From Calothrix sp. NIES-4105 (lineage in GTDB: Bacteria; Cyanobacteriota; Cyanobacteriia; Cyanobacteriales; Nostocaceae): DNA of 64,000 bases. The position numbers and the translations under genes were made by a program. How positions within the stretch are numbered: position 1 is the first letter of the stretch; every line of letters starts with the position of its first letter. Positions 1 through 64,000 of the stretch are shown here, in pieces. Where the stretch lies: positions 10,345,717 to 10,409,716 of the forward strand of contig NZ_AP018290.1 of the NCBI RefSeq assembly GCF_002368415.1. Reading direction: 5' to 3'. The notes below the pieces were generated by a model. That model was given only the letters and a program-made list of their open reading frames with translations, made no database searches and was not told the DNA's origin.

Positions 1-438
1 GGTTCGTTTGCAGCAGTTAGACTAAATTTTACAGGTTCATTTTCGGGAAAAGCGAATTTAGTATTTCCAACAGAGAGTGCGGCAACGTTAGTTAGCTTAC
101 TTACAGGAGAAGAAATAGATAGCCCAGATTTAGACTCAGTAAAAATTGGTACATTAAGCGAAGTAGGTAATATCGTAATTAATGGAATTATGGGGTCGAT
201 TAGTAATGTATTAAACCAACACCTTAATTATGCTATACCAATTTATATGGAGGATTCAATCAATCATATATTATCGTTAGATAATACAACTGAGCAAACA
301 GTTTTTTTGCTGGCACAAGCGCGCTTTGCGATTGAAACTTTAGAAGTTATGGGAGAAATAGTTCTGATTTTTGAAATGGATTCATTTGGTACGCTCATTA
401 AAGTTATTGACCAACAACTTGAACTTTCTCCTTCTTAA
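1..438 (+). CDS. CheC/CheX-type chemotaxis phosphatase (5' end outside window)
   Basis: The reading frame is open from base 1, so the gene starts before the window and only its last 145 codons are seen. They contain the CheC-family active-site pattern ExxN followed by 22 residues and a proline: SEVGN at about residues 63-67 of the visible part and NYAIP at about 87-91. A preceding FTGSFSGKANLVFP stretch is typical of the CheC core. Proteins of this family dephosphorylate CheY-like receivers. The hybrid histidine kinase 38 bp downstream on the same strand carries such a receiver and is a plausible partner (inference). Whether it is CheC or a one-motif relative cannot be decided without the missing N-terminus. 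Confidence 0.8.
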   Translation, partial: GSFAAVRLNFTGSFSGKANLVFPTESAATLVSLLTGEEIDSPDLDSVKIGTLSEVGNIVINGIMGSISNVLNQHLNYAIPIYMEDSINHILSLDNTTEQTVFLLAQARFAIETLEVMGEIVLIFEMDSFGTLIKVIDQQLELSPS

Positions 439-476
439 CATGTAGTTATTATAATAATAGGGCGTATACCTAAATA

Positions 477-2066
477 ATGCTAGAAATAATCAACGAAGCG
501 CAGGATAAATTTAGTCATTTTGATCTTATACCGTTGGGCTTATGTATATTCAAGTCTGACTACATAGTCATATACTGGAATAGTTGTTTAGAAGAATGGA
601 CAAAGATTCCGCGCGAGTTGATTTTAGGTACTTCGCTTACAGAGAGATTTCCGCATTTAAATCAACCGCAGTATGCAAGTCGGTTGCAACAAATATTTAA
701 TGGTGGGCCACCAGCAATTTTTTCTTCACAATTACATAAATATACGATTCCGGCGCCGAGTACACAAGGTAAAAATCGTATCCAACACACAACCGTAACA
801 TCGCTGTCTGGGATTGATGGAGAAAACAGTTGTGCGTTAATGTCAATACAAGACGTTACAGATTTAACACATCGTCTTCACCAATATCGAACAATGCGCG
901 ACCTTGCGTTAGCAGAAGCAATAGAACGTAAATTAGCGCAAGAATCAGCAGAAGCAGCAAACCGAATAAAAGATGAGTTTTTAGCAATTTTATCACACGA
1001 ACTTCGTACACCGCTTAACCCAATATTGGGATGGTCAAAATTACTCAAAACTGGCAATTTAGATCAAAAAAGTAAGAATTTGGCAATTGAAACCATCGAA
1101 CGCAATGCAAAACTGCAAGTGCAACTAATTGATGATTTACTTGACGTGTCGCGAATACTGCGAGGTAAACTTAAGTTAGATTTTGCACCTGTTGACTTGG
1201 CTTATGTTGTTCGGGCAGCGTTAGAAACAGTACGGTTAGCAGCAGAAGCAAAATCAATGCAGCTAACTACTGAAATTAATCCGAATATAGGTAAAGTCTT
1301 GGGTGATATCAACCGTTTACAACAAATCGTTACCAATTTACTGACAAATGCGGTTAAATTTACACCTACAGGTGGTCAAGTTACAATTAGCGTAAAACAA
1401 ATTGACGAGCAGGTACAGTTACAGGTTACAGATACGGGAAAAGGAATTAAACCAGAATTTTTACCATATATATTTGAGTATTTCCGTCAAGCAGATAGCG
1501 GAACTACTAGAAAATTTGGTGGGTTGGGATTAGGTTTGGCAATTTCGCGTCATTTAGTCGAATTGCACGGTGGTACAATTATGGCAGAAAGTTGTGGTGA
1601 AGGACTTGGAGCAACTTTCACTTGTTGTTTTCCAGTTGTAGCAGTGACAGTGCCACAAATAAAACAAGAATTAAACGAAGTTACATCATTAGCTGGAATC
1701 AACTTGTTAGCAATCGATGATGAACCTGATAATTTAGAATTAATATCGTTTGTTTTAGAACAATATGGCGCCACGGTAACAACAGTTAACTCAGGTGCTG
1801 CTGCGCTCGAAACAATTCAATCTTCGCAACCAGATGTAGTAATAAGCGATATTGGAATGCCAGTAATGGATGGTTATGAATTAATCCGTCAAATCCGCGC
1901 GTTACCAGAGTATCAAAATAAATCAATTCCAGCAATTGCACTTACAGCCTACGGTACCGATACAGACCATCAGAAAATTCTTGAAGCTGGTTATAAATAT
2001 CATATAACTAAACCTCTAGATTTTGATGAATTAGTGCGCGCGGTCACCCAATTATGCAACCCGTAG
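477..2066 (+). CDS. PAS hybrid sensor histidine kinase with C-terminal receiver
   Basis: 529 aa, soluble. The domains are an N-terminal PAS-like sensor (about 15-130), HisKA with SHELRTPL and phospho-acceptor His174, HATPase_c with N-box NLLTNAVKF (about 287-295) and G-boxes DTGKGI and GLGLGLA (319-355), and a CheY-like receiver (about 408-527) with acidic pair D414/D415, phospho-acceptor D458 and K512. No membrane segment is visible, so the input is probably cytoplasmic. It follows the CheC-type gene closely and the two are probably co-transcribed. The ligand and any output partner are unknown. The internal receiver suggests either a phosphorelay or autoregulation. Confidence 0.9.
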   Translation: MLEIINEAQDKFSHFDLIPLGLCIFKSDYIVIYWNSCLEEWTKIPRELILGTSLTERFPHLNQPQYASRLQQIFNGGPPAIFSSQLHKYTIPAPSTQGKNRIQHTTVTSLSGIDGENSCALMSIQDVTDLTHRLHQYRTMRDLALAEAIERKLAQESAEAANRIKDEFLAILSHELRTPLNPILGWSKLLKTGNLDQKSKNLAIETIERNAKLQVQLIDDLLDVSRILRGKLKLDFAPVDLAYVVRAALETVRLAAEAKSMQLTTEINPNIGKVLGDINRLQQIVTNLLTNAVKFTPTGGQVTISVKQIDEQVQLQVTDTGKGIKPEFLPYIFEYFRQADSGTTRKFGGLGLGLAISRHLVELHGGTIMAESCGEGLGATFTCCFPVVAVTVPQIKQELNEVTSLAGINLLAIDDEPDNLELISFVLEQYGATVTTVNSGAAALETIQSSQPDVVISDIGMPVMDGYELIRQIRALPEYQNKSIPAIALTAYGTDTDHQKILEAGYKYHITKPLDFDELVRAVTQLCNP

Positions 2067-2167
2067 GATAGGCGCCTCATTTAGATGGTAGGTTAGGTCA
2101 TCACCAGACAGATAACCTGCGAGTTGGCTAAAATTGGGGAAACATCTATATTAATAATATTTTTCAG

Positions 2168-2530
2168 GTGGCTAGTATATTTTGTCCCCGTTGTAATCAG
2201 CAAGTTGACTCACAAGCTGTGACTTGCCCTTTTTGTCGAACTGAGTTAAAAGCATTTGGACATCCTGGTATTCCGTTGCACCGCGCGGGCAAGGATGAGT
2301 ATTTGTGTGATACTTGTACGTACCATATGGACGATAGCTGTAATTATCCGCAGCGTCCGACGGCAAAAGAGTGTACTTTATATCAAAATTTTGAAGAATA
2401 TCAAGCGCAGAAACAATATCGAAAACCTAGTTATAATCAAAGTTTTCAAAGTTGGGTACGTCAAAATCAAACGCTATTGCTGTTTGTAGCTTTATTTGTA
2501 GTTTGTTTATTAATTGCAGCTTTCACTTAA
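2168..2530 (+). CDS. Zinc-ribbon protein with C-terminal membrane anchor
   Basis: 120 aa from a GTG start. The N-terminus has two CxxC knuckles (CPRC at 6-9 and CPFC at 20-23), the usual double zinc-ribbon spacing. A second cysteine group (C46, C49, C57, C67) resembles a further metal site. The last 20 residues are a hydrophobic tail anchor. The function is unknown; zinc ribbons of this type often mediate protein or nucleic-acid contacts. No strong Shine-Dalgarno sequence is visible. The start is supported because it lies just before the first knuckle. Confidence 0.7.
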   Translation: MASIFCPRCNQQVDSQAVTCPFCRTELKAFGHPGIPLHRAGKDEYLCDTCTYHMDDSCNYPQRPTAKECTLYQNFEEYQAQKQYRKPSYNQSFQSWVRQNQTLLLFVALFVVCLLIAAFT

Positions 2531-2582
2531 GAGTACTTTGTGTTATTAATTTTGGAAAATAAGCGCCGACTTTGATTTTCTC

Positions 2583-2614
2583 TTACCTCTGTGTTGTCTG
2601 TGCCTCCGTGGTAA
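2583..2614. repeat. Interspersed CCACAGAGGCACAGA-type repeat
   Basis: A TTACC...GTGGTAA stretch in the spacer between the zinc-ribbon gene and nblS. It is the inverse of stretches at about 47403-47437 and 63365-63400. It lies outside genes and has no coding potential. It is one member of a dispersed repeat family in this window. Confidence 0.6.
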
Positions 2615-2664
2615 AAAAATATATGACTGCACATCACCAGATAGATGTGCCACAACTCCCAACT

Positions 2665-2727
2665 GTAGAGACGCGATTAATCGCGTCTCTACCTAACTCG
2701 TACAGACGCGATTAATCGCGTCTCTAC
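2665..2727. repeat. Two adjacent GTAGAGACG palindromes (REP-like)
   Basis: Two 28-bp palindromes at 2665-2692 and 2700-2727, each with arms GTAGAGACG / CGTCTCTAC (the second reads GTACAGACG) around a CGATTAATCG core. They lie downstream of nblS. The second runs into the gene and its CTA supplies the nblS stop codon on the minus strand. They belong to the family seen at 7495, 21823, 28814, 44962, 58032-58999 and 62346. They may also act as transcription terminators, but no T-tract follows. Confidence 0.9.
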
Positions 2728-4625
2728 CTAACTCCTAACTCTTCGAGGTGCGGCGCCTTTTGTTCTACAATTGGCAAATCAAACCAAAAGGTGGTACCAG
2801 TACCAACTTCGCTGACCAAGTTAACTCGACTATGGTGTTTGTCGATGATGTTGCGGACAATTGATAGTCCTAAACCTGTACCTTCGAGGGTATGAACGCG
2901 GTTTTCGACGCGGAAGAAACGGTCGAATATTGCTTCTTGGTCTTCTGGTGCAATTCCAATACCGGTGTCGGAAATTTCTATTCGTACTTTCTTTGTATCT
3001 AATTGATACGCGCGGAAAGCAATCTTACCACCGGGTAAGGAGAATTTGAGCGCGTTACCAACTAAATTACCAAAGACTTGTAGTAATAAATCGTAATTAC
3101 CGACAACTAAGGGTAGGTTAGATTCAACTTCTTGAACTATTTCAATTCCTTTATCTCTGGCGTTAAGTTGATAAGTACGCAGTGTTTGTTCGATTGCTTG
3201 AGTTAAATCTACTCCATCCAAGCTATAAACGCGCCCTGACTCTAATTTAGATAAATCTAATACATCGTTGACTAATCGAGTTAAACGGTCTGTCTCATGA
3301 TTTACCGTTGATAGAAACTCTTTGCGCTGTTCTATTTCTAAATCTTCACCGTATTCATGCAGGGTTTCAATGTATGTTTTTATGTTAAATAGTGGTGTTC
3401 GTAATTCGTGGGAAACATTACTGATAAATTGACTTTTGGCTTCATTCAGTTCAACTTCGCGCGTGATATCCTGAACAGTTATTGCAATACCCTTAATACT
3501 CTCACGCTGTAGGTTGAGAACTGTTGTTAACAAAATACGAATAGTGCGTTTTGTTGGTTGACCAAGTGGAATACGAAATTCAGCACTTTCGCGTTCACCT
3601 GCTGCCATTTCGTACAAAGGACGTGTAATTTCCATTTGCACACTATTTGGTAGCTGATGCAATACGTTACTACCTTCGACATCAATATCTTCCCAACCAA
3701 AAATACGACGCGCGTTTGGGTTGGCAAGAATTACCTGCATATTATTGTCAATCAAGACGGCGCCGTCAGCAATGGTAGAGACAAGCGTTTCAAGTTTGGC
3801 TTTTTCAGCAGTGAGTTCCTCGATATTTTGTTCTTCGTAACGTTCTAAACGTTCTGCCATATCGTTAAAACTGAAGATTAACTCTCCAAGTTCTCCACCC
3901 AGAGGCAAATCTATTCGCTGTTGAAAATTACCAGCAGCAATTTGCTTGACACCTGCTAAAAGTTCTTTGATAGGTTTAGTGATAGTTAAAGCATTAACAA
4001 CACCAGCCAAAATCACCATTACCCAAATCGTGATAAACACGGCAATAGTAACATCACGGGTAAAGTTAGTAGAAATAACTGCAGTTTGGTTCGGATTTAT
4101 ACCAACTGCCATAACACCAAGGTACTTACCATTAGTCGTTAATGGTACAAATACATCAGTAACTTCTCCATCGGGTGATTGATGCTGACGTACCATTGGT
4201 TTCTCAGCATCAGTAGCATAATCGTCAGGTAGCTGTATTCGTCGTTGAATTGTCAGCGAATTCTCAACTTCTGGTTCCCAAAAAGGAATGCCAAAAAAGA
4301 TTTTTCCAGTATCGTCTGCAAACAGTATGTATCGAATGCTAGATGTACTGCTGTAAAACCTTTGTGATAGTTGAGCGACCTCAGTTAAGTTGTTATCGGC
4401 GACTAGAGGAGCAACGTTGGCAGCAAGTAACAATCCTAAGTCGCGACCAAAACGAGTATCGTTCAAACGCGCGTCTTGTTGAATTGTGTTGACAGCCCAA
4501 AACGTCAAGCCGCTCATGACCAAAGATACCACCAGCGTGGCGGCAGCCAAGAGCTTAGTTTGGAGGGTAAACTGCGACCACCAGCTAGCAATCGCTTCTC
4601 GGATATAAGTAAAAATAGCAAGCAT
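2724..4625 (-). CDS. nblS: NblS/Hik33 (DspA)-type membrane sensor histidine kinase
   Basis: 633 aa. The layout is TM1 (about 24-46), an extracytoplasmic region (about 47-190), TM2 (about 192-214), HAMP (about 215-265), a PAS domain (about 275-385), HisKA with SHELRTPLF and His406, and HATPase_c with GNALKF and DTGIGI motifs. This matches the cyanobacterial NblS/Hik33/DspA family, which controls high-light, cold, redox and phycobilisome-degradation responses through RpaB-type regulators. From memory, nblS often neighbours purD in cyanobacteria, as it does here. The C-terminal residues GVR-stop are encoded by the edge of a palindromic repeat, so the tail has probably been remodelled. Confidence 0.9.
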   Translation of the reverse strand: MLAIFTYIREAIASWWSQFTLQTKLLAAATLVVSLVMSGLTFWAVNTIQQDARLNDTRFGRDLGLLLAANVAPLVADNNLTEVAQLSQRFYSSTSSIRYILFADDTGKIFFGIPFWEPEVENSLTIQRRIQLPDDYATDAEKPMVRQHQSPDGEVTDVFVPLTTNGKYLGVMAVGINPNQTAVISTNFTRDVTIAVFITIWVMVILAGVVNALTITKPIKELLAGVKQIAAGNFQQRIDLPLGGELGELIFSFNDMAERLERYEEQNIEELTAEKAKLETLVSTIADGAVLIDNNMQVILANPNARRIFGWEDIDVEGSNVLHQLPNSVQMEITRPLYEMAAGERESAEFRIPLGQPTKRTIRILLTTVLNLQRESIKGIAITVQDITREVELNEAKSQFISNVSHELRTPLFNIKTYIETLHEYGEDLEIEQRKEFLSTVNHETDRLTRLVNDVLDLSKLESGRVYSLDGVDLTQAIEQTLRTYQLNARDKGIEIVQEVESNLPLVVGNYDLLLQVFGNLVGNALKFSLPGGKIAFRAYQLDTKKVRIEISDTGIGIAPEDQEAIFDRFFRVENRVHTLEGTGLGLSIVRNIIDKHHSRVNLVSEVGTGTTFWFDLPIVEQKAPHLEELGVR

Positions 4626-4714
4626 CTTAAATTAAAGTTGTAAAGTTGTTAGTAGTTTTTTATAAACAAACTTCAACAACTAAAAAATTAACAGTTATTT
4701 ACACAAAATGCGAA

Positions 4715-5998
4715 TCAAGTTAGCACTCTATGCCCAATATCCCTTCGATAGTACATGCCATCGAAGCTAATTTTGGCGATTCCTGCATATGCTTGATTCA
4801 GTGCTTGTTTAAAATCTTCGCCAACTCCTGTGACATTCAATACTCTACCACCATCAGTATATATTTCTGAAGCTTGTTGTGAGTTTGATTTTGTTCCAGC
4901 GTGAAATACCGTGGCGCCAACAGTTTGAGCATCGGTGAGTCCTGTGATTATTTTACCTTTGGTGTAATCACTAGGATAACCGCCACTAGCAGCAACAACA
5001 GTAGCACATGCACTACTGTTCCAAGCAATGGGCAGCATTTGCGCTAAACGTCCTTCAACGCAGGCTAAAAGAAGTTCTTCTAAAGGTGTTTCAAGTAATG
5101 GTAAAATCACCTGTGTTTCTGGGTCGCCAAAACGGCAGTTAAATTCTAAGACTTTAAAATTTCCGTCAGGGGAAACGATTAATCCAGCATATAAAACGCC
5201 TCGATAGTCAATACCCTTAGCTTTTAAAGCTGCAATTGTACGTTCGAGTACTTCGGTTTGCACTCTCGCCATTAAAGTATCTGTGGCAATAGGTGCTGGT
5301 GCATAGGCGCCCATACCACCTGTGTTTTCACCTGTATCACCTTCACCAATACGTTTATGGTCTTGTGCAGGTAATAGGGGGCAAATAGTTTCGCCATCAG
5401 TGAGCGCTAAAACAGAGACTTCCTGCCCAGTTAAAAATTCTTCGATAACGGCGAAATTGCCTGCACTGCCAAACTGCCCGCCAAATATTGCATCAAGACC
5501 AGCGTAAGCTTCTTCAATAGTTTGAGCGACTATCACACCCTTGCCTGCTGCTAACCCGTCGGCTTTAACTACTATAGGCGCCCCTTTAGATTTGACATAT
5601 GACTTGGCAGCTTTAACATCAGTAAATACCGCAGATGACGCAGTAGGCACATGTGCTTCTTGCATCAACGCTTTTGCCCATGCTTTACTCGCTTCAATTT
5701 GGGCGCCTGCACGAGTTGGTCCAAATACTTTTAAAGCTCTGGCTTGCAAAAAATCTGTAATCCCCTTGGCTAAGGGAACTTCGGGGCCAACGACCACTAA
5801 TGAAACACTGTGTTTTTGGGCTATTTCGTTAATACCTTCAAAATCATCAACCGTAACAGGAACGTTTTCGCAGCGCTCCATAGTCGCAGTTCCACCATTT
5901 CCTGGGGCACAAAAAACGCGCTCGATTTGCTTAGATTGTAGCAGTTTCCAAGCAATGGCATGTTCGCGTCCACCGTTACCAACAACTAAAACTTTCAC
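4715..5998 (-). CDS. purD: Phosphoribosylamine-glycine ligase (GAR synthetase)
   Basis: 427 aa, full family length. It joins 5-phosphoribosylamine to glycine using ATP, the second step of de novo purine synthesis. Diagnostic motifs are the N-terminal VLVVGNGGREHAIAWKL, GPEVPLAKG, VVKADGLAAGKGV in the ATP-grasp region, DHKRIGEGDTGENTGGMGA, and EFNCRFGDPETQ near residue 285. The gene lies 89 bp upstream of nblS on the same strand. The 259-bp spacer to the divergent epimerase gene (5999-6257) is AT-rich, has one GGCGCC site and should hold both promoters; I cannot assign boxes with confidence. Confidence 0.97.
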   Translation of the reverse strand: MKVLVVGNGGREHAIAWKLLQSKQIERVFCAPGNGGTATMERCENVPVTVDDFEGINEIAQKHSVSLVVVGPEVPLAKGITDFLQARALKVFGPTRAGAQIEASKAWAKALMQEAHVPTASSAVFTDVKAAKSYVKSKGAPIVVKADGLAAGKGVIVAQTIEEAYAGLDAIFGGQFGSAGNFAVIEEFLTGQEVSVLALTDGETICPLLPAQDHKRIGEGDTGENTGGMGAYAPAPIATDTLMARVQTEVLERTIAALKAKGIDYRGVLYAGLIVSPDGNFKVLEFNCRFGDPETQVILPLLETPLEELLLACVEGRLAQMLPIAWNSSACATVVAASGGYPSDYTKGKIITGLTDAQTVGATVFHAGTKSNSQQASEIYTDGGRVLNVTGVGEDFKQALNQAYAGIAKISFDGMYYRRDIGHRVLT

Positions 5999-6257
5999 CC
6001 TTTTCCCTCAATATGGCGCCACCTAATACCAATGAGCATACCGCGTCTTTATGCTGTCATATTTAGAAAAAATTCTTAAAAAACCCTAAAATTCAAAGTT
6101 TATACTGAATACTTTGAAACTTGGTTCTAAAAAGACTCGTCAAATTACTGATGAGACTTAATATAAAAACATGTAAATTAAAAGTGGTTATATGAGTATA
6201 AATATTAACCTTTAATACTGTTCTATAAATATTGTACCTGGTAATATTAAAACAAAA

Positions 6258-7229
6258 ATGAACATGAATAAAAGTATAGTTACAGGCGCCGCAGGTTTTA
6301 TTGGCTCGCATCTAGTCGAAGCTTTATTAGAACAAGGACAGAAAGTAATTGGTATAGACGAGTTCAACAGTTACTACGACCCAGCGCTCAAACGCAAAAA
6401 TATCGCCCATTTACAAAACAACCCCAATTTTGAGTTAATCGAAGACGACGTGCAGTTTGTAGACTGGCAAACGCTGCTTGATGACGTTGACGTAGTTTAC
6501 CACCAAGCAGCCCAAGCAGGTGTACGCGCATCGTGGGGTAAAGGGTTTCGTTCGTATACCGAACGCAACATTAGTGCAACACAAATCTTACTAGAAGCAG
6601 CCAAAGACGCAAAGCACCTCAAACGCTTAGTATTCGCGTCAACTTCGAGCATTTACGGTGATGCGGAAACTTTACCTACTCACGAAGGTATTTGTCCGGC
6701 GCCAGTTTCACCTTATGGCATCACCAAATTAGCAGCAGAGAGATTATGCGGACTTTACTACAAAAACTTTGGCGTACCGTTTGTAGCTTTACGCTACTTC
6801 ACAGTTTACGGTCCACGTCAGCGTCCAGACATGGCATTCCACAAATTCTTCAAAGCTGTTATTGAAAACGAAGCAATTCCAGTTTACGGAGATGGTAAAC
6901 AAACGCGCGACTTTACATTTGTTAGTGACGCAGTAGCAGCAAACTTAGCAGCAGCAAAGGCAGAAGAAGCTATTGGGCAAATAATTAATATTGGTGGTGG
7001 TAGTCGCGCTGTGCTATCAGATGTACTTAATATGATGGAAGAAATAGTAGGGCAACCTATCAAGCGTCAATATATAGAAAGAGCAATGGGCGACGCGCGA
7101 CATACAGGCGCCGATATTACCAAAGCACAAAAACTCCTAGGATGGCAACCACAAGTATCACTACGCGAAGGGTTAACTCAAGAATGGCAATGGGTCAAAG
7201 AGTTGTATAAGTTAGGAGTTATGAGTTAG
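6258..7229 (+). CDS. NAD-dependent sugar-nucleotide epimerase/dehydratase
   Basis: 323 aa extended short-chain dehydrogenase. It has the Rossmann motif GAAGFIG (G10-G16), a catalytic STSS group (about 128-131) and YGITK with Tyr153 and Lys157. It resembles UDP-glucuronate 4-epimerase and GalE-like enzymes that feed exopolysaccharide or lipopolysaccharide synthesis. The FNSYYDPALKR segment after the first beta-strand is typical of UDP-glucuronate epimerases. The exact substrate cannot be fixed from the sequence alone. An ATG three codons inside could also be the start. It stands alone, and its 3' end runs into a tandem hairpin repeat. Confidence 0.85.
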   Translation: MNMNKSIVTGAAGFIGSHLVEALLEQGQKVIGIDEFNSYYDPALKRKNIAHLQNNPNFELIEDDVQFVDWQTLLDDVDVVYHQAAQAGVRASWGKGFRSYTERNISATQILLEAAKDAKHLKRLVFASTSSIYGDAETLPTHEGICPAPVSPYGITKLAAERLCGLYYKNFGVPFVALRYFTVYGPRQRPDMAFHKFFKAVIENEAIPVYGDGKQTRDFTFVSDAVAANLAAAKAEEAIGQIINIGGGSRAVLSDVLNMMEEIVGQPIKRQYIERAMGDARHTGADITKAQKLLGWQPQVSLREGLTQEWQWVKELYKLGVMS

Positions 7230-7441
7230 TCGGGGCGGGTTTAGTTATATCCTGGGTTTATAATCGGAAATTTTGGTGAACCCGCCCGTACAGGAGAGTT
7301 AGTCGGGGCGGGTTTAGTTATATCCTGGTGAATAATCGGAAATTTTGGTGAACCCGCCCGTACAGGAGAGTTAGTCGGGGCGGGTTTAGTTATATCCTGG
7401 GTTTATAATCGGAAATTTTGGTGAACCCGCCCGTACAGGAG
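7225..7441. repeat. Three tandem 72-73-bp hairpin repeats
   Basis: Three consecutive units begin at 7225, 7298 and 7370. Each starts GTTAGTCGGGGCGGGTTT and ends AACCCGCCCGTACAGGAG, so each folds into a long hairpin with GGGCGGGTT / AACCCGCCC arms. The middle unit lacks one base in the TCCTGGGTTTAT part. The first unit overlaps the stop region of the epimerase gene. The same arms recur at 12683-12736 and 32579-33056. Confidence 0.95.
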
Positions 7442-7494
7442 TAATGTAGAGATGGAATATAGCAGTCCTAAATAATTTGTAAAATCCGCACATT

Positions 7495-7523
7495 GTAGAG
7501 ACGCGATTTAATCGCGTCTCTAC
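7495..7523. repeat. GTAGAGACG palindrome
   Basis: A 29-bp copy with core CGATTTAATCG, downstream of the HNH gene and near-perfect in its arms. It has the same flank type (TTTGTAAAAT nearby) as the copy at 21823-21851, suggesting that the family unit extends past the palindrome. Confidence 0.9.
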
Positions 7524-7550
7524 GTGGTCTGTAATTTAAAATACAAATCA

Positions 7551-7994
7551 TTAATTATCTTTGTTTATACGTTCTAGTGCTGGAGGTGGTGGATAGGCGC
7601 CGAACTCTATTAACATCTGCCTTTCAATAACTCGCTCCTGATGATTAAAATCAAATATTCGAGCAGTAACTTCTCCAATATCTGTTAAAGGTTGAATAAT
7701 AGCTCCGTCTAAACGGAAGTGGTCGCTCCACTTATCGCGACACGGGTTAAAAAAACGAACTAGTTCTCCAGTTCGCCAATTTATAGAACCCAAATCAGAA
7801 CCTTTTTGTACGTTGCAATAAATACACGAATAGCAAAGATTTTGTTCTGTAGAAGAACCGCCGTGTTTAATACTGATAACATGGTCAACTTGAAAGTTCA
7901 TACTAACTACGTCTGGAAGCAGACAATATTCACACAGACAGCCAGCTCGTTCAACAATCAACTTACGAAGCTCTTTACGAATATAGCGATTCAC
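7551..7994 (-). CDS. HNH endonuclease family protein
   Basis: About 147 aa from a GTG at 7994; a longer TTG-started frame begins at 8027 but overlaps the upstream gene by 29 bp. It has two zinc-binding CxxC pairs (CEYC and CIYC), a QVDHVISIKHGG core and N/H residues of the HNH beta-beta-alpha-metal fold. Cyanobacteria carry many such small HNH proteins directly behind a roughly 80-90 aa partner like the one here. I chose the GTG because these proteins usually start about 8 residues before the LRxLVxERA segment. A DNA-cleaving role is inferred from the fold; the target is unknown. Confidence 0.8.
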   Translation of the reverse strand: MNRYIRKELRKLIVERAGCLCEYCLLPDVVSMNFQVDHVISIKHGGSSTEQNLCYSCIYCNVQKGSDLGSINWRTGELVRFFNPCRDKWSDHFRLDGAIIQPLTDIGEVTARIFDFNHQERVIERQMLIEFGAYPPPPALERINKDN

Positions 7995-7998
7995 AATG

Positions 7999-8268
7999 TC
8001 AACTATTAGAGGGTTTTGCAGAAACAAGCTTGAGAGCGCGTATCTTAGCTAGCCTCATTATATGCTCTAATACAAGATAATTATCTAATTCTTTTCTGTC
8101 TTCTGGTGTAAGTATCCCTGTTTCGTGTGCGTCAATCAAATCCTCTAAACGTTCCTGACCCGTTTCTGAAAGTTTAAACTTGATTACACTCTCAGGAGTG
8201 GTGCCAGAAGCAATGAACTCTACAATTTCGTCGTAAACTTTAACAGTCTTTCCTACTGATAACGTCAT
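7999..8268 (-). CDS. Conserved small protein paired with HNH endonuclease
   Basis: 89 aa, acidic and mostly helical. The N-terminal VYDEIVEFIASGTTPESVIKF pattern and a C-terminal LEHIMRLAKIRAL pattern match a small cyanobacterial family usually found immediately upstream of an HNH nuclease. The arrangement suggests a co-expressed two-gene cassette, perhaps regulator or antitoxin plus nuclease (inference). No catalytic motif is visible. Confidence 0.7.
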   Translation of the reverse strand: MTLSVGKTVKVYDEIVEFIASGTTPESVIKFKLSETGQERLEDLIDAHETGILTPEDRKELDNYLVLEHIMRLAKIRALKLVSAKPSNS

Positions 8269-8330
8269 ATATTTAGGTGTTTAGCTTTTATCTGGTGATT
8301 CTCTGCGAAACGCCAGCTTACTTTTATTAT

Positions 8331-8590
8331 ATGTCGCAATAAGCGTCCAGCTATACTGTTTTTGATAGGCGCATAGCAAGTGTTGGCAAAACTACGATGG
8401 CTAAAACTATACAAACGTATAATACTAATTAGGGATTAGCATTTTTCTATACAAATGCTCAGAAAGTTACATCTATGGATAAAATGATGGAACAGGCTTG
8501 CTCATTAGAATGATACCAAAAGCTGTTACCTCATCACCTTTGTTAAAAACATTACTTACAATTACCCAGATACATCTATAGCCCTAGCCC
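8331..8590 (+). pseudogene. Decayed 5' copy of the P-loop kinase-like gene at 10767
   Basis: The stretch aligns by eye with 10767-11030. Both share ATATGTCG at the start codon, TCCAGCTATACTGTTTTTGA, the Walker-A region, CAAACGTATAATACTAAT, and AGATACATCTA near the end. In this copy the fourth codon is TAA, the Walker motif is shifted out of frame, and similarity fades after about 8590. It is therefore a remnant of a duplication that now flanks the pentapeptide gene. From 8591 to 8781 I see nothing but AT-rich spacer. Confidence 0.85.
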
Positions 8591-8781
8591 AATAGTGAAA
8601 ATCATGCCTAGTGCAGGCGGAATGAATCCTCAAAACTCAGTTAGGGATTATTCTAGAAGTCAATAGTCAGGAGTAGATGACCTAACTTGCTAAAAATAGG
8701 AATTGGAGTGAAAATAATGTTATTTTCAATGTTGCAATGGGCAACTTAAATATATGGCTTTGCATTAGCCTTAACCTTTGA

Positions 8782-10641
8782 ATGCACATTGATTTTAAGA
8801 AACTATTTATGACCTTTTCTAATTCTGAACCTAATTTATCTTCTGTAATTAATACATTACAGCTACTAGAAGCAGAACAAAATACGTGGAAACAAAATAC
8901 AATTTGGCTGAAGCGCTATTTTGACGAGTTGAAGCAAGAATTTAAAACTCGTCCAGAGGTAGAACAAGTAGATAAAATTCAAGAGATGATATTACAGCTT
9001 ACTGCACAAGTTAATGAGTTACAGGAACGTTTAAATCAGTGGCCTTTAGTAAGTAATAATTCAGATAGTGTAAATGTCAGTACAATAGACGCACTGCAAG
9101 AAAAAGAGGTAGGTAATTGCTTCCTTGAGTCAGAAATAGTCGAAAGTCCTGATGAGCAAGTAAAGCAGGATGTATTAGTAGAAGATGTTGCAACTGTAGG
9201 GGATGCTATTACTAAGGTAAGTGAGGATATTCAAGAACCAGATAGCCTTGAGGAGCAGGAAGAATTTGATAGAAAATTTAATGATTATGAATTTAAGCTT
9301 GAAAGAATGATGTGGATATTCAATAAGGCTTATAAAAATGATATTTTAAACCAAAACATCTCTATTCCTATTGAAGCAGAAGAATTTTTAAATGATTATA
9401 ATAAAGGTAAGAGAGATTTCTCTGAAGTAAATATTTCTGGAATAAACTTGAGTGGAGGAAAGTTTGTAGATAACCTTGATTTAAAAGGTGCCAATTTAAG
9501 TAATGCAATATTGTCTCAAGTAAATATGGGTCGCGTTAATATGGATCGCGTTAAGGGTCGTGCCTATCATATTTATCGAGCAGCAAATTTATCTGAAGCA
9601 AATTTAGAGAGTGTAGATTTAAGTGAAGCGATATTAAATGAAGTAGACTTTCAAAAAGCATCTTTGAAACAAGCGAATTTTTATAAATCATATTTAAAAA
9701 ATACTAATTTTTCAAACGCTAATTTAAAGAATGCTAATTTGAGCAAAGCTGAAATAATTGGAGCAAATTTAGAAGGAGCAAATTTGGATGGAGTAAACCT
9801 TAAAAATAGTTTTTATGATGAGACAACTATTTTTCCAGAGAATTTTGACGTTATAAATTCTGGTGCTTATTTAATTGCACCTAACGTTTCACTAAAAAAA
9901 GTTAATTTTGCATATAATAATTTAAACCATGTTAATTTAGCAGGTGCCGATTTGCAAGAATCAGATTTCAGTTTTGCTAGTTTACAACGAATAAATTTAA
10001 GCGCATCTAATTTGAATAAAGCTAATTTAAGTCAAGCACAACTTCAAGAGGCAAAACTTATTCAAGCAGAACTATGTGAATCAAATTTAAGCCAAGCTAA
10101 TTTAGAAGCAGCAAATATTACTGGCGCAAATTTACAATCGGCAGACTTGACGGCAACTTGTTTGAAGTACGCTAACCTAACAGGAAGCAGTTTATATAGA
10201 GCTAACCTCAGTCAAACAAATTTTAGTAGTGCTAATCTATCTGCGGCTAACCTTAGTAATTCAAGTCTAAATCAAGCAAACTTTTGCAATGCCAACTTAG
10301 CTGGGGCTGACTTAAGAAATACAAATCTAAAGAATTCAAAATTTGACTCAAATACTAAATTTGATGGCGCCAACTTAAGCGAATCAAATTTAGCAGGTGT
10401 TAATCTGTCTCGAAATTCACTCATTGGCACTAATTTCAGCATGTCAAATTTATGTGGGAGTGACCTCAGTTCAGCAAATTTAACGGAGGCTAATTTTTCT
10501 AAAGCTGATTTGCGTGGCGCCGATTTAACATATGCTAATTTAGAGAAAGCTGATCTCAGAAATGCAAATCTAACTGGAGCTAATTTAAAAGATACTAAAC
10601 TTACAGGCGCCATTATGCCGGATGGTACAATTCACAAATAA
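8782..10641 (+). CDS. Pentapeptide-repeat protein with N-terminal coiled coil
   Basis: 619 aa. Residues about 15-90 are rich in Glu, Gln and Leu and look like a coiled coil. An acidic linker runs to about 210. From about 215 to the end the chain is almost all A(N/D)Lxx pentapeptide repeats, interrupted near 340-375. Such repeats form a right-handed quadrilateral beta-helix and act mainly as scaffolds or decoys. No catalytic domain is present. The strong NLSxA periodicity also produces a long antisense reading frame that is not a gene. Location and partner are unknown. Confidence 0.85.
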   Translation: MHIDFKKLFMTFSNSEPNLSSVINTLQLLEAEQNTWKQNTIWLKRYFDELKQEFKTRPEVEQVDKIQEMILQLTAQVNELQERLNQWPLVSNNSDSVNVSTIDALQEKEVGNCFLESEIVESPDEQVKQDVLVEDVATVGDAITKVSEDIQEPDSLEEQEEFDRKFNDYEFKLERMMWIFNKAYKNDILNQNISIPIEAEEFLNDYNKGKRDFSEVNISGINLSGGKFVDNLDLKGANLSNAILSQVNMGRVNMDRVKGRAYHIYRAANLSEANLESVDLSEAILNEVDFQKASLKQANFYKSYLKNTNFSNANLKNANLSKAEIIGANLEGANLDGVNLKNSFYDETTIFPENFDVINSGAYLIAPNVSLKKVNFAYNNLNHVNLAGADLQESDFSFASLQRINLSASNLNKANLSQAQLQEAKLIQAELCESNLSQANLEAANITGANLQSADLTATCLKYANLTGSSLYRANLSQTNFSSANLSAANLSNSSLNQANFCNANLAGADLRNTNLKNSKFDSNTKFDGANLSESNLAGVNLSRNSLIGTNFSMSNLCGSDLSSANLTEANFSKADLRGADLTYANLEKADLRNANLTGANLKDTKLTGAIMPDGTIHK

Positions 10642-10766
10642 TCAAAAGTCTAATATATGAACTTTTTTGGCTAATTAATAAAGACGCGCGATTGCTTGTT
10701 TAGCCGCAAGAATTACGGAGACTGAAGGCAGCGTGCGTTTTTCAAAAATCTGTAGAGGAGTCCCAT

Positions 10767-11321
10767 ATGTCGGAATATAGTCCAGCTATACTGTTTTTGA
10801 TAGGCGCCTCTGGTGTTGGAAAAACGACGATAGTTAAAAGTATACAAGCGTATAATACTAATCCGCGATTAGCGTTTTTTTACTCAGACGCTCAGGGAGT
10901 TCCATCTATTGATGAAATGCTGGAGCAAGCTGGGTCATTAGAACGGTACCAAGAGTTGTTAATTCATCGGCATGTTAAATATATTACTGATAATTACTTA
11001 GATACATCTACAGTTATTTTTGAAGGACAGGCTCGTTTTAACTTTATTGAAGATGCTTGTAACAGATATGGTGTAAGGGAATATACTATTATTTTGATTG
11101 ACTGCGATTGGAAAGATATGCGCTTGCGTCTCTGTAATGAACGAAAACAACCAGAGCTAGCTAATAAAGATATGCAAAATTGGGCGCTTGTTTTACGTAA
11201 GCAAGCGCGAGAGGGAAATATTTCTATTATTGATACTTCTAAAATGATGCTTGAAGAAGCTGTGGAAATTGTTCAAAGTTATCTTACTCTTCTGGAGTGC
11301 GCTCCGCGTCTAATAAGGTAA
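10767..11321 (+). CDS. P-loop nucleotide kinase-like protein
   Basis: 184 aa. A Walker A motif GASGVGKT lies at 13-20, followed by a central parallel-beta pattern (VIFEGQARFNF and YTIILIDCDW). An RLRLCNER segment resembles the lid arginines of small-molecule or nucleoside kinases. No Walker B plus sensor set of AAA+ proteins is seen. The ATG is preceded by a good Shine-Dalgarno GAGGAG at 10755-10760. The substrate is unknown. A broken copy of its 5' part lies 2.4 kb upstream, showing a past local duplication. Confidence 0.7.
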   Translation: MSEYSPAILFLIGASGVGKTTIVKSIQAYNTNPRLAFFYSDAQGVPSIDEMLEQAGSLERYQELLIHRHVKYITDNYLDTSTVIFEGQARFNFIEDACNRYGVREYTIILIDCDWKDMRLRLCNERKQPELANKDMQNWALVLRKQAREGNISIIDTSKMMLEEAVEIVQSYLTLLECAPRLIR

Positions 11322-11327
11322 ATAGTA

Positions 11328-11427
11328 TAGGTTGGTGTTGAGGAACGTAAACGGAGTTTTCCCGCAGGGTGACTTAACAAAGAGCTTTATGAGTTAAATG
11401 TTGGGTTTCGTTCCTCCACCCAACCTA
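11328..11427. repeat. Imperfect inverted repeat, AGGTTGG family
   Basis: TAGGTTGGTGTTGAGGAACG at 11328 is matched by the complement of CGTTCCTCCACCCAACCTA ending near 11427, giving a long imperfect hairpin. Related GGTTGGGT / ACCCAACC stretches occur at about 13371-13402, 36101-36115 and 50749-50785. It follows the kinase-like gene and could end its transcript. Confidence 0.75.
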
Positions 11428-11468
11428 GAGTATGTGCTACAATTGTAGTTTAAATATTACAAAGATGT

Positions 11469-11777
11469 ATGGCGATTCCTAAGAAGGGTTCTAGATTGAT
11501 TGTTGTTGATGGTGAGAGTTATCGTTGGCGTGTTCGTAAGAAACCAACTCATGCTCAAGGTGATTATCCTGGGGTACATTTGACGGTGGCTGTTGAACAT
11601 GCACAAAATAGGGGCGCCAATTTAGTGGTGGTAATGCCACAAGGACATCCGAGCAGTTTTTGGACGCAGGTTATTGTTCCTGTTTATCCTGCTGATGTTA
11701 AGTGCGCGATAGAAAGGGCTATTTCTACTGGTTGGCAACCTCGAAAACCTGGTAAACCTTTTGAGTTGGTTTATTAA
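11469..11777 (+). CDS. Conserved hypothetical protein
   Basis: 102 aa. It starts with MAIPKKGSRLIVVDGESYRWRV and ends GWQPRKPGKPFELVY. I recognise the general type as a small conserved bacterial protein without an assigned function. It has no signal peptide, membrane segment or catalytic motif. Basic N- and C-termini flank a beta-rich centre. It stands alone between two hairpin-bearing spacers. Confidence 0.7.
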   Translation: MAIPKKGSRLIVVDGESYRWRVRKKPTHAQGDYPGVHLTVAVEHAQNRGANLVVVMPQGHPSSFWTQVIVPVYPADVKCAIERAISTGWQPRKPGKPFELVY

Positions 11778-11897
11778 TTGCACCAGGTCAGGCGCCTACG
11801 TGCGTGATATCGGTTTATCATAGGTTGCTGAATTTATATAACTTGCAAGTCGTAGTCATATCGAGTATGATTTTGATCAGTAAAGTTATATTTAGAT

Positions 11898-12668
11898 ATG
11901 AATAACGTTATTGTTGGTGCAGTTGCTAGTTTAGGTGCGGGACTTGCTACATTTATCGGCGCCTTGCCAATACTATTACCAATTCATCTAACACAGCGGG
12001 TGCAGGGAGTAATGCTGGGTTTTGGTGGGGGAGTAATGTTGGCAGCAACATCGTTTTCATTGGTGATACCGGGAACGGAAGCGGCGATGAGTCTTGGTTA
12101 TTCTAAAGCTTCTGCAGCGTTAATTATGGTTGTGGGGATATTACTTGGGGGTTTGTTTTTGCAGCTAGCGCATAAATTGCTGCCTCACGAGCATTTCGTC
12201 AAAGGGAAGGAGAGTGGGGGGGAAAGTTTGAAACGTATCTGGCTGTTTATTGCAGCAATTACAATTCATAATTTTCCTGAAGGTTTGGCTGTGGGAGTAA
12301 ATTTTGGCAACAATAATATTACAGATGGTTTACCTATAGCTATCGGTATTGGTTTGCAGAATATTCCTGAAGGTTTGGTTGTGGCGCTATCGCTTGTCAC
12401 CGAAGGGTATTCTAAAGGTTATGCGCTTTGGGTTTCGCTATTAACGGGTTTGGTTGAACCTATCGGTGGTTTGATCGGCGCCTCTGTTGTAAGTATTGCG
12501 AATTTTGTTTTGCCTTGGGCGATGGCATTCGCTGCGGGCGCCATGTTATTTGTAATTAGCGACGAAATTATTCCAGAATCGCATCGTAAAGGTTTGGAGA
12601 AAGAAGGTACGATTGGTGTGATGGTAGGTTTTGTAGTGATGATGTTCTTAGATGTTGCACTTGGATGA
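11898..12668 (+). CDS. ZIP-family divalent metal transporter
   Basis: 256 aa integral membrane protein with about eight hydrophobic segments. The metal-binding motifs of the ZIP family are visible: HNFPEGLAVG (124-133) in TM4 and QNIPEGLVVA (154-163) in TM5. A short histidine-poor loop at about 95-112 replaces the long His-rich loop of other ZIPs. It probably imports zinc, iron or related cations across the plasma membrane (family knowledge). It converges with the YjbQ-type gene, with a shared hairpin between them. Confidence 0.88.
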   Translation: MNNVIVGAVASLGAGLATFIGALPILLPIHLTQRVQGVMLGFGGGVMLAATSFSLVIPGTEAAMSLGYSKASAALIMVVGILLGGLFLQLAHKLLPHEHFVKGKESGGESLKRIWLFIAAITIHNFPEGLAVGVNFGNNNITDGLPIAIGIGLQNIPEGLVVALSLVTEGYSKGYALWVSLLTGLVEPIGGLIGASVVSIANFVLPWAMAFAAGAMLFVISDEIIPESHRKGLEKEGTIGVMVGFVVMMFLDVALG

Positions 12669-12682
12669 TGGCATTTTAGTAC

Positions 12683-12736
12683 GGGCGGGTTCACGCTTCT
12701 TTTCCATTTTTTACTAAGTTATAAGTAAACCCGTCC
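12683..12736. terminator. Hairpin between convergent genes, GGGCGGGTT family
   Basis: GGGCGGGTT at 12683-12691 pairs with AACCCGTCC at 12728-12736, with a long AT-rich loop. It lies between the stops of the convergent ZIP and YjbQ genes and touches the latter stop codon. Position suggests a bidirectional terminator. It is also a member of the repeat family at 7225 and 32579. Confidence 0.6.
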
Positions 12737-13149
12737 TAGCTGGATATATGAACTACTAATTCTCTAACGTGGTTGTGTTGACGGTGTTCCCATATATAAA
12801 TTCCTTGCCATGTTCCTAGTACTAGTTGTCCTCGGTTGATAGGGATGTGTTCTGAGGTGTGAGTGATGGCTGTACGGATGTGTGCTGGCATGTCGTCGGG
12901 GCCTTCAGCATCGTGGATGTATTTTGCTGACTCAGGTACGAGCTGTGCCATGAAGTTTGCTAAATCTTTTAATACGTCGGGGTCAGCGTTTTCTTGGATG
13001 ATTAAGCTAGCGGATGTATGGCGCAAAAATAGGGTGCAAAGTCCTGTGTCTACTTTTGATTCGGCTACTATCTCAGCTATGTTTGATGTGATGTTACGTA
13101 GCGATTTAGCGTTAGTAGATATTCTGAGTAATTTTTGATAGTGAGACAT
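12736..13149 (-). CDS. YjbQ family (UPF0047) protein, thiamine-phosphate synthase-like
   Basis: 137 aa, the usual length. Conserved family residues are seen in HTSASLIIQENADPDV, DAEGPDDMPAHIR, and QGIYIWEHR with a final HVRELVVHI. YjbQ proteins are associated with a secondary thiamine-phosphate synthase activity in bacteria; the physiological role is not settled. The gene stands alone and its promoter should lie in 13150-13423. Confidence 0.85.
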   Translation of the reverse strand: MSHYQKLLRISTNAKSLRNITSNIAEIVAESKVDTGLCTLFLRHTSASLIIQENADPDVLKDLANFMAQLVPESAKYIHDAEGPDDMPAHIRTAITHTSEHIPINRGQLVLGTWQGIYIWEHRQHNHVRELVVHISS

Positions 13150-13423
13150 TACTTAATAGTCAATAGTATATTCTCTAGATATTATAACGTAGGGTGCGTG
13201 ACAGCTTTTACAAACTTCAAATCAAACACAAAATTAAACTGCTGTCACGCACCATTTAGATACAGCAAATTCCAGGTATGTGAGGTACATAAATAATGCC
13301 CAAACCCTTGTAAAGACCGTACATGCCCGGTCTCTACATGTACCGCATATACACGAAATCCGCTGTATATGTTGGGTTACGCAAAGCCTCCACCCAACCT
13401 ACAATGTTATATTATGATAATTT
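13150..13423. repeat. Spacer with hairpins and a variant palindrome
   Basis: The spacer holds GGTGCGTGACAGC (13193-13205) pairing perfectly with GCTGTCACGCACC (13241-13253). It also has a degenerate palindrome around GACCGTACATGCCCGGTC (about 13315-13332), followed by TCTCTAC. A GGTTGGG-family stretch (TTGGGTTACGCAAAGCCTCC then ACCCAACC) ends near 13402. The first hairpin has a relative with compensating base changes at 51029-51088. No gene is visible. Confidence 0.75.
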
Positions 13424-14245
13424 TTAGTTTTTAAGTTCTCCGACAATTGGTTTATTTGCTAAATCTTTTAAATTTACGTCAGTTAATAAGTTTGTCCAGT
13501 CTTGTTGAAGAGTTGGATTTCTTGGTTCGGCAATACGAAGTGCGGCTAATTCGTTTAATGCAGTGTACCATATACCAGTTTGAGCATACACTGCTATTTT
13601 CCCGCGCGGTGTAGTTGCTGCTTTTAACTGTTTTTCTAAACCTGAAGAAAGTGGCATTCTTCGGAGTGAACCGCTAACGAAAATTGGTATGGATGATTTC
13701 GAGGTTTGGCAATAAAGTTTAAAGTACCATTGGTAAGTTTTATTAATCTCTAAGGGTTTTGCTGTTTTTAATTTCAAACCAAAAATACCAGGTTGAGAAG
13801 GTATGTTAAACGTAGTTCGCATCACATCGTTTTTTGTTTCATCTTGCAAAGAAAATTCGCTACTTGATACTTGATGCGATTGAAAAGGTATATAAAACCA
13901 TAAAGTCGGATTTTCTTCAATTGCTAACCTTGAGTTGTAAATTGGTACTAAAGCAGTTAATGGCATTTCTACATTTGGACAGTCACCTCGACTGCCAGTA
14001 CCCTTTCTGCCACTAGGTCTACCTTGGCTGGAACCGTCTGGCTCATTTGTATTAAAATGAATTCGTATATTACCGCTATCGACTTGATTTGTTTGTGCCT
14101 TGACTGGTAAGAAATATAACATAACAATCAAGGTGAGAAAACTTATAAGCACTGAAGTGCTTGTTCCAAGAACCCCAGTGCTTGTTCCGAGCAATTGCCG
14201 CAGCGTCGTTATGATAATTTTGTACTGTGTGTAAGTATTTAGCAT
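13424..14245 (-). CDS. DUF928 domain protein, exported or membrane-anchored
   Basis: About 273 aa from the ATG at 14245; a TTG nine bases upstream is less likely. A hydrophobic N-terminal segment (LISFLTLIVMLYFLPVKA) looks like a signal peptide or anchor. The DUF928 signature GRKGTGSRGDCP and the ALVPIYNSR strand follow. DUF928 genes often sit behind CHAT/CHASE2 genes in filamentous cyanobacteria (from memory), and here it follows such a gene by 66 bp. A 21-bp direct repeat just before the hydrophobic core encodes GTSTGVL-GTSTSVL. The function is unknown. Confidence 0.8.
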   Translation of the reverse strand: MLNTYTQYKIIITTLRQLLGTSTGVLGTSTSVLISFLTLIVMLYFLPVKAQTNQVDSGNIRIHFNTNEPDGSSQGRPSGRKGTGSRGDCPNVEMPLTALVPIYNSRLAIEENPTLWFYIPFQSHQVSSSEFSLQDETKNDVMRTTFNIPSQPGIFGLKLKTAKPLEINKTYQWYFKLYCQTSKSSIPIFVSGSLRRMPLSSGLEKQLKAATTPRGKIAVYAQTGIWYTALNELAALRIAEPRNPTLQQDWTNLLTDVNLKDLANKPIVGELKN

Positions 14246-14311
14246 ATGCCACAAGTAAGGAGAAATATTTAGTTCTATAGTTTCATGTAGATGAGAATAT
14301 TTTTTTATGCA

Positions 14312-16672
14312 TTATTTAATCTGTTGCTTTGACTGAACATACAACCTCAAACCCGCAGTACTTAACAACAAAACTAGCGTCGATGGTACTAACGGCGCCC
14401 AAACCCCTAAAATTAAGACATAAACACAAATTCCATATAAAACTCCACAACTAATAATTGTCGCCAAAATCAGGCGCCGTGTTTCACTAATATTCAAAGC
14501 AATAGTTGCTCCCACCAAAGACCAAGACCATATCCATAAATATTCGCTCCATTTAGGCAATACATTCAATAAAGGGCGATTATTTAAAACAGCACTGACA
14601 ATTTGGCTGACCATATGTGCTTGCACAACCACACCCGCTACTTGACTATGAGGCCATTTTCCTTTCGTATAAGGTGTAGACCAACGAAGGTCATTAAAGC
14701 TGTCGGCAGTTGTACCAATTAGAACAATCTTATCCTTAACTAAATCACCACTTAACTTATTATCCAAAACGTATTGGACGGTTAATTGTTTAATATATGG
14801 AGTTCCTGCACGCCAGTTCAAAAGTACTTGATGACCTCGACTATCTATATTATGATAACCACCACTATCTGACCTCAAATTCTTAAATACCTTATTGCCT
14901 ATTTCTAAATTTTTATCCCAGGTTAAATTAGAACGAATATTCTCAGTCGCTAGATAACGTCTAGCAACTTGAAAACTGAAAGATTTATCAGTTTTGCATC
15001 TAGCTTCTGGTGCAACTGGAGGCGCCATTGCCAAGAGTTGACGACGTAGAATAGTATCAGGGTCAGGAACTACATCGCTAAAACCAATATTTGACGGTGT
15101 AACTTCGGGTGGTGGTGGAACTCCTGGGTCTGCACTGTCTTCACCACCTTTGCAAACAGTGACGAAGTTATCACTTTGCATAACCTTAGCCAAATTTTTA
15201 AAGTTATCTTGAACAGGGTTTTCTCGGTAAATGTCTAAACCAATTACACGGGGGTTAAAATGCTGTATTTTCTCCATAACGGAAGTAAGAGTTCGGTCTG
15301 ATAAAGACATTCCTTGTCTTTCTTGCGGACTTTGCGCTTGAACATCTGCTTCTGTCACCGTTATAACTACGATTCGATTATCAGGTTGTTCTGCAGGACG
15401 AATACGCATGATTTGGTCGAAAGCAGAAAGCTCCCATGATTCCATTATTCCAGTTGCGCGCGCTCCTATTATGAAAGCGCTAATCAGCAAACTCACTTGA
15501 ACTAATGTACTAAATAAAAATGAATTGGGTAAATGACTGTTATGTGCAATTCTGTTGGTTCTCCAAATTAAAGGTGCTGCTGCTGGGTTTTGACAAATTA
15601 CAGGTAACCAACTTGCACAAGGATATTCGTCTTCTAATCCTTGTAACCTTGCTTGTGCTTCTCGCACTGACATATATAAAGACTTACCAGTTGCAAATGC
15701 TTCGATAAAGTTTTTTAAAAATGCCTGTGCTATGACATCTGGAACTGGTTCACGCATGACTATAATTTGCGGAATATGTAGCGATGCTAAATCACGCGCG
15801 AGTCCAAGACCATCACACGAATTAAAGATTGCTAAACTTAAACCATTAGATAATGCTGCTTGTAAACCGTTTTTTAACTGTAAAATCGTTAAACTATCTG
15901 TTTTGTTGATTTGAATAGTACCCGTGTCTCCATTTAATTGACTATAGCTATGTCCAGCAAAGAAAATAATATCCCATCCTTGCTTATCCCAAAGCCAATA
16001 ATCTAACTCTCGACGTTGTGGTTCTACTAAAAATTTTGTTTGTGCGTTTGTCAGTTCTAAAATTGCTCGGTCTTTTTGTATATCAATTCCCTCGCTGTTT
16101 CCCAAAATTGCTAAAATTCGCATTGGACGATTTCTAGTTGCAACGGGTTTGATATATTCAAACTCTCTAGAACTGAGACACGCTACTGCATTTATATAAT
16201 CTTCAAAAAAATCCCATAAATGCCACGGAATTTTCCGAACTTCTTCGTTCTCTGTCTCGAATATAAATTTTATCTCATCCAAGGGCGCCAGCTTGGTGCG
16301 TAACTTTTGAGTAACATATATAAACGATAAAGATTTAAACCATAAATTAATATGATGCTGTAACTGTTTACATAAACTGCCAAATTCTATCAGCGAAACG
16401 TTAGTGATATCTTCTTCTTCTACTTCAACGTCACTATCATATTGGAAATCATTTCTAAATCTTCGCCAACTTGTATCTTGATACAATGCTTCGTGGAGCA
16501 AACAGTAAAGTAGCTGCCAACGTCGATATAAGTCTGAAATTTCTGGTGTAGCAGGCAAACTTCCTACCATTTGTATTGGTACATTAGTCTCTTCCCATAA
16601 TTGAACTGTAACAGTCGAAAAACCCTGTCTGAAATCACCTTTACCGAAATTTAGTATTACTAATTTTGTCAT
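14312..16672 (-). CDS. CHAT protease domain fused to CHASE2 sensor and membrane helices
   Basis: 786 aa. The N-terminal half is a CHAT (caspase/HetF-related) protease with catalytic dyad His241 in FFAGHSYS and Cys286 in FNSCDGLG. The ASWLPVICQNP end box lies at 353-363. TM1 is at about 386-405, followed by an extracytoplasmic CHASE2 sensor domain (about 410-690; AFDQIMRIRP and IVVITVTEAD are typical). Two to three C-terminal helices follow (about 700-778). The CHAT domain thus sits in the cytoplasm with its sensor outside. It overlaps the upstream DUF1822 gene by 4 bp (ATGA), so the two are translationally coupled in an operon with the sigma factor. Confidence 0.88.
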   Translation of the reverse strand: MTKLVILNFGKGDFRQGFSTVTVQLWEETNVPIQMVGSLPATPEISDLYRRWQLLYCLLHEALYQDTSWRRFRNDFQYDSDVEVEEEDITNVSLIEFGSLCKQLQHHINLWFKSLSFIYVTQKLRTKLAPLDEIKFIFETENEEVRKIPWHLWDFFEDYINAVACLSSREFEYIKPVATRNRPMRILAILGNSEGIDIQKDRAILELTNAQTKFLVEPQRRELDYWLWDKQGWDIIFFAGHSYSQLNGDTGTIQINKTDSLTILQLKNGLQAALSNGLSLAIFNSCDGLGLARDLASLHIPQIIVMREPVPDVIAQAFLKNFIEAFATGKSLYMSVREAQARLQGLEDEYPCASWLPVICQNPAAAPLIWRTNRIAHNSHLPNSFLFSTLVQVSLLISAFIIGARATGIMESWELSAFDQIMRIRPAEQPDNRIVVITVTEADVQAQSPQERQGMSLSDRTLTSVMEKIQHFNPRVIGLDIYRENPVQDNFKNLAKVMQSDNFVTVCKGGEDSADPGVPPPPEVTPSNIGFSDVVPDPDTILRRQLLAMAPPVAPEARCKTDKSFSFQVARRYLATENIRSNLTWDKNLEIGNKVFKNLRSDSGGYHNIDSRGHQVLLNWRAGTPYIKQLTVQYVLDNKLSGDLVKDKIVLIGTTADSFNDLRWSTPYTKGKWPHSQVAGVVVQAHMVSQIVSAVLNNRPLLNVLPKWSEYLWIWSWSLVGATIALNISETRRLILATIISCGVLYGICVYVLILGVWAPLVPSTLVLLLSTAGLRLYVQSKQQIK

Positions 16673-17892
16673 GGCGCCTTGCCAATGAGTGCATCAAGTA
16701 TGAAGTCTTCTTTTATAATTACACCGTTTAGTAACAACTGAACGCTAAAAGATTTTCCGAAAGGAAACTTAAATCTTTTTAATTGGATGTAATTGTCATG
16801 ATTCCTGGAAACTACTTCTTGAACTGTAGCCCCACTAGGTAACAGTAGAGAAAGTTTTATTCCAGTTGGCAAATATAGTTCTCCGCTTGTTGGATATAAT
16901 TGCACACGAATATTTACTTTGTCATCTATCCCAGGTGATAAACCGATTAATAGTACAACAGCTTGATTACCTAACTGCATTCCTAAATCAATTAACTTGG
17001 CGCCTTGGGTACGTGCGGTCGTTAAAGCGGTATCATGTCTAAATTGAGCAGCTAAAGTTCTTTGTTGCAGGTTCAATAAAGCATCAACATGTTGCCAACC
17101 TGCTTCAAAAGTGTCTTTTAGCCATAAGCTTAAATTTGTAAAATTATGGGAGGGATTACTAACATTAGCTCTTTTTTGATATAACTCACGTCTCCATACA
17201 TTAGATGCGATGAAAGCATTCCACTCTTCAAAATCGGAATATAAACGGGGTGAGTAAATATTTGGGTGACTTAATAAAGTTAGCAACTGTTGCGTGCGTT
17301 CTGTTGATGTCGTTGATAAAGGTTGAAATTGTAATTGCGGTTGACAGTACTGACGCGCGACCCACATGATATTTAAGTCTTCAATCAGGAATGAGTTTTC
17401 TAGACAGTATGTTCTCGTTAGTTGATTGAAGGAAGCATGATTAATAATTTGTTGGTGAGTCGTATATCCCCATACTCGTAACCATGATTGCTCTAAATCT
17501 AACTGTACAGCTAAGTAATATTGTCCAGCCCAATCAGGAATATTAACCCATTCTGCTTCGACTTCAAATTCCGAGGGATTACTTTTATCTTTAGGTATAA
17601 TTACTAATTTGGTGTTATTAACAGTAACATTACACCCGTTGACTACTTCCCAAAATGTAGCTAAATCATCCAAACCAGGAGTTGTTATATCACTAAATTC
17701 AGAACTATCCTTTAACCAATTTACAAAAATATTCAAAGATAAATAATTTAAGAACGCACGCCAACGCGCGGCGGTCGTAGAATATATTTGTAAAGAAGTT
17801 TGCTGCCATGCGTCACATTTAGCTTGGGGTGATATTTCTAACCACAATTGGTTAGGATAAATAGTTTGCAATTCCAACAATTTGTAACTCAT
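16669..17892 (-). CDS. DUF1822 family protein
   Basis: 407 aa, soluble. The conserved C-terminal block begins LGMQLGNQAVVLLIGLSP, includes NIRVQLYPTSGELYLP, and ends VVSRNHDNYIQL-KRFKFPFGKSFSVQLLLNG. The same block occurs in the protein at 20596-21756. It lies between the sigma-like gene (23 bp upstream) and the CHAT gene (4-bp overlap). No enzymatic motif is visible. From context it could be the anti-sigma or adaptor partner, or the CHAT substrate; this is inference. Confidence 0.8.
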   Translation of the reverse strand: MSYKLLELQTIYPNQLWLEISPQAKCDAWQQTSLQIYSTTAARWRAFLNYLSLNIFVNWLKDSSEFSDITTPGLDDLATFWEVVNGCNVTVNNTKLVIIPKDKSNPSEFEVEAEWVNIPDWAGQYYLAVQLDLEQSWLRVWGYTTHQQIINHASFNQLTRTYCLENSFLIEDLNIMWVARQYCQPQLQFQPLSTTSTERTQQLLTLLSHPNIYSPRLYSDFEEWNAFIASNVWRRELYQKRANVSNPSHNFTNLSLWLKDTFEAGWQHVDALLNLQQRTLAAQFRHDTALTTARTQGAKLIDLGMQLGNQAVVLLIGLSPGIDDKVNIRVQLYPTSGELYLPTGIKLSLLLPSGATVQEVVSRNHDNYIQLKRFKFPFGKSFSVQLLLNGVIIKEDFILDALIGKAP

Positions 17893-17915
17893 ATTATTAG
17901 TTTAATAGAAAATCA

Positions 17916-19331
17916 TTATAAATAGTTATTGCGATTTATTAGCCAATTATCAAATAAAATGGCTAATTTATTTTCAACTGCATCTAACGCATTTACATCT
18001 AGGTGCATACTTGTTTCGATTTCTGCTTTCAAGGCGCTTATTAAGTTTTGTTTAATTGTATTATCATTCTCAATTAAACTATAAGAGATACTATCAATAA
18101 TATTAGTTTGAGCAACTCTATCTAGAGTATCGAAAAATTCTTGCTGGGTATATACCTCTAGACAATCGTTCATAGCATCTTTAATTACCTCTACATTATA
18201 GTCATCAACCTTAACCTCTGTAGAATGCATTTGCCAATGATAAATTAGGCTGTTTAATAAGTTTCTTGTACATTTGCCCAAATAGCGAGCAACTTGGTAT
18301 TGTTTTTTAATATCTGGATATTTACTTGTGATGGCGCCTGCAATTTCATTTTGAGTTAAACTTAAACCATGCCAAAGCTTAAGCATCAATTGTGCTTGCT
18401 CAGGTAACGCTAAAAATAATTCTTTAATTATTAATTGCGTTTCTTGCCACTCTTCGTGTTGAATTAAGGTTTCTAAAAGAGTCGGATTATAATCAGTGAT
18501 ATCATAGTCATTAAGAGATGTGAACTTTTTTGTTCGATAATCGCGCGCGCAAGAAATACAAGTTGAGAGGATTTCTTGAATTTGGGCAGTAGATTGGGAA
18601 GCTAACTTAAACTCGTGACAGCGTTGATTATAGTAAGAGGTAATACGTTCAAGCTGTAAAGAAGGAAGATTAAACGCGCGACTAGTTGGGTTATATACAG
18701 GTTGATGCATTTCATCAAAGCATTGCCAAGCAAGATAGTAACAATCTATTGAATTAATACCCCTTGCGAATAAAGCTTCTTTAAGTTCCTTAGCGGTCAA
18801 ATCTTTAAGAAGACCATAATCTGAGAACTTCTCTCGCTTTGCTTCAATATCCTGAGTGTAAATAAAGTTACTCGTAAAACGTAATATAGCTGTTTTCGCG
18901 TAGGCATTTAAATTTGCTTGAGGGTGTTCAATATCAAAACTTTTAAATAATCTACTCGGTGGGTTAATTGCTAAATTAGCAATTTGAAACAATTCATCGA
19001 GTGGATACTTGTGCCGAATAAAACTAAACCGTTGTAAAGTTTTGTGTGCCGCCCATAAACAAGTTTCTTGTAAATAAGATGATAAATGTGCTGTTGCTTT
19101 GTTGAAGCAATCAGGAGACAATTGCTGTCCAGATTCTTCATATAATTTAACTATTTTGACAAAATAGTGCGCCCAATACTCTGGACTAACCTCAGAGGAT
19201 GTTTGTACCAATCGTTTGATGTGGCGTTCTAATTGTAAATCAGTTTGCCAAATCAAATTTAGGTGTGTATTAACCCCCTGAAAGCTCAAAAACGTCGAGA
19301 ATTTTTGAACAGTATCGTCACGTTTTTTCAC
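17916..19331 (-). CDS. Sigma-70-like factor of the CHAT/DUF1822 operon
   Basis: 471 aa from a GTG at 19331 that follows a GGGGG tract by 7 bp; an upstream GTG at 19382 would add 17 residues. I prefer 19331 because related proteins start just before an FSTFLxF segment. A central helical region and a C-terminal region 4-like helix-turn-helix (LPEQAQLMLKLWHGLSLTQNEIAGAI, about 315-345) suggest a divergent sigma factor. It heads the operon sigma - DUF1822 - CHAT/CHASE2 - DUF928. Regions 2 and 4 are poorly conserved, so DNA binding is a prediction. Confidence 0.65.
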   Translation of the reverse strand: MKKRDDTVQKFSTFLSFQGVNTHLNLIWQTDLQLERHIKRLVQTSSEVSPEYWAHYFVKIVKLYEESGQQLSPDCFNKATAHLSSYLQETCLWAAHKTLQRFSFIRHKYPLDELFQIANLAINPPSRLFKSFDIEHPQANLNAYAKTAILRFTSNFIYTQDIEAKREKFSDYGLLKDLTAKELKEALFARGINSIDCYYLAWQCFDEMHQPVYNPTSRAFNLPSLQLERITSYYNQRCHEFKLASQSTAQIQEILSTCISCARDYRTKKFTSLNDYDITDYNPTLLETLIQHEEWQETQLIIKELFLALPEQAQLMLKLWHGLSLTQNEIAGAITSKYPDIKKQYQVARYLGKCTRNLLNSLIYHWQMHSTEVKVDDYNVEVIKDAMNDCLEVYTQQEFFDTLDRVAQTNIIDSISYSLIENDNTIKQNLISALKAEIETSMHLDVNALDAVENKLAILFDNWLINRNNYL

Positions 19332-19382
19332 ATCCAAACCCCCATAAGCGTTTGGTGCGTGGTGCCACAAATAGATAAACAC

Positions 19383-19820
19383 ATTAAATTAGGGGCAATA
19401 GCGCTATGCACCATATTTCAATAGTCCTTTCGTATATATTAAAGACCAATGATAGCCTTCAACTTACTTATGGGCGCCATAACCAATAGAATATGCAATT
19501 AAGCTAAAATTTTCTGAAATCACGCTTGCGGATGGCTACTAACACATCTATTTTTTACTATTTTCGTAAGCTTGTATCTTTTCATACAGTGTCGCTACTG
19601 TCTCACCGCTAAATAACTGTTCTCTTATTTTTCGTTTACGTTTACGAAGAGCGTTCTCAACACCAACCTACAAAAATTCCGTATTGTAAACTTATGTAAA
19701 AAAGTTGGATTTTGCATAAAACGTCTCAACTTGCAGAGAGAAGTAATGGTAGGTAAGGCTTTTAAGCTGCGCCTGCGTATATTAAGTACAAACACTAATA
19801 TATAGCCATAGACGATTACT
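19383..19820. promoter_or_regulatory. Divergent spacer between two sigma-factor genes
   Basis: This 438-bp AT-rich spacer separates the two divergent sigma/DUF1822 modules and must hold both promoters. It contains one GGCGCC site (19472) and a CGTTTACGTTTACG direct repeat (about 19627-19640). I cannot assign -35/-10 boxes. A short open frame on the minus strand here overlaps the start of the plus-strand gene and looks non-coding. Confidence 0.4.
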
Positions 19821-20558
19821 ATGATGACTCTTGATGAAACCCAGACTGCATACAATGAGGCGCCTTCTCGACTACAACTGTTAGCCATAGAAGCTAAAAA
19901 TCAAAAACCCGATAGTCCACAAAGACATCGTGCGGTTACTGCTTTAATTCAGGAGCTTTGGAGACAGCCAACATTTGGAATTTTGAGAAAAAGCCTTAAA
20001 GCAAAATATGGCTATCTGTTGGATGGTCTTTTTGAAGACTTATTTAATGATGCACTTCAGGAAACGTTTATCGCAATTAGTCGATATATCGATAAGTTTG
20101 ACTCACAACGCCCATTGCTGCCTTTGATTTGCAAAATCATTAGCAACAAATTTAGTAATCTTTACAAAAAGCATTGCAAATACGGCGTTACACGCATTCC
20201 TAAGTCTAAAGGCAATAATTCAAAACAAGGTCAAGTAATATCTTTGGATGGATTAGACGAGTTTGTACAAGATAATATCATGAACAAACACTTTTTAAAT
20301 TCTGGAGGTAAGTCAATATCTAACTGCGATTTCTTAAGAGAATTATTAATTGAAGACCCCGATAATAAGTTTCAAGTATCCGTTAGAGGTAAGCCTCATA
20401 TTACTTTTCAGCGTATAGCTATATACTTATATGTAAAAGGCAAAAATATGCAACAGTTAGCTTCGGAACTAGACGTTCCTTATCAAACACTAAATAGTTT
20501 TTTTAAAAGAAAATTAGAAAAACTAGAGCCATATTTTCGAGAAAAATTACAACATTAA
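19821..20558 (+). CDS. ECF-like sigma-70 family factor
   Basis: 245 aa. A region 2-like segment (LFEDLFNDALQETFIAISRYIDKFDSQRP region, about 70-105, then ICKIISNKFSNLYKKH) is followed by a variable linker. A C-terminal region 4 helix-turn-helix follows (LASELDVPYQTLNSFFKRKL, about 212-231). It is shorter and more ECF-like than the divergent factor at 17916-19331. It is followed 37 bp later by a DUF1822 gene, repeating the sigma - DUF1822 order. Its promoter target is unknown; autoregulation of this locus is a common possibility. Confidence 0.75.
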   Translation: MMTLDETQTAYNEAPSRLQLLAIEAKNQKPDSPQRHRAVTALIQELWRQPTFGILRKSLKAKYGYLLDGLFEDLFNDALQETFIAISRYIDKFDSQRPLLPLICKIISNKFSNLYKKHCKYGVTRIPKSKGNNSKQGQVISLDGLDEFVQDNIMNKHFLNSGGKSISNCDFLRELLIEDPDNKFQVSVRGKPHITFQRIAIYLYVKGKNMQQLASELDVPYQTLNSFFKRKLEKLEPYFREKLQH

Positions 20559-20595
20559 ACTCAACTCTTACAAGTAACCCTATTAAGGAGTAATA

Positions 20596-21756
20596 ATGAA
20601 TACTACAAATACTGCTGACGCTTTAACTTTTACAGTACCACTTTCGTTTGAAGCCCACTCCCTAGCCCAAATGTATAGTAAACTGCAAGACCGTCCAAAT
20701 AAAGCCAAGCGAGTATACTTAAATACTTTAGCAATATACGCGGTTGACCATTATTTTCGATGCATGGGTTTTGCAACAAACTGGGAAGGTAGTGATAGTC
20801 GCAAACCAATTTTACAAAAGTTTCTGGATATTGCCGATTTAAATGTTAGAGGTGTAGGTAAATTTGAATGTCGTCCAATATTACCAGGCGCCGACAAATT
20901 AGAAGTACCATGTGAAGCATGGGATGAGCGCGTCGGTTATGTTGCAGTACAATTGACTCAATCTCTAAAAGAAGCAACAATAATAGGTTTTGTACCGCAA
21001 ATAGAAGAAAATCAAGGGATTATACCATTAAATCAGCTGCGCGCGTTTGATGAGTTTCCAGAATACTTGATGAAAGTAAAAAATGAAGGAATCACAGTTA
21101 AAGTACCGCAACTTGTAAATTTATACGAATGGTTAAATAATAAATTTGAAACTCATTGGCAATCAGTAGAAGAATTTTTTAGCACTCAAACATATAGTAT
21201 TGCTTTTCGGAACCGTGGCATTATATCAGAACAGATTAATCCTAATGATACCAGCAGTCTCAAACAGTTTATTGGGACTTTATATGCAAATCAGCGCAAC
21301 ACAAATTCTACACAAACAACTTATCCTACTCATTTAGAACCAGTAACAGCATTAAGTCAGCTTATCGAGTCAACTACAGATGAAGAAACTCGTTGGAAAG
21401 CAATTGAACTTCTATGGAAAATAAAACCCGAACATCCATCTGCTGCAACCAGAAGAGTCACAGACTTAGGAATGCGTTTGGCAGGATATCCAGTTGCCCT
21501 CATGGTAGCTATCTTACCAAAACACGACGGTAAAAGAGGTGTTTTACTAAGGGTTTATCCAATGGGTAATCAAGCATATTTACCACAAAACCTCAAGTTA
21601 ATTGGTTTGGATGAAAATGGTCAAACACTGCTCGAGGTTCAAGCGCGCGGGCAGGACAATTATATTCAGTTTAGGTTCAACGCTGACCCAAAAGACAAAT
21701 TTAGCGTTCAAGTATCTTTAGGTGAAGCCAGTGTCACCGAACATTTCATAGTCTAG
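20596..21756 (+). CDS. DUF1822 family protein
   Basis: 386 aa, a paralogue of the protein at 16669-17892. The C-terminal block starts DLGMRLAGYPVALMVAILP, with LLRVYPMGNQAYLPQNL and ARGQDNYIQFRF. The ATG is preceded by a clear Shine-Dalgarno AAGGAG (20584-20589). It probably forms an operon with the upstream ECF-like factor. The matching CHAT gene of this module (21976-24660) is convergent rather than co-directional. No catalytic motif is seen. Confidence 0.8.
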   Translation: MNTTNTADALTFTVPLSFEAHSLAQMYSKLQDRPNKAKRVYLNTLAIYAVDHYFRCMGFATNWEGSDSRKPILQKFLDIADLNVRGVGKFECRPILPGADKLEVPCEAWDERVGYVAVQLTQSLKEATIIGFVPQIEENQGIIPLNQLRAFDEFPEYLMKVKNEGITVKVPQLVNLYEWLNNKFETHWQSVEEFFSTQTYSIAFRNRGIISEQINPNDTSSLKQFIGTLYANQRNTNSTQTTYPTHLEPVTALSQLIESTTDEETRWKAIELLWKIKPEHPSAATRRVTDLGMRLAGYPVALMVAILPKHDGKRGVLLRVYPMGNQAYLPQNLKLIGLDENGQTLLEVQARGQDNYIQFRFNADPKDKFSVQVSLGEASVTEHFIV

Positions 21757-21822
21757 AAAAGTATTGGTACCCCCCTAGCCCCGCTTATAGCAATCCGCTC
21801 ATCAGTTATAAAATCATCCATT

Positions 21823-21851
21823 GTAGAGACGCGATTAAATCGCGTCTCTAC
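21823..21851. repeat. GTAGAGACG palindrome
   Basis: A 29-bp copy with core CGATTAAATCG, between the convergent DUF1822 and CHAT genes. It could double as a bidirectional terminator. Confidence 0.9.
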
Positions 21852-21975
21852 CGGGATATATTTTTTACAAATCATCTAGGACTTTCAGTAAAAATATTTA
21901 AAAAAACTTTACAATTGTTTAAAATCAAACATATTATTAAGGATGGCGCCATGTAGTTGTTTAGTCTCACCCAAC

Positions 21976-24660
21976 CTACATTTTTTCTTCGATGAAGTCG
22001 CAGGAGGAGTTTAGGCATTGTACTTTAACTAGTACTCCTAAGCCGTTGTCGCGAATAGGTTTTCTGCTGCCTTTTTCTTGTTGAGTATAAAATTGAATTG
22101 CTGCTGTGGCGCCTTCTGCTTTAAAAATATTAAGATTACTTAGTATATTATTTCTGAGTGATGTAGGAGTTGGTTGTCCTGTAATGTTGCTTAGACCTTG
22201 AATGATTACTTGTACTGCATCATAAGACATGACTGTAAGCCAGTTGATTTTTTCTGTTCCCCAAATTTGCAAAGCTTCTCTCTCAAAATTAGATTTAATT
22301 CTATGCCACGGTACTGCTGTTATCAGGTTAGTTTTTTCAGATGCGAAGCCAAAATCTTTATCCCGTGTAATAGCAGAGTCATATAAAGTACTTGTGCCTA
22401 ACAGTATTAAGTTATTATTTTGAATTTTAGAGACTTCTTTGACTACTTCTAATGCTTTATTTAAGACATCTTCAGTACCGGAAGGAGCCAGTAATAAAAC
22501 ATTCGCATTCTTTTGTCGCGCTTCATTAATAATTTGTTTGGCATCAAAAGTTTTTAGGTCGTATGGAGGTATATCTTGTTGATTAGTTACTTGACGAAAT
22601 TTGTCTTTTATTGATTCACTGTAAGATTCCCCTGCATCGTATGCTACTACTGCTTTGATTGGTGTTGATGGGATTTTTTTAAGTATATATTGATTTAAAT
22701 TTGCTACTGCAATACTATCACTTGTTACTGTGCGAAGAACTGTGTCTGGTAGGCTACTTAATTGAGTGGAGGTACTTGTAGGAGAAATAACAAGAATTTT
22801 ATCCTTGTATACTAAATTTACAGCAGCTTTGGTAAGCTCACTTCTGTAATGACCAATCACTGCTAAGATATTTTGCTGGTTATTATCATTTACTAGTTTA
22901 CGTGCAACTTGTGTTGTTGTTTGAAGGTTGTTGCCATCATCTACTATTTTTAGTTGTAATTGTCTGTTGTTGATAGTACCTGTACAAGTTGGAGTTTGAT
23001 TGTTTTTGATGGATTGTACCATTTCGTCTACGCTGCCGCAGTTTAGTTTACTTTGAGCGTGAGCAACTCCTCGTAAAATTTCTTCTGCAGTGTCTAGTTT
23101 ACTAGTAATGGGGACACTAACTGCTATTTGAATAATATCATCTTGCCCTTCCTTTGCTGCCGCGTTTGCTGCTACAATAGCGTTATTTAGATAAATTAAA
23201 CTTTCGGGATCATTAGGAGTTTGCTTTAATGAGTTTCTAAATTCGTTTGTAGCTTTGTCCCACTCTCCATTTTTAAAGGCAATTATTCCGTTTTCTTTGT
23301 TTGTGTTACTTTTATTTTTCAGTAATATTTTCTCTCCTCGACTGAAGAGGTTGTCTATATTTTTATCTATACTTGGTGTGCTTATTGGAGAAGGTGAGGG
23401 TACGAGTGTTTGAGTTATTGATGATGGGACTGGTGTTGGTTGTGTTGGTGTTGATGGTAAAAATATCTGTTTGATTAAGAACAATAATAAGGCGCCTGCT
23501 AATATTAAACCTACGAATATTGCAACTTTATGTGAACGCCAAAGTCTTTTTATACCACGTTGTATTCTGACGTGGAAGGGTTGGCGCCATTGAAGCGACC
23601 TTTCAGCAGGGTTTTGACAAATTACTGGTAACCAAGAAGCGTAAGGATATAGATTTTCCATATCTTCTAACTTTTCTTGCGCTTTTCGCACTGCTAGGTG
23701 GAACTTTTCCCCGCGCGAAAATAAACGCAAGAATTCTTTTAAAAAGTATGAAGCGACTTCATCCGGTACTGGTTCACGCATAACTATCACTTGCGGTATA
23801 CCCAGTTCGGTAAGTTTGCTTGCTAACCCTAACCCGTCACACGAGTTAAAAATTGCTAGTTTTAAACCATTCTCTTTAGCTCTTGTAAAAGCATTTCTCA
23901 AATCTCTTAATGATGGACTATCTATATTATTAAGTTGAATAACTCCGTCGTTTCCTTCCCTCAAGCTAGAACTATGTCCTGCGAAGCATAAAATATCCCA
24001 CGAACTATTACGTAACTTATCACCTAGTTGTTGTCGAGTCGGTTGTCTTAAGGTTTCTACCATCGACCCCGGTAAGTTGGTGAGTATTTCTACGTCGGTT
24101 TGAACGTTAATCCCGTCATCGTTACCTAAAATTGCTAAAATCTTAACTGGCGTTTTAAGTGGTTCTGATGGTAGATTGTATCTGGCGCCTAATGATAGCC
24201 AAGCTCTTCTACGGTTTTGAAATAGTCTCCATAAATGCCAAGGAAGTTTTTTCAAGAGTTCATCGTTTGTTTGAAAAATAATCCGCGCGGTTTCATCTCT
24301 ACTTACTTCTTCTTCAACATATATACGTAGTTGTCCTATAGATGGATGCTCAAACCATTCTATCAATCTGTCTTCGAGCGCTTTACCTGCTGCCCGACAT
24401 TGAGCTGGTGTAGATACGTTAGTTGTTTGGTTCGGGTCGATATCAAAACCCCTTGCTATACCAATAACTCGTCTTACCGCATCTAGATTATTATAATTTT
24501 GTTGAAAATCATTATATAGCCTTGGAATATCAGGCGCCGCTGGAAGCTGTCCAGTTTCCTCCTTGTAAACATTCCCATTTTCTTCTCGTATTCGCAAGGT
24601 AACAGGAAAACCTTCCTCAAAATTACCGCTGGCGATAGTAAATATAACTACCTTGCTCAT
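21976..24660 (-). CDS. CHAT protease domain fused to a periplasmic-binding-protein-like receptor
   Basis: 894 aa. The CHAT domain has catalytic His229 (CFAGHSSS) and Cys274 (FNSCDGLG), plus the ASWLPVICQNP end box. One transmembrane helix follows (about 378-398), then a Pro/Ser/Thr-rich linker (402-430) and a short TPR-like helical stretch (about 435-500). The rest is a type-1 periplasmic binding fold like branched-chain amino-acid receptors (ILAVIGHYRSELTKAAVNLVY, VISPTSTSTQLSS, VLLLAPSG). The predicted topology puts the ligand-binding part outside and the protease inside. The N-terminal 360 residues are clearly paralogous to the CHAT/CHASE2 protein. The ligand and the protease substrate are unknown. 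Confidence 0.85.
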   Translation of the reverse strand: MSKVVIFTIASGNFEEGFPVTLRIREENGNVYKEETGQLPAAPDIPRLYNDFQQNYNNLDAVRRVIGIARGFDIDPNQTTNVSTPAQCRAAGKALEDRLIEWFEHPSIGQLRIYVEEEVSRDETARIIFQTNDELLKKLPWHLWRLFQNRRRAWLSLGARYNLPSEPLKTPVKILAILGNDDGINVQTDVEILTNLPGSMVETLRQPTRQQLGDKLRNSSWDILCFAGHSSSLREGNDGVIQLNNIDSPSLRDLRNAFTRAKENGLKLAIFNSCDGLGLASKLTELGIPQVIVMREPVPDEVASYFLKEFLRLFSRGEKFHLAVRKAQEKLEDMENLYPYASWLPVICQNPAERSLQWRQPFHVRIQRGIKRLWRSHKVAIFVGLILAGALLLFLIKQIFLPSTPTQPTPVPSSITQTLVPSPSPISTPSIDKNIDNLFSRGEKILLKNKSNTNKENGIIAFKNGEWDKATNEFRNSLKQTPNDPESLIYLNNAIVAANAAAKEGQDDIIQIAVSVPITSKLDTAEEILRGVAHAQSKLNCGSVDEMVQSIKNNQTPTCTGTINNRQLQLKIVDDGNNLQTTTQVARKLVNDNNQQNILAVIGHYRSELTKAAVNLVYKDKILVISPTSTSTQLSSLPDTVLRTVTSDSIAVANLNQYILKKIPSTPIKAVVAYDAGESYSESIKDKFRQVTNQQDIPPYDLKTFDAKQIINEARQKNANVLLLAPSGTEDVLNKALEVVKEVSKIQNNNLILLGTSTLYDSAITRDKDFGFASEKTNLITAVPWHRIKSNFEREALQIWGTEKINWLTVMSYDAVQVIIQGLSNITGQPTPTSLRNNILSNLNIFKAEGATAAIQFYTQQEKGSRKPIRDNGLGVLVKVQCLNSSCDFIEEKM

Positions 24661-24759
24661 TTGTTAATAGTTGTTTTTTATACTCAATTATATTTTAGTA
24701 CGACAGGCGAGACACTTATCCTACGACGGGATATACGAATTCTAACCTAATCGAGCTTA

Positions 24760-27700
24760 TTAAGGGGAGGTAGCGCTTAATTCCATGATTTTCTCGAAGT
24801 GAAAGTCATCGACTAGTTTGCGTAATGCTGAAGTTAAGTTTGCGTGTTCACTAGGAATTTGTTTTAAAAGTTGTAAAATTCTTTCATCACTACACTCACA
24901 AGCAGCGATATAAAGCGCTTTTTGCCATTGAGGTGACATTATTTTCAAGTTACTTGTAGTTAATTTAACTGTTTGTGGGCGGGTACTAAGGTCTGGTTTA
25001 TTGCTTTCGTCAATGTACACTACCCCCAAATGCTTGGCTAGTTTGTCAAATATTTCCTCAGCTTGAAACGGTTTGCTTTGGAAGTCGTCGCATCCTGCCG
25101 AAAATATTGCGGCTCGTTCTTCTTCGAGAGCGCTTGCTGTTAATGCGATAATTTTAGTAGTTTGTCCAATTGAAGCTTTGATTTGGCGTGTTGCTTGATA
25201 ACCATTTAATAAAGGCATTTGCATGTCCATGAAGATTAAATGGGGTTTCCATTGGCGCCATAACTCTAAACCTTGTTCTCCATTTTGAGCAACTTTTACT
25301 GCAAAACCTAAAGGAGTTAGTAGTCGTGTTAATAAGTGACGGTGTTCCCAGGAGTCTTCGACTATTAATATACGATAAATTGGCTCTGTCGGCGCCAGTT
25401 TGATTTGTTGACTGTGTGGAGTTTTATTAACTTTTATTTCTGGCTGTAATTTCACTGGAATTTTGAAGGAAAATACGCTGCCTTGGTTAATGATGCTTTT
25501 AACTTTAATTTCACCACCCATCAATTGAACGAAACTGCGACTTACTGATAAACCTAACCCTGTACCTTGCTGCATTTTACTAGTGTCCGATTGCACGAAA
25601 GCTTCAAATAAGTGATTGATTTCGGAAGCTGCAATACCGACGCCTGTATCGCTAATTTCAAAGCTTAATACCTCATTGTCACATGTAACGTGTAATTTTA
25701 CAGTGCCTTGAGATGTAAATTTAATCGCATTACTAATTAAATTCAGCAACACTTGCCGTAGTTTTCTTTCATCAGCAGTAATATATTGGGGTACATTCTG
25801 CGCGCGTGTAAAAATAAGAGTTAGATTTTTAACATCAGCGAGTTGAGTCATAGTTTCTTCTAACTCATCAAGCACGTTATATAAATCAAAGGCAGTTTCA
25901 TTAAGCTTAACTTTACCTGCTTCGATTTTAGACATTTCTAAAACATCGTTAATTAAACCAAGTAAATGTTGACCGTTACGGTTGATAATATCAAGATATT
26001 TACTTTGGGTTTTGGAACAAGTTTCACGCTGCATAACTTGAGTAAAACCTAGAACGCTGTTTAACGGAGTTCTCAGTTCATGACTCATACGTGCGAGAAA
26101 TTCGCTTTTTGCTCGGTTGGCAGTTTCAGCATTTAACAAAGCTTGCTGTAACTTAGCTTCTGCTTTTTTACGGTTGAAGAGCGCGCGTTTATGTTCGGTT
26201 ATATCTGTTGCTGTTCCTAAAATTTCTTTGATTTTACCATTCTCCGCGCGAGAAAATACTGTATCTCGACTTAATAACCAACGCCATTCACCATTTTTAT
26301 GCTGTATACGATACTCAAATTCAATAACTTCACCATCCCTAGCATTCGCGAGACGTTGGCAATGGTCGGCAAATTTAACTAAATCATCAGGATGCATTAA
26401 CCTAGGCAAAAAACCATTGCCCATTGCTTGAACTTGATAAGGTCGATATCCCAATGAGGTATAAACTTTCTTATTTATATAGATGTTGCGTGCTTCAATT
26501 AAATTGTAAACGTATAAAACACTTGGATTTGCTTGAATTATAGCTTCTAAAAAACGCTGATTATCAGCAAGTGCCATTTCCGTCTGCTTACTCAATCCAA
26601 TATCTTTAATTACACCAATTATATATTGTTCCTTATCATTAATATCACATACTAGCGAGAAGTCGATTTTTGCCCACTTCACTTGATTATTGTTAGCGAA
26701 TAAACAAGCTTCAAATGAAACGCTTTTAGTTGTACTTCGTAGCAGTTTATCTATAGATGATTGATAGATACTTAAGTATTCTGGTAGTATAATTTCCTGT
26801 AGGCTTTTTTGCAATAACTCGGACTCGTCATACTCTAAAATTTGACAAAAATGATGATTTACTTGCAGTAATTTTCCTGATAATGTAGCTTGCGTAATTC
26901 CTATTGATGCCTGTTCAAAAATAGAACGATATCGATTCTCGCTTTCACGTAATTGCGTTTCAATTTGCTTTCGCTTATCAATTTCGGCTTGCAACTGCTC
27001 ATTTAATTGCTTTACTTCTAATGTCTTAGCATCTGCGAAATTTTGTAACGATTCAAAAGTTTGCCAAATCTCAACTGGATTGATTGCTTCTAAAATTCGA
27101 GTTTGAGTGATAATCCCTAGGGAATCATCATCCCACACAACGAGGCGCCGTAATTTGTGAGTTTGCATCAAGTGATGTGCAGTCCACATTGAGTCACCAG
27201 GTTTGATTTTAAATAGCGGTTGACTCATGACCTTATTAGCATGGGTGGTTGCTAAATCTAAACCTTGATGGCAAAACTTTACAATATCACGTTCAGTGAT
27301 GATACCAATTGGTAATTTTGATGGCGCCATTACTGAATCAACTATTACCACACAACTGATACAGTTTTGCGCCATTATTTGAGTCAACTGTAAAAGCGAC
27401 GAAGTTGAGGATGCACTAATTACTTCGGTTGACATAACCTCCGATACTTGCCTATGCTTTAGCAAGTCAGCTGGTTTTATCGTATCTCGAATCGTTTCAT
27501 ATGTAATCATTCCCACCATCTGATTAGTTGCTGACATTACTGGTAGATGACGAATGTGATTTTGACGAAGCAATCGAATTACAGTAAAAATATCTTTAAT
27601 TTCATCTTCTTTAACCGTCAGCAGTCCAGATGTCATGACTTCTGATACTTGGGTATCATTAAAAACAACGCCTTTTGCTGCAGCTTTGACAATATCTCGC

Positions 27701-27900
27701 TCGGTTATAATACCCTTTAAATTAGAATGATTATGAGAATCTTGTGTCAGAGCATAACTACATCGCTGCTGATTCATTAAAGCCACAGCATTAGTAAGTA
27801 GCATATCTGACGGTATAATCAACGGTTGGCGGTTAATTGCTAAATTAACATCTGGACTTAACATGCTTGACTTGGGATTGAATCTATAAATTTTACTCAA
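24760..27900 (-). CDS. Hybrid histidine kinase with four CBS domains and two PAS domains
   Basis: 1046 aa, no membrane segment. Four CBS motifs come first (about 24-75, 85-142, 150-210, 223-275; two contain GIITERDIVK), then a coiled coil (about 292-320). PAS/PAC units follow at about 322-440 and 448-568. HisKA has SHELRTPLN and His607; HATPase_c spans about 710-815 with DTGVGI and GTGLGLS. The receiver (about 842-958) has phospho-acceptor D892 and K943. A helical C-terminal tail (about 975-1040) is common in such kinases but lacks an HPt histidine motif. CBS pairs usually bind adenosyl ligands, so this kinase may read energy charge (inference). It stands alone. Confidence 0.9.
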   Translation of the reverse strand: MSKIYRFNPKSSMLSPDVNLAINRQPLIIPSDMLLTNAVALMNQQRCSYALTQDSHNHSNLKGIITERDIVKAAAKGVVFNDTQVSEVMTSGLLTVKEDEIKDIFTVIRLLRQNHIRHLPVMSATNQMVGMITYETIRDTIKPADLLKHRQVSEVMSTEVISASSTSSLLQLTQIMAQNCISCVVIVDSVMAPSKLPIGIITERDIVKFCHQGLDLATTHANKVMSQPLFKIKPGDSMWTAHHLMQTHKLRRLVVWDDDSLGIITQTRILEAINPVEIWQTFESLQNFADAKTLEVKQLNEQLQAEIDKRKQIETQLRESENRYRSIFEQASIGITQATLSGKLLQVNHHFCQILEYDESELLQKSLQEIILPEYLSIYQSSIDKLLRSTTKSVSFEACLFANNNQVKWAKIDFSLVCDINDKEQYIIGVIKDIGLSKQTEMALADNQRFLEAIIQANPSVLYVYNLIEARNIYINKKVYTSLGYRPYQVQAMGNGFLPRLMHPDDLVKFADHCQRLANARDGEVIEFEYRIQHKNGEWRWLLSRDTVFSRAENGKIKEILGTATDITEHKRALFNRKKAEAKLQQALLNAETANRAKSEFLARMSHELRTPLNSVLGFTQVMQRETCSKTQSKYLDIINRNGQHLLGLINDVLEMSKIEAGKVKLNETAFDLYNVLDELEETMTQLADVKNLTLIFTRAQNVPQYITADERKLRQVLLNLISNAIKFTSQGTVKLHVTCDNEVLSFEISDTGVGIAASEINHLFEAFVQSDTSKMQQGTGLGLSVSRSFVQLMGGEIKVKSIINQGSVFSFKIPVKLQPEIKVNKTPHSQQIKLAPTEPIYRILIVEDSWEHRHLLTRLLTPLGFAVKVAQNGEQGLELWRQWKPHLIFMDMQMPLLNGYQATRQIKASIGQTTKIIALTASALEEERAAIFSAGCDDFQSKPFQAEEIFDKLAKHLGVVYIDESNKPDLSTRPQTVKLTTSNLKIMSPQWQKALYIAACECSDERILQLLKQIPSEHANLTSALRKLVDDFHFEKIMELSATSP

Positions 27901-28113
27901 AGAATAAAGCAGGAAAAATTTATCAATGTAATAAATTTATCTCAAATTTTACATAATTATACTAACGAAGAAAGTATAAAAGCGTATTAATACTTGTGGT
28001 TAGGCGTAAAATCCGACATGATGATGGATAGTAATTACACCTTCAAAAGGAAATATATATGTCAAAATGTTAAATAAAGTAACAAAATAAATATACCAGC
28101 CGAGGAAACAAAA

Positions 28114-28770
28114 ATGATTTTTGGATTTGGTAAGAAAAATGCCATGCCTCAAAAAGAGGAAGCTTTGCCAGGACGTACTGAACAAATGCCTGTGCCAGCT
28201 ACCCACTTTGTCAATGGTAATTCTTTAAAACCTCCGTTTCCAGAAGGAATGGAAACAGCGATGTTTGGTATGGGTTGCTTTTGGGGCGCCGAGCGTAAGT
28301 TTTGGCAATTGAAAGGAGTGTATAGTACAGCGGTTGGTTATGCTGCGGGTTATACTCCAAACCCAACATATAAAGAAGTGTGTTCAGGGATGACAGGTCA
28401 TAACGAAGTGGTATTTGTTGTGTATGACCCAAAAGTAATTAGTTATAGTGAGTTGCTCAAAACATTTTGGGAAAGTCACAACCCAACACAAGGGATGCGT
28501 CAAGGTAATGACACTGGAACTCAATACCGTTCTGGAATATATACATATTCAGAAGAACAGCAGAAACTTGCCTCTGAGTCGTGCGCTACTTATCAACAAG
28601 CGTTAACCAAAGCTGGTTACGGTGAGATTACTACTGAAATTATAGAGGCGCCGGAATTTTACTATGCTGAAGATTATCACCAGCAGTATTTAGCTAAGAA
28701 CCCTGGTGGATATTGTGGATTGGGCGGTACAAATGTTTCATGCCCTGTAGGGGTAGCACAAGCTAATTAA
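28114..28770 (+). CDS. msrA: Peptide-methionine (S)-S-oxide reductase MsrA
   Basis: 218 aa. The active-site motif GCFWGAE places the catalytic Cys at residue 55. The family blocks [34 protein letters not shown] and EDYHQQYL all follow. It repairs methionine-S-sulfoxide in oxidised proteins, usually with thioredoxin. An extra N-terminal stretch of about 45 residues before the catalytic core is common in cyanobacterial versions. The ATG follows a GAGGAA Shine-Dalgarno. A perfect 7-bp hairpin (28778-28794, GGTGGGC / GCCCACC) follows the stop and may end the transcript. Confidence 0.95.
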
Positions 28771-28813
28771 TCTGTATGGTGGGCAGTGCCCACCTTACGT
28801 AGCGCGCGTGTGT

Positions 28814-28841
28814 GTAGAGACGTTACATGTAACGTCTCTAC
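28814..28841. repeat. GTAGAGACG palindrome, TTACATGTAA core
   Basis: A perfect 28-bp palindrome between the convergent msrA and kinase genes. Its core is identical to the copies clustered around the RAYT gene at 58.0-59.0 kb, which marks it as the same subfamily. Confidence 0.9.
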
Positions 28842-28848
28842 ATACGTT

Positions 28849-30234
28849 TTACATTTTATGGTGTAACCAGTCTTTAATTTCCTGCGCGATCCACATACAT
28901 TCTTGGGCGCTTAAACCAATACCAAACGAAAATCGTTTACTATCGGTTTGGATGGTAATCATTTCTTTTTCTTGATGGCTTTCGAGTTGAAGGTTGTCTT
29001 CTTTAGCTAGACGTATAATACTTTGAAATACGTCTCTAATTTCTCTAACTTTGGCTGTTCTAATGTTACGGCGAAATGTAAATATCCATAGTTCTATGCC
29101 AAATTGCTCTTCATTGAAAAAAATTCTTTGATTGCCAAAGTCTGATATTACAAACTGGTCTATAATTGCTAACCATATCAAAACCAGTGGCAAACTTACT
29201 GCCAATGATACCATTGATGTTGTGACTATGCCGACTGCTGTAAATGTCAAAAAGCCTAGTCCAAGTGTTCCTATTATTAAGTATTTAACTATTAAAGCAA
29301 TTACTCGTATGTTATCTATACGTTTTCTCGGAAGGATTATATTTAATTTTCTCGGAGTTTTTCTGATTTGGACTAAGCTATGAATAGGTTTGCGGAAAGG
29401 TTGAAAAATATGACCTGAATTGTTTAGAGTATTTGATTCAAGAGCTTCTAATGCAACAGTAGCACTACTTAAACGCCTTTCTACTGATGGTTCGATAATT
29501 TTTTCTATCCAAGTTATAAAATTATCTTTAATATTTACTTTATCGTGAAATTGTATTTTTAAATCGCGAACAGGTAAGTCAGCAGGGGGAATACCTGTTA
29601 GCAGGTGAATTATTGTTGCACCTAGTCCGTATAAGTCAGATGCAGGAACTGCTTTACCACCAAATTGTTCCATTGGTGCATAACCATATGTTCCTACAAC
29701 GGTGAATGTAACTCCTTCTTTTGCTGCTTTGTCTTGAACGGCGCCGAAGTCAACTAGATATATATCGTTGTCTTCTCCTAAAATTAAATTACTCGGTTTA
29801 ATGTCGCGATGCAGGACAGCGGGATTTAGTTTGTGTAGATATATTAAGATATTTAAAACTTCAGTTGCAATTTTTTTAACTTCTTTCTCGCTAAATCTTT
29901 TTCCTTGCACTAATAATTCTTTAAGAGAGTTGCCGGGAATATATTCTTCGACGAGTCCGAACCAAAGTACCCGGTCATCTATCGAAAAATAATCTATATA
30001 CTTGGGAATTTTTGGATGTTCAAGATGCTTAAGAATTTGAGCTTCACGTTCAAATAACTTTAAATCATCCCACTGTACCGTTCCACCAAAAGCAAGTAAT
30101 TTTACAACTACACGTGAATCTTTGGTACTATCAACACTCAAGTCTGTTGCTAACCAGGTTTGACGTGCTGCATTATTACCAAGTTGACGTTCAAGTTTAT
30201 AACGATTTTGTATTATTTGTTCTGTTTGAAGCAT
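28849..30234 (-). CDS. Serine/threonine protein kinase with C-terminal membrane domain
   Basis: 461 aa from the ATG at 30234; a TTG five codons upstream is less likely. It has a Hanks-type kinase domain (about 9-270) with HRDIKPSN (catalytic Asp about 144) and a DFG loop (about 162-164). The ATP loop is degenerate (LGNNAARQTW), as is common in this cyanobacterial group. A hydrophobic region of about two helices (about 325-370) precedes a C-terminal domain of unknown type (EEQFGIELWIFTFRR). It is paralogous to the next gene upstream, sharing long identical stretches such as VTFTVVGTYGYAPMEQFGGK. The substrates are unknown. Confidence 0.88.
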   Translation of the reverse strand: MLQTEQIIQNRYKLERQLGNNAARQTWLATDLSVDSTKDSRVVVKLLAFGGTVQWDDLKLFEREAQILKHLEHPKIPKYIDYFSIDDRVLWFGLVEEYIPGNSLKELLVQGKRFSEKEVKKIATEVLNILIYLHKLNPAVLHRDIKPSNLILGEDNDIYLVDFGAVQDKAAKEGVTFTVVGTYGYAPMEQFGGKAVPASDLYGLGATIIHLLTGIPPADLPVRDLKIQFHDKVNIKDNFITWIEKIIEPSVERRLSSATVALEALESNTLNNSGHIFQPFRKPIHSLVQIRKTPRKLNIILPRKRIDNIRVIALIVKYLIIGTLGLGFLTFTAVGIVTTSMVSLAVSLPLVLIWLAIIDQFVISDFGNQRIFFNEEQFGIELWIFTFRRNIRTAKVREIRDVFQSIIRLAKEDNLQLESHQEKEMITIQTDSKRFSFGIGLSAQECMWIAQEIKDWLHHKM

Positions 30235-30282
30235 TTTGTGCTGTCCCAATACAGCTAAATTACAGACGATATATATAAAGTA

Positions 30283-31470
30283 TTAGTTGCTTAAAAAAGC
30301 AGTGATCAAGGCTGATATAGCAATACTCCACATCACTAAACTTATGGGCCCACCAATTAAAAGTCCTGCTATTGCCCAACCGCGCTGATGGCGTTGAAAA
30401 TGTTCGATACTGCGCCAACGTCTACTTTTCCATGCCCATTCATTGCCTTTGGCGCCCAAAGCAATAGTCATAACAATTCCAATCGTTGGTAAAAAACATA
30501 ATAAGCCTACCCAAACATTATTCGGCCAAATCCAGAAATAAGGCATAAAGAACGCGCCCCAATTCCAGCCTAAAACAGCTTCGGGAACAGGCGCCATACT
30601 ATTGATTCCGCATCCAGAGTTATTAATATCTGGTAGAGATTTATATTGTGGTACTATTTTTAATCTGGCGCGATTATTTAGGGCATCTAATGCAGCGGGT
30701 GCAGTTGCAAAACGGTCTTCGGGTGCGGGTGAAGTTAATTTTTGTAACCATTCGCTAAAATCGGAACTTATATTAACTAAATGGCTAAACTCAATTCGTA
30801 GCGAACGCTGGGGTAATTCTGAAGGTGGCAAACCAGTGAGTAAATGAATTATAGTTGCACCCAAAGCATATAAATCTGAAGCAGGAACCGCTTTACCACC
30901 AAATTGTTCCATTGGTGCATAGCCATACGTTCCCACAACCGTAAAAGTAACACCTTCTTTTGCAGCTTTATCTTGAACGGCGCCGAAATCAACTAAATAT
31001 ACTTGATTATCGTCACCCCAAATTAAATTGCTCGGTTTGACATCGCGATGCAGCACTAAAGGGTTTAACGAGTGCAGGTAAATCAGAATTTTTAAAATAT
31101 CAACAGCAATTTTGCGCGCTTGCTTTTCGCTAAAACGGTGACAAGAAGCAAGTTTTTCTTTTATCGACTCTCCAGGGATATATTTTTCAACCAAACCAAA
31201 CCATAAACTGCGGTCATCAATACAGAAATAATCAATGTACTGAGGAATCCTAGGATGCTTGAGTTGTTTGAGTATTTGCGCTTCGCGTTCAAACAACTTC
31301 AAATCATCCCAACTTACGGCGCCTCCAAACGCTAGTAATTTGACGACAACTAGCTCGGAGGCATCATCAGCTTGTAAATCACGAGCCAACCAAGTTTGAC
31401 GGACACCGTTATTACCCAGTAAGCGTTGTAACTGGTAACGGTCTTGTAACACTTGTTCTGATTGCAGCAT
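30283..31470 (-). CDS. Serine/threonine protein kinase with C-terminal membrane helices
   Basis: About 395 aa from the ATG at 31470 (MLQSEQVLQDRY), matching the start of its paralogue; a longer TTG-started frame begins at 31539. The kinase domain has HRDVKPSN and DFG motifs. After about residue 280 comes a linker, then a GWNWGAFFMPYFWIWPN segment and two to three hydrophobic helices. That tail resembles the small membrane domains attached to other cyanobacterial kinases and differs from the tail of the paralogue. The two genes probably arose by tandem duplication with tail swapping (inference). Confidence 0.87.
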   Translation of the reverse strand: MLQSEQVLQDRYQLQRLLGNNGVRQTWLARDLQADDASELVVVKLLAFGGAVSWDDLKLFEREAQILKQLKHPRIPQYIDYFCIDDRSLWFGLVEKYIPGESIKEKLASCHRFSEKQARKIAVDILKILIYLHSLNPLVLHRDVKPSNLIWGDDNQVYLVDFGAVQDKAAKEGVTFTVVGTYGYAPMEQFGGKAVPASDLYALGATIIHLLTGLPPSELPQRSLRIEFSHLVNISSDFSEWLQKLTSPAPEDRFATAPAALDALNNRARLKIVPQYKSLPDINNSGCGINSMAPVPEAVLGWNWGAFFMPYFWIWPNNVWVGLLCFLPTIGIVMTIALGAKGNEWAWKSRRWRSIEHFQRHQRGWAIAGLLIGGPISLVMWSIAISALITAFLSN

Positions 31471-31546
31471 CTTTAAGGTCGCGAGCAACTGCGGTAACGT
31501 GGAGCGTATCAGTACTCTTATGTTAACGACAATTTTCAAAAACGTG

Positions 31547-32560
31547 TTACATTTTACTTGTCTTTTTCTTAATTTTACTTAAAATTTGCTCAATTTTTAG
31601 CTGCGTCAAACGGATATTACTAAAATCAGGGATATTTGAAGGGTAGTGTTGTTTATGGTCAAAGAATTCGTTGAGTTCACCCAAAATAACTTGTAAACGC
31701 TTGGTAATATTATCTAATCGATATTCAGCTAAGAAATCTTCAGATAAATTAAAGGGTGTTTGAGATGTAACAACTTTTAATATACGCTGCATATCATACT
31801 CTTTAGAATATCCAGCTATTTTATAGCAATTAAATCCTGGGTCTAAAAAATCTGAAAGTCCGCTATTGATACTTGAAAATACATGAACACCACAAGCCAT
31901 TGCTTCGAGTGGTTGTAAACCAAAACCTTCGGTAACACCTTGCAATGCCCAGTATTCTGCTGAGTCATATAAATATACTTTTGTGCGATTAAACAAGCTT
32001 ACTAAATCTTTTACAAAAGATTCAACGACAAATACATTACATTTTTCTTTTAATGCTGGTACTAATTCTTTGATTAAATAGTTTGATGATTTACGTGCTT
32101 GTACTAATACGTCGATATCGCGCGTGACATTTAAATCTGTATTACTTAGATTAGTAAATTCATCGCTAATTTGATTTGGTAGGTAATAAATCAGAGAATT
32201 TGGAGAGAATTGTCCCCAGTATCCCATTGTATTCCGGCTAACGGTAATAATCGGAATACTCGCAGGAAGTTTAAATCCATAACCTGTACTATGAGCATGA
32301 TATATAACGTTATGAGATTTTAAAGAAGGCGCCAGTTTAGGAACATCAAACCCCCAACTTAGTACAAAAATGATATTTTCAAGATTAGGCTGTTTGATGA
32401 CATCATTCAAAAAAAGCTTGTCAGGTTCGCGTTGACGGTATGTAACAACTTCAGCATCACAGATTTTTTGGGCAATACTAAGCGTCTTTAACTCGGCAAA
32501 CAAACCACCGCAAGTAAACTTACTATCCGTTCCAGGTAATAAAAAGTAAAGCTTTCTCAT
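31547..32560 (-). CDS. GT-B glycosyltransferase (group 1/GT4-like)
   Basis: 337 aa, soluble. The C-terminal EGFGLQPLEAMACGVHVFSS block is the nucleotide-sugar binding E-x7-E motif of GT4-type glycosyltransferases. The N-terminal domain is shorter and less typical (FLLPGTDSKFTCGGLFAELK). It could act on exopolysaccharide, glycolipid or glycoprotein; donor and acceptor are unknown. It stands just downstream of a dense tandem-repeat array and ends close to the kinase pair. Confidence 0.8.
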   Translation of the reverse strand: MRKLYFLLPGTDSKFTCGGLFAELKTLSIAQKICDAEVVTYRQREPDKLFLNDVIKQPNLENIIFVLSWGFDVPKLAPSLKSHNVIYHAHSTGYGFKLPASIPIITVSRNTMGYWGQFSPNSLIYYLPNQISDEFTNLSNTDLNVTRDIDVLVQARKSSNYLIKELVPALKEKCNVFVVESFVKDLVSLFNRTKVYLYDSAEYWALQGVTEGFGLQPLEAMACGVHVFSSINSGLSDFLDPGFNCYKIAGYSKEYDMQRILKVVTSQTPFNLSEDFLAEYRLDNITKRLQVILGELNEFFDHKQHYPSNIPDFSNIRLTQLKIEQILSKIKKKTSKM

Positions 32561-32578
32561 TTTAGATTTTGATATAGA

Positions 32579-32764
32579 CGGGCGGGTTTACAGATATCCT
32601 AAAACAGTGTTAGATATTTCGTGGGGCGGGTTTACAGATATCCTAAAACAGTGTTAGATATTTCGTGGGGCGGGTTTACAGATATCCTAAAACAGTGTTA
32701 GATATTTCGTGGGGCGGGTTTACAGATATCCTAAAACAGTGTTAGATATTTCGTTAACCCGCCC
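32579..32764. repeat. Four tandem 44-bp repeats with closing inverted end
   Basis: Units begin at about 32579, 32623, 32667 and 32711, each reading GGGCGGGTTTACAGATATCC at the start and GTTAGATATTTCGT at the end. The array closes with AACCCGCCC (32756-32764), the reverse complement of the opening arm. The copies are nearly identical, so expansion is recent. Confidence 0.95.
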
Positions 32765-32823
32765 TTACAAGATTTTGGATTTTGGACATCGTGAGGAAGA
32801 TATGACACAGGCGAGGATATCGT

Positions 32824-33056
32824 AGGGGCGGGTTAACGAGATATTTAGCACCCTTATTAAGATATCTGTAAACCCGCCCCACCAACATATACGACATTAG
32901 CCAACCCGCCCCACCAACATATACGACATTAACCAACCCGCCCCACCAACATATACGACATTAACCAACCCGCCCCACCAAAATATACGACATTAACCAA
33001 CCCGCCCCACCAACATATACGACATTAACCAACCCGCCCCACCAACATATACGACA
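32824..33056. repeat. Hairpin followed by 5.5 tandem 32-bp repeats
   Basis: A hairpin with GGGGCGGGTTAAC and GTTTAC/AACCCGCCCC arms (32824-32880) leads into 32-bp units starting at 32881, 32913, 32945, 32977, 33009 and a 16-bp partial one at 33041. Each unit is ACCAACATATACGACATTAA plus CCAACCCGCCCC, with one or two base changes. There are no spacers, so it is not a CRISPR array. The arms match the 44-bp array just before it. Confidence 0.95.
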
Positions 33057-33106
33057 ATAAAAGTGTTCCAATAAGAAAATATCGTAGGACAGGTAAGACA
33101 CTTATC

Positions 33107-33505
33107 CTACAAGATTTTACATAACGCGCGTATCCAAAGCCAGCCAGCAAAACTACCAAAAAAATAAGATATAAAATCCGACCATATAAAAGTATTACCT
33201 AGCACAAGCCTTCCCACCAACGTTGCACGCGCGGCTTCAAGAAAGGGGGGTTTCACTAGCTGCAAAAACTCAATAGCACAAGTGGCAAGACAAACTCCAA
33301 CAGCAGTCCATAAGGGTGAAGCTTTCGGGTAAATAAACGCTACTAGTAAAATCCAAAATATCTCATAAGCCACACTTCCTAAAAAATCATACAGCCAATC
33401 TAAGCCAAAACCTTGTGAAAAGCGCACGATATAACCGAGCGGTACTATAAATATAATGCTAACTAGTAACGCGATGCGGTACCGAAAAGTTTTGCCTATT
33501 GCCAT
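33107..33505 (-). CDS. DUF2809-like small membrane protein
   Basis: 132 aa from the ATG at 33505; a longer frame from 33538 would overlap the upstream gene by 43 bp, while this start overlaps it by 10 bp. Four hydrophobic helices are visible, with the AIEFLQLVKPPFLEAAR segment and a final FFGSFAGWLWIRAL that match DUF2809/VanZ-like proteins. The function is unknown. It is coupled to the DUF6391-like gene by the overlap. Confidence 0.75.
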   Translation of the reverse strand: MAIGKTFRYRIALLVSIIFIVPLGYIVRFSQGFGLDWLYDFLGSVAYEIFWILLVAFIYPKASPLWTAVGVCLATCAIEFLQLVKPPFLEAARATLVGRLVLGNTFIWSDFISYFFGSFAGWLWIRALCKIL

Positions 33506-34146
33506 TGCACTTTCACGAAATGTGCTTCGCGTCCCCACATATCCCTAGTTATAGTAATACTCTCGATACTTAAATTAAATGGTACAGATGTTGTTAAATA
33601 ACGCTGTGCTAAGGCACCTACGTTTGGCGCCAACTCAGCAGCAGTAGTTGCAGCTATTCCTAACCCAACTAATTGCTCAATTATTCCGCGCGGCATGATA
33701 AAGTGCATTCCAAGCGCAAGTCCCGCAGTCAGCAGCATTTCTGCCGAAACATTTGTACCACATCGAGGATGAACAGCCAAATCCCACTCTCCATTTTTCA
33801 AACGTTGAAGACCGTTTGTAACGGCGCGACGTAAATCACTGATATTAACATCACCGTAAAGAAAAAATCCTTGTTCAGTAGATAATCCTCCAAGTGACTC
33901 GTTATCGACCTGAAAATTACTTGAAGGAAACGGAAGACGAGAAGCGCGCGGTTGACTCAAAAGCCATACAGTAGCATGTTCGAGTGCATGAACCTGCCGC
34001 AGCATCAAAATTTCTTTTAACCCAGGTATAAAATGTAATAGCTCAAGCAACTCAGAGTCTTGATTGGGCTGAGGAGTAATAAAATCAAGGTCTATAATAT
34101 TTAGGGGATTGGAGTTGCACTGTAAAGAAGCTCTTGTATTCATCAA
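33496..34146 (-). CDS. DUF6391-like cyanobacterial protein
   Basis: 216 aa. A conserved RQVHALEHATVWLL motif (about 51-64) suggests a metal-binding HxxEH site. A mid-protein hydrophobic segment (LLTAGLALGMHFIMPRGIIEQLVGLGIAATTAAELA, in two parts) could be a hairpin of helices. I place it in DUF6391 from memory of that motif. The function is unknown. It is the first gene of a two-gene operon with the DUF2809-like gene. Confidence 0.6.
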   Translation of the reverse strand: MMNTRASLQCNSNPLNIIDLDFITPQPNQDSELLELLHFIPGLKEILMLRQVHALEHATVWLLSQPRASRLPFPSSNFQVDNESLGGLSTEQGFFLYGDVNISDLRRAVTNGLQRLKNGEWDLAVHPRCGTNVSAEMLLTAGLALGMHFIMPRGIIEQLVGLGIAATTAAELAPNVGALAQRYLTTSVPFNLSIESITITRDMWGREAHFVKVQWQ

Positions 34147-34264
34147 ATCGCCTCTGTTGAATTAATAAAGTAAGTATTAAATATATTTTTTAATGTAACT
34201 CCTGTATCAATCAACTACTGCTAATTTTTATTGAGTTTTGAAAAAAAACGAATAAAGATAAATT

Positions 34265-34289
34265 AGACCGAAGCTTTTGACTTCGGTCT
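34265..34289 (-). terminator. Candidate hairpin terminator
   Basis: AGACCGAAG and CTTCGGTCT form a perfect 9-bp stem with a 7-base loop. Reading the minus strand, an AT-rich run ending in eight T's follows about 20 bases later. It would end transcripts from the pedR-like gene or from the small frame at 34307-34438. Confidence 0.5.
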
Positions 34290-34306
34290 GTGATGGAATT
34301 TACTTA

Positions 34307-34438
34307 CTATCGGTAACGATAGATTAGTTGTCCTTGTCTTGTACGGAGATAGCCTGATAATGCAACACCTGTTCGCCAAAAGCTACGTGCGCGTTTAGGT
34401 GTAACGGCAGTTTTACCTACCTAACTGCCTTTACCCAT
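34307..34438 (-). pseudogene. Small 43-codon frame interrupted by an in-frame TAG
   Basis: From ATG at 34438 the frame reads MGKGS, TAG, then VGKTAVTPKRARSFWRTGVA and LSGYLRTRQGQLIYRYR before the stop at 34307. The post-TAG part is basic and looks coding. The TAG lies inside a small inverted repeat (GGCAGTT / AACTGCC). I do not recognise the protein. The options are a nonsense-broken small basic protein or a chance frame. No good Shine-Dalgarno is visible. Confidence 0.35.
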
Positions 34439-34563
34439 GACCAAGAAGAGAGTAGTTTATATTGCTGTCTGACTGGTTGACACACAAGCTGCAGCGTGAG
34501 GAGAACGAGACAGCAACCAGCCATAATTGCTGTGTAGTTTGGTAGAGAGAAGCGAATCTTTAT

Positions 34564-34827
34564 TCAATCAGGTTGGTTGGGCAAAGTACAGCAGTTGACA
34601 TCGTTTAGGCAAACTTTGCCCCAGCGCATTGCCCAACGTACAAGCGCGACTCGATTATCGGTTTGCGTTTTGGTAAGAATGTTGCTGATATGGTTATCAA
34701 CTGTGCGTTTGCTTATTTCCAGCTTGGCTGCAATATCTTGGTTAGTTAACCCATTGGCTACTAAGTCGATAATTTGCAGTTCTCTATCGGAAAGACTTAC
34801 AGGGGTCTGTGACTCGCCAGTAGCCAT
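34564..34827 (-). CDS. pedR: PedR-like small LuxR-type transcription regulator
   Basis: 87 aa made almost entirely of a GerE/LuxR helix-turn-helix (LSDRELQIIDLVANGLTNQD, then AAKLEISKRTVDNHISNIL). The tail WGKVCLNDVNCCTLP has cysteines as in the cyanobacterial regulator PedR, whose activity responds to photosynthetic electron transport through thioredoxin. No receiver domain is present. The start has no rival nearby. The assignment to PedR rests on size and the cysteine tail, remembered rather than aligned. Confidence 0.7.
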   Translation of the reverse strand: MATGESQTPVSLSDRELQIIDLVANGLTNQDIAAKLEISKRTVDNHISNILTKTQTDNRVALVRWAMRWGKVCLNDVNCCTLPNQPD

Positions 34828-35133
34828 GCTTTTTTTGAATCCTCTTAGTATATGTACTCAATCACTCCTTATCATTCTAGAAGATTCTTTGCCTGGTCGG
34901 TGTTTCAACTGTTAGCGGTAATACGATAATAAAGAATTCTTTAATTGAACAGTTAGCGTTCGCACAATTATCAATTACTTAGTATTTAATAGTACTAATA
35001 TTGTAAAGATAATACTATGGCATCAAATAAATTCGTGTTGATTTGTGTGAACAACTGCTAACCTGTGGTCAAAATTATTGTAAATTTTTAGTTGGTTTCT
35101 TTTAAATCAAGCTGGAAACGAAATTAAGCGCTG
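34828..35133. promoter_or_regulatory. Divergent AT-rich spacer
   Basis: 306 bp between the pedR-like gene and the PfkB-type kinase, holding promoters for both. It is AT-rich, with TAATACTAT-type stretches near 35010. I see no repeat, operator or small gene that I can support. Confidence 0.35.
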
Positions 35134-36102
35134 ATGAGTAATCCCCGTGTTTTGTGTCTTGGCGAAATTTTATTTGACCTCTTAGCTGACCAACTAGGAC
35201 GAGAGCTTTCAACAGTTGAGTCATGGACTCCCTATCCTGGGGGGGCGCCTGCGAATGTTGCTTGTGCGTTAGTTAAGTTGGGAGTGAGTACAGGTTTTGT
35301 TGGTTGTGTGGGCGAAGATGAACCAGGTAATGCGCTTGTTAAGCTTTTAAATGATATTGGTGTTGATACAACTGGTTTACAGCGTCATCAGGCGCCGACG
35401 AGGCAAGTTTATGTCGTAAGAAGTTTGACCGGCGATCGTACCTTTGCGGGGTTCGGTAATTACGACACAAGTGAATTTGCTGACACACGTTTAAATGCGA
35501 AAAAATTACCGCCATCATTATTTGAAGCAGCAGATATTTTAGTATTAGGCACTTTAGAGTTAGCCTATCCAGAAAGTGCGGCATCTGTTCATCACGCTTT
35601 GGACTTGGCAGAAAAGTACGATATGAAGATTGTGCTTGATGTAAATTGGCGCCCAGTATTTTGGCATAATCCAGAAGAGGCGCCGGGTATAATTCGTCAA
35701 ATATTTAAAAAAGTAGATTTTGTTAAGCTTGCCAAAGAAGAAGCAGAATGGTTATTTGATACCAGTGATGCAGGTGCAATTAAATACCGTCTGGACTCAG
35801 TTGAAGGTGTACTAGTTACAGACGGTGAAAACGGTTGTGCTTATTGTTTAGATGAAAACGAAGGCAAGTTACCTTCTTTTTCTGTACCAGTAGTTGATAC
35901 AACAGGCGCCGGAGATAGTTTTTTGGCTGGTTTTATTCATCAACTATTAGCTCACAGTACTCAAAGTCTTAAAGATAAAGAAACCGTGCGCGATATTATC
36001 AGATACGCCAGCGCTGTTGGAGCATTAACAACCTTAAAACCGGGCGCCATCGCTTCTCAACCAACTCCTAGTGAGGTTGAAGCTTTTCTTGCCGGACAGT
36101 AG
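35134..36102 (+). CDS. PfkB-family sugar kinase, fructokinase-like
   Basis: 322 aa. The N-terminal CLGEILFDLLAD and PYPGGAPANVACALVKLG blocks and the C-terminal DTTGAGDSFLAGF motif (catalytic base Asp261) define the PfkB/ribokinase family. The LDVNWRPVFW segment is typical of fructokinases. It would phosphorylate fructose (or a related sugar) with ATP, for example after sucrose cleavage. The gene carries six GGCGCC sites, an unusually high density. A GGTTGGG-type repeat begins right after its stop. Confidence 0.87.
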   Translation: MSNPRVLCLGEILFDLLADQLGRELSTVESWTPYPGGAPANVACALVKLGVSTGFVGCVGEDEPGNALVKLLNDIGVDTTGLQRHQAPTRQVYVVRSLTGDRTFAGFGNYDTSEFADTRLNAKKLPPSLFEAADILVLGTLELAYPESAASVHHALDLAEKYDMKIVLDVNWRPVFWHNPEEAPGIIRQIFKKVDFVKLAKEEAEWLFDTSDAGAIKYRLDSVEGVLVTDGENGCAYCLDENEGKLPSFSVPVVDTTGAGDSFLAGFIHQLLAHSTQSLKDKETVRDIIRYASAVGALTTLKPGAIASQPTPSEVEAFLAGQ

Positions 36103-36356
36103 GTTGGGTGGAGGCGCCGGGCGTTCCTAACATGCTGTTATATTGCATTAAGCGGACGGGCAAGGATGCCCATCCCACAATATATATATATATTTGTAGT
36201 GCAAATTAAATTGTCGCTTTACATCAACTTTAAGCTTATACTTTTTATATATTGTTGACTTTTATTTAGGCATTGAAGCGGCGAGATTAAAAATGAGTTG
36301 GCAATACCAATATTTGCTCTTACGATACGAGTAGTTACTGTGAAGAGCAAAACGTT
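36103..36356. repeat. Spacer with hairpin and AT microsatellite
   Basis: GGTTGGGTGGAGGCGCCGGGC (first part at about 36101) belongs to the GGTTGGG repeat family. A hairpin GGACGGGCA / TGCCCATCC lies near 36155-36177, followed by an (AT)n run at about 36180-36193. TTGACT at about 36255 could be a -35 box for the ferredoxin gene, but no convincing -10 follows. No gene is seen. Confidence 0.5.
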
Positions 36357-36746
36357 ATGGATTCACCTAAATACCGTGTTTTTGTTTGTACTAAACAGCG
36401 TCCAGAGAATGATCCGGAAGGCTGTTGCTGTAATGCAGGCGCCCTGGATGTTTACCAAACGTTTCAAGATGAAATTCAAAAACGAATGTTGCATGAGCGC
36501 GTTGAAGTTCGTCGATCTGGATGCCTAGATCATTGTGAAGCTGGAGCAGTCGCAATGGTTTATCAGCCTAATCGAAACGAGTTTTCTTGGCTACCTACTA
36601 AACTACAAGTGAAACTCCGACGACTACTATTTCCGAACCGTCATGTATATGGTCATCTAACTCGTGATTCGGTTGGCGCCATCGTTGAAAGTCACTTTGT
36701 CAAAGGGCAACCACTAAAACGATGTCAGATTTCTACCGCTGAATAA
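36357..36746 (+). CDS. Thioredoxin-like [2Fe-2S] ferredoxin
   Basis: 129 aa. Cysteines at 11, 23-25, 56 and 60 give the C-x(11-12)-C...C-x3-C pattern of Shethna-type thioredoxin-fold ferredoxins (VFVCTKQRP, EGCCCNAGA, RSGCLDHCEAG). It probably carries one [2Fe-2S] cluster in electron transfer or redox sensing. Such small ferredoxins occur in many cyanobacteria as stand-alone genes. The C-terminal 55 residues have a basic stretch LKLRRLLFPNR-like segment and a conserved HVYGHLTRDSVG run. Confidence 0.85.
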   Translation: MDSPKYRVFVCTKQRPENDPEGCCCNAGALDVYQTFQDEIQKRMLHERVEVRRSGCLDHCEAGAVAMVYQPNRNEFSWLPTKLQVKLRRLLFPNRHVYGHLTRDSVGAIVESHFVKGQPLKRCQISTAE

Positions 36747-36790
36747 TTTTTAAAGAATGAGGTTGTATTCAGATTATCCGATGATGTCAA

Positions 36791-37117
36791 CTAACTTGGT
36801 TCAACACTACCAATCCCTAACTCCAAAAATTTAATTCTCAAATCTTCATTACTTTCACCACAATAGTAATATTTATGTTCTAGTAAATTTGCTAAGTAAT
36901 ACCCAGGTTTACCACCATTTATGCGGAATAGTTCTGTAACTACTTTTGATTTAGTAGTACCAAAGAAATTTTCCCAATCAACTGAATTAAAGTTTTCTGG
37001 GGTTTTTACATCAGTTATATTAGCAAGAAACTTAGGACGCTCAAAACCCCAACCAGCACGACCGCTATAAATATCGCGCTTGATTATTCGCCAACATACA
37101 GGATATGCAAGAGCCAT
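36791..37117 (-). CDS. Hypothetical protein
   Basis: 108 aa, soluble. It is rich in aromatic residues (PVCWRIIKRDIYSGRAGWGF and YYLANLLEHKYYYCG). It has no recognisable domain, signal peptide or membrane segment. The start is the only good ATG and lies just downstream of a terminator for the preceding minus-strand unit, so it has its own promoter. I do not recognise the family. Confidence 0.55.
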   Translation of the reverse strand: MALAYPVCWRIIKRDIYSGRAGWGFERPKFLANITDVKTPENFNSVDWENFFGTTKSKVVTELFRINGGKPGYYLANLLEHKYYYCGESNEDLRIKFLELGIGSVEPS

Positions 37118-37142
37118 AATGCTATACTTTTTATTAAGAAAA

Positions 37143-37167
37143 CCCTACCCAGAGTTAGTGGGTAGGG
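37143..37167 (-). terminator. Rho-independent terminator
   Basis: CCCTACCCA (37143-37151) pairs perfectly with TGGGTAGGG (37159-37167). On the minus strand it is followed by TTTTCTTAAT. It ends the small operon at 37178-37678. Confidence 0.85.
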
Positions 37168-37262
37168 CTAGTTTAAATTAGGAACGTTTACCGTTTCCGT
37201 TGGTTTCCTCGTTCTGTTCGAGATCTATCCCAGTTTCCTCTGAATCGTAAAAAATATCACTT

Positions 37263-37376
37263 TCAGGGTTTTCGCTCTTCGCGTGTCGCAAATAAACCTC
37301 GACCAAGATAGAAGATTGCGTCTAACAAGCTTCTTAAGAAACCTTTACGGTGTCCGTTTCCATTCTGATCGGTCAT
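37263..37376 (-). CDS. Small protein translationally coupled to RHH-like gene; second frame continues
   Basis: 37 aa starting MTDQNGNGHRKGFLRSLLDA. Its ATG overlaps the stop of the upstream gene as ATGA, strong evidence for coupling. The frame stops at 37263. The neighbouring frame then continues without a stop for about 30 codons to 37178, with an acidic sequence (ENPESDIFYDSEETGIDL) that looks coding and ends NGNGKRS. Either a frameshift has cut a protein of about 65 aa or a programmed shift is used. The first part has one hydrophobic stretch. I do not recognise the family. Confidence 0.55.
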   Translation of the reverse strand: MTDQNGNGHRKGFLRSLLDAIFYLGRGLFATREERKP

Positions 37377-37678
37377 TCAGTCTCCTTTTTATAAGGATTA
37401 GTGTGGGAAGAAGTATTCTTTCCACACTTAATATTATTACTCATTTCATTGAAAACGTCTACCATTTTCAAGTATAAAGATTGAGGAATTATCACATGTT
37501 GCCCAGATGCGATTGCGTCTAATAATTGTCCTGTTGAACCTTCTCCATCGTAGATATATCCAAGTTTATAGGCTATTTGTTTTAATGCTTCTGATGTTTG
37601 TGGGTCTACTCTAGCGTGAAGGCTAGCACGGTCTAATTTTTGTCTTGGCATGATACCTGTAAACCAGTTTAATTTCAT
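37373..37678 (-). CDS. Ribbon-helix-helix-like small protein
   Basis: 101 aa; a start at the second ATG (37651, MPRQKLDRASLHARV) is also plausible. Residues 10-60 read like an Arc/MetJ ribbon-helix-helix: a short basic strand (LHARVDPQ) and two helices (TSEALKQIAYKLGYIY and TGQLLDAIASG). This suggests a DNA-binding regulator or antitoxin. The C-terminal 30 residues are polar. It is coupled by ATGA to the small gene downstream, and a terminator closes the pair. Confidence 0.55.
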   Translation of the reverse strand: MKLNWFTGIMPRQKLDRASLHARVDPQTSEALKQIAYKLGYIYDGEGSTGQLLDAIASGQHVIIPQSLYLKMVDVFNEMSNNIKCGKNTSSHTNPYKKETE

Positions 37679-37721
37679 AATAGTGGTTTACGCTTTAAAT
37701 AACAACAAGTATTGAGGTGCC

Positions 37722-38204
37722 CTATATTGACAATTGCGCGCGTATTTGCTGGACGATAATTTCGGGAGAAGATGAAATATCTACCTTAATGCTATTTGCT
37801 GGTTCTTCGAGGGTGTTGAACTGACTTTGGAGAAGATTAGATGGCATGAAATGATTTTGGCGCCGTTTTAATCGTGCTTCGATTGTTTCGTATGAACCAA
37901 ATAAGTAAACTATTTTAATTTCATCGTTGCCGTTAAGGTATTCGCGATAACTAGCTTTCAATGCTGAACAAGCTAGCACTGCTGAACGGTGTTCTAGTAA
38001 CCATTTATGAATTAATGCTTGTAATATTTCTAACCAAGGTATTCTATCTGCATCTGTAAGGGGAATACCTTGCTGCATTTTACTGATGTTGAATTGAGGA
38101 TGATAATCATCGGCATCGTGAAATTCATAGTCCAACGTATCTGCCAGCAGTTTGCCAATCGTTGATTTACCTGAACCGGATACACCCATGACAATAATTA
38201 TCAT
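37722..38204 (-). CDS. gntK: Gluconokinase (GntK type)
   Basis: 160 aa, full length. It has Walker A GVSGSGKST (7-15), DADDYHPQFNISKMQQGIPL and the LACSALKASYREYL block of GntK-type gluconokinases. It phosphorylates D-gluconate to 6-phosphogluconate with ATP, feeding the oxidative pentose phosphate pathway. It stands alone, 43 bp upstream of the RHH-like gene on the same strand. Confidence 0.93.
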   Translation of the reverse strand: MIIIVMGVSGSGKSTIGKLLADTLDYEFHDADDYHPQFNISKMQQGIPLTDADRIPWLEILQALIHKWLLEHRSAVLACSALKASYREYLNGNDEIKIVYLFGSYETIEARLKRRQNHFMPSNLLQSQFNTLEEPANSIKVDISSSPEIIVQQIRAQLSI

Positions 38205-38401
38205 CGTGATTAAATGCTGTATACTCGTGCTTGTTGCTCTGGAAAGCTGGCGCCTACCTTTACGGTAATGCTACCAAGCATACAAAGGCTTGCTATAAAA
38301 ATACTAGAATATGCCCTCATTGTAAAACCCCGTCTAAAGCAGTAGAGTAAATATTTGATTGAATACGATATCATTATCTTGATTTTTAATATCGAAGAAT
38401 A

Positions 38402-38623
38402 ATGTCTGATTCAGATTTTTTCAATGAAGCTCTGGATGCGCTGTACAAAGCTGCAAAAGCATCTGCTAATTTTATCGAGACAGCATTAACTTCCAAGGAT
38501 ACTGATTTTAGTCCAGGTGATAAAGAACGTCTAAAAGTTGCACTTTCGGTACTAGAAATTACCTGGTGTGATGAAGAAGACGATGAAAACTCTGAGTCTG
38601 ATGAAGATGATATAAGCTTTTAG
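38402..38623 (+). CDS. Small acidic conserved protein
   Basis: 73 aa. A helical N-terminus (SDFFNEALDALYKAAKASA) is followed by a very acidic tail (DEEDDENSESDEDD). No domain is recognised. The composition and clear start suggest a real, conserved small protein of unknown function. It is monocistronic. Confidence 0.6.
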   Translation: MSDSDFFNEALDALYKAAKASANFIETALTSKDTDFSPGDKERLKVALSVLEITWCDEEDDENSESDEDDISF

Positions 38624-38799
38624 ATACCTTGAATTGGTAAGGTGGCTTATGCCGACCTATGGAATTATTTTCTTAACAATTCGTTAAGGTTCAGTTTACA
38701 AAACATTACTGTTTTAAGCGTTCCACCAGAACTTCGAGCAAAATTCTACAATTGTAGATGATTTTACGAACCGACTGCACTAAGTAAGTCAAAGTAGTG

Positions 38800-38805
38800 T
38801 ATAAT
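38800..38805 (+). promoter_or_regulatory. Candidate -10 box of the acyltransferase gene
   Basis: A consensus TATAAT lies 55 bp before the TTG start. No convincing -35 hexamer is present 17 bp upstream, so an activator may be needed, or the match is chance. Confidence 0.4.
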
Positions 38806-38859
38806 ATGACACCTTTGTGAATGTAGTTGGCTTTCCTTGCCTGAATCTGGAGAACAGCC

Positions 38860-40272
38860 TTGTCAGAAGAAATTAAAAGCGTTCAACCGCCGTTAAAGTT
38901 TATAGTTCCACGTTTTAATCGATTTTTCCTCCAGATTGTTCGATGGTTATTACCTGTACTGTTGCGCTTTCGTCTTCGCCGTTGGTTGCCAGCGAGGATA
39001 ATTCGAGTTGAAACAGAGAATACTCTGGAGTTAGCGAAACTATATGAACAATTCCAAGCGGGTAAAGTTCGCTTCTTACTGGCGTTTCGACACCCCGAAG
39101 TCGATGACCCGCTATCAATGTTATATTTACTCTCGCGCGGTGTTCCATATAGCGCGCGCTCCTCTGGTATTAAATTAAAAGAACCTGTTCATAGTCACTT
39201 TATTTACGAACGAGGCATGACGATATGGGCAGGTAACTGGTTGGGAGAATTTTTCTCGTTTTTAGGTGGATTCCCTATTCGTCGAGGTAAAAGAGTTGAT
39301 AAAACTGGTTTACAAACAGCGCGCAACTTATTCCTTAACAGTAACATGCCTATAGCTGTTGCCCCAGAAGGCGCCACGAATGGACACAGTGGTAAGGTTA
39401 GTGCATTAGAACCTGGTGTTGCCCAACTTGCATTTTGGTGTATAGAAGATTTGAAAAAAGCCAATCGTTTGGAAGAAGTATTTATAGTCCCGGTTACGAT
39501 TCAATACAGTTATCCTAATCCACCTTGGAAAAAGCTTGATTGGCTTTTGAGTAAATTGGAAGCGATGAGTGGACTTGAGGCAATATCAACAGAATCCTCA
39601 AAAAGCAAAGAAGAAATTTATTATCAGCGTGTACTGCGTTTAGCATCCCATCTACTTACAGAGATGGAAGAATTCTACCAGCGTTTCTACCATCAAACTT
39701 TAATTCCAATTAATATTGACTCCGAAGCAGCCAACGAAATCATTATTGCTCGTCTTCACCGTTTACAAGATATAGCCTTGGGTGTTAGCGAGCAACATTT
39801 TGGTTTACAAGCGCAAGGAACTTTTATTGACCGCTGTCGCCGTTTAGAAGAAGCTGGTTGGAGTTATATTTACCGTGACGATTTGCCTGCTTTAGAGACT
39901 TTAACACCACTCGCGCGCGGACTTGCCGACTTTGCAGCAACAGAAGCAGCGAAACGATTGCAGCACATGCGTTTGGTAGAGAGTTTTGTAGCTGTTACTG
40001 CCACATATATAAAAGATAAACCAACATTCGAGCGCTTCGCCGAAACAATACTATTAATGTATGATATGATGTCGCGTCTCCAGAATGACACATTTCCAGG
40101 GCGCCCGAACTTAGGTTGGCGCCAGTCAAAAGTTACAGTTGGCCAACCAATTTCAGTAACTCAGCGTTGGGAAACATATAAAAAAGATCGTCAAGGAGCA
40201 AGAACTAGTGTAAGCGAACTAACCCTCGACCTACACAAAGCTCTGCAAACCATGATTGATCAACAAACATAA
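38860..40272 (+). CDS. PlsC-like 1-acyl-glycerol-3-phosphate acyltransferase family protein
   Basis: 470 aa from a TTG start, supported by GGAG 8-9 bases upstream. The HX4D motif (His78/Asp83 in FRHPEVDDP) and the substrate motif APEGATNGHSGKV (about 169-181) identify the glycerolipid acyltransferase fold. A Phe/Arg-rich N-terminus (RFFLQIVRWLLPVLLRFRLR) may bind the membrane. The protein is about twice the size of typical PlsC; its C-terminal 200 residues are helical and of unknown role. It probably acts in membrane lipid synthesis or remodelling. Confidence 0.8.
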   Translation: MSEEIKSVQPPLKFIVPRFNRFFLQIVRWLLPVLLRFRLRRWLPARIIRVETENTLELAKLYEQFQAGKVRFLLAFRHPEVDDPLSMLYLLSRGVPYSARSSGIKLKEPVHSHFIYERGMTIWAGNWLGEFFSFLGGFPIRRGKRVDKTGLQTARNLFLNSNMPIAVAPEGATNGHSGKVSALEPGVAQLAFWCIEDLKKANRLEEVFIVPVTIQYSYPNPPWKKLDWLLSKLEAMSGLEAISTESSKSKEEIYYQRVLRLASHLLTEMEEFYQRFYHQTLIPINIDSEAANEIIIARLHRLQDIALGVSEQHFGLQAQGTFIDRCRRLEEAGWSYIYRDDLPALETLTPLARGLADFAATEAAKRLQHMRLVESFVAVTATYIKDKPTFERFAETILLMYDMMSRLQNDTFPGRPNLGWRQSKVTVGQPISVTQRWETYKKDRQGARTSVSELTLDLHKALQTMIDQQT

Positions 40273-40322
40273 AGTGTGTGGCTTCGCAAGAAGCCAACAT
40301 ACGTGTGGGAGCATATTAACTA

Positions 40323-40805
40323 TTAACTGGCTGCAAATTCTGATTTTAAAGCCTCATCATTATTATCAGCAACAGTTGCCACAATGGTAATTAGCCGTGA
40401 TACGTCACCAGCAGACAATTCAGCTAAAGTACGTTTACCCAATACAACTACTTGGTTTTCAATAATACCAAAGCGCGATTCCAAAGTGCTAGAACAATTC
40501 ATCTCTAGCAACTTCCGCATTAATAATGGTTCATCTTTTGCTGGTAATTGAAGAACAACAGCCCAAACAGTTATAGTATCATCGTCACTTGTACCCGTTA
40601 ACTGTACAAACACTTCAACGCTACCGTACTTGAACTTCCATAAATATCCACCTTCAGGAGGTTGACTAACCATTGCGCTATCATCTTGTTCGAGAGTATC
40701 GATAACGTTCTCAATAACCTCAACATGGTTGATAGATGTACTCTCAGTAAGCAATGCATCAACACTGCTAGGTGCAGCATCTAAATTCGTTTGGTAACTT
40801 GTCAT
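40323..40805 (-). CDS. YbjN-like (type III secretion chaperone-fold) protein
   Basis: 160 aa, acidic. The central WKFKYGSVEVFVQLTG, ITVWAVVLQLPA and LLMRKLLEMNCSSTLESRF segments follow the beta-beta-beta-alpha pattern of YbjN-type proteins in cyanobacteria. No enzymatic residues are visible. It converges with the acyltransferase gene. The function is unknown. Confidence 0.65.
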   Translation of the reverse strand: MTSYQTNLDAAPSSVDALLTESTSINHVEVIENVIDTLEQDDSAMVSQPPEGGYLWKFKYGSVEVFVQLTGTSDDDTITVWAVVLQLPAKDEPLLMRKLLEMNCSSTLESRFGIIENQVVVLGKRTLAELSAGDVSRLITIVATVADNNDEALKSEFAAS

Positions 40806-41263
40806 AGGGGACGGCGCCTCACTTTAATGGTTCTACTACACTTACTTTATAACCTGGTTGTAAAGACGGGTTTAAAATTGGCAACGGATATGAACGGATG
40901 TAACGGATAGGTTATTTTAGATATCTAGACTTTGTTTGTGACTACCACCCTTTTCACGCACAGTAGCACGATAAACAAAAACAATGAAGCGCGCGCTCGT
41001 ATTCTCAAATACAAGTTTCCCTAGGAAAATAGATAACGATAACAATTACATAATTTATTGTACCAAGTGGTTCATGTCATTAATTCTGATAGGTTGGATT
41101 AACGAACCGCTAAGAACGCAAAGGACGCGCTTGAGAAGAATAAGAAGAAAGAACCTACCAAAATTAATGACATGGAATACTAGTACTCCATGTCAAAAGT
41201 TTTGTTAGGTTGGATAAACGAACCGCAAAGACGCAAAGGGGGCAAAGAAAGAATTTTTAAGAA
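40806..41263. repeat. Spacer with CAACGGATA element and a duplicated block
   Basis: GCAACGGATATGAACGGATG onwards (40881-40939) shares its layout with 46092-46150, including the shared TTTGTTTGT end. Two copies of a block of about 115 bp (about 41093-41207 and 41208-41300) contain AACGAACCGC, AAGGACGC-type and AATTAATGACATGGAATACT parts. The first copy has a GACATGGA...TCCATGTC palindrome. The second copy runs into the following gene. No complete gene is visible. Confidence 0.7.
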
Positions 41264-41707
41264 GTGAACCTGCCAAAATTAATGACATGGAATACTAGTA
41301 ACTCTAATGCTGCTATTGATGTGTTAGAAAAACTATCAAAAGATACTAATAAATTTGTTCGCTGTGGAGTTGCCAAAAATCTGAACACTAATACTGATTT
41401 ACTGAAAAAGTTGGCATTTGATATTGACAACCATGTTCGCTGTGAAGTTGCCAGCAACCCTAATACTCCTATTGATATATTAGGAAAACTATCAAAAGAT
41501 ACTAATAAATTTGTTCGCTGTGAAGTTGCCAAAAATCTAAATACTAATACTGATTTACTGAAAAAGTTGGCATTTGATATTGACAACCATGTTCGCTGTG
41601 AAGTTGCCAGCAACCCTAATACTCTTATTGACATATTAGAAGAACTATCAAAAGACGCTGATGAATATGTTCGCTGTGAAGTCGCCAAAAATTCAAATAC
41701 TCCATAA
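41264..41707 (+). CDS. Leucine-rich-repeat-variant (LRV) protein, tandemly expanded
   Basis: 147 aa from GTG; ATG at 41282 is also possible. The chain is five repeats of about 26 residues with the pattern DxxxxVRCxVAxNxNTxxDLLxxLA, like LRV repeats that form a right-handed alpha superhelix. At DNA level a 156-bp block is repeated almost perfectly (ATCAAAAGAT at 41335, 41491, 41647), so the array expanded recently. Its N-terminus is made by a duplicated non-coding block, so it may be a truncated or newly assembled gene. A long antisense frame is a shadow. Confidence 0.6.
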   Translation: MNLPKLMTWNTSNSNAAIDVLEKLSKDTNKFVRCGVAKNLNTNTDLLKKLAFDIDNHVRCEVASNPNTPIDILGKLSKDTNKFVRCEVAKNLNTNTDLLKKLAFDIDNHVRCEVASNPNTLIDILEELSKDADEYVRCEVAKNSNTP

Positions 41708-42046
41708 CGCAATTTGGTCTGCTAGCATTGCAGCACCTCTCTCAAGGCTTAATAGATAAGCACAATCATCAATACTCGAACGTAAACTCCGTATAGCATT
41801 TTGGCTATCTTCTATAAATGGTGCATAAACAGAACCTTGTAGCTCTGTCCATACATCATCTTTTCCTCTAATCTTGTTAACTGTTTGTTTCCTAATTTCT
41901 AAAGATTCCGAAAGCAAACCTTCAAAACTGTTTAATTGTTGTAATAACCATTCCCCATACAGACCGTTCTCTAAATCAACTTTTTCATAGGGCACAAAGG
42001 ATATTTCCTTGATACTTACTGGTCTTCTTGCACCGCTGTCTAACAT
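41693..42046 (-). CDS. Hypothetical protein
   Basis: 117 aa, helical. It contains LQQLNSFEGLLSESLEIRKQ and a C-terminal ERGAAMLADQIALWSI. It overlaps the 3' end of the LRV gene by 15 bp tail to tail. I do not recognise a domain. It is preceded by a remnant of the ATPase gene described next, which suggests that the area was rearranged. Confidence 0.5.
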   Translation of the reverse strand: MLDSGARRPVSIKEISFVPYEKVDLENGLYGEWLLQQLNSFEGLLSESLEIRKQTVNKIRGKDDVWTELQGSVYAPFIEDSQNAIRSLRSSIDDCAYLLSLERGAAMLADQIALWSI

Positions 42047-42089
42047 TTTTGATTACATCATTTCTTACGCGAACTATCTCATCATACAA

Positions 42090-42230
42090 TTAACTGAATT
42101 TTTTACAAAACTTCACTCTTCAGTTGGTTTTCCGGCGCCATTCAAGCCTAAAAATAAATTAATTACATCAACTTGAAGTTCAAAATTGACAAGACACAAA
42201 GTGTATTTAGTAGTTATGTGCTGTCTATTG
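42090..42230 (-). pseudogene. Remnant of the 5' end of the ATPase gene at 42798-43916
   Basis: About 100 bases match the 5' end of the ATPase gene and its upstream flank. Shared pieces are GTTGGTTTTCCGGCGCCATT, AAATAAATTAATTA, CATCAACTTGAAGTTCAAAA and, further on, TTAGTAGTTATGTGCT (compare 43800-43890 and 44033-44048). The Walker-A region is recognisable but the rest of the gene is gone. It is a decayed duplicate. Confidence 0.75.
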
Positions 42231-42253
42231 CACTGCCGAAAAATTTATATAAA

Positions 42254-42811
42254 TTAAAGTTTTAGAAGTTGTAATAACCGCTGCAACTCACTGCAAGCCA
42301 GTTGAAGTGAAGGAGGCGCCTGTTCTGACAAGTTTTGAGAGCGGCATTGTTCCACTAAATTTTCAACGTAGGGTTTACAATCCGCTTCGGAATTAGGAAA
42401 TTTTGAGTAGGCATCTTCTTCGTTTACAGTTTCTCCCTGTAACCAATGTATCCAAGTTTCGATATTGCGCTTAGGGACAAATATTGCTATTGCCTCCGAA
42501 GGTTGGCGGCTTTCTTGAGAGTCAAGAGCAAGGGTACGGGCTAGCCAATCTAGTCTTTCCTGCGGTGTGCTTGTATCTGCATCAATTATTACAACTAATC
42601 CAACCGATACGCGGTTTCGATTTTGACGGTACGCTTTCACTTCTACTGGATATTGTGTACGCACATACTGCTCTCCTGATTGGCTACTTGGAGGACAAAT
42701 TTTAGTCCTAAATAAACCATTGAAACCACGTTTTTTGAGAAAGTAACGAGCAAAAACCTCCTGCTGTCTATCTTCACAAAGAATAACAATTTGAACCCTA
42801 CGCTGACTCAT
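42254..42811 (-). CDS. TOPRIM-like protein partnered with an ATPase
   Basis: 185 aa. The N-terminal VILCEDRQQEVFARYFLKKR pattern has the early acidic residue, and VVIIDADTSTPQE (about 72-84) has the D-x-D typical of TOPRIM/DUF4276-like nuclease folds. It overlaps the upstream ATPase gene by 14 bp, so the two are coupled. ATPase plus TOPRIM pairs are found in OLD-like and PARIS-like phage-defence systems, so this may be one (inference). The metal-binding set is incomplete to my eye. Confidence 0.6.
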   Translation of the reverse strand: MSQRRVQIVILCEDRQQEVFARYFLKKRGFNGLFRTKICPPSSQSGEQYVRTQYPVEVKAYRQNRNRVSVGLVVIIDADTSTPQERLDWLARTLALDSQESRQPSEAIAIFVPKRNIETWIHWLQGETVNEEDAYSKFPNSEADCKPYVENLVEQCRSQNLSEQAPPSLQLACSELQRLLQLLKL

Positions 42812-43916
42812 TTAACCATCCCCGTGCAATTAATTCCGAAACGGGCAGTGCAGAATTATTTGATACTTCGTTACCGATGTGGTTAACTCGAACCGGAGCA
42901 TTACTTTGACGCTCAAACCAATAACCTACGGGTGATGCTAGGAGGTAATTAATTAATTCCGGATGATGAGATATTATTAAAGCTTGGAGTTCCCTTTCGC
43001 TGCAAAGGTCATAAAGTTGAATCAGCCAAGGCTGAATTTCTGATAAAGCTAGGAAATTTTCGGGTTCATCAATACATATAGTATAATCTTCAGATTTTGT
43101 ACAGTGAATAAGCGTATACAAGGCAATTAAAGTTTTTTGACCATCTGATAGTTCTCCAAAACGATAATCGATAGTTTTAGTGCTATCTACTCCTGAAAAT
43201 CGTAACTTTAACACTAAACTTTGCTCGCTGACTCGTTCAAACTTAAAATTTTTAAAGCCTTCTAAAACTTCTTTTAAAATACTTCCTAATTCCGCGACTT
43301 TACCTTGGTCTTCAGAAAGATAACGATACCAAGAAACATAATTTTCCATTTGACTAGTTAGATGGGTTTCTTCCTGATGGCTTTCCGAATGCATTAAAGA
43401 AGGAATAACTCGCACAATAATAAATCGTGAGATTTTTTCTTTAAACCAAATTATTTTAGAATTATCAGCTTTTGGCAGCAATGAAGGTAGTACTGACTGT
43501 GACCAATTGAAAGAGTATTGTGATTCTCTGGTATAATTATCTTTGAAAATTTCAACATTCCCCGACTCAAATTTTAGTAAAAGCTGATTATCAAACCATA
43601 GACGCTCGAACTCTACACGACATTTATCTTGATTTTCGTGATTAATGCCTAATTCATATTTATAAATACCACCATTAGCTAAAATCTCAAGCTCAAAACG
43701 TTGAATTTTCGAGATTTGCCAGCGGGTACAATGCTTTGATTTAAAGATTGTTTCAATTTTACTGTCACCACTAATAAACAACTGAATTTTTTGTAATACT
43801 TCAAACACAGTTGATTTTCCGGCGCCATTGGCTCCTAAAAACAAATTAATTGTATCAACTTGAAGTTCAAAATTAACAAGACAACGAAAATTATCAATAT
43901 ATATACGTTTTAACAT
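42798..43916 (-). CDS. ABC/SMC-type AAA ATPase (OLD-like)
   Basis: 372 aa. Walker A GANGAGKST (28-36), signature-like FGELSDGQKTLIALY (about 270-285), Walker B ICIDEPENFLALSE and an H-loop ISHHPEL define an AAA15/AAA21 ATPase without a fused nuclease. It overlaps the TOPRIM-like gene downstream and heads a two-gene unit. A broken copy of its 5' end lies 1.7 kb away. Defence or DNA-repair roles are plausible; the sequence does not choose. Confidence 0.8.
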   Translation of the reverse strand: MLKRIYIDNFRCLVNFELQVDTINLFLGANGAGKSTVFEVLQKIQLFISGDSKIETIFKSKHCTRWQISKIQRFELEILANGGIYKYELGINHENQDKCRVEFERLWFDNQLLLKFESGNVEIFKDNYTRESQYSFNWSQSVLPSLLPKADNSKIIWFKEKISRFIIVRVIPSLMHSESHQEETHLTSQMENYVSWYRYLSEDQGKVAELGSILKEVLEGFKNFKFERVSEQSLVLKLRFSGVDSTKTIDYRFGELSDGQKTLIALYTLIHCTKSEDYTICIDEPENFLALSEIQPWLIQLYDLCSERELQALIISHHPELINYLLASPVGYWFERQSNAPVRVNHIGNEVSNNSALPVSELIARGWLNESA

Positions 43917-44073
43917 AGTAGATAAATTTGATATAAACTAACTTTTTATAGACGTACTAGTGAAATATAAATCCCTCTGTAGATAGATTATCAAATACTT
44001 TACCTCTAACCATATACACCGAAGCGTATCTAGTAGTTATGTGCTATATATTATAAGGTTAAAGGAAAATAGT

Positions 44074-44361
44074 ATGCAGTCCAATAGCAAGCCTGATATT
44101 ACTACTCACACTGTCAGTTTGCATATCCGCTTCTGATGTGCGGGCACTTATTGACAGGGCAGCAAAAGCACAAAGTAAATCATATTCTGACTTTATGATT
44201 GATGCTGCACGACGCGCGCTCCTAGGATACTTTGCTTGACCAAACCTTCCTGCAAGTAGATGAGGAAACATACAAGCAAATTCTTACGTGTTCTGGATAG
44301 TCCTCCCCACAATGAAGGATTTGAACGTTTAATGAACGCTAAAAAACCTTGGATTCAATAA
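44074..44361 (+). pseudogene. Frameshifted DUF1778 (TacA-like) antitoxin
   Basis: From ATG at 44074 the frame gives MQSNSKPDITTHTVSLHIR and stops. The neighbouring frame continues SDVRALIDRAAKAQSKSYSD...FMIDAARRALL. Further shifts are needed before LDQTFLQVDEETYKQIL and again before LDSPPHNEGFERLMNAKKPW. These pieces in order match the DUF1778 family. At least three shifts show a dead gene. It ends TAATG into the broken acetyltransferase, the usual TA-operon overlap. Confidence 0.85.
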
Positions 44362-44850
44362 TGCTTCAAGCCCCCGTTCCTCTCTCGGATACGCATATAC
44401 TGGATGACTTTGATTGCGGGGTTGTTAGTCTCAATGACTGGTTAAAACGCCGTGCAGCTGCTAATCAGAAAAATAATGCTTCACGCACGTATGTTGTAAC
44501 GAATGAACAAAAAGTGATTGCCTATTATTGTCTCTCCTCTGGAGCATTGGCACTTATCGACACACCATCGCCAATAAAGCGGAATATGCCCGACCCCGTA
44601 CCTGTAGTCATTCAAAGGAAGACTTGGAGTAGATACCGCATGGAAAGGCCAAGGCTTGGGTACAGCATTACTACAAGATGCTGTGCTTCGTACCATGCAA
44701 GCAGCGGAAATAGTGGGGATTCGTGGAATAGTAGTACACGCCATATCAGAAGAAGCCAAGCAATTCTATCAGTACTATGGGTTTTCTCCTTCACCTACGC
44801 AAGATATGACACTTATCCTCTTCCTCAAAAAGCCATCAACTAATCTCTAA
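44361..44850 (+). pseudogene. Frameshifted GNAT toxin (TacT-like)
   Basis: The first part from ATG at 44361 (MLQAPVPLSDTHILDDFDCG...VSLNDWLKRRAAANQKNN) is the TacT/GNAT N-terminus. After about 44620 the frame is lost. The acetyl-CoA site continues in another frame as VDTAWKGQGLGTALLQDAV and the protein ends FLKKPSTNL at 44850. Bases are missing at the junction. Together with the broken antitoxin it is a dead TA locus. Confidence 0.87.
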
Positions 44851-44961
44851 ACGGTCACGCTTAATGGTGCCGACTTACTTATTAGATTATCAGGCGCCTT
44901 ATATTTACTGTTCTGCTGCCGAAGGTAATCATGAAATAATTACATATGGATTGACATAATT

Positions 44962-44989
44962 GTAGAGACGTGATTAATCACGTCTCTAC
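44962..44989. repeat. GTAGAGACG palindrome
   Basis: A perfect 28-bp copy with core TGATTAATCA, 52 bp before the Rieske gene. The one-base core change is matched on both arms, so the palindrome is preserved. Confidence 0.9.
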
Positions 44990-45040
44990 TGGTACAATGT
45001 TACACAACTATGCTTTCCATTAAAACGCCCCACATTTTCT

Positions 45041-46102
45041 ATGTTTGTGCAAGCTGTATCTAGTCGCGATGTTCGTCAGTTGGGTATTAATCCTAATCAC
45101 TGGTATGTTGTCGCGCGCAGTTGTGAGGTCAATACGCAACCGTTAGGTGTAACTTTATGGAAGCAGGCTATTGTTCTTTACCGAAATAGCGCAGGTAAAA
45201 TTCACGCATTAGAAGACCGCTGCCCACATCGGCAAGTTAAATTAAGTCATGGAAAAGTTATAAATAATACAATTGAGTGTGCTTATCATGGTTGGCGCCT
45301 GAATGAAAATGGTAACTGTGTAGAAGTTCCATACCTAGCAGAAAATCAAAAATTGCCAAGCTGTAAAATTCGTCGTTACCCTGTTCAAGAACAAGATGGT
45401 TTTATCTGGTTATTCCCTGGTGATGTAGAGACTAACCATGTAACGTCTTTACAACCGCAACCAATGGGTTTACCTGAGTGGGAACATTTGAACTATATTG
45501 CAACTGTTTCTGTTATTAATTGTAAAGCGCACTATTCATATTTAATTGAGAACTTGATGGATATGTATCATGGACATTTACATGAAGACTATCAAGCGTG
45601 GGCAGAAGCGGAACTTCAAGATATAGACGAGAATCAAAATCGTGTAGACGCGCATTACACAGCGCAAAGTTACTATAAAATAGACAAAATTTGGTCGATA
45701 TCACAGCTATTCTTTAAAAAATTACGGCGCCTGCATCCGGAACCTTTAGATGTAAGCTATGTTTATCCGCATTGGACTTCAACGTTAGGTCAAGATTTTA
45801 AGATATATTGTTTGCTGTGTCCAATTAGCGAGACTGAAACCAAAGCATACTTGATACACTTTACATCGTTAAATGCATTTTGGCGCCTGCATAAATTACC
45901 GATATGGTTTCGACGCTTTATTAAAGATAGCTTGTTTGGCGCCGCACAGAAATTACTTGATGGTTTGGTAGTGCAAGATGTCAAAATGATTGAAGAAGAA
46001 CAACTTGCGTATTTACAAAACCCTGAGCGTAAGAATTATGAGTTGAACCGCGCGTTAGTTAGCGTGCAAAAATTGATGCAAAGTCAAATCAGCAACGGAT
46101 AG
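45041..46102 (+). CDS. Rieske-type non-heme iron oxygenase
   Basis: 353 aa. The Rieske [2Fe-2S] site is Cys61-x-His63 (CPHRQVKL) and Cys80-x2-His83 (CAYHGW). The catalytic iron region is NLMDMYHGHLHEDYQ (about 171-185), with two His. It resembles the aromatic-ring hydroxylase / pheophorbide-oxygenase-like group of cyanobacteria; the substrate is unknown. The last codons and the stop lie inside a repeated CAACGGATA element, which may have replaced the original tail. It stands beside, but opposite to, the ergothioneine genes. Confidence 0.85.
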   Translation: MFVQAVSSRDVRQLGINPNHWYVVARSCEVNTQPLGVTLWKQAIVLYRNSAGKIHALEDRCPHRQVKLSHGKVINNTIECAYHGWRLNENGNCVEVPYLAENQKLPSCKIRRYPVQEQDGFIWLFPGDVETNHVTSLQPQPMGLPEWEHLNYIATVSVINCKAHYSYLIENLMDMYHGHLHEDYQAWAEAELQDIDENQNRVDAHYTAQSYYKIDKIWSISQLFFKKLRRLHPEPLDVSYVYPHWTSTLGQDFKIYCLLCPISETETKAYLIHFTSLNAFWRLHKLPIWFRRFIKDSLFGAAQKLLDGLVVQDVKMIEEEQLAYLQNPERKNYELNRALVSVQKLMQSQISNG

Positions 46103-46189
46103 GAGCGGATGTAACGGATATTTTATTTTAATTAACAAGATTTTGTTTGTAACTAATAACTCATCCGTTACATCTGTTGTATCCGTTGC
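46092..46189. repeat. CAACGGATA inverted element
   Basis: GCAACGGAT at 46092 pairs with ATCCGTTGC at 46181-46189, with inner GATGTAACGGAT / ATCCGTTACATC pairing. It lies between the convergent Rieske and egtD genes and overlaps the Rieske stop codon. Half of the element recurs at 40881-40939. Confidence 0.85.
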
Positions 46190-46193
46190 CTAT

Positions 46194-47222
46194 TTACTGT
46201 AACTGACAAAGCAATAACCCAAACCAATTATTCTTGTCAGTCCAAACTGTTTGCGTCTCTAAATTGTGCGCGCGTAATTGCTGCTTAATTGTTTCAACAT
46301 CAAATTTACGTGAAATCTCGGTCATGATAGTTTCATCGCGCGCAAAATCAACACTCAGATTAAGCGCATTTAATTTTACTGTCTGCTGTTGCTTTGAACG
46401 CAAGTGCATCTCAATCTGGTTTTGAGCTTCGTTGTAAAATGCAAAGTGTTCAAACTGTGCTGTATCAAAGTTACCATTATACAACCAGTTAATATGCTCC
46501 AACATATTTAAGTTAAAAGCTGCGGTTACACCTTGACTATCATTGTAAGCAGCTTCTAATATATGTTTCGGTTTTTGTAAATCAACACCCAACAAGAAAT
46601 ACTCACCTGGATGCAAAGCTTGAGTAATTTGGTAAAAGAACATTTCACACTCTTGTGGATTCAAATTACCCAAAGTACTGCCAATAAAAGCAATCATTCG
46701 CGATGGCAACTGTTTAGCTGGAAGTTGCTGTAAAGCTAGTTCATAGGTTCCAGCAAGCGCGCTTATTTCTAAGGTTGGATAATCAAATAAGAGTTGCTTG
46801 GCACTGTTTTCTAACATTCCAGCACTTACATCTATAGGTAAATACCGTAACGGCAAACCAAGATTTTGATAAGCATCTAGTAAAATTCGGGTTTTTGTAG
46901 AACTGCCACTGCCTAATTCAACAAGTTCGCACTCTTGTGTAATTTCTGCTATCTGCGAAGCACATTCTTGTAGAATAGCAGTTTCGGTGCGTGTAACATA
47001 ATACTCTGGTAACTCACAAATTTGCTCGAATAACTCTGAACCTCTATCATCATAGAAGTAACGCGGAGGTAGCGTTTTTGGTATTTGCGTCAACCCTTTT
47101 ACTACATCACTTCCAGCAGTCGTTGTCAGTGCTTCAGTTATAGAGCGTAGATGCTGAATTAGCAGGCGTTTTTCTATTTGTTGCTGCATGACCTGGCTAC
47201 TGTTATTATTGGATATCGTCAT
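46194..47222 (-). CDS. egtD: L-histidine N-alpha-methyltransferase EgtD
   Basis: 342 aa from ATG at 47222; longer frames to 47285 exist but add a non-conserved stretch. The family signature PPRYFYDDRGSELFEQIC, then ELPEYYVTRTE, the VELGSGSSTKTRIL SAM site and IAFIGSTLGNLNP identify EgtD. It makes hercynine by trimethylating histidine, the first step of ergothioneine synthesis. It is the last gene of egtC-egtB-egtD, though a repeat-bearing spacer separates it from egtB. Confidence 0.92.
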   Translation of the reverse strand: MTISNNNSSQVMQQQIEKRLLIQHLRSITEALTTTAGSDVVKGLTQIPKTLPPRYFYDDRGSELFEQICELPEYYVTRTETAILQECASQIAEITQECELVELGSGSSTKTRILLDAYQNLGLPLRYLPIDVSAGMLENSAKQLLFDYPTLEISALAGTYELALQQLPAKQLPSRMIAFIGSTLGNLNPQECEMFFYQITQALHPGEYFLLGVDLQKPKHILEAAYNDSQGVTAAFNLNMLEHINWLYNGNFDTAQFEHFAFYNEAQNQIEMHLRSKQQQTVKLNALNLSVDFARDETIMTEISRKFDVETIKQQLRAHNLETQTVWTDKNNWFGLLLCQLQ

Positions 47223-47343
47223 ATTTGCTACTTGCGAGTTATTTTTCCAAGCATTCAGACAGTGAAACATAAAGCAATGTCTCAAAACATCACGCTTGAG
47301 CTAGATTGACAGAGTTACTAGAACTTTTCAAACTCCTCTCCGT

Positions 47344-47437
47344 GTACAGACCGAATTAATTCGGTTTCTACGTGTCTCTGTGGTAAAATAAACATTTCTT
47401 TTTTTACCACAGAGACACAGAGAGACAGAGGTAAGAA
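47344..47437. repeat. Variant palindrome plus CCACAGAGACACAGAG hairpin
   Basis: A GTACAGACC / GGTTTCTAC palindrome with AATTAATT core (47344-47371), a variant of the GTAGAGACG family, is followed by a 15-bp stem. TGTCTCTGTGGTAAA (47373-47387) pairs with TTTACCACAGAGACA (47403-47417). These separate egtB from egtD and could attenuate transcription within the operon. Confidence 0.8.
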
Positions 47438-47438
47438 G

Positions 47439-48680
47439 TTAAAGAGAGCTTGCACAGCGAAACCCAGCGAAAATTTGCCGAACGTGGGGATAGTACCAGT
47501 TGCGGAAACTCGCGCGTGTACATTCCTGTCGTGTTGCCCAGCTAGAACCTTTGAGGACTTTGTGTTGGTTATCAAAGTAAACTTGCGAGTATCCTATATA
47601 TGGATAATATTCAAACCCTTTATAAGCATCAAACCAGGAATTTGTCCATTCCCACACGTTACCTAAAGCATCATACATTCCATATGCGCTTTGTCCTTTT
47701 GGGTATGCGTTAACTGGAGTGGTTTGATAGATATTGAGTGAAGTCGCGCAATTACAATATTCTTGCGTTGGTTCTTGCTCTCCCCACGGGTATGTGCGAC
47801 TACGGTTTGCTTGTTCGTCCCAACGCGCGGCTTTTTCCCATTCTGCCTCTGTTGGTAATCTTTTGCCTACGAATTTTGCATAAGCTTCTGCTTCGTAATA
47901 ACTCACACCCATTACAGGATGATTATCATAGGCGCCATCATTACACCAATATAATGGTTGTTTGACTTGCTCTAGTTGCAACCATTTCCACCCAGCATCC
48001 GACCAATACTGTGCATCTTTATAGCCTCCCGATTCCATAAATTCACGATATTTACCCGAAGTTATGGGATACCTATCGATAAAATAGGTGTCTAAATACA
48101 CGAGATGTGCCGCACGTTCATTATCTAACGTATCATCTGAATTACTTCCCATTTCAAACTCCCCCGCAGGGATTTTAATCATCTGGGACTCAGGGTTAAG
48201 GGGTAAGGGGGAAGCAGTAGGGGGTGTCAAAGGAGAGATTAATTTCAGCACGATGCAAGCTGTTTCACAGTGCTGACTTTCGTGTTGAAGCAAAAATCGC
48301 CAAAGTCTTTGTTGTGATTCGATATCTACAACTTTGATATAATCTATGACTTTCTCGCGGACTGCATTTAAGTAATTACGAGTTTCTTCAATACTTGGTA
48401 ATTTAACTCGTTCTGATTTTGGTAAACCATCTGCTGCATATAGTTTACGGTATTGTGGGTAGATGCTATCAAGACCGGCGCCGCGTTCTAATAACCATAG
48501 CGATTCGGTATAGGCAATATGTCCCAGATGCCAACCGACTGGACTAAAATCTGGATGCGCTTGACAGCAAAAAGTTTCCTCGTCCAAACTATCTAATAGT
48601 TCCAAGGTTTGCGCGCGACACTCCTGAAACCCACGTATGAAATAATCTCTTAAGCTAGATTTGCTCAATTCTAATATCAC
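47439..48680 (-). CDS. egtB: Ergothioneine sulfoxide synthase EgtB
   Basis: About 413 aa from a GTG at 48680 (overlapping egtC by 26 bp); a frame up to 48755 would overlap by 101 bp. The N-terminal DinB-like domain has HESQHCE (HX3HXE iron motif). The C-terminal formylglycine-enzyme-like fold has GEFEMGSN, HPVMGVSYYEAEAYAKF, LPTEAEWEKAARW and GNVWEWTNSWF. It couples hercynine to cysteine or gamma-glutamylcysteine with oxygen. With EgtC present, gamma-glutamylcysteine use is likely (inference). Confidence 0.92.
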   Translation of the reverse strand: MILELSKSSLRDYFIRGFQECRAQTLELLDSLDEETFCCQAHPDFSPVGWHLGHIAYTESLWLLERGAGLDSIYPQYRKLYAADGLPKSERVKLPSIEETRNYLNAVREKVIDYIKVVDIESQQRLWRFLLQHESQHCETACIVLKLISPLTPPTASPLPLNPESQMIKIPAGEFEMGSNSDDTLDNERAAHLVYLDTYFIDRYPITSGKYREFMESGGYKDAQYWSDAGWKWLQLEQVKQPLYWCNDGAYDNHPVMGVSYYEAEAYAKFVGKRLPTEAEWEKAARWDEQANRSRTYPWGEQEPTQEYCNCATSLNIYQTTPVNAYPKGQSAYGMYDALGNVWEWTNSWFDAYKGFEYYPYIGYSQVYFDNQHKVLKGSSWATRQECTRASFRNWYYPHVRQIFAGFRCASSL

Positions 48681-49518
48681 AGTCTTCTCCAACACTGATG
48701 ATGCTGTTCTCTGGAACTGGTTGCCAATTACCAGTAAACAACGGTTCTGAAGCAATAATTACGCTTGCAGGAAAATTTTGGTCATTTTTAACCCAATAAA
48801 GCGTAGGTGCAGGTTGTTTGACTGCGTAACGTGAAGCAACTAGTCGCTTACCATCACTGATAACCAAATTTGCCATAACACAAGTGTCGTAGCTAAGCGC
48901 CATTTCTTGAAGTTCCAGCAGTGTTACATGTAAAGCTTGTTCAATAGTTTTATCAGGATTGGTGGTGAGATGGTTCAATATCATTGCAAAAATATGCTCA
49001 GAGTCTGTAGTGCCACCTATCCAACTATAGATTTCATCGCTTAAGTTTTTACGCATTGGTCTGTATAAAGTTTTTTTGAACTTCTCAACACGACCGTTAT
49101 GGATAAACGATAAATTCTTGTACTTAAACGGCTGTGCATTACTCATATCAAGCGCTTGACCTGATGTTGCACTACGTACATAAGCCAAAATATTGTTCGA
49201 TTCAACGTAGCGGCTGATACTTTCCAAATTAGTATCATTCCAAATTGGTATAATGCTTTTATAAATAAAAGGCTCTAAGTCTTTATCAGTGCTGAGTACT
49301 GAGTGCTGAGTGCTGAGTGTAGAAGATTCCTCAGCACTCAGCACTTTTGACTCAGCACTTTTGCTGCCATACCAACCAATACCATAACCGTCGGCATTTA
49401 CAGTACCTTGGAGCATTTCGCGCGGTTTATAGCTTTGGACTATCAGTGAATGTTCGGGTTCACATAGAAGTGGCTCTAGATTTACAGGGGTACCAATATA
49501 AGCAAGTAAGCGGCACAT
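48655..49518 (-). CDS. egtC: Ergothioneine biosynthesis class-II amidohydrolase EgtC
   Basis: 287 aa. Processing of Met1 exposes the Ntn nucleophile Cys2 (MCRLLAYIG). NADGYGIGWY, PIWNDTNLESISRYVES, AYVRSATSG and FIHNGRVEKFK follow the glutamine-amidotransferase fold of EgtC, which removes glutamate from the gamma-glutamyl intermediate. Residues around 52-76 (SAESKVLSAEES-STLSTQHSVLS) are encoded by a heptamer repeat array that is not part of the family core. It heads the egtCBD operon. Confidence 0.9.
   Translation of the reverse strand: MCRLLAYIGTPVNLEPLLCEPEHSLIVQSYKPREMLQGTVNADGYGIGWYGSKSAESKVLSAEESSTLSTQHSVLSTDKDLEPFIYKSIIPIWNDTNLESISRYVESNNILAYVRSATSGQALDMSNAQPFKYKNLSFIHNGRVEKFKKTLYRPMRKNLSDEIYSWIGGTTDSEHIFAMILNHLTTNPDKTIEQALHVTLLELQEMALSYDTCVMANLVISDGKRLVASRYAVKQPAPTLYWVKNDQNFPASVIIASEPLFTGNWQPVPENSIISVGEDCDIRIEQI
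49288..49366. repeat. AGTGCTG heptamer array inside egtC
   Basis: Heptamers AGTGCTG (49288), AGTACTG, AGTGCTG, AGTGCTG and AGTGTAG are followed after 8 bp by TCAGCAC repeats in the opposite sense (49331-49358). The array can form a hairpin, lies in frame and adds about 24 codons to egtC. Confidence 0.9.
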
Positions 49519-49703
49519 AGTTTAAGACAGTTCCTTATAGTTTTGCATGTTACACACTATTTCTGAGAAGCCCCTGAATGCTAGATGAGTATTTTTCTCA
49601 GCATATTTACACAAGTTTACATTTTAGCGGCACCAATCTAGCTTGGAACCCTTCGCCAGAAAGAAGTCGTCTCAACAATAGTATGGTAATCAGTGAGAGT
49701 GTA

Positions 49704-50054
49704 ATGAGTAATGCAATTGCAGTAATTTTCCCTTACCGACATAATGGAACCTGGGTATTCGATGACGAACGAGTGGGACTCGTACAGGAACCGTTTGTCA
49801 GTGGAGTTCCTGAAATGATAGACATTTTGGTCAAAGATATTTCTAACCTTGACGAAGGGTTTAAACTTTTATTTTCAGCCAATCCTTTTCCAGGGTATCA
49901 AGCTGAGTTAATATGGCTACGCGAAGAATACAACGGACACTGGTATCTTTGGGGTGAAAAAAAGTTAGAAGGATGGCTTTGTCCTGCTTTATTTAAATAC
50001 TTTGAGACGCAACCAAACAGAATTTATTGCAAAGCTGAAAGTCTTTATAGATAA
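49704..50054 (+). CDS. DUF6717-like protein
   Basis: 116 aa from ATG at 49704 (MSNAIAVIFPYRHNGTWVFD). The frame is open back to ATG 49578 but that part looks non-conserved. The FPYRHNGTWVFDDERVGLV and EPFVSGVPEMIDILV blocks match a small family I remember as DUF6717; this is not checked. No catalytic motif is evident. Soluble; function unknown. Confidence 0.6.
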   Translation: MSNAIAVIFPYRHNGTWVFDDERVGLVQEPFVSGVPEMIDILVKDISNLDEGFKLLFSANPFPGYQAELIWLREEYNGHWYLWGEKKLEGWLCPALFKYFETQPNRIYCKAESLYR

Positions 50055-50167
50055 AGTAAAATTAAATACATTTGACAAAGGTATTTTTTTATATTGCGTT
50101 TCAAATCAAGATACGGCATATTGATTTTCTATATGATGTATCTTTTGGTTTGAGGAGGTAATTGAAA

Positions 50168-50728
50168 ATGGCGCCAATTAAAAAATTTACTTTATTGCTT
50201 ATTGTTACTACTTTAACTGGACTAGTTATAAGTGCTTTTGATCCTACTATTGCCCAAAAGCCTCCTGTACAAAGACAGAAAACTTGTAAAACCTGGCAAG
50301 ATGTTAAATCACAAATTCAAATCATATACATGGGTTCAACTGGCAACTCAGTAATACCGGATATGCCAAAAGGATTTCAAAACGGTTGCGTTTACGGTGA
50401 TTATGGCGCCTACACGATTTCTCTATATGTATTAAAAGATGATTTTAAACCTAGAAATATAAGACTTGATAAAGAAAGACTTTTAGATTCCTCTATACTA
50501 AGAATAAACGGCGCCGACCCTAATATAGAAAGACAAATAAAAAGAGGTAATATCCTACATTTCTTCAATGTTTGTGCCTCAACCGGAACAGCAAACTTTT
50601 GTAAAGGTATTCCCAAAGATGCCTCATATACAAAAAACGGCTTAACCTGTTTACAAAATCTTTGTATACAAGCTACAGGTGTCCCAGAAACAGAATTAGT
50701 AACAATCTGGAATAACGCTAAAAAATAG
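50168..50728 (+). CDS. Exported hypothetical protein
   Basis: 186 aa. ATG at 50168 is favoured over TTG at 50162 because GAGGAGG lies 10-15 bp upstream of it. A signal peptide is visible (KKFTLLLIVTTLTGLVISAF then a possible cleavage site). The mature part has six cysteines (for example KTCKTWQD and GLTCLQNLC), consistent with disulfides outside the cytoplasm. No family recognised. Confidence 0.65.
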   Translation: MAPIKKFTLLLIVTTLTGLVISAFDPTIAQKPPVQRQKTCKTWQDVKSQIQIIYMGSTGNSVIPDMPKGFQNGCVYGDYGAYTISLYVLKDDFKPRNIRLDKERLLDSSILRINGADPNIERQIKRGNILHFFNVCASTGTANFCKGIPKDASYTKNGLTCLQNLCIQATGVPETELVTIWNNAKK

Positions 50729-50748
50729 ATATGCGTAATGTATAAAGC

Positions 50749-50785
50749 GTAGGTTGGGTGCAGCGGAGCGCGTAACCCAACATTA
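50749..50785. repeat. GGTTGGGT hairpin
   Basis: TAGGTTGGGT at 50752 pairs with ACCCAACA at 50777-50784 over a GCAGCGGAGCGCGTA loop. It belongs to the same family as 11328-11427 and follows the exported protein gene, where it could act as a terminator. Confidence 0.6.
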
Positions 50786-50795
50786 TAACCAGAAA

Positions 50796-50996
50796 CTAAA
50801 ACGTCCCCCGAATAGCTGCATAAGTAAGAGTAATTATAATTGGGACAATAATAGGGATAGCAACAACAAGCGCCGTTTTACTAAACTTTATTTCTTGACC
50901 ATCCATTTTCATCAGTCCAATAACAGCACCAACTCCCATTAAGACCCAAATACATCCAAAAACGATAAATATTGTAAATACAGAATTATCATTCAT
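50796..50996 (-). CDS. Small two-helix membrane protein
   Basis: 66 aa with two hydrophobic helices (TIFIVFGCIWVLMGVGAVIGL and ALVVAIPIIVPIIITLTYAA, in two parts) joined by a polar turn. No family recognised. It may be a small inner-membrane peptide. Its transcription would run toward the convergent exported-protein gene. Confidence 0.5.
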   Translation of the reverse strand: MNDNSVFTIFIVFGCIWVLMGVGAVIGLMKMDGQEIKFSKTALVVAIPIIVPIIITLTYAAIRGTF

Positions 50997-51028
50997 AATT
51001 TTTTGATTAAATTTAAACGTTGTTGAAT

Positions 51029-51088
51029 GGTGCGTGAAAGCACTTTAATAGTAATTTTATTTTAGGTTAGTAATGACTTTCACGCACC
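51029..51088. terminator. GGTGCGTGA hairpin downstream of DUF4142 gene
   Basis: GGTGCGTGAAAG (51029-51040) pairs with CTTTCACGCACC (51077-51088). The related hairpin at 13193-13253 has C-G where this one has A-T, a compensating change that keeps the stem. Both lie 3' of minus-strand genes. Confidence 0.65.
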
Positions 51089-51093
51089 CTACC

Positions 51094-51741
51094 TTACTGA
51101 GGCACCGTATTAGTTTGAGGTGCAGCACCGGATGTACTTGGAGTGTTAATTCCTTGTATCAACCCAGCAACTCGGTAATTAGTCAAGCTACTAGCAGTAT
51201 TAAAATGGTTACTAATAATAGGCAAACCTTTGTTCGCGACTGCTATTAAATCTTGATTTTGTCCAAATGCAGCTTCACGTTGATAAATAGCAGCATTTTC
51301 TAAGTGAGCATTAATACCTGCTTCTTGAAGAAACGCTTTATCAAAATTCTCACCTTTGAGTTGAGACATACGTGCCGAAAGAGCTTGATTTTTAGCATTC
51401 GGAGTACTTGGAACAGCAACACCTAATTTTGGCGCAATGCGAGTCAAGTTATTTCTGACATCAACCTGTTCATTAATTTCTGCCTGTGCAAACTGTTTAA
51501 CAGAAGCATTGGTTGAACGCTGTAATGCCATTTTACCCAAGCTAATACCAGCCAAACTAGCTTGACCAGCATCTAGTACATACTGCCTATCTATCGCATT
51601 GAGTTGGTTATTACGTGCAGGTGCAGTACGATTAGTTTGAGCATTAACAAAATTATCTCCAGGCAACGCAGTACCAATAAGCAGTGATGTCAGCAACCCA
51701 AAAGCAAGCAAACCAACGCTAGTAAGAATTTTCCTAATCAT
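51094..51741 (-). CDS. DUF4142 family exported protein
   Basis: 215 aa with an N-terminal signal peptide (MIRKILTSVGLLAFGLLTSL). The long helical DUF4142 domain is rich in Ala, Gln and Asn (DAGQASLAGISLGKMALQRS, SVKQFAQAEINEQ). Members are exported helical-bundle proteins related to ferritin-like folds; their function is unclear. It stands alone. Confidence 0.8.
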   Translation of the reverse strand: MIRKILTSVGLLAFGLLTSLLIGTALPGDNFVNAQTNRTAPARNNQLNAIDRQYVLDAGQASLAGISLGKMALQRSTNASVKQFAQAEINEQVDVRNNLTRIAPKLGVAVPSTPNAKNQALSARMSQLKGENFDKAFLQEAGINAHLENAAIYQREAAFGQNQDLIAVANKGLPIISNHFNTASSLTNYRVAGLIQGINTPSTSGAAPQTNTVPQ

Positions 51742-51936
51742 GTATCAATACCTTATTATCACTTTGAGTTTAAAATGCGCGTCTCGTGATAAACAAATAT
51801 CTTTGATTTTGATACAAGCTTAAATACCAGAGAAACTACGCTAACTCAAATAGATATTTTTTCCGTTACAGATTCCTCTGTCTTAGGTTTTAGCTTTAAA
51901 ACCAAACGCTAGATAGTGGCGCCATTGTAATAAAAT

Positions 51937-52126
51937 CTAAAGTTTATAGGTCAAAGCTGCCTGAATACCCTCACGAGTCAATCTTGGGTAAGCTTCAAGT
52001 ATTTGCTCAATAGTTTTACCTTTCTCAAGTTTTTCGAGAATAACCTCAACCGTGATGCGTATTCTGTGAAACTACTGGTTTTCCCATCATGACTTTTGGG
52101 TCAGATACAATTTTTTGGTTTTGCAT
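51937..52126 (-). pseudogene. Frameshifted DUF433 gene (antitoxin-like)
   Basis: From ATG at 52126 the frame reads MQNQKIVSDPKVMMGKPVVS and then stops after a one-base shift near 52065. The other frame continues RITVEVILEKLEKGKTIEQI then LEAYPRLTREGIQAALTYKL to the stop at 51937. The joined sequence is a complete DUF433 protein of about 62 aa. DUF433 genes are often antitoxin-like partners of PIN-type toxins; no toxin gene remains here. Confidence 0.85.
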
Positions 52127-52226
52127 TGGCGCCGCTTACTGATACCTTTAATTATGCTGTGTGTAACATCGTGTGATAACTCTTGTTAAAATTAAAGCTA
52201 TTAATTCGTTAAGGAAACATTCGATT

Positions 52227-52340
52227 GTGGAATCTACATTTAGCTGGCAACCAAAGCCAGAGTTGTTACAAAAGTTAATAAATATTGCTGACTCTACAGG
52301 TCAGGTGTCTGAAGGTGTTATTCAAGTCACTGTGTATTAA
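52227..52340 (+). CDS. Short RHH-like fragment
   Basis: A 37-codon frame from GTG (MESTFSWQPKPELLQKLINI ... VSEGVIQVTVY). The pattern SFxWQPxPELLQKLxxIADSTG is like the N-terminus of small antitoxin-type proteins, and it seems to end early. It may be a truncated remnant. Low confidence. Confidence 0.3.
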   Translation: MESTFSWQPKPELLQKLINIADSTGQVSEGVIQVTVY

Positions 52341-52451
52341 GTGATATTAGTAATTATTATCAATAAAAATTTCGGACTGTCATACATGACTACAGGTTTA
52401 AACTCTTGCTATCATTAGAGTTGTCACCCATTCTAAAGATGAAATAATCAT

Positions 52452-52739
52452 ATGTCACCATCAGCAAATCCAGAAGAAACTATTATAGAAGTAAAAATTA
52501 GCCAAATAAATAAAGAAAAGCTAGAAAAAGCTGCTGCAATAACAGGACTAAACTTAAGTGATTATGTCATGCACCAGGCATTAAGCGCAGCGATGCAGCA
52601 TATAGAATCTTATGGAAAAATGGTATTGAGTGAACGTGATAGTCAAATATTTCTAGCAGCGCTCGAAAATCCACCTGAAGCGAATGAAGCATTGAGAAAA
52701 GCTATTAAAGAACATCAAGAAGAATATGGGGAATGGTAA
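52452..52739 (+). CDS. DUF1778 (TacA-like) antitoxin
   Basis: 95 aa. An N-terminal ribbon-helix-helix (EVKISQINKEKLEKAAAITG-LNLSDYVMHQAL) is followed by a C-terminal toxin-binding tail (DSQIFLAALENPPEANEALR and EEYGEW). It lies 3 bp before a GNAT gene and forms an intact type II pair. Such pairs control their own promoter. The region also holds a broken pair at 44074-44850. Confidence 0.87.
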   Translation: MSPSANPEETIIEVKISQINKEKLEKAAAITGLNLSDYVMHQALSAAMQHIESYGKMVLSERDSQIFLAALENPPEANEALRKAIKEHQEEYGEW

Positions 52740-52742
52740 ATC

Positions 52743-53246
52743 GTGAAATGGATTTTTTGCCCTATAGATGGCAGCGTAAATAAAGAAAATTTTGATTGTG
52801 GTATTCATGAACTAGACGACTATCTCAAAAAATATGCTAAACAGAATGATAAAAAAGGAGTTGCTAAAACTTTTGTAGCAATTCCTGAAGAAGGTGAAAA
52901 AATCGTTGCTGGTTACTACTCTGTCAGCATGGACAAAATTGAATTTGAAGTTATACCTGAAAATTACAAAAAAGGATTACCTCGATATCCTCTTCCTGCC
53001 ATGCTCATTGGAAAACTAGCCGTAGATAAATCAATGCAAGGAACAGGACTTGGGAACAAGTTATTAATAGAATGCTTTTATAGAGCAGTTAATCTATCAT
53101 CTGAAATAGGAATATTTGCGGTAACTGTCGCTGCTATTAACGAAAAAGCTAAAGAATTTTATTTAAAATATGGATTTATTCCACTTGTAGATAATGAATT
53201 TACCCTTTTTATCCCTATAAAAACTATATTAACTGTAGTTAGATAA
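52743..53246 (+). CDS. GNAT-family toxin (TacT-like)
   Basis: 167 aa from GTG. The family opening NFDCGIHELDDYLKKYA, the substrate region and the acetyl-CoA loop MQGTGLGNKLLIEC match TacT-type toxins that acetylate aminoacyl-tRNA. The C-terminal FYLKYGFIPL box is present. It is in the same operon as the DUF1778 antitoxin and looks intact. Confidence 0.87.
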   Translation: MKWIFCPIDGSVNKENFDCGIHELDDYLKKYAKQNDKKGVAKTFVAIPEEGEKIVAGYYSVSMDKIEFEVIPENYKKGLPRYPLPAMLIGKLAVDKSMQGTGLGNKLLIECFYRAVNLSSEIGIFAVTVAAINEKAKEFYLKYGFIPLVDNEFTLFIPIKTILTVVR

Positions 53247-53380
53247 TAATGCTAAAATTCCCTGCATGTTTTACATAAGTAATATGCTTTATAAGTATCA
53301 AGATAAAAATAATATTTAGGAAGCTGTAAAAATTTTGATTTACAGCAAATAAGATGTGTATAACTTTAAGTTAAATATTA

Positions 53381-53605
53381 CTAAGCTGATATTAAACGGT
53401 GCCGAGGCTCAGGAATTGTACGTCCTAATTCTTGAGCAGTCTCTATCCATTCTTGCATAATAATTTCGATATGATTTAAGGCTTCTTGATAAGTGGCGCC
53501 ATCAGCAGCACATCCAGCTAACTCTGGAACTTCTGCAATAAATGCTTGGTCTTCTTGGCTCCAATAAATAATAATGCAGTTATACGTATATATTTTATAA
53601 TGCAT
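53381..53605 (-). CDS. HicB-family small protein
   Basis: 74 aa. The HicB pattern is clear (IIIYWSQEDQAFIAEVPELAG then CAADGATYQEALNHIEIIMQ). No HicA toxin gene is visible on either side, so it is an orphan or part of a degraded locus. Many such solo HicB proteins exist in cyanobacteria. Confidence 0.8.
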   Translation of the reverse strand: MHYKIYTYNCIIIYWSQEDQAFIAEVPELAGCAADGATYQEALNHIEIIMQEWIETAQELGRTIPEPRHRLISA

Positions 53606-53743
53606 GTTTTACAGTAGGCCAGCATTATAGATTAATTTCTTCAAATGAATAAGGCTGACCGAACCGTAGAGTCATTATTTTTTTGCGTCATATCCGTAGA
53701 AACGTATAAAAATATCGTAATCTTTATGCAAAAAAATAAATTG

Positions 53744-54319
53744 CTACCATATAGCTTGTAAATTTAAAACAAATCCAGGCAAAACATCTTCACCTAATAA
53801 ACTAATAGGATTATCTACAACTTCAACTTCTTGCCCAATGCGGTAAATTTCTACTTGCTTTGTCTTACGATTTATCAACCAACCCAAACTGGCGCCATTA
53901 TCTCTATACTCTTTCATTTTTTCTTGAGTTGCTTTCAAGCTATCACTGGGAGAAAGTAACTCTATTACAAAATTGGGGCAAAGAGGTAAAAATCTAGTTT
54001 GCTGCTCAGGTGTTAGCGCATTCCAACGTTCTATTTTTACCCAGGAAGCATCGGGCGAACGGTCGGCGCCGTTGGGTAGATGGAAACCACCAGAGGAATC
54101 AAATACCATTCCTAGCTGGCTTTGTTCATTCCAAATCCATAGTTGGGTCGTTAATGAAGCATTACGATTACTGCTTTCTCCTCCGACTGGTGGCATTATA
54201 ACTAACTCCCCGCTAGCTGTTCTTTCAAACCTTAAGTTTCTGTTTGCCTGACATAACTGGAAAAATTGCTCGTCTGTCAGTTCAATAACTGATTGTATAT
54301 CTATTGTTAGAGCTTCCAT
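53744..54319 (-). CDS. Uma2-family (DUF820) predicted nuclease
   Basis: 191 aa, complete. The family blocks ELVIMPPVGGESSNRN, SGGFHLPNGADRSPDASWVK and LCPNFVIELLSPSD, plus GWLINRKTKQVEIYR, form the restriction-endonuclease-like core, with D (SPDASW), E (VIEL) and K (KTK region). It is paralogous to 54572-55147. Uma2 proteins are abundant in cyanobacteria and their role is unknown. Confidence 0.87.
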   Translation of the reverse strand: MEALTIDIQSVIELTDEQFFQLCQANRNLRFERTASGELVIMPPVGGESSNRNASLTTQLWIWNEQSQLGMVFDSSGGFHLPNGADRSPDASWVKIERWNALTPEQQTRFLPLCPNFVIELLSPSDSLKATQEKMKEYRDNGASLGWLINRKTKQVEIYRIGQEVEVVDNPISLLGEDVLPGFVLNLQAIW

Positions 54320-54376
54320 AAAATTATTTGTAATTAATTGTTAAGAGTGCTAGTAAAGCTTGTCCTCTAATTACTA

Positions 54377-54546
54377 TTGTATTCCCTCGATTCGGTTTTC
54401 AACTTGTTGGTGCAATTTGCTTTACGTTCTAAATTTTCCTTGCTCGTTTCCCAATATCCACGACCGTTGATATCTAATATCTTCATATACCCAGTTATCA
54501 ACGCGCCTAATGTTGTGCTGCAACCAAGGGTATTTACCAAGTTTGG
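54377..54546 (-). pseudogene. Heavily decayed fragment of the 3' end of chlH
   Basis: The stretch aligns with 59036-59320 of chlH after an internal deletion of about 80 bp. Shared pieces are ATTCCCTCGAT, CGGTTTTCAACTT, TTTCCCAATATCCACGACCG and CCAGTTATCAACG. It is much more diverged than the copy at 55971-56373 and lies between the two Uma2 genes. Confidence 0.8.
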
Positions 54547-54571
54547 ATAATTTGGCGCTTGCAGGGTTATG

Positions 54572-55147
54572 TTACCAGATTGCTGCCAAATTCAAAACAA
54601 ATCCAGGCAAGACATCTTCTCCTAATAAAATGGAAGGATTATCTAATACTTCAACTTCTTGCCCAATGCGGTAAATTTCGACTTGCTTTGTCTTACGATT
54701 TATTAACCAACCCAAACGCACGCCATTATCTCTATACTCTTTCATCTTTTCTTGAGTTGCTTTCAAGCTATCACTGGGAGAAAGTAACTCTACTACAAAA
54801 TCAGGGCAAAGTGGTAAAAATCTAGTTTGCTGTTGTGGAGTGAGTGCATCCCAACGTTCTAATTTTACCCAAGATGCATCTGGGGAACGGTCGGCACCGT
54901 TAGGAAGTTTGAATCCACCAGAAGAGTCAAATGCAATTCCTGTTCCATCTGCATCTGCCCAATTAAATAGCTGTTGATTTAACCTTCCATTTCGATTACT
55001 GCTTTCTCCTCCTACTGGTGGCATTATAACTAGCTCCCCGGTTGCTGTCCGCTCAAACCTCAAATCTTTATTTGCCTGACATAGCTGGAAAAACTGCTCG
55101 TCTGTCAGTTCAATAACTGATTTTATATCAACTGTTAAAGCTTCCAT
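54572..55147 (-). CDS. Uma2-family (DUF820) predicted nuclease
   Basis: 191 aa, a close paralogue of 53744-54319. It shares FFQLCQAN, MPPVGGESSNRNG, LPNGADRSPDASWVKLERWD and LCPDFVVELLSPSD. The two genes are tandem duplicates separated by the chlH remnant. The N-terminal stretch and the active-site residues look intact. Confidence 0.87.
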   Translation of the reverse strand: MEALTVDIKSVIELTDEQFFQLCQANKDLRFERTATGELVIMPPVGGESSNRNGRLNQQLFNWADADGTGIAFDSSGGFKLPNGADRSPDASWVKLERWDALTPQQQTRFLPLCPDFVVELLSPSDSLKATQEKMKEYRDNGVRLGWLINRKTKQVEIYRIGQEVEVLDNPSILLGEDVLPGFVLNLAAIW

Positions 55148-55207
55148 AATACTTTTTAATCAAAATTTTATCTACTGGACTTATTTACTACAATTATTTT
55201 GTAGGTA

Positions 55208-55545
55208 TTAAGCGTTTATCACCTTGTTTGCTGCATCACTTAAAACTTCATCTATCCAAAAGTTAATGTTTTTCCCTGTTTCATTTGCAGCGATAAATAT
55301 TTTTAATGATTTTCTAAGGTTGTGCGGGAAAAAAGTTTCCCAGAAAAAGATTTGTCTGGTTCTTCCCCTAATTCTTTACAAAAAGCTAAGTATTCGTCAA
55401 CTGATGTTTTAAATTCTTCATAAGCTTCATGAAGATTTTTGGCTTTAAATGTCACAACATCTTTAATGCCTAACACTCTACCAAAAAGAATTTCTGCTTC
55501 TAAATTAACTTCGATACTAGCTGTGTATCCCTTAAAAGTCATCAT
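55208..55545 (-). pseudogene. Frameshifted HicB-type antitoxin (HicB plus RHH)
   Basis: The frame from 55545 gives a HicB domain (GYTASIEVNLEAEILFGRVL, VDEYLAFCKELGEEPDKSFSG) and stops at 55303. One missing base near 55310 would continue as KIFIAANETGKNINFWIDEV, the usual C-terminal ribbon-helix-helix, to 55208. A single deletion has therefore cut off the DNA-binding part. It may still make a truncated protein. Confidence 0.8.
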
Positions 55546-55549
55546 AACT

Positions 55550-55970
55550 CAATTAATAAATATAAATGTATTGATAGCAGTAACTACTTATATGTTATCA
55601 AGGCTCAATCCCTACTGCCTTGAAAAATTCCTTCACTGACTTTGCTGCTCCTTTGTCAGCCTCTTTTTCTGGGTGTGATTGATGAAATAATACTTTGATT
55701 TGATTCAACTTTACCGTAAGGCGCAAGTTTTAATACTGAAAAGCAGGTAACATGTGGCGCCGTTCACCTCAGTTACCCGCTTTATATGGGTTTGATAAAT
55801 TAGCCTCAGGGACTTCCAAATCCAAAAATCCCAAAATTCTCTTGTGGGATGGGCTGTTAGCCCGTCCTAGATTCAGGGCGCCTGCTGATTCCAAATTGAG
55901 GGCATTTGCTGGTTCCACATTCAGGGCGGGTGGGGATGCCCGCTCCACAAGACAAGAGAGATAATTTACT
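55550..55970. repeat. Spacer with small direct repeats and a coding-like scrap
   Basis: On the minus strand, about 55610-55700 reads LFHQSHPEKEADKGAAKSVK in one frame, the end of an unidentified protein. A hairpin GGATGGGCT / AGCCCGTCC is near 55852-55874. A 24-bp unit (ATTCAGGGCGCCTGCTGATT-type) repeats about 2.7 times at 55870-55930. GGGATGCCCGCTCCACAAG closes the stretch. No intact gene is seen. Confidence 0.5.
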
Positions 55971-56373
55971 CAATTCCCTGAATTCGGTTTTCAACTTCTT
56001 GGTACAACTCGCGGAAACGTTCTAGGTTCATCTTCGCTGGTTTCCCAATATCCCCGACCATTGGCTTCTAATAGTGTTGTTACCATTTTACGTAAGGAGT
56101 TGGGGTTCATGTTGAGCAAACGTTCCTGCATTTCTTTGTCTTTGATGAAGGTTTCGTTTGCGTCTTCATATATCCAGTTATCGACGGCGCCTGATGTTGC
56201 GCTCCATTCTATAGTATTAACTGACCGTTTAGATAGTTCGCGTACTCCTTCGTAACCGTAACATAACATTTCTTAATACTATTTGAGGTTTAGTAGTTTG
56301 GTATGCGCGTCCTAATCTTACAGTTTCTTATGAGGTACGAACTTCGGCGTTTGAAGTATTGGTGTCTTAGGAC
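55971..56373 (-). pseudogene. Partial copy of the 3' end of chlH
   Basis: The stretch is collinear with 59037-59431 of chlH at high similarity. Its translation includes [19 protein letters not shown] and [20 protein letters not shown], so about the last 95-130 codons of ChlH are duplicated. The copy keeps an open frame at 55991-56269 but has no start of its own, and the last residues are shifted ([16 protein letters not shown]). It lies 2.7 kb from the functional gene. Confidence 0.9.
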
Positions 56374-56414
56374 AGGAGACAGAATGGGTTGGAAATAACC
56401 ATTTAATATTGTTT

Positions 56415-57854
56415 TCAATTATATGTTGTTGCATGTGAATTGCGAGTGCCAATATGATTGAAAAAATTTTGATACACCTCAATTGATTGAGCATTATTTA
56501 TGAATGATGGAAGATGCCCTGATGGAGCATGACGAGAAAAATTTAAGCTATTATAAAAACCAAATTTACTCCAGCCTATTGTCTGAAAAAATTTATCTTC
56601 TTTAGATGTATAATGACCTATAGGTTTAGCTGTTTTACCAAGCATTTTTCCTAACAAACCAGGTTCATCTATGTATGTTGTGAAATAATGACTTTCCGAA
56701 GAATCGTATATTTCTTTTTGTACACTAAATCCAAACCTTCCTTTGCTGTATTTTTTCCAAAGATAGTCAATCTCTTTTAATTCTTTACGTGGTATTTTTG
56801 AAACCATCCCAATCGTTAGTGAATTTGCATTAGTCATCCCAAGTAAAGAAAAAATCTTTTGATTCGTCTCCTCATCAGCCGCTCGCCAATTTCCTGACGC
56901 TAGTAAGCTACGCAGTTTGCTATATTTATTTTTGTGCTTCTTTTTTACAAGCTGAGTCTCTGGATATTTTATAGGGGCTTGTTTAATCTCAGATGAAATA
57001 ATATTTACTACTTCCTCATCTTGAGCATAAGCTACATATCTTTGGCTCTCCTGTCTAATTTCATTAAATACTTCCGAGTCACTTAATGGTTCAAGCGTCT
57101 CATTTACTTTTGCTTCATATAATAAAATAGCAGTATTGCCAAGTGCATACATCATAAGACCTTTGGTCGCAGCACTAATAATTGCTCCTGGCATCAATCC
57201 ACATTTTAACCAGTCTATACCTACATCAATCGCCTGTTCTCCCAAAAAAGTTAAACCAAAAGCTGCTATTACTTCGAGTTGTCTTTCTGGAGAATTTAAA
57301 TCATGACCATAGATAGCAGCAATCTGATAAATCATTTCTGCTGATAATATTGCTATTGTTGGTATATCGACATTTGCTAAAGCACTGATTAACTGAGTAG
57401 CTCCGATACCTTTAACTACAGATAAACATGCTGCCTGAAAAGTCTTTTCAACAATTATAATATGAGCAATTTCACTGTCTGTGTGCCCTTTATACCTTTC
57501 TTTCAATTTAATGGCACTAGTTTTAGCAGCATATATATCTACGCTACATACCCAATTTATCAAAAGGTTTAATGTTTCTGGCTCAGATTCTTTGATTAAA
57601 AATGATAATTGAGGATTAGCATTTATTTCATTGTTTATGTCTCTGTGCAAAGGCTTTTTCAAAGATTGTATTTCTGTCCATATTTGTTTTCCCCAAATAA
57701 TGTGTATATTTTCCCTATCTAAATAATCTATTGAGCATGGTGTCAAGTCCCAATTGCATGTAGAGCAATTACTTATTTCTCCAGGTAAAGACTCAGTGTT
57801 ACAAATAGGGCAGGTATTTTCTATAGTAACGTTTCTTTGGTTTTTGTTATCCAT
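56415..57854 (-). CDS. Zinc-ribbon / DUF697-like / GUN4-domain protein
   Basis: 479 aa. An N-terminal zinc ribbon (Cys15, 18, 30, 33) comes first. A DUF697-like hydrophobic domain follows (about 145-250; VDIPTIAILSAEMIYQIAAIYG, LKCGLMPGAIISAATKGLMM). The GUN4 domain (about 312-450) has LRSLLASGNWRAADEET, IDYLWKKYSKGRFGFSVQ and SRHAPSGHLPSF. GUN4 binds porphyrins and stimulates magnesium chelatase through ChlH. This multi-domain version is probably not the canonical Gun4 but a relative. It lies about 1.2 kb beyond the 3' end of chlH, on the same strand. Confidence 0.8.
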   Translation of the reverse strand: MDNKNQRNVTIENTCPICNTESLPGEISNCSTCNWDLTPCSIDYLDRENIHIIWGKQIWTEIQSLKKPLHRDINNEINANPQLSFLIKESEPETLNLLINWVCSVDIYAAKTSAIKLKERYKGHTDSEIAHIIIVEKTFQAACLSVVKGIGATQLISALANVDIPTIAILSAEMIYQIAAIYGHDLNSPERQLEVIAAFGLTFLGEQAIDVGIDWLKCGLMPGAIISAATKGLMMYALGNTAILLYEAKVNETLEPLSDSEVFNEIRQESQRYVAYAQDEEVVNIISSEIKQAPIKYPETQLVKKKHKNKYSKLRSLLASGNWRAADEETNQKIFSLLGMTNANSLTIGMVSKIPRKELKEIDYLWKKYSKGRFGFSVQKEIYDSSESHYFTTYIDEPGLLGKMLGKTAKPIGHYTSKEDKFFQTIGWSKFGFYNSLNFSRHAPSGHLPSFINNAQSIEVYQNFFNHIGTRNSHATTYN

Positions 57855-58031
57855 AATATTTAGGAAATGGTAAAAATTAAAAATTTGATACCGTAAAAAT
57901 ACGTAATCTATTGGTAATGCTATTCATTAAGCGCAATATTTTTCAGTTATAGCTTGACCATATCTAACTTTGTCAACTATCATCTAAAAATATTTAAAAA
58001 TAACAGCAAACCTTTGCGTTCAGACTGTTAT

Positions 58032-58059
58032 AGAGAGACGTTACATGTAACGTCTCTAC
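58032..58059. repeat. GTAGAGACG palindrome, TTACATGTAA core
   Basis: One arm reads AGAGAGACG instead of GTAGAGACG; the other arm is intact. It lies just downstream of the RAYT gene and marks one edge of the palindrome cluster. Confidence 0.88.
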
Positions 58060-58097
58060 AATTTGGATTGTTATATCTTATTAACAGGATAGAAAAA

Positions 58098-58736
58098 TTA
58101 CATCCATACCCCTGTGGGATTATTTTTATGATATTCCCATTTAATTGGGTTATTCATTATATATTCGCGTATATTTGACAGTGATTCTTCATCACGAATA
58201 ATATGTTCAAAAAATCTTTCTTGCCAAGCAAACCCAGAATAGTTGTTAATTTTACACCATCGTTTTACGGCAGATTTATAAGAGCGTAAAATCACGCTTA
58301 AAGAACCTGCTTTTGGTGACATTTCTGACATTGTTCTATAAAAATCGCATTCATTATAATCATCGATTGAATTATTACCGATGTCACCCGACGTTAATGT
58401 AGAGACGTTACATGTAACGTCTCTACGATTCGGTTCATTATATGTAACCTCTCTATGGGTTGGATTATCAATGATAATAATTCCATGTATATGGTCAGGC
58501 ATAATAACATGAGTATCTAAACATATATTATTGCTAGAATGTTGGGGAATTTCTAGCCAGAATTTATTTGCGATTTCTCCAATTGCTGATAATTTCATTT
58601 CTCCTGCAACAATATTACCGAAAAAACATTCACGTTGTGCGGTACATATTGTTACAAAGTAAAATCCATTGGAACTGTAATCATAATCAGGTAAACGAAT
58701 TGATTCAACACGATATTTATTTTTAAACAGTGTCAT
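58098..58736 (-). CDS. REP-associated tyrosine transposase (RAYT, Y1/HUH)
   Basis: 212 aa from ATG at 58736 (MTLFKNKYRVESIRLPDYDY); an ATG at 58784 sits in the middle of a palindrome and is probably not the start. The HUH metal motif HIH is in HVIMPDHIHGI. Also seen are the GSLSVILRSYKSAVKRW block and REYIMNNPIKWEYH with the likely catalytic Tyr. RAYTs are single-copy Y1 relatives that act on flanking REP palindromes. A palindrome inside the gene (58399-58426) lengthens a linker between the HUH and Y parts. Confidence 0.88.
   Translation of the reverse strand: MTLFKNKYRVESIRLPDYDYSSNGFYFVTICTAQRECFFGNIVAGEMKLSAIGEIANKFWLEIPQHSSNNICLDTHVIMPDHIHGIIIIDNPTHREVTYNEPNRRDVTCNVSTLTSGDIGNNSIDDYNECDFYRTMSEMSPKAGSLSVILRSYKSAVKRWCKINNYSGFAWQERFFEHIIRDEESLSNIREYIMNNPIKWEYHKNNPTGVWM
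58399..58426. repeat. GTAGAGACG palindrome inside the RAYT gene
   Basis: An in-frame 28-bp copy with TTACATGTAA core encodes RDVTCNVSTL within a linker. A degenerate half copy follows at about 58435-58455 (ATGTAACCTCTCTAT). Confidence 0.9.
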
Positions 58737-58769
58737 ATTCTGATTTTTGTTAATACCATAACCAATTAT

Positions 58770-58999
58770 GTAGAGACGTTTCATGAAACGTCTCTACAGG
58801 GTTATACGGAATATTTGTATGCCGAATTTTACAAATGCATAATAAAATGTAGAGACGTTACATGTAACGTCTCTACAGGTTTGTACGGAAAAATTTAATA
58901 TCCATACAGGATTGTACGGAATATCTAAATACATAAATTAATGAATTGATCATACGAAAAATCCCAAAAATGTAGAGACGTTACATGTAACGTCTCTAC
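58770..58999. repeat. Three GTAGAGACG palindromes with shared flanks
   Basis: Copies lie at 58770-58797 (TTTCATGAAA core), 58849-58876 and 58972-58999 (TTACATGTAA core). After the first two comes AGGxTTxTACGGAAxAT, and a third such flank (AGGATTGTACGGAATAT) stands alone near 58908. The repeat unit is therefore longer than the palindrome. The cluster lies between the RAYT gene and chlH. Confidence 0.92.
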
Positions 59000-59032
59000 A
59001 CCACCATCATCATTGTGGTTTACAAACCGGGA

Positions 59033-62000
59033 TTATTCTATTCCCTCGATACGGTTTTCAACTTCTTGGTACAACTCGCGGAGACGTTCTAGGTTCTCTT
59101 CGCTGGTTTCCCAATATCCACGACCGTTGGCTTCTAGCATGGTGGTTACCATTTTGCGGAAGGAGTTGGGGTTCATGTTGAGCAAACGTTCCTGCATTTC
59201 TTTGTCTTTCATGAAGGTTTCGTTTGCATCTTCGTATATCCAGTTATCGACGGCGCCCGATGTTGCACTCCATCCTACAGTGTTAACTAACCGTTTGGAT
59301 AGTTCGCGTACTCCTTCGTAACCGTGAGCAAGCATTCCTTCGTACCATTTGGGGTTAAGTAATTTGGTACGGCTGTCTAATCTTACGGTTTCTGATAAGC
59401 TGCGAACTTGGGCGTTTGCGGTGGTTGTGTCTGCCATGTATGATGCTGGCTTTTTACCATCCGCGCGCAAAGAAGCGACAACTTTGGTTGGGTCAGAGTC
59501 GTAATAGTGGGATACGTCGGTAAGGGAAATTTCCGAAGAGTCGAGGTTTTGGAATGTTACCGAAGCAGTTTTGAGGCTTTGCTCAAATATCTTTCTGGAG
59601 TTTTCCATCATACCTGGGTTGTCTGCACTGAAGGCAAACGATTTGCGGTTGAGGTACATTTCTTGTAACTCAGCTTCGCTATCCCAAGAACTATTTTCTA
59701 CTGCCAAGTTAATATTTGATGAGTAGGAACCGGAAGCGTTGGAGAATACGCGCGTAGCTGCTTGACGCAGATTAATGCCCATTTCCTCTGCTTGTGCCAT
59801 TGCGTGTTTGCGAATGAAGTTCATTTCCAAAGGTTCGTCTGCTTCTGCTGCCATTTTTACAGCTTGGTCAAGCAGGTTCATTTGGTTAATAAACAAGTCG
59901 CGGAATACACCTGAGCAGTTGATTACTACGTCAATACGCGGGCGCCCTAATTCAGTTAAAGGTATTAATTCCAACTTATTAACGCGGCCGAGTGCATCTG
60001 GAACGGGACGTACACCAACCATCCACATGATTTGTGCTAGTGATTCCCCGTAGGTTTTGATGTTATCTGTTCCCCAGAGTACGCAAGCGATGGTTTCAGG
60101 ATAGTTGCCATCGTTTTCTGCCATGTTGCGCGCGAGCAGTCTATCAACAACAACTTTGGCTGATTGTACTGCGGCTTGGGTCGGGATTGACTGCGGGTCG
60201 AGAGCGTGGATATTTTTACCTGTGGGTAATACATCCGGGTTACGGATGGGGTCGCCACCTGGACCAGGTAGAATATACTCACCTTCTAAACCGCGTAATA
60301 ATCCTGCAAGTTCTTTATCTGCACAAACTTGTTCGAGACAGAATTCTAAGTATTCAAATAACTTCTTAACGGCATCGGTATCAACGTTGGTGTAACCGCA
60401 GTTGTGCAGTGCTTCTACCCACGGTTCCTTTTTGCCCATGTTGAAGAAGTTGAGTTTGGAAATTAATGATACTCTTCCTTCGGCGTCGGTTTGGGCTTTT
60501 ACAAGTGCAGAAACTGCCGCGCGTATTGCCAGGGTGATATTTTGCAGTAGTTCAACATCTTTGAGAACACCTTTATCGCTGTTTCGGTAAATTTCTTCCA
60601 AGTCGCGATATAAGCTGTTAGCAATGATGCGGGGTAAACCTAAAAGTTCTTCTTCACCACGGTCTAAGCTGGCAATATTTACAAGTGTTGCTATTGCTTC
60701 TTCTGCACTTGGTGGTTTACCAATTACATGCAAACCACAAGGTAATAACCTTGATTCGATTTCCATCAACTTGCGGTAAACGATACCAACTATATTATCC
60801 CGTTCTTCCTGGGACATATCTTTAGCATCGGTTTCTGGTAAATCGATATCTTTATCCAAGTTAACCATCCGGCATTTATCCATGATGGTGTTAACAATGG
60901 CAACACCGCGACCACCGTCTTTTAAGGTTTGGTAAGAAGCTATTAATTCACTGAGTTCTTTTAAACCTTTGTACAAACCAGCATTTTCAGCAGGTGGAGT
61001 GAGGTAAGAAATTGTTTCAGCGTAACCGCGACGTTTCGCAATTGTGGCTTCGCTAGGGTTATTTGCCGCGTAATAATACAGGTTCGGAATGTTGCCAATT
61101 AAATTATCTGGGTAACATTCGCCTGACATACCCATTTGCTTACCAGGCATGAATTCTAACGAACCGTGAGTCCCAAAGTGAAGTACTGCATCGGCGCCCC
61201 AAACCTTTTCTAAATAGGTGTAATATGCAGCAAAACCGTGGTGTGGACTTGCGGAACGCGAGAATAACAACCGCATTGGATCACCTTCGTAACCAAATGT
61301 AGGCTGCACACCAATAAACACATTACCAAAGTGCTTACCGTAAACAAGTAAATTTTGCCCGTCGCTGTTGAGATGTCCTGGTGGTGGTCCCCAGTTCTCT
61401 TCCAAACGTTGTGAGTAAGGTGTTAATTCCTCATATTCAGGAACAGACATCCGATACGCAACGTTTAGTTCTGGACTGCTATATTGTGCTTGTACGTCGT
61501 GAATAACTGCTTCTAGCAAAGCTTTCGGGTCTTCAGGTAAGTCTTGCACATCGTAACCGTTATCACGAAGCCCTTTCATTACCTCATATATAGAGCCAAA
61601 CACATCGAGGTAAGCAGCAGTACCAACGTTACCTTTATCTGGTGGGAAACTAAATACAGTAATGGCAACTTTCTTCGTTAACTTCGGCTTGCGACGAAGA
61701 CTAGCCCATTTCATTGCCCTTCCAGCAATTGCTTCGATACGGTCTTGCAATGCTATCGCTTTACCCGTTGTACCATCACGTCCCGACATAATAATCGGTT
61801 CAATGGCGCCATCAAGTTCAGGGATCGCAATTTGCAGAGCTACTTGGATGGGGTGCAATCCTAAATCACTATCCAACCACTCTTCGGTAGTTTGGAATAC
61901 CAAAGGTAACGCGACCATATACGGACGATTGAGACGCTTGAGCGAGTCAATTGCTTTTGGATGGTCTTGTCTAGCAGGTCCACCAACAAGCGCAAACCCT

Positions 62001-63025
62001 GTTAAAGAAATTATTGCGTCTACGTGTACTTGCTTAGATGTAGGTTCATAAAAGTAAGCATCGACTGGCTTAGAAAAGTCTAAACCACCAGCAAATACAG
62101 GTATAACCCTGGCGCCTAGTGCTTCTAACTCCTGTACCATTGCGACATAGTGAGCATCATCACCTGTAACAAGGTGGGTACGCTGTAATACTAAACCTAC
62201 GCATGGCGCCAGTGGGTCTTTTAAATCTTTGGAAATATCTTTGCGACTGTTATACCAGTTGAGATACTCACGTACATCCTCATACATGTTAGGCGCCAGA
62301 GGGTGCCAAACTCCCATATCAGGATATACAACTGGTTGTTCGTATTGTAGAGACGCGAAATTTCGCGTCTCTACATCTTCTTTTTTAAATACATATTTAT
62401 CGACCAGCATCAGTAGGAAGTTTTCCAGGTTCTCAGGTGAACCACCCAACCAGTACTGAAAACTGAGCATAAAGTTGCGCGCGTCTTGTGCTTTCTCCAT
62501 AGGTAGGTACTTCAGCACATTTGGCAGTGTCCGTAATAGCTTGAGCATCCCATCTTGGAAACCGGCGCCGGATTTTTCCTTGCGCTTTTTCATAAATTGG
62601 GCAATAGCGCTTTTAGATTGTCCCAACTGTGCCAACGAAAAGCTACCCATCTTATTAAGACGCATAACTTCTGGCATAGAGGGGAAAACAACCGCTACAT
62701 CCAAGCGTTCCCGAATAGGTTGCACAGCTTCAACGACTTTCTGCGCCAAATCTTCAATGAAAATTAATGAAGCAATAAAAATATTTGCGGTTTCCAACTC
62801 CCGCTTAAAGTCCGCGTAATTTTCAGCGTCGCGAAGTTCTTCAATCAAGTATCCACTTATCTCAATAGCTAAATTCGGGTTGTTTGCATTGATTTCCCGA
62901 ACAGCCTGTGATAAAGCACTTTGATACTGAGACTCTAGCACGACATAGACCACCTTGAGTAAATGCCGTCCCCGTAAGTCATCGGGTGCAATATGACGAA
63001 TGGTGGACTTGACGTGTGTGAACAT
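59033..63025 (-). CDS. chlH: Magnesium chelatase subunit H
   Basis: 1330 aa, the usual size. ChlH binds protoporphyrin IX and, with ChlI/ChlD and ATP, inserts magnesium: the first committed step of chlorophyll synthesis. The family markers are [69 protein letters not shown] and the C-terminal [20 protein letters not shown]. Residues 218-227 ([10 protein letters not shown]) are encoded by a palindromic repeat between KKED and [14 protein letters not shown] at 63036-63040 is the Shine-Dalgarno sequence. Two partial copies of its 3' end lie downstream. Whether another chlH exists elsewhere is unknown. Confidence 0.97.
62346..62375. repeat. GTAGAGACG palindrome in frame inside chlH
   Basis: A perfect 30-bp palindrome with GCGAAATTTCGC core lies in the chlH reading frame. 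It adds about nine codons in a poorly conserved loop and does not disturb the frame. Confidence 0.93.
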
Positions 63026-63501
63026 GCTAATGAAGCTCCTAAGATATGCGTGTTCTCTTTTTGAATTTACCTATGGTTTGCATAAACAAAGCCAAGGCTC
63101 TTCAAGGTTCGGCAATTTGAGGCACTATTGAAATTTTTATCAGAAAAGGCGCCTCAAAAGCCTATTTTTTCGTCTGTTTGACACAAAACGATATAAAAAC
63201 TGAGACTTTTTGTTACAAAAATTCAGATTACCAAAAAGTAAACACTCACACAAATATTAAATTTTATTTACATTTGTATTTAACTATTTAGTTATTAAAA
63301 ATTGTTAAGTGCTTCTATCTCTTGTGGAACATCTGTCCTCAGATGTGGATTGAGGTAATTATCTTTACCACAGAGACACAGAGCGCACAGAGGGAGAAGT
63401 TAGGGGGAAATCTACTAGTATTGTTATAGAGACAAAATTGGTTTAGACGAAACGCGCGTCAACACTTTGTTTAAAGCCAATCTGTATAACACACGCAGAA
63501 T
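63026..63501. promoter_or_regulatory. chlH / higA divergent spacer
   Basis: 476 bp. Near chlH it has the Shine-Dalgarno sequence and an AT-rich upstream part with one GGCGCC (63149). A TTACCACAGAGACACAGAG repeat lies at 63365-63400. I see no convincing -35/-10 pair and no riboswitch. No gene is evident. Confidence 0.4.
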
Positions 63502-63924
63502 ATGACAAAGACAACTGGAAAAACAACCCCTACTATTAACTTAGATATTTATAGTCAACTACTTATAAAATATCAACCCCGAATTATTCAAACAGAAGAA
63601 GAGAATGAACACTTTTTAGAAATTGTTGAGGAACTTATGTCACGCGAAAACCTCACAATTGAAGAAGATGAAATTTTAGATTTATTAGTCAAACTAATCG
63701 AAGATTTTGAAGAAAAACACTATCCACTTAATGGTTCTACGCCACGTTCTGTAATGCTTCATCTCATGGAAGCACAAAATATAACAGCATCGAATTTAGT
63801 GGAAGTTTTTGGTTCATCTGAGACAGTTGATAAAGTAATAAACGGTGAATCAGAAATAAGTATAGAACAGGCAGTGGCTTTAGGGAAAATGCTTCATGTT
63901 GATTATAGCTTGTTTTTAAATTAA
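63502..63924 (+). CDS. HigA-type antitoxin / XRE-like regulator
   Basis: 140 aa. An acidic N-terminal region (TEEENEHFLEIVEELMSREN) precedes a helix-turn-helix (about 82-135; SVMLHLMEAQNITASNLVEV, ISIEQAVALGKMLHV), as in COG5499 HigA proteins. No HigB toxin gene precedes it, although toxins in this family may lie upstream or be lost. It ends 76 bases before the window edge, so downstream context is unseen. Confidence 0.8.
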   Translation: MTKTTGKTTPTINLDIYSQLLIKYQPRIIQTEEENEHFLEIVEELMSRENLTIEEDEILDLLVKLIEDFEEKHYPLNGSTPRSVMLHLMEAQNITASNLVEVFGSSETVDKVINGESEISIEQAVALGKMLHVDYSLFLN

Positions 63925-64000
63925 TAAATTAGACAAGCTGATGTGACTTGAATTTGCACAATAACTTATTAATTTTGATTATTCATTTACTTAGAAAAGC

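Follow-up and report, generated by a model that had tools for sequence, protein, structure and literature searches.

The analysed window (64,000 nucleotides of the genome of Calothrix sp. NIES-4105) carries two divergent modules, each made of a sigma-like gene, a DUF1822 gene and a gene for a CHAT protease, the latter bearing a CHASE2 sensor in module A and a periplasmic-binding sensor (Peripla_BP_6) in module B (Table 1). We propose that each module is a membrane-to-gene switch in which the sensor-gated CHAT protease would cut DUF1822, acting as an anti-sigma factor, and so free the sigma factor; binding, inhibition, substrate and cut site are what we infer, and we give the proposal about an even chance of being right. 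It is built on the following observations: the gene set, its linkage and co-occurrence, the conserved catalytic dyad, hydrophobic stretches compatible with the membrane layout, the co-inheritance of sigma and DUF1822, and a conserved linker Arg.

Two head-to-head modules in one window

Table 1. Features of the two modules (positions in the window)
Feature	Position	Strand	Basis
DUF928 protein, downstream of module A	13424..14254	-	PF06051 2.6e-59
Module A sensor-protease: EACC2-like N-domain, CHAT, TM, CHASE2	14312..16672	-	PF12770 2.6e-13, PF05226 5.4e-62
Codon of catalytic Cys286, module A	15815..15817	-	computed from ORF; conserved column
Codon of catalytic His241, module A	15950..15952	-	computed from ORF; conserved column
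Module A DUF1822 (A-type)	16669..17892	-	PF08852 5e-80
DUF1822-A inter-domain linker, residues 267–298	16999..17094	-	partly low confidence; holds conserved Arg285
Codon of Arg285, candidate P1 site	17038..17040	-	conservation; position computed from ORF
Module A sigma-like gene, class A	17916..19331 (ORF start possible at 19382)	-	TIGR02937 1.2e-8, below cut-off
Shared divergent upstream region	19383..19820	.	leader blocks aligned with L116–L119
Module B sigma-like gene, class B, short ECF-like	19821..20558	+	TIGR02937 3.8e-6, CAS_III-E_sigma 5.5e-4, both below cut-off
Module B DUF1822 (B-type), keeps D81 and E91-x-R93	20596..21756	+	PF08852 5.1e-78
Module B sensor-protease: EACC2-like N-domain, CHAT (H229, C274), TM, Peripla_BP_6	21976..24660	-	PF12770 3.2e-15, PF13458 6.8e-17

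Our gene calls, which are longest-ORF calls, recovered all seven ORFs of the preliminary description where it had placed them (13424–24660), with the 4-bp overlap between the module A DUF1822 gene and the CHAT/CHASE2 gene. DUF928, CHAT, CHASE2, Peripla_BP_6 and both DUF1822 assignments score above their Pfam cut-offs, and the His/Cys dyads reported earlier (H241/C286 in module A, H229/C274 in module B) are present, in columns that hold His in 127 and Cys in 127 of the 129 aligned relatives; in L020, one of the two exceptions, the CHAT domain falls outside the 450 aligned residues. The claim that the modules differ only in their sensor does not hold: the two proteases are 32% identical over their first 195 residues, the DUF1822 proteins share 23% identity, and the sigma classes are different. 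Hydropathy places hydrophobic stretches at residues 385, 678 and 739 of the module A protease and at residue 379 of the module B protease, which fits the proposed membrane layout. The module B protease gene is convergent with its own DUF1822 gene, as also seen in L009 and L116–L118. The DUF928 protein has one N-terminal hydrophobic stretch (hydropathy peak at residue 33), judged by eye to be a probable signal peptide; in 43 of 116 cases, EACC2-CHAT has DUF928 among the next two genes, in the same orientation.

The source genome gives 27 matches for DUF1822, to which two genes contribute two partial matches each, and 82 for CHAT, fragments among them; the window's copies are two of some twenty such modules. 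Given these many matches and the recurrence of the head-to-head pair in four Calothrix records (L116–L119), we take the arrangement not to be due to chance. The upstream region shared by the two modules contains conserved leader blocks at about 19465–19483 (sigma A side) and 19775–19795 (sigma B side), each occurring once in the genome.

Three classes of sigma-like genes

The sigma calls are weaker than the others: both window genes match TIGR02937, but below the cut-off, and neither has a Pfam match above cut-off. The CAS_III-E_sigma model (NF041236) gives 19.9 bits for sigma B against a cut-off of 100, sigma A not being among its listed matches. Two relatives of the long sigma-like gene exceed the TIGR02937 cut-off (59.2 and 51.1 bits against 42.9), and a sigma profile scores above its curated cut-off in relatives L008, L010 and L020. 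We define the sigma classes by profiles of our own, iterated from the genes in the window: (i) class A, mostly 380–590 aa, with two sigma-region-4-like matches in each of two scanned relatives; (ii) class B, about 210–330 aa in the source genome; (iii) class C, which is called sigma because its profile resembles that of class A (98.4% probability), the best sigma profile score being 14.3 bits among six members scanned, with marginal TIGR02937 matches in two of these six (E 0.023 and 0.12) and a Pfam sigma match in neither of two scanned. Profiles also link classes A and C and the sigma genes of the CHAT-free group (see below) to one another.

Sigma and DUF1822 form a fixed core

The conserved linkage, whose absence the preliminary description had named first among its refuting findings, is clearly there: of the 193 cyanobacterial DUF1822 genes, 177 have a sigma-like gene immediately upstream, as against 11 of 1295 other genes. 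Class C accounts for 15 of these 177 upstream genes, and excluding its rows lowers the count to 162/193. If only the phylum sample is counted, 76 of its 84 copies have sigma immediately upstream and 47 have CHAT as the next gene. CHAT linkage is overstated in the 80 named loci L116–L195, because these are the best 80 of 498 found, chosen by similarity to module A DUF1822. EACC2-CHAT is not the next gene for 53 of the 193 DUF1822 genes, in some cases because the available sequence ends there. Across genomes, EACC2 occurs in 37, all of them within the 39 DUF1822-bearing members of the 49 genomes in the class. The Fisher test makes no correction for relatedness.

The DUF1822 tree comprises 167 rows (193 reduced to 192 by length and E-value, then to 167 by similarity), 14 of which have no adjacent same-strand sigma gene, five of these having one elsewhere in the locus. 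The three sigma classes fit this tree with a minimum of two changes; when both are scored on one set of 121 rows, seven changes are required for the protease class and two for the sigma class. A C14 caspase replaces CHAT in three loci, one per sigma class, and the label 'other CHAT' (seven loci) relies on a profile of TPR-CHAT ends and includes one gene on the opposite strand. L020, labelled class A, groups weakly with class B rows. Altogether, sigma and DUF1822 are the fixed core, and the protease is exchanged more often.

DUF1822: domains, fold and linker

Pfam lists DUF1822 without an assigned function. The AlphaFold2 model of module A DUF1822 (pLDDT 85.5) comprises an N-terminal alpha/beta domain (residues 1–182), a helical region (197–245), a linker and a C-terminal Ig-like domain (295–398), with pLDDT blocks of 52 and 50 over residues 271–290. 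The modelled N-domain looks like a degenerate nuclease fold, with weak scores, and does not look like a TPR protein; among the matches listed for it, none is a solved anti-sigma domain. The DUF1822 profile matches no PDB sequence with an E-value of 1 or below, and Csx30 is absent from the fold lists for DUF1822, which excludes nothing. Hydropathy rises above 1.9 in just 1 of 167 cyanobacterial DUF1822 proteins, which look soluble.

The flexible linker contains a near-invariant residue, R285, which on conservation is a candidate cleavage site: the column holds R in 148 rows and K in 8 (R/K in 156/167), and ranks 7th of 299 positions. Conservation is just as high in rows with no protease gene nearby (R/K in 20 of 21), which weakens the case for R285 as cut site; the Arg may instead have a structural role, or cleavage may occur in trans. 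Among B-type rows, where the linker alignment is less sure, R/K is found in only 37 of 45. Nor does the Craspase precedent call for a strict Arg site: according to the available text of PMC10028731, the Csx30 loop that Csx29 cuts contains no essential residue.

CHAT-free deep relatives

A deep group of relatives keeps the DUF1822 N-domain beside a sigma gene, CHAT being found in none of its 22 genomes. The N-domain heads a protein of about 800–1300 aa with a TM segment and, where scanned, a TonB-like C-domain; a sigma gene of 184–198 aa (the Pfam scan covered one) follows 12–106 bp further on at 22 of 24 loci. The remaining two loci are cut or broken, and a 25th, L058, which runs off its contig, is left out of the count. 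The DUF1822 profile from cyanobacteria detects 17 of these 24 proteins, and the remainder match solely a profile made from five members of the group; in L056, DUF1822 is unlisted in the full-length scan and listed when the N-domain is scanned alone. The W..W linker motif occurs in 0/24 of these proteins. Judged from sequence, the N-domain would here lie in the cytoplasm, at the head of a TonB-like membrane protein, in an anti-sigma layout. As for anti-sigma factors, the DUF1822 gene adjoins, and is co-oriented with, the sigma gene in both settings (177/193; CHAT-free 22/24).

Mechanism and alternatives

According to the proposed mechanism, a periplasmic or outside signal would reach the sensor (CHASE2 or periplasmic-binding domain), which would switch on the cytoplasmic CHAT cysteine protease through the TM helix. 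DUF1822 would keep its partner sigma factor inactive until the protease cuts the linker between the N-domain and the Ig-like C-domain, most likely after R285 in module A; the N-domain would then be lost or remodelled, leaving the sigma factor free. This order of events gains support from the anti-sigma-like layout of the CHAT-free relatives and from the conserved linker Arg, and it remains, as first proposed, the best fit.

The eLife paper of 2021 on EACC2-caspases, presumably by Kaur et al., bears directly on this question. The preliminary description knew of no function described for the set; in fact, the available text of that paper (eLife 2021;10:e70394; PMC8195603) places 'EACC2-caspase' proteins with variable sensors next to an ECF sigma factor and DUF1822, calls DUF1822 a TPR protein and predicts autopeptidase activation with a sigma output. 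The caspase part would cut its own protein, with output via a TRADD-N partner and/or sigma, and DUF1822 would be an adaptor, 'adaptor, not substrate' being our present reading of the excerpt. This is the published prediction for the set, and the same CHAT core does occur with other C-terminal domains (nSTAND1-WD40, pentapeptide), as in conflict systems; yet auto-proteolysis leaves unexplained both the pairing of DUF1822 with sigma where CHAT is absent and the conserved linker Arg, and we regard it as rather unlikely.

The protease might otherwise cut the sigma factor itself, either activating a pro-sigma form or destroying it, and DUF1822 would then serve as a scaffold to join both. The length of class A proteins and their two region-4-like matches leave room for extensions, but class B and the CHAT-free sigma factors are short, with little to remove, and this course seems decidedly unlikely to us. 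A very improbable alternative makes DUF1822 an effector nuclease, whose freed PD-(D/E)XK-like N-domain would attack DNA in suicide or defence, sigma only controlling expression of the unit; the D...(D/E)xK active site is incomplete in the B-type (D81, E91 and R93, with Arg for Lys), and its acids are missing from the A-type and C-type.

Comparison with known systems

The modules share with the EACC2-caspase neighbourhoods, as far as the excerpt of PMC8195603 describes them, a constant N-domain followed by a caspase-like domain with catalytic His/Cys, variable C-terminal domains (here CHASE2, Peripla_BP_6 and nSTAND1-WD40; theirs include CHASE2 and STAND) and adjacent ECF sigma and DUF1822 genes. 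They differ in that DUF1822, modelled here as alpha/beta plus Ig-like, tracks sigma and is proposed to be anti-sigma factor and substrate. The gene set was thus known before; the proposed role of DUF1822 and the candidate cut site are new.

Craspase/CASP of type III-E CRISPR (Csx29-Csx30-CASP-sigma; PMC10028731, in the part available) likewise combines a CHAT protease, a two-domain sigma inhibitor and an ECF sigma factor, the cut lifting inhibition as is proposed here, but Csx29 is a TPR-CHAT protein gated by Cas7-11 and RNA, whereas here EACC2-CHAT carries a fused sensor; Pfam finds no TPR above cut-off in either window CHAT protein. In CalpL-CalpT-CalpS (type III CRISPR), the accessible portion of PMC12751052 has a sensor-protease cutting an anti-sigma factor to release sigma, but with a SAVED sensor and a Lon protease gated by cA4. 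HetF-PatU3 is a case of a cyanobacterial protease, of CHAT type according to the preliminary description, cutting a regulator, with no sigma factor mentioned in the excerpt of PMC12288457; the NCBIfam HetF model (NF045509) matches the CHAT part of the module B protease at 22.3 bits against a cut-off of 1200, and no match is listed for module A. The CHAT-free DUF1822-N/TM/TonB-like proteins beside a sigma gene share the layout of RseA-type membrane anti-sigma factors as these appear in the consulted part of PMC10028731, whereas cyanobacterial DUF1822 looks soluble and the membrane sensor sits on the protease.

Implications

More broadly, and with somewhat less than an even chance, DUF1822 may represent a hitherto unrecognised class of anti-sigma factors, based on a degenerate nuclease-like fold and already present in the ancestor of the phylum Cyanobacteriota. 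It would still be part of a TonB-like transmembrane receptor in the CHAT-free members, and in photosynthetic cyanobacteria a soluble holder released by caspase-superfamily proteases fused to exchangeable sensors, so that the largest genomes would have some twenty signal-to-sigma channels in parallel. The proposal, if true, assigns DUF1822 a definite role and a partner, maps its domains and singles out one residue for mutation, and CHAT proteases gain a large set of predicted natural substrates. In their logic, the modules would be related to Craspase and Calp while standing outside CRISPR, and they would form a caspase-based equivalent of two-component systems; the protease/anti-sigma/sigma logic of two CRISPR systems would then be a general signalling scheme, and large cyanobacterial genomes would run many parallel sensor-caspase-sigma pathways.

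The two modules of the window

The sigma–DUF1822–CHAT modules are real, conserved and outlined in earlier literature. In the window, two complete modules diverge from a common upstream stretch (see table), and in module A the CHAT–CHASE2 ORF overlaps that of DUF1822 by 4 bp. Sigma identity is the weakest of the window gene assignments. Both sigma-like genes score below the NCBIfam cut-off, and two relatives of the long one, in module A, score above it. The retention of the CHAT His/Cys dyads, asserted in the preliminary description, is borne out by the alignment, each residue being kept in 127 of 129 relatives. Hydropathy places one hydrophobic stretch C-terminal to the CHAT domain, around residue 380, in both window proteases, and further stretches at the end of the module A protease; assuming the usual topology, this layout would leave the CHAT protease in the cytoplasm and the sensor outside. 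The head-to-head pair recurs in four Calothrix records.

Features of the modules and of compared loci (L-numbers); positions are those of the window or of the locus named
Feature	Location	Strand	Observation
Module A	13424–19331	minus	Sigma-like, DUF1822, CHAT–CHASE2, DUF928 (ORF calls, Pfam)
Shared upstream stretch	19383–19820		438 bp
Leader blocks	19465–19483; 19775–19795		Conserved in four relatives; one occurrence each in the genome
Module B	19821–24660	plus (sigma-like, DUF1822)	CHAT with periplasmic-binding domain, convergent to them (ORF calls, Pfam)
Flanking CBS–PAS hybrid histidine kinase	24760–27900		By eye
Flanking Ser/Thr kinase-like gene	28849–30249		By eye
Inserted 359-aa gene	L116:5286–6365; L119:5340–6419		Within the pair's shared upstream region in two of the four Calothrix records; resembles a secreted trypsin-like protease, by eye
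Caspase locus	L017:3026–10501		A class C sigma gene and DUF1822 are followed by two C14-caspase-like genes instead of CHAT, the second by local profile only
Pentapeptide-repeat protein	L020:3429–6170		C-terminal CHAT (reversed architecture), adjoining DUF1822 and a clear ECF sigma
CHASE2 protein, 635 aa	L018:547–2454		No CHAT match; opposite sigma class A and a shortened DUF1822 (267 aa); perhaps a decaying module

Linkage across genomes

The genome of Calothrix sp. NIES-4105 (12.04 Mb) holds 82 CHAT and 27 DUF1822 matches, and the sigma/DUF1822/CHAT unit is present in it about twenty times. Genes were called on 25 further stretches around its DUF1822 and CHAT copies, on 29 short and 55 longer stretches around DUF1822 matches from a phylum sample of 117 genomes, and on 80 named cyanobacterial loci, the best 80 of 498. 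This survey, which the preliminary description had called for, upholds the linkage: a same-strand sigma-like gene lies directly upstream of DUF1822 in 177 of 193 cyanobacterial copies, with a median gap of 17 bp (own genome, 22/25; phylum, 27/29 short and 49/55 longer; named loci, 79/84), and a CHAT gene of the EACC2 type, named after its constant N-domain, is the next gene after DUF1822 in 140 of 193 (18, 15, 32 and 75, respectively). As a control, a sigma gene directly precedes 11 of 1295 other genes of the sampled loci. The EACC2 domain occurs in 37 of the 117 genomes, all among the 39 DUF1822-bearing genomes of the window's class (n = 49), and is absent from all 68 genomes outside it; 10 of the 49 carry neither domain (co-occurrence within the class, Fisher 8e-9, uncorrected for kinship).

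DUF1822 in CHAT-free relatives

In small-genome members of the phylum (1.7–2.2 Mb), taken as Gastranaerophilales, the DUF1822 N-domain opens a protein of about 800–1300 aa. It matches the cyanobacterial profile (hhalign 94.3%, E 1e-7), and PF08852 is above cut-off in all three N-domains scanned alone. A long acidic stretch (by eye) and a TM-like helix follow; both proteins scanned with Pfam have a TonB C-terminal match, PF13103 being above cut-off in one. A same-strand sigma gene lies 12–106 bp downstream in 22 of 24 loci, the exceptions being a gene cut by the stretch end and a broken frame; a 25th locus (L058), which extends past the end of its contig, was left out of the count. CHAT gave no match in any of 22 genomes of this kind, and the W..W linker motif is found in 0 of the 24 proteins versus 118 of 167 cyanobacterial DUF1822 proteins. 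Since the pairing persists in these relatives, it is independent of the protease. The standard sigma/anti-sigma layout places a sigma gene next to one for a membrane protein that has a single transmembrane pass and a conserved cytoplasmic head; by analogy, we read the DUF1822 N-domain as a putative sigma-holding domain, and the CHAT-free layout is the strongest ground for this reading. The sigma gene that follows the TonB-like protein (L056–L060, L196–L215) is ECF-like; after it comes a zinc-ribbon protein in both loci scanned (L056, L057), one with an AAA/STAND-like ATPase match.

Core and exchangeable parts

By profile, the sigma genes fall into classes A (mostly 380–590 aa), B (210–330 aa in the own genome) and C (about 475 aa), the last tied to class A at 98.4% by profile comparison. 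When the three sigma classes are mapped on a DUF1822 tree of 167 proteins, 2 changes suffice, the minimum possible, whereas protease class needs 7 (121 rows carrying both labels). EACC2-CHAT is replaced by a CHAT protein of another type in 7 loci, by a trypsin-like protein in 3 and by a Peptidase_C14 caspase (PF00656) in 3, where the neighbouring sigma is of class C (L017), B (L103) or A (L106). The domains joined to the CHAT core likewise vary (CHASE2, Peripla_BP_6, nSTAND1–WD40, pentapeptide repeats). In these comparisons sigma and DUF1822 thus form the fixed core, DUF1822 tracking its sigma gene, and the sensor-protease is the exchangeable part.

In L067, L068 and L072, DUF1822 is preceded by large TPR-CHAT genes of the same orientation, accompanied in L067 and L068 by another large gene; because a sigma gene lies beyond them in L072 and L068, they may be regulated cargo.

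Relation to described systems

A 2021 eLife article (PMC8195603) describes EACC2-caspase proteins with variable C-termini, reports that most of their TRADD-N-independent neighbourhoods include DUF1822 and an ECF sigma factor, and proposes autopeptidase activation with sigma output; the window agrees with this set in every feature testable here. The earlier remark that no described function was known for the gene set overlooks this article, which already contains both the set and its predicted sigma output. Csx29 cleaves the sigma inhibitor Csx30 (PMC10028731) and CalpL the anti-sigma factor CalpT (PMC12751052) in two CRISPR systems that share the logic proposed for the window modules but differ in parts, and HetF is able to cleave PatU3 (review, PMC12288457). 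Five points are new relative to the literature consulted and within the reach of the searches: sigma and DUF1822 as a fixed core, the membrane form of DUF1822 in the CHAT-free group, the protease exchange, the conserved Arg of the DUF1822 linker and the fold of the N-domain.

The best mechanism is the one first suggested, here with DUF1822 as putative anti-sigma factor and putative protease substrate; we put its probability at about even. The module is already in print, but these findings open a large class of predicted signalling systems to direct tests.
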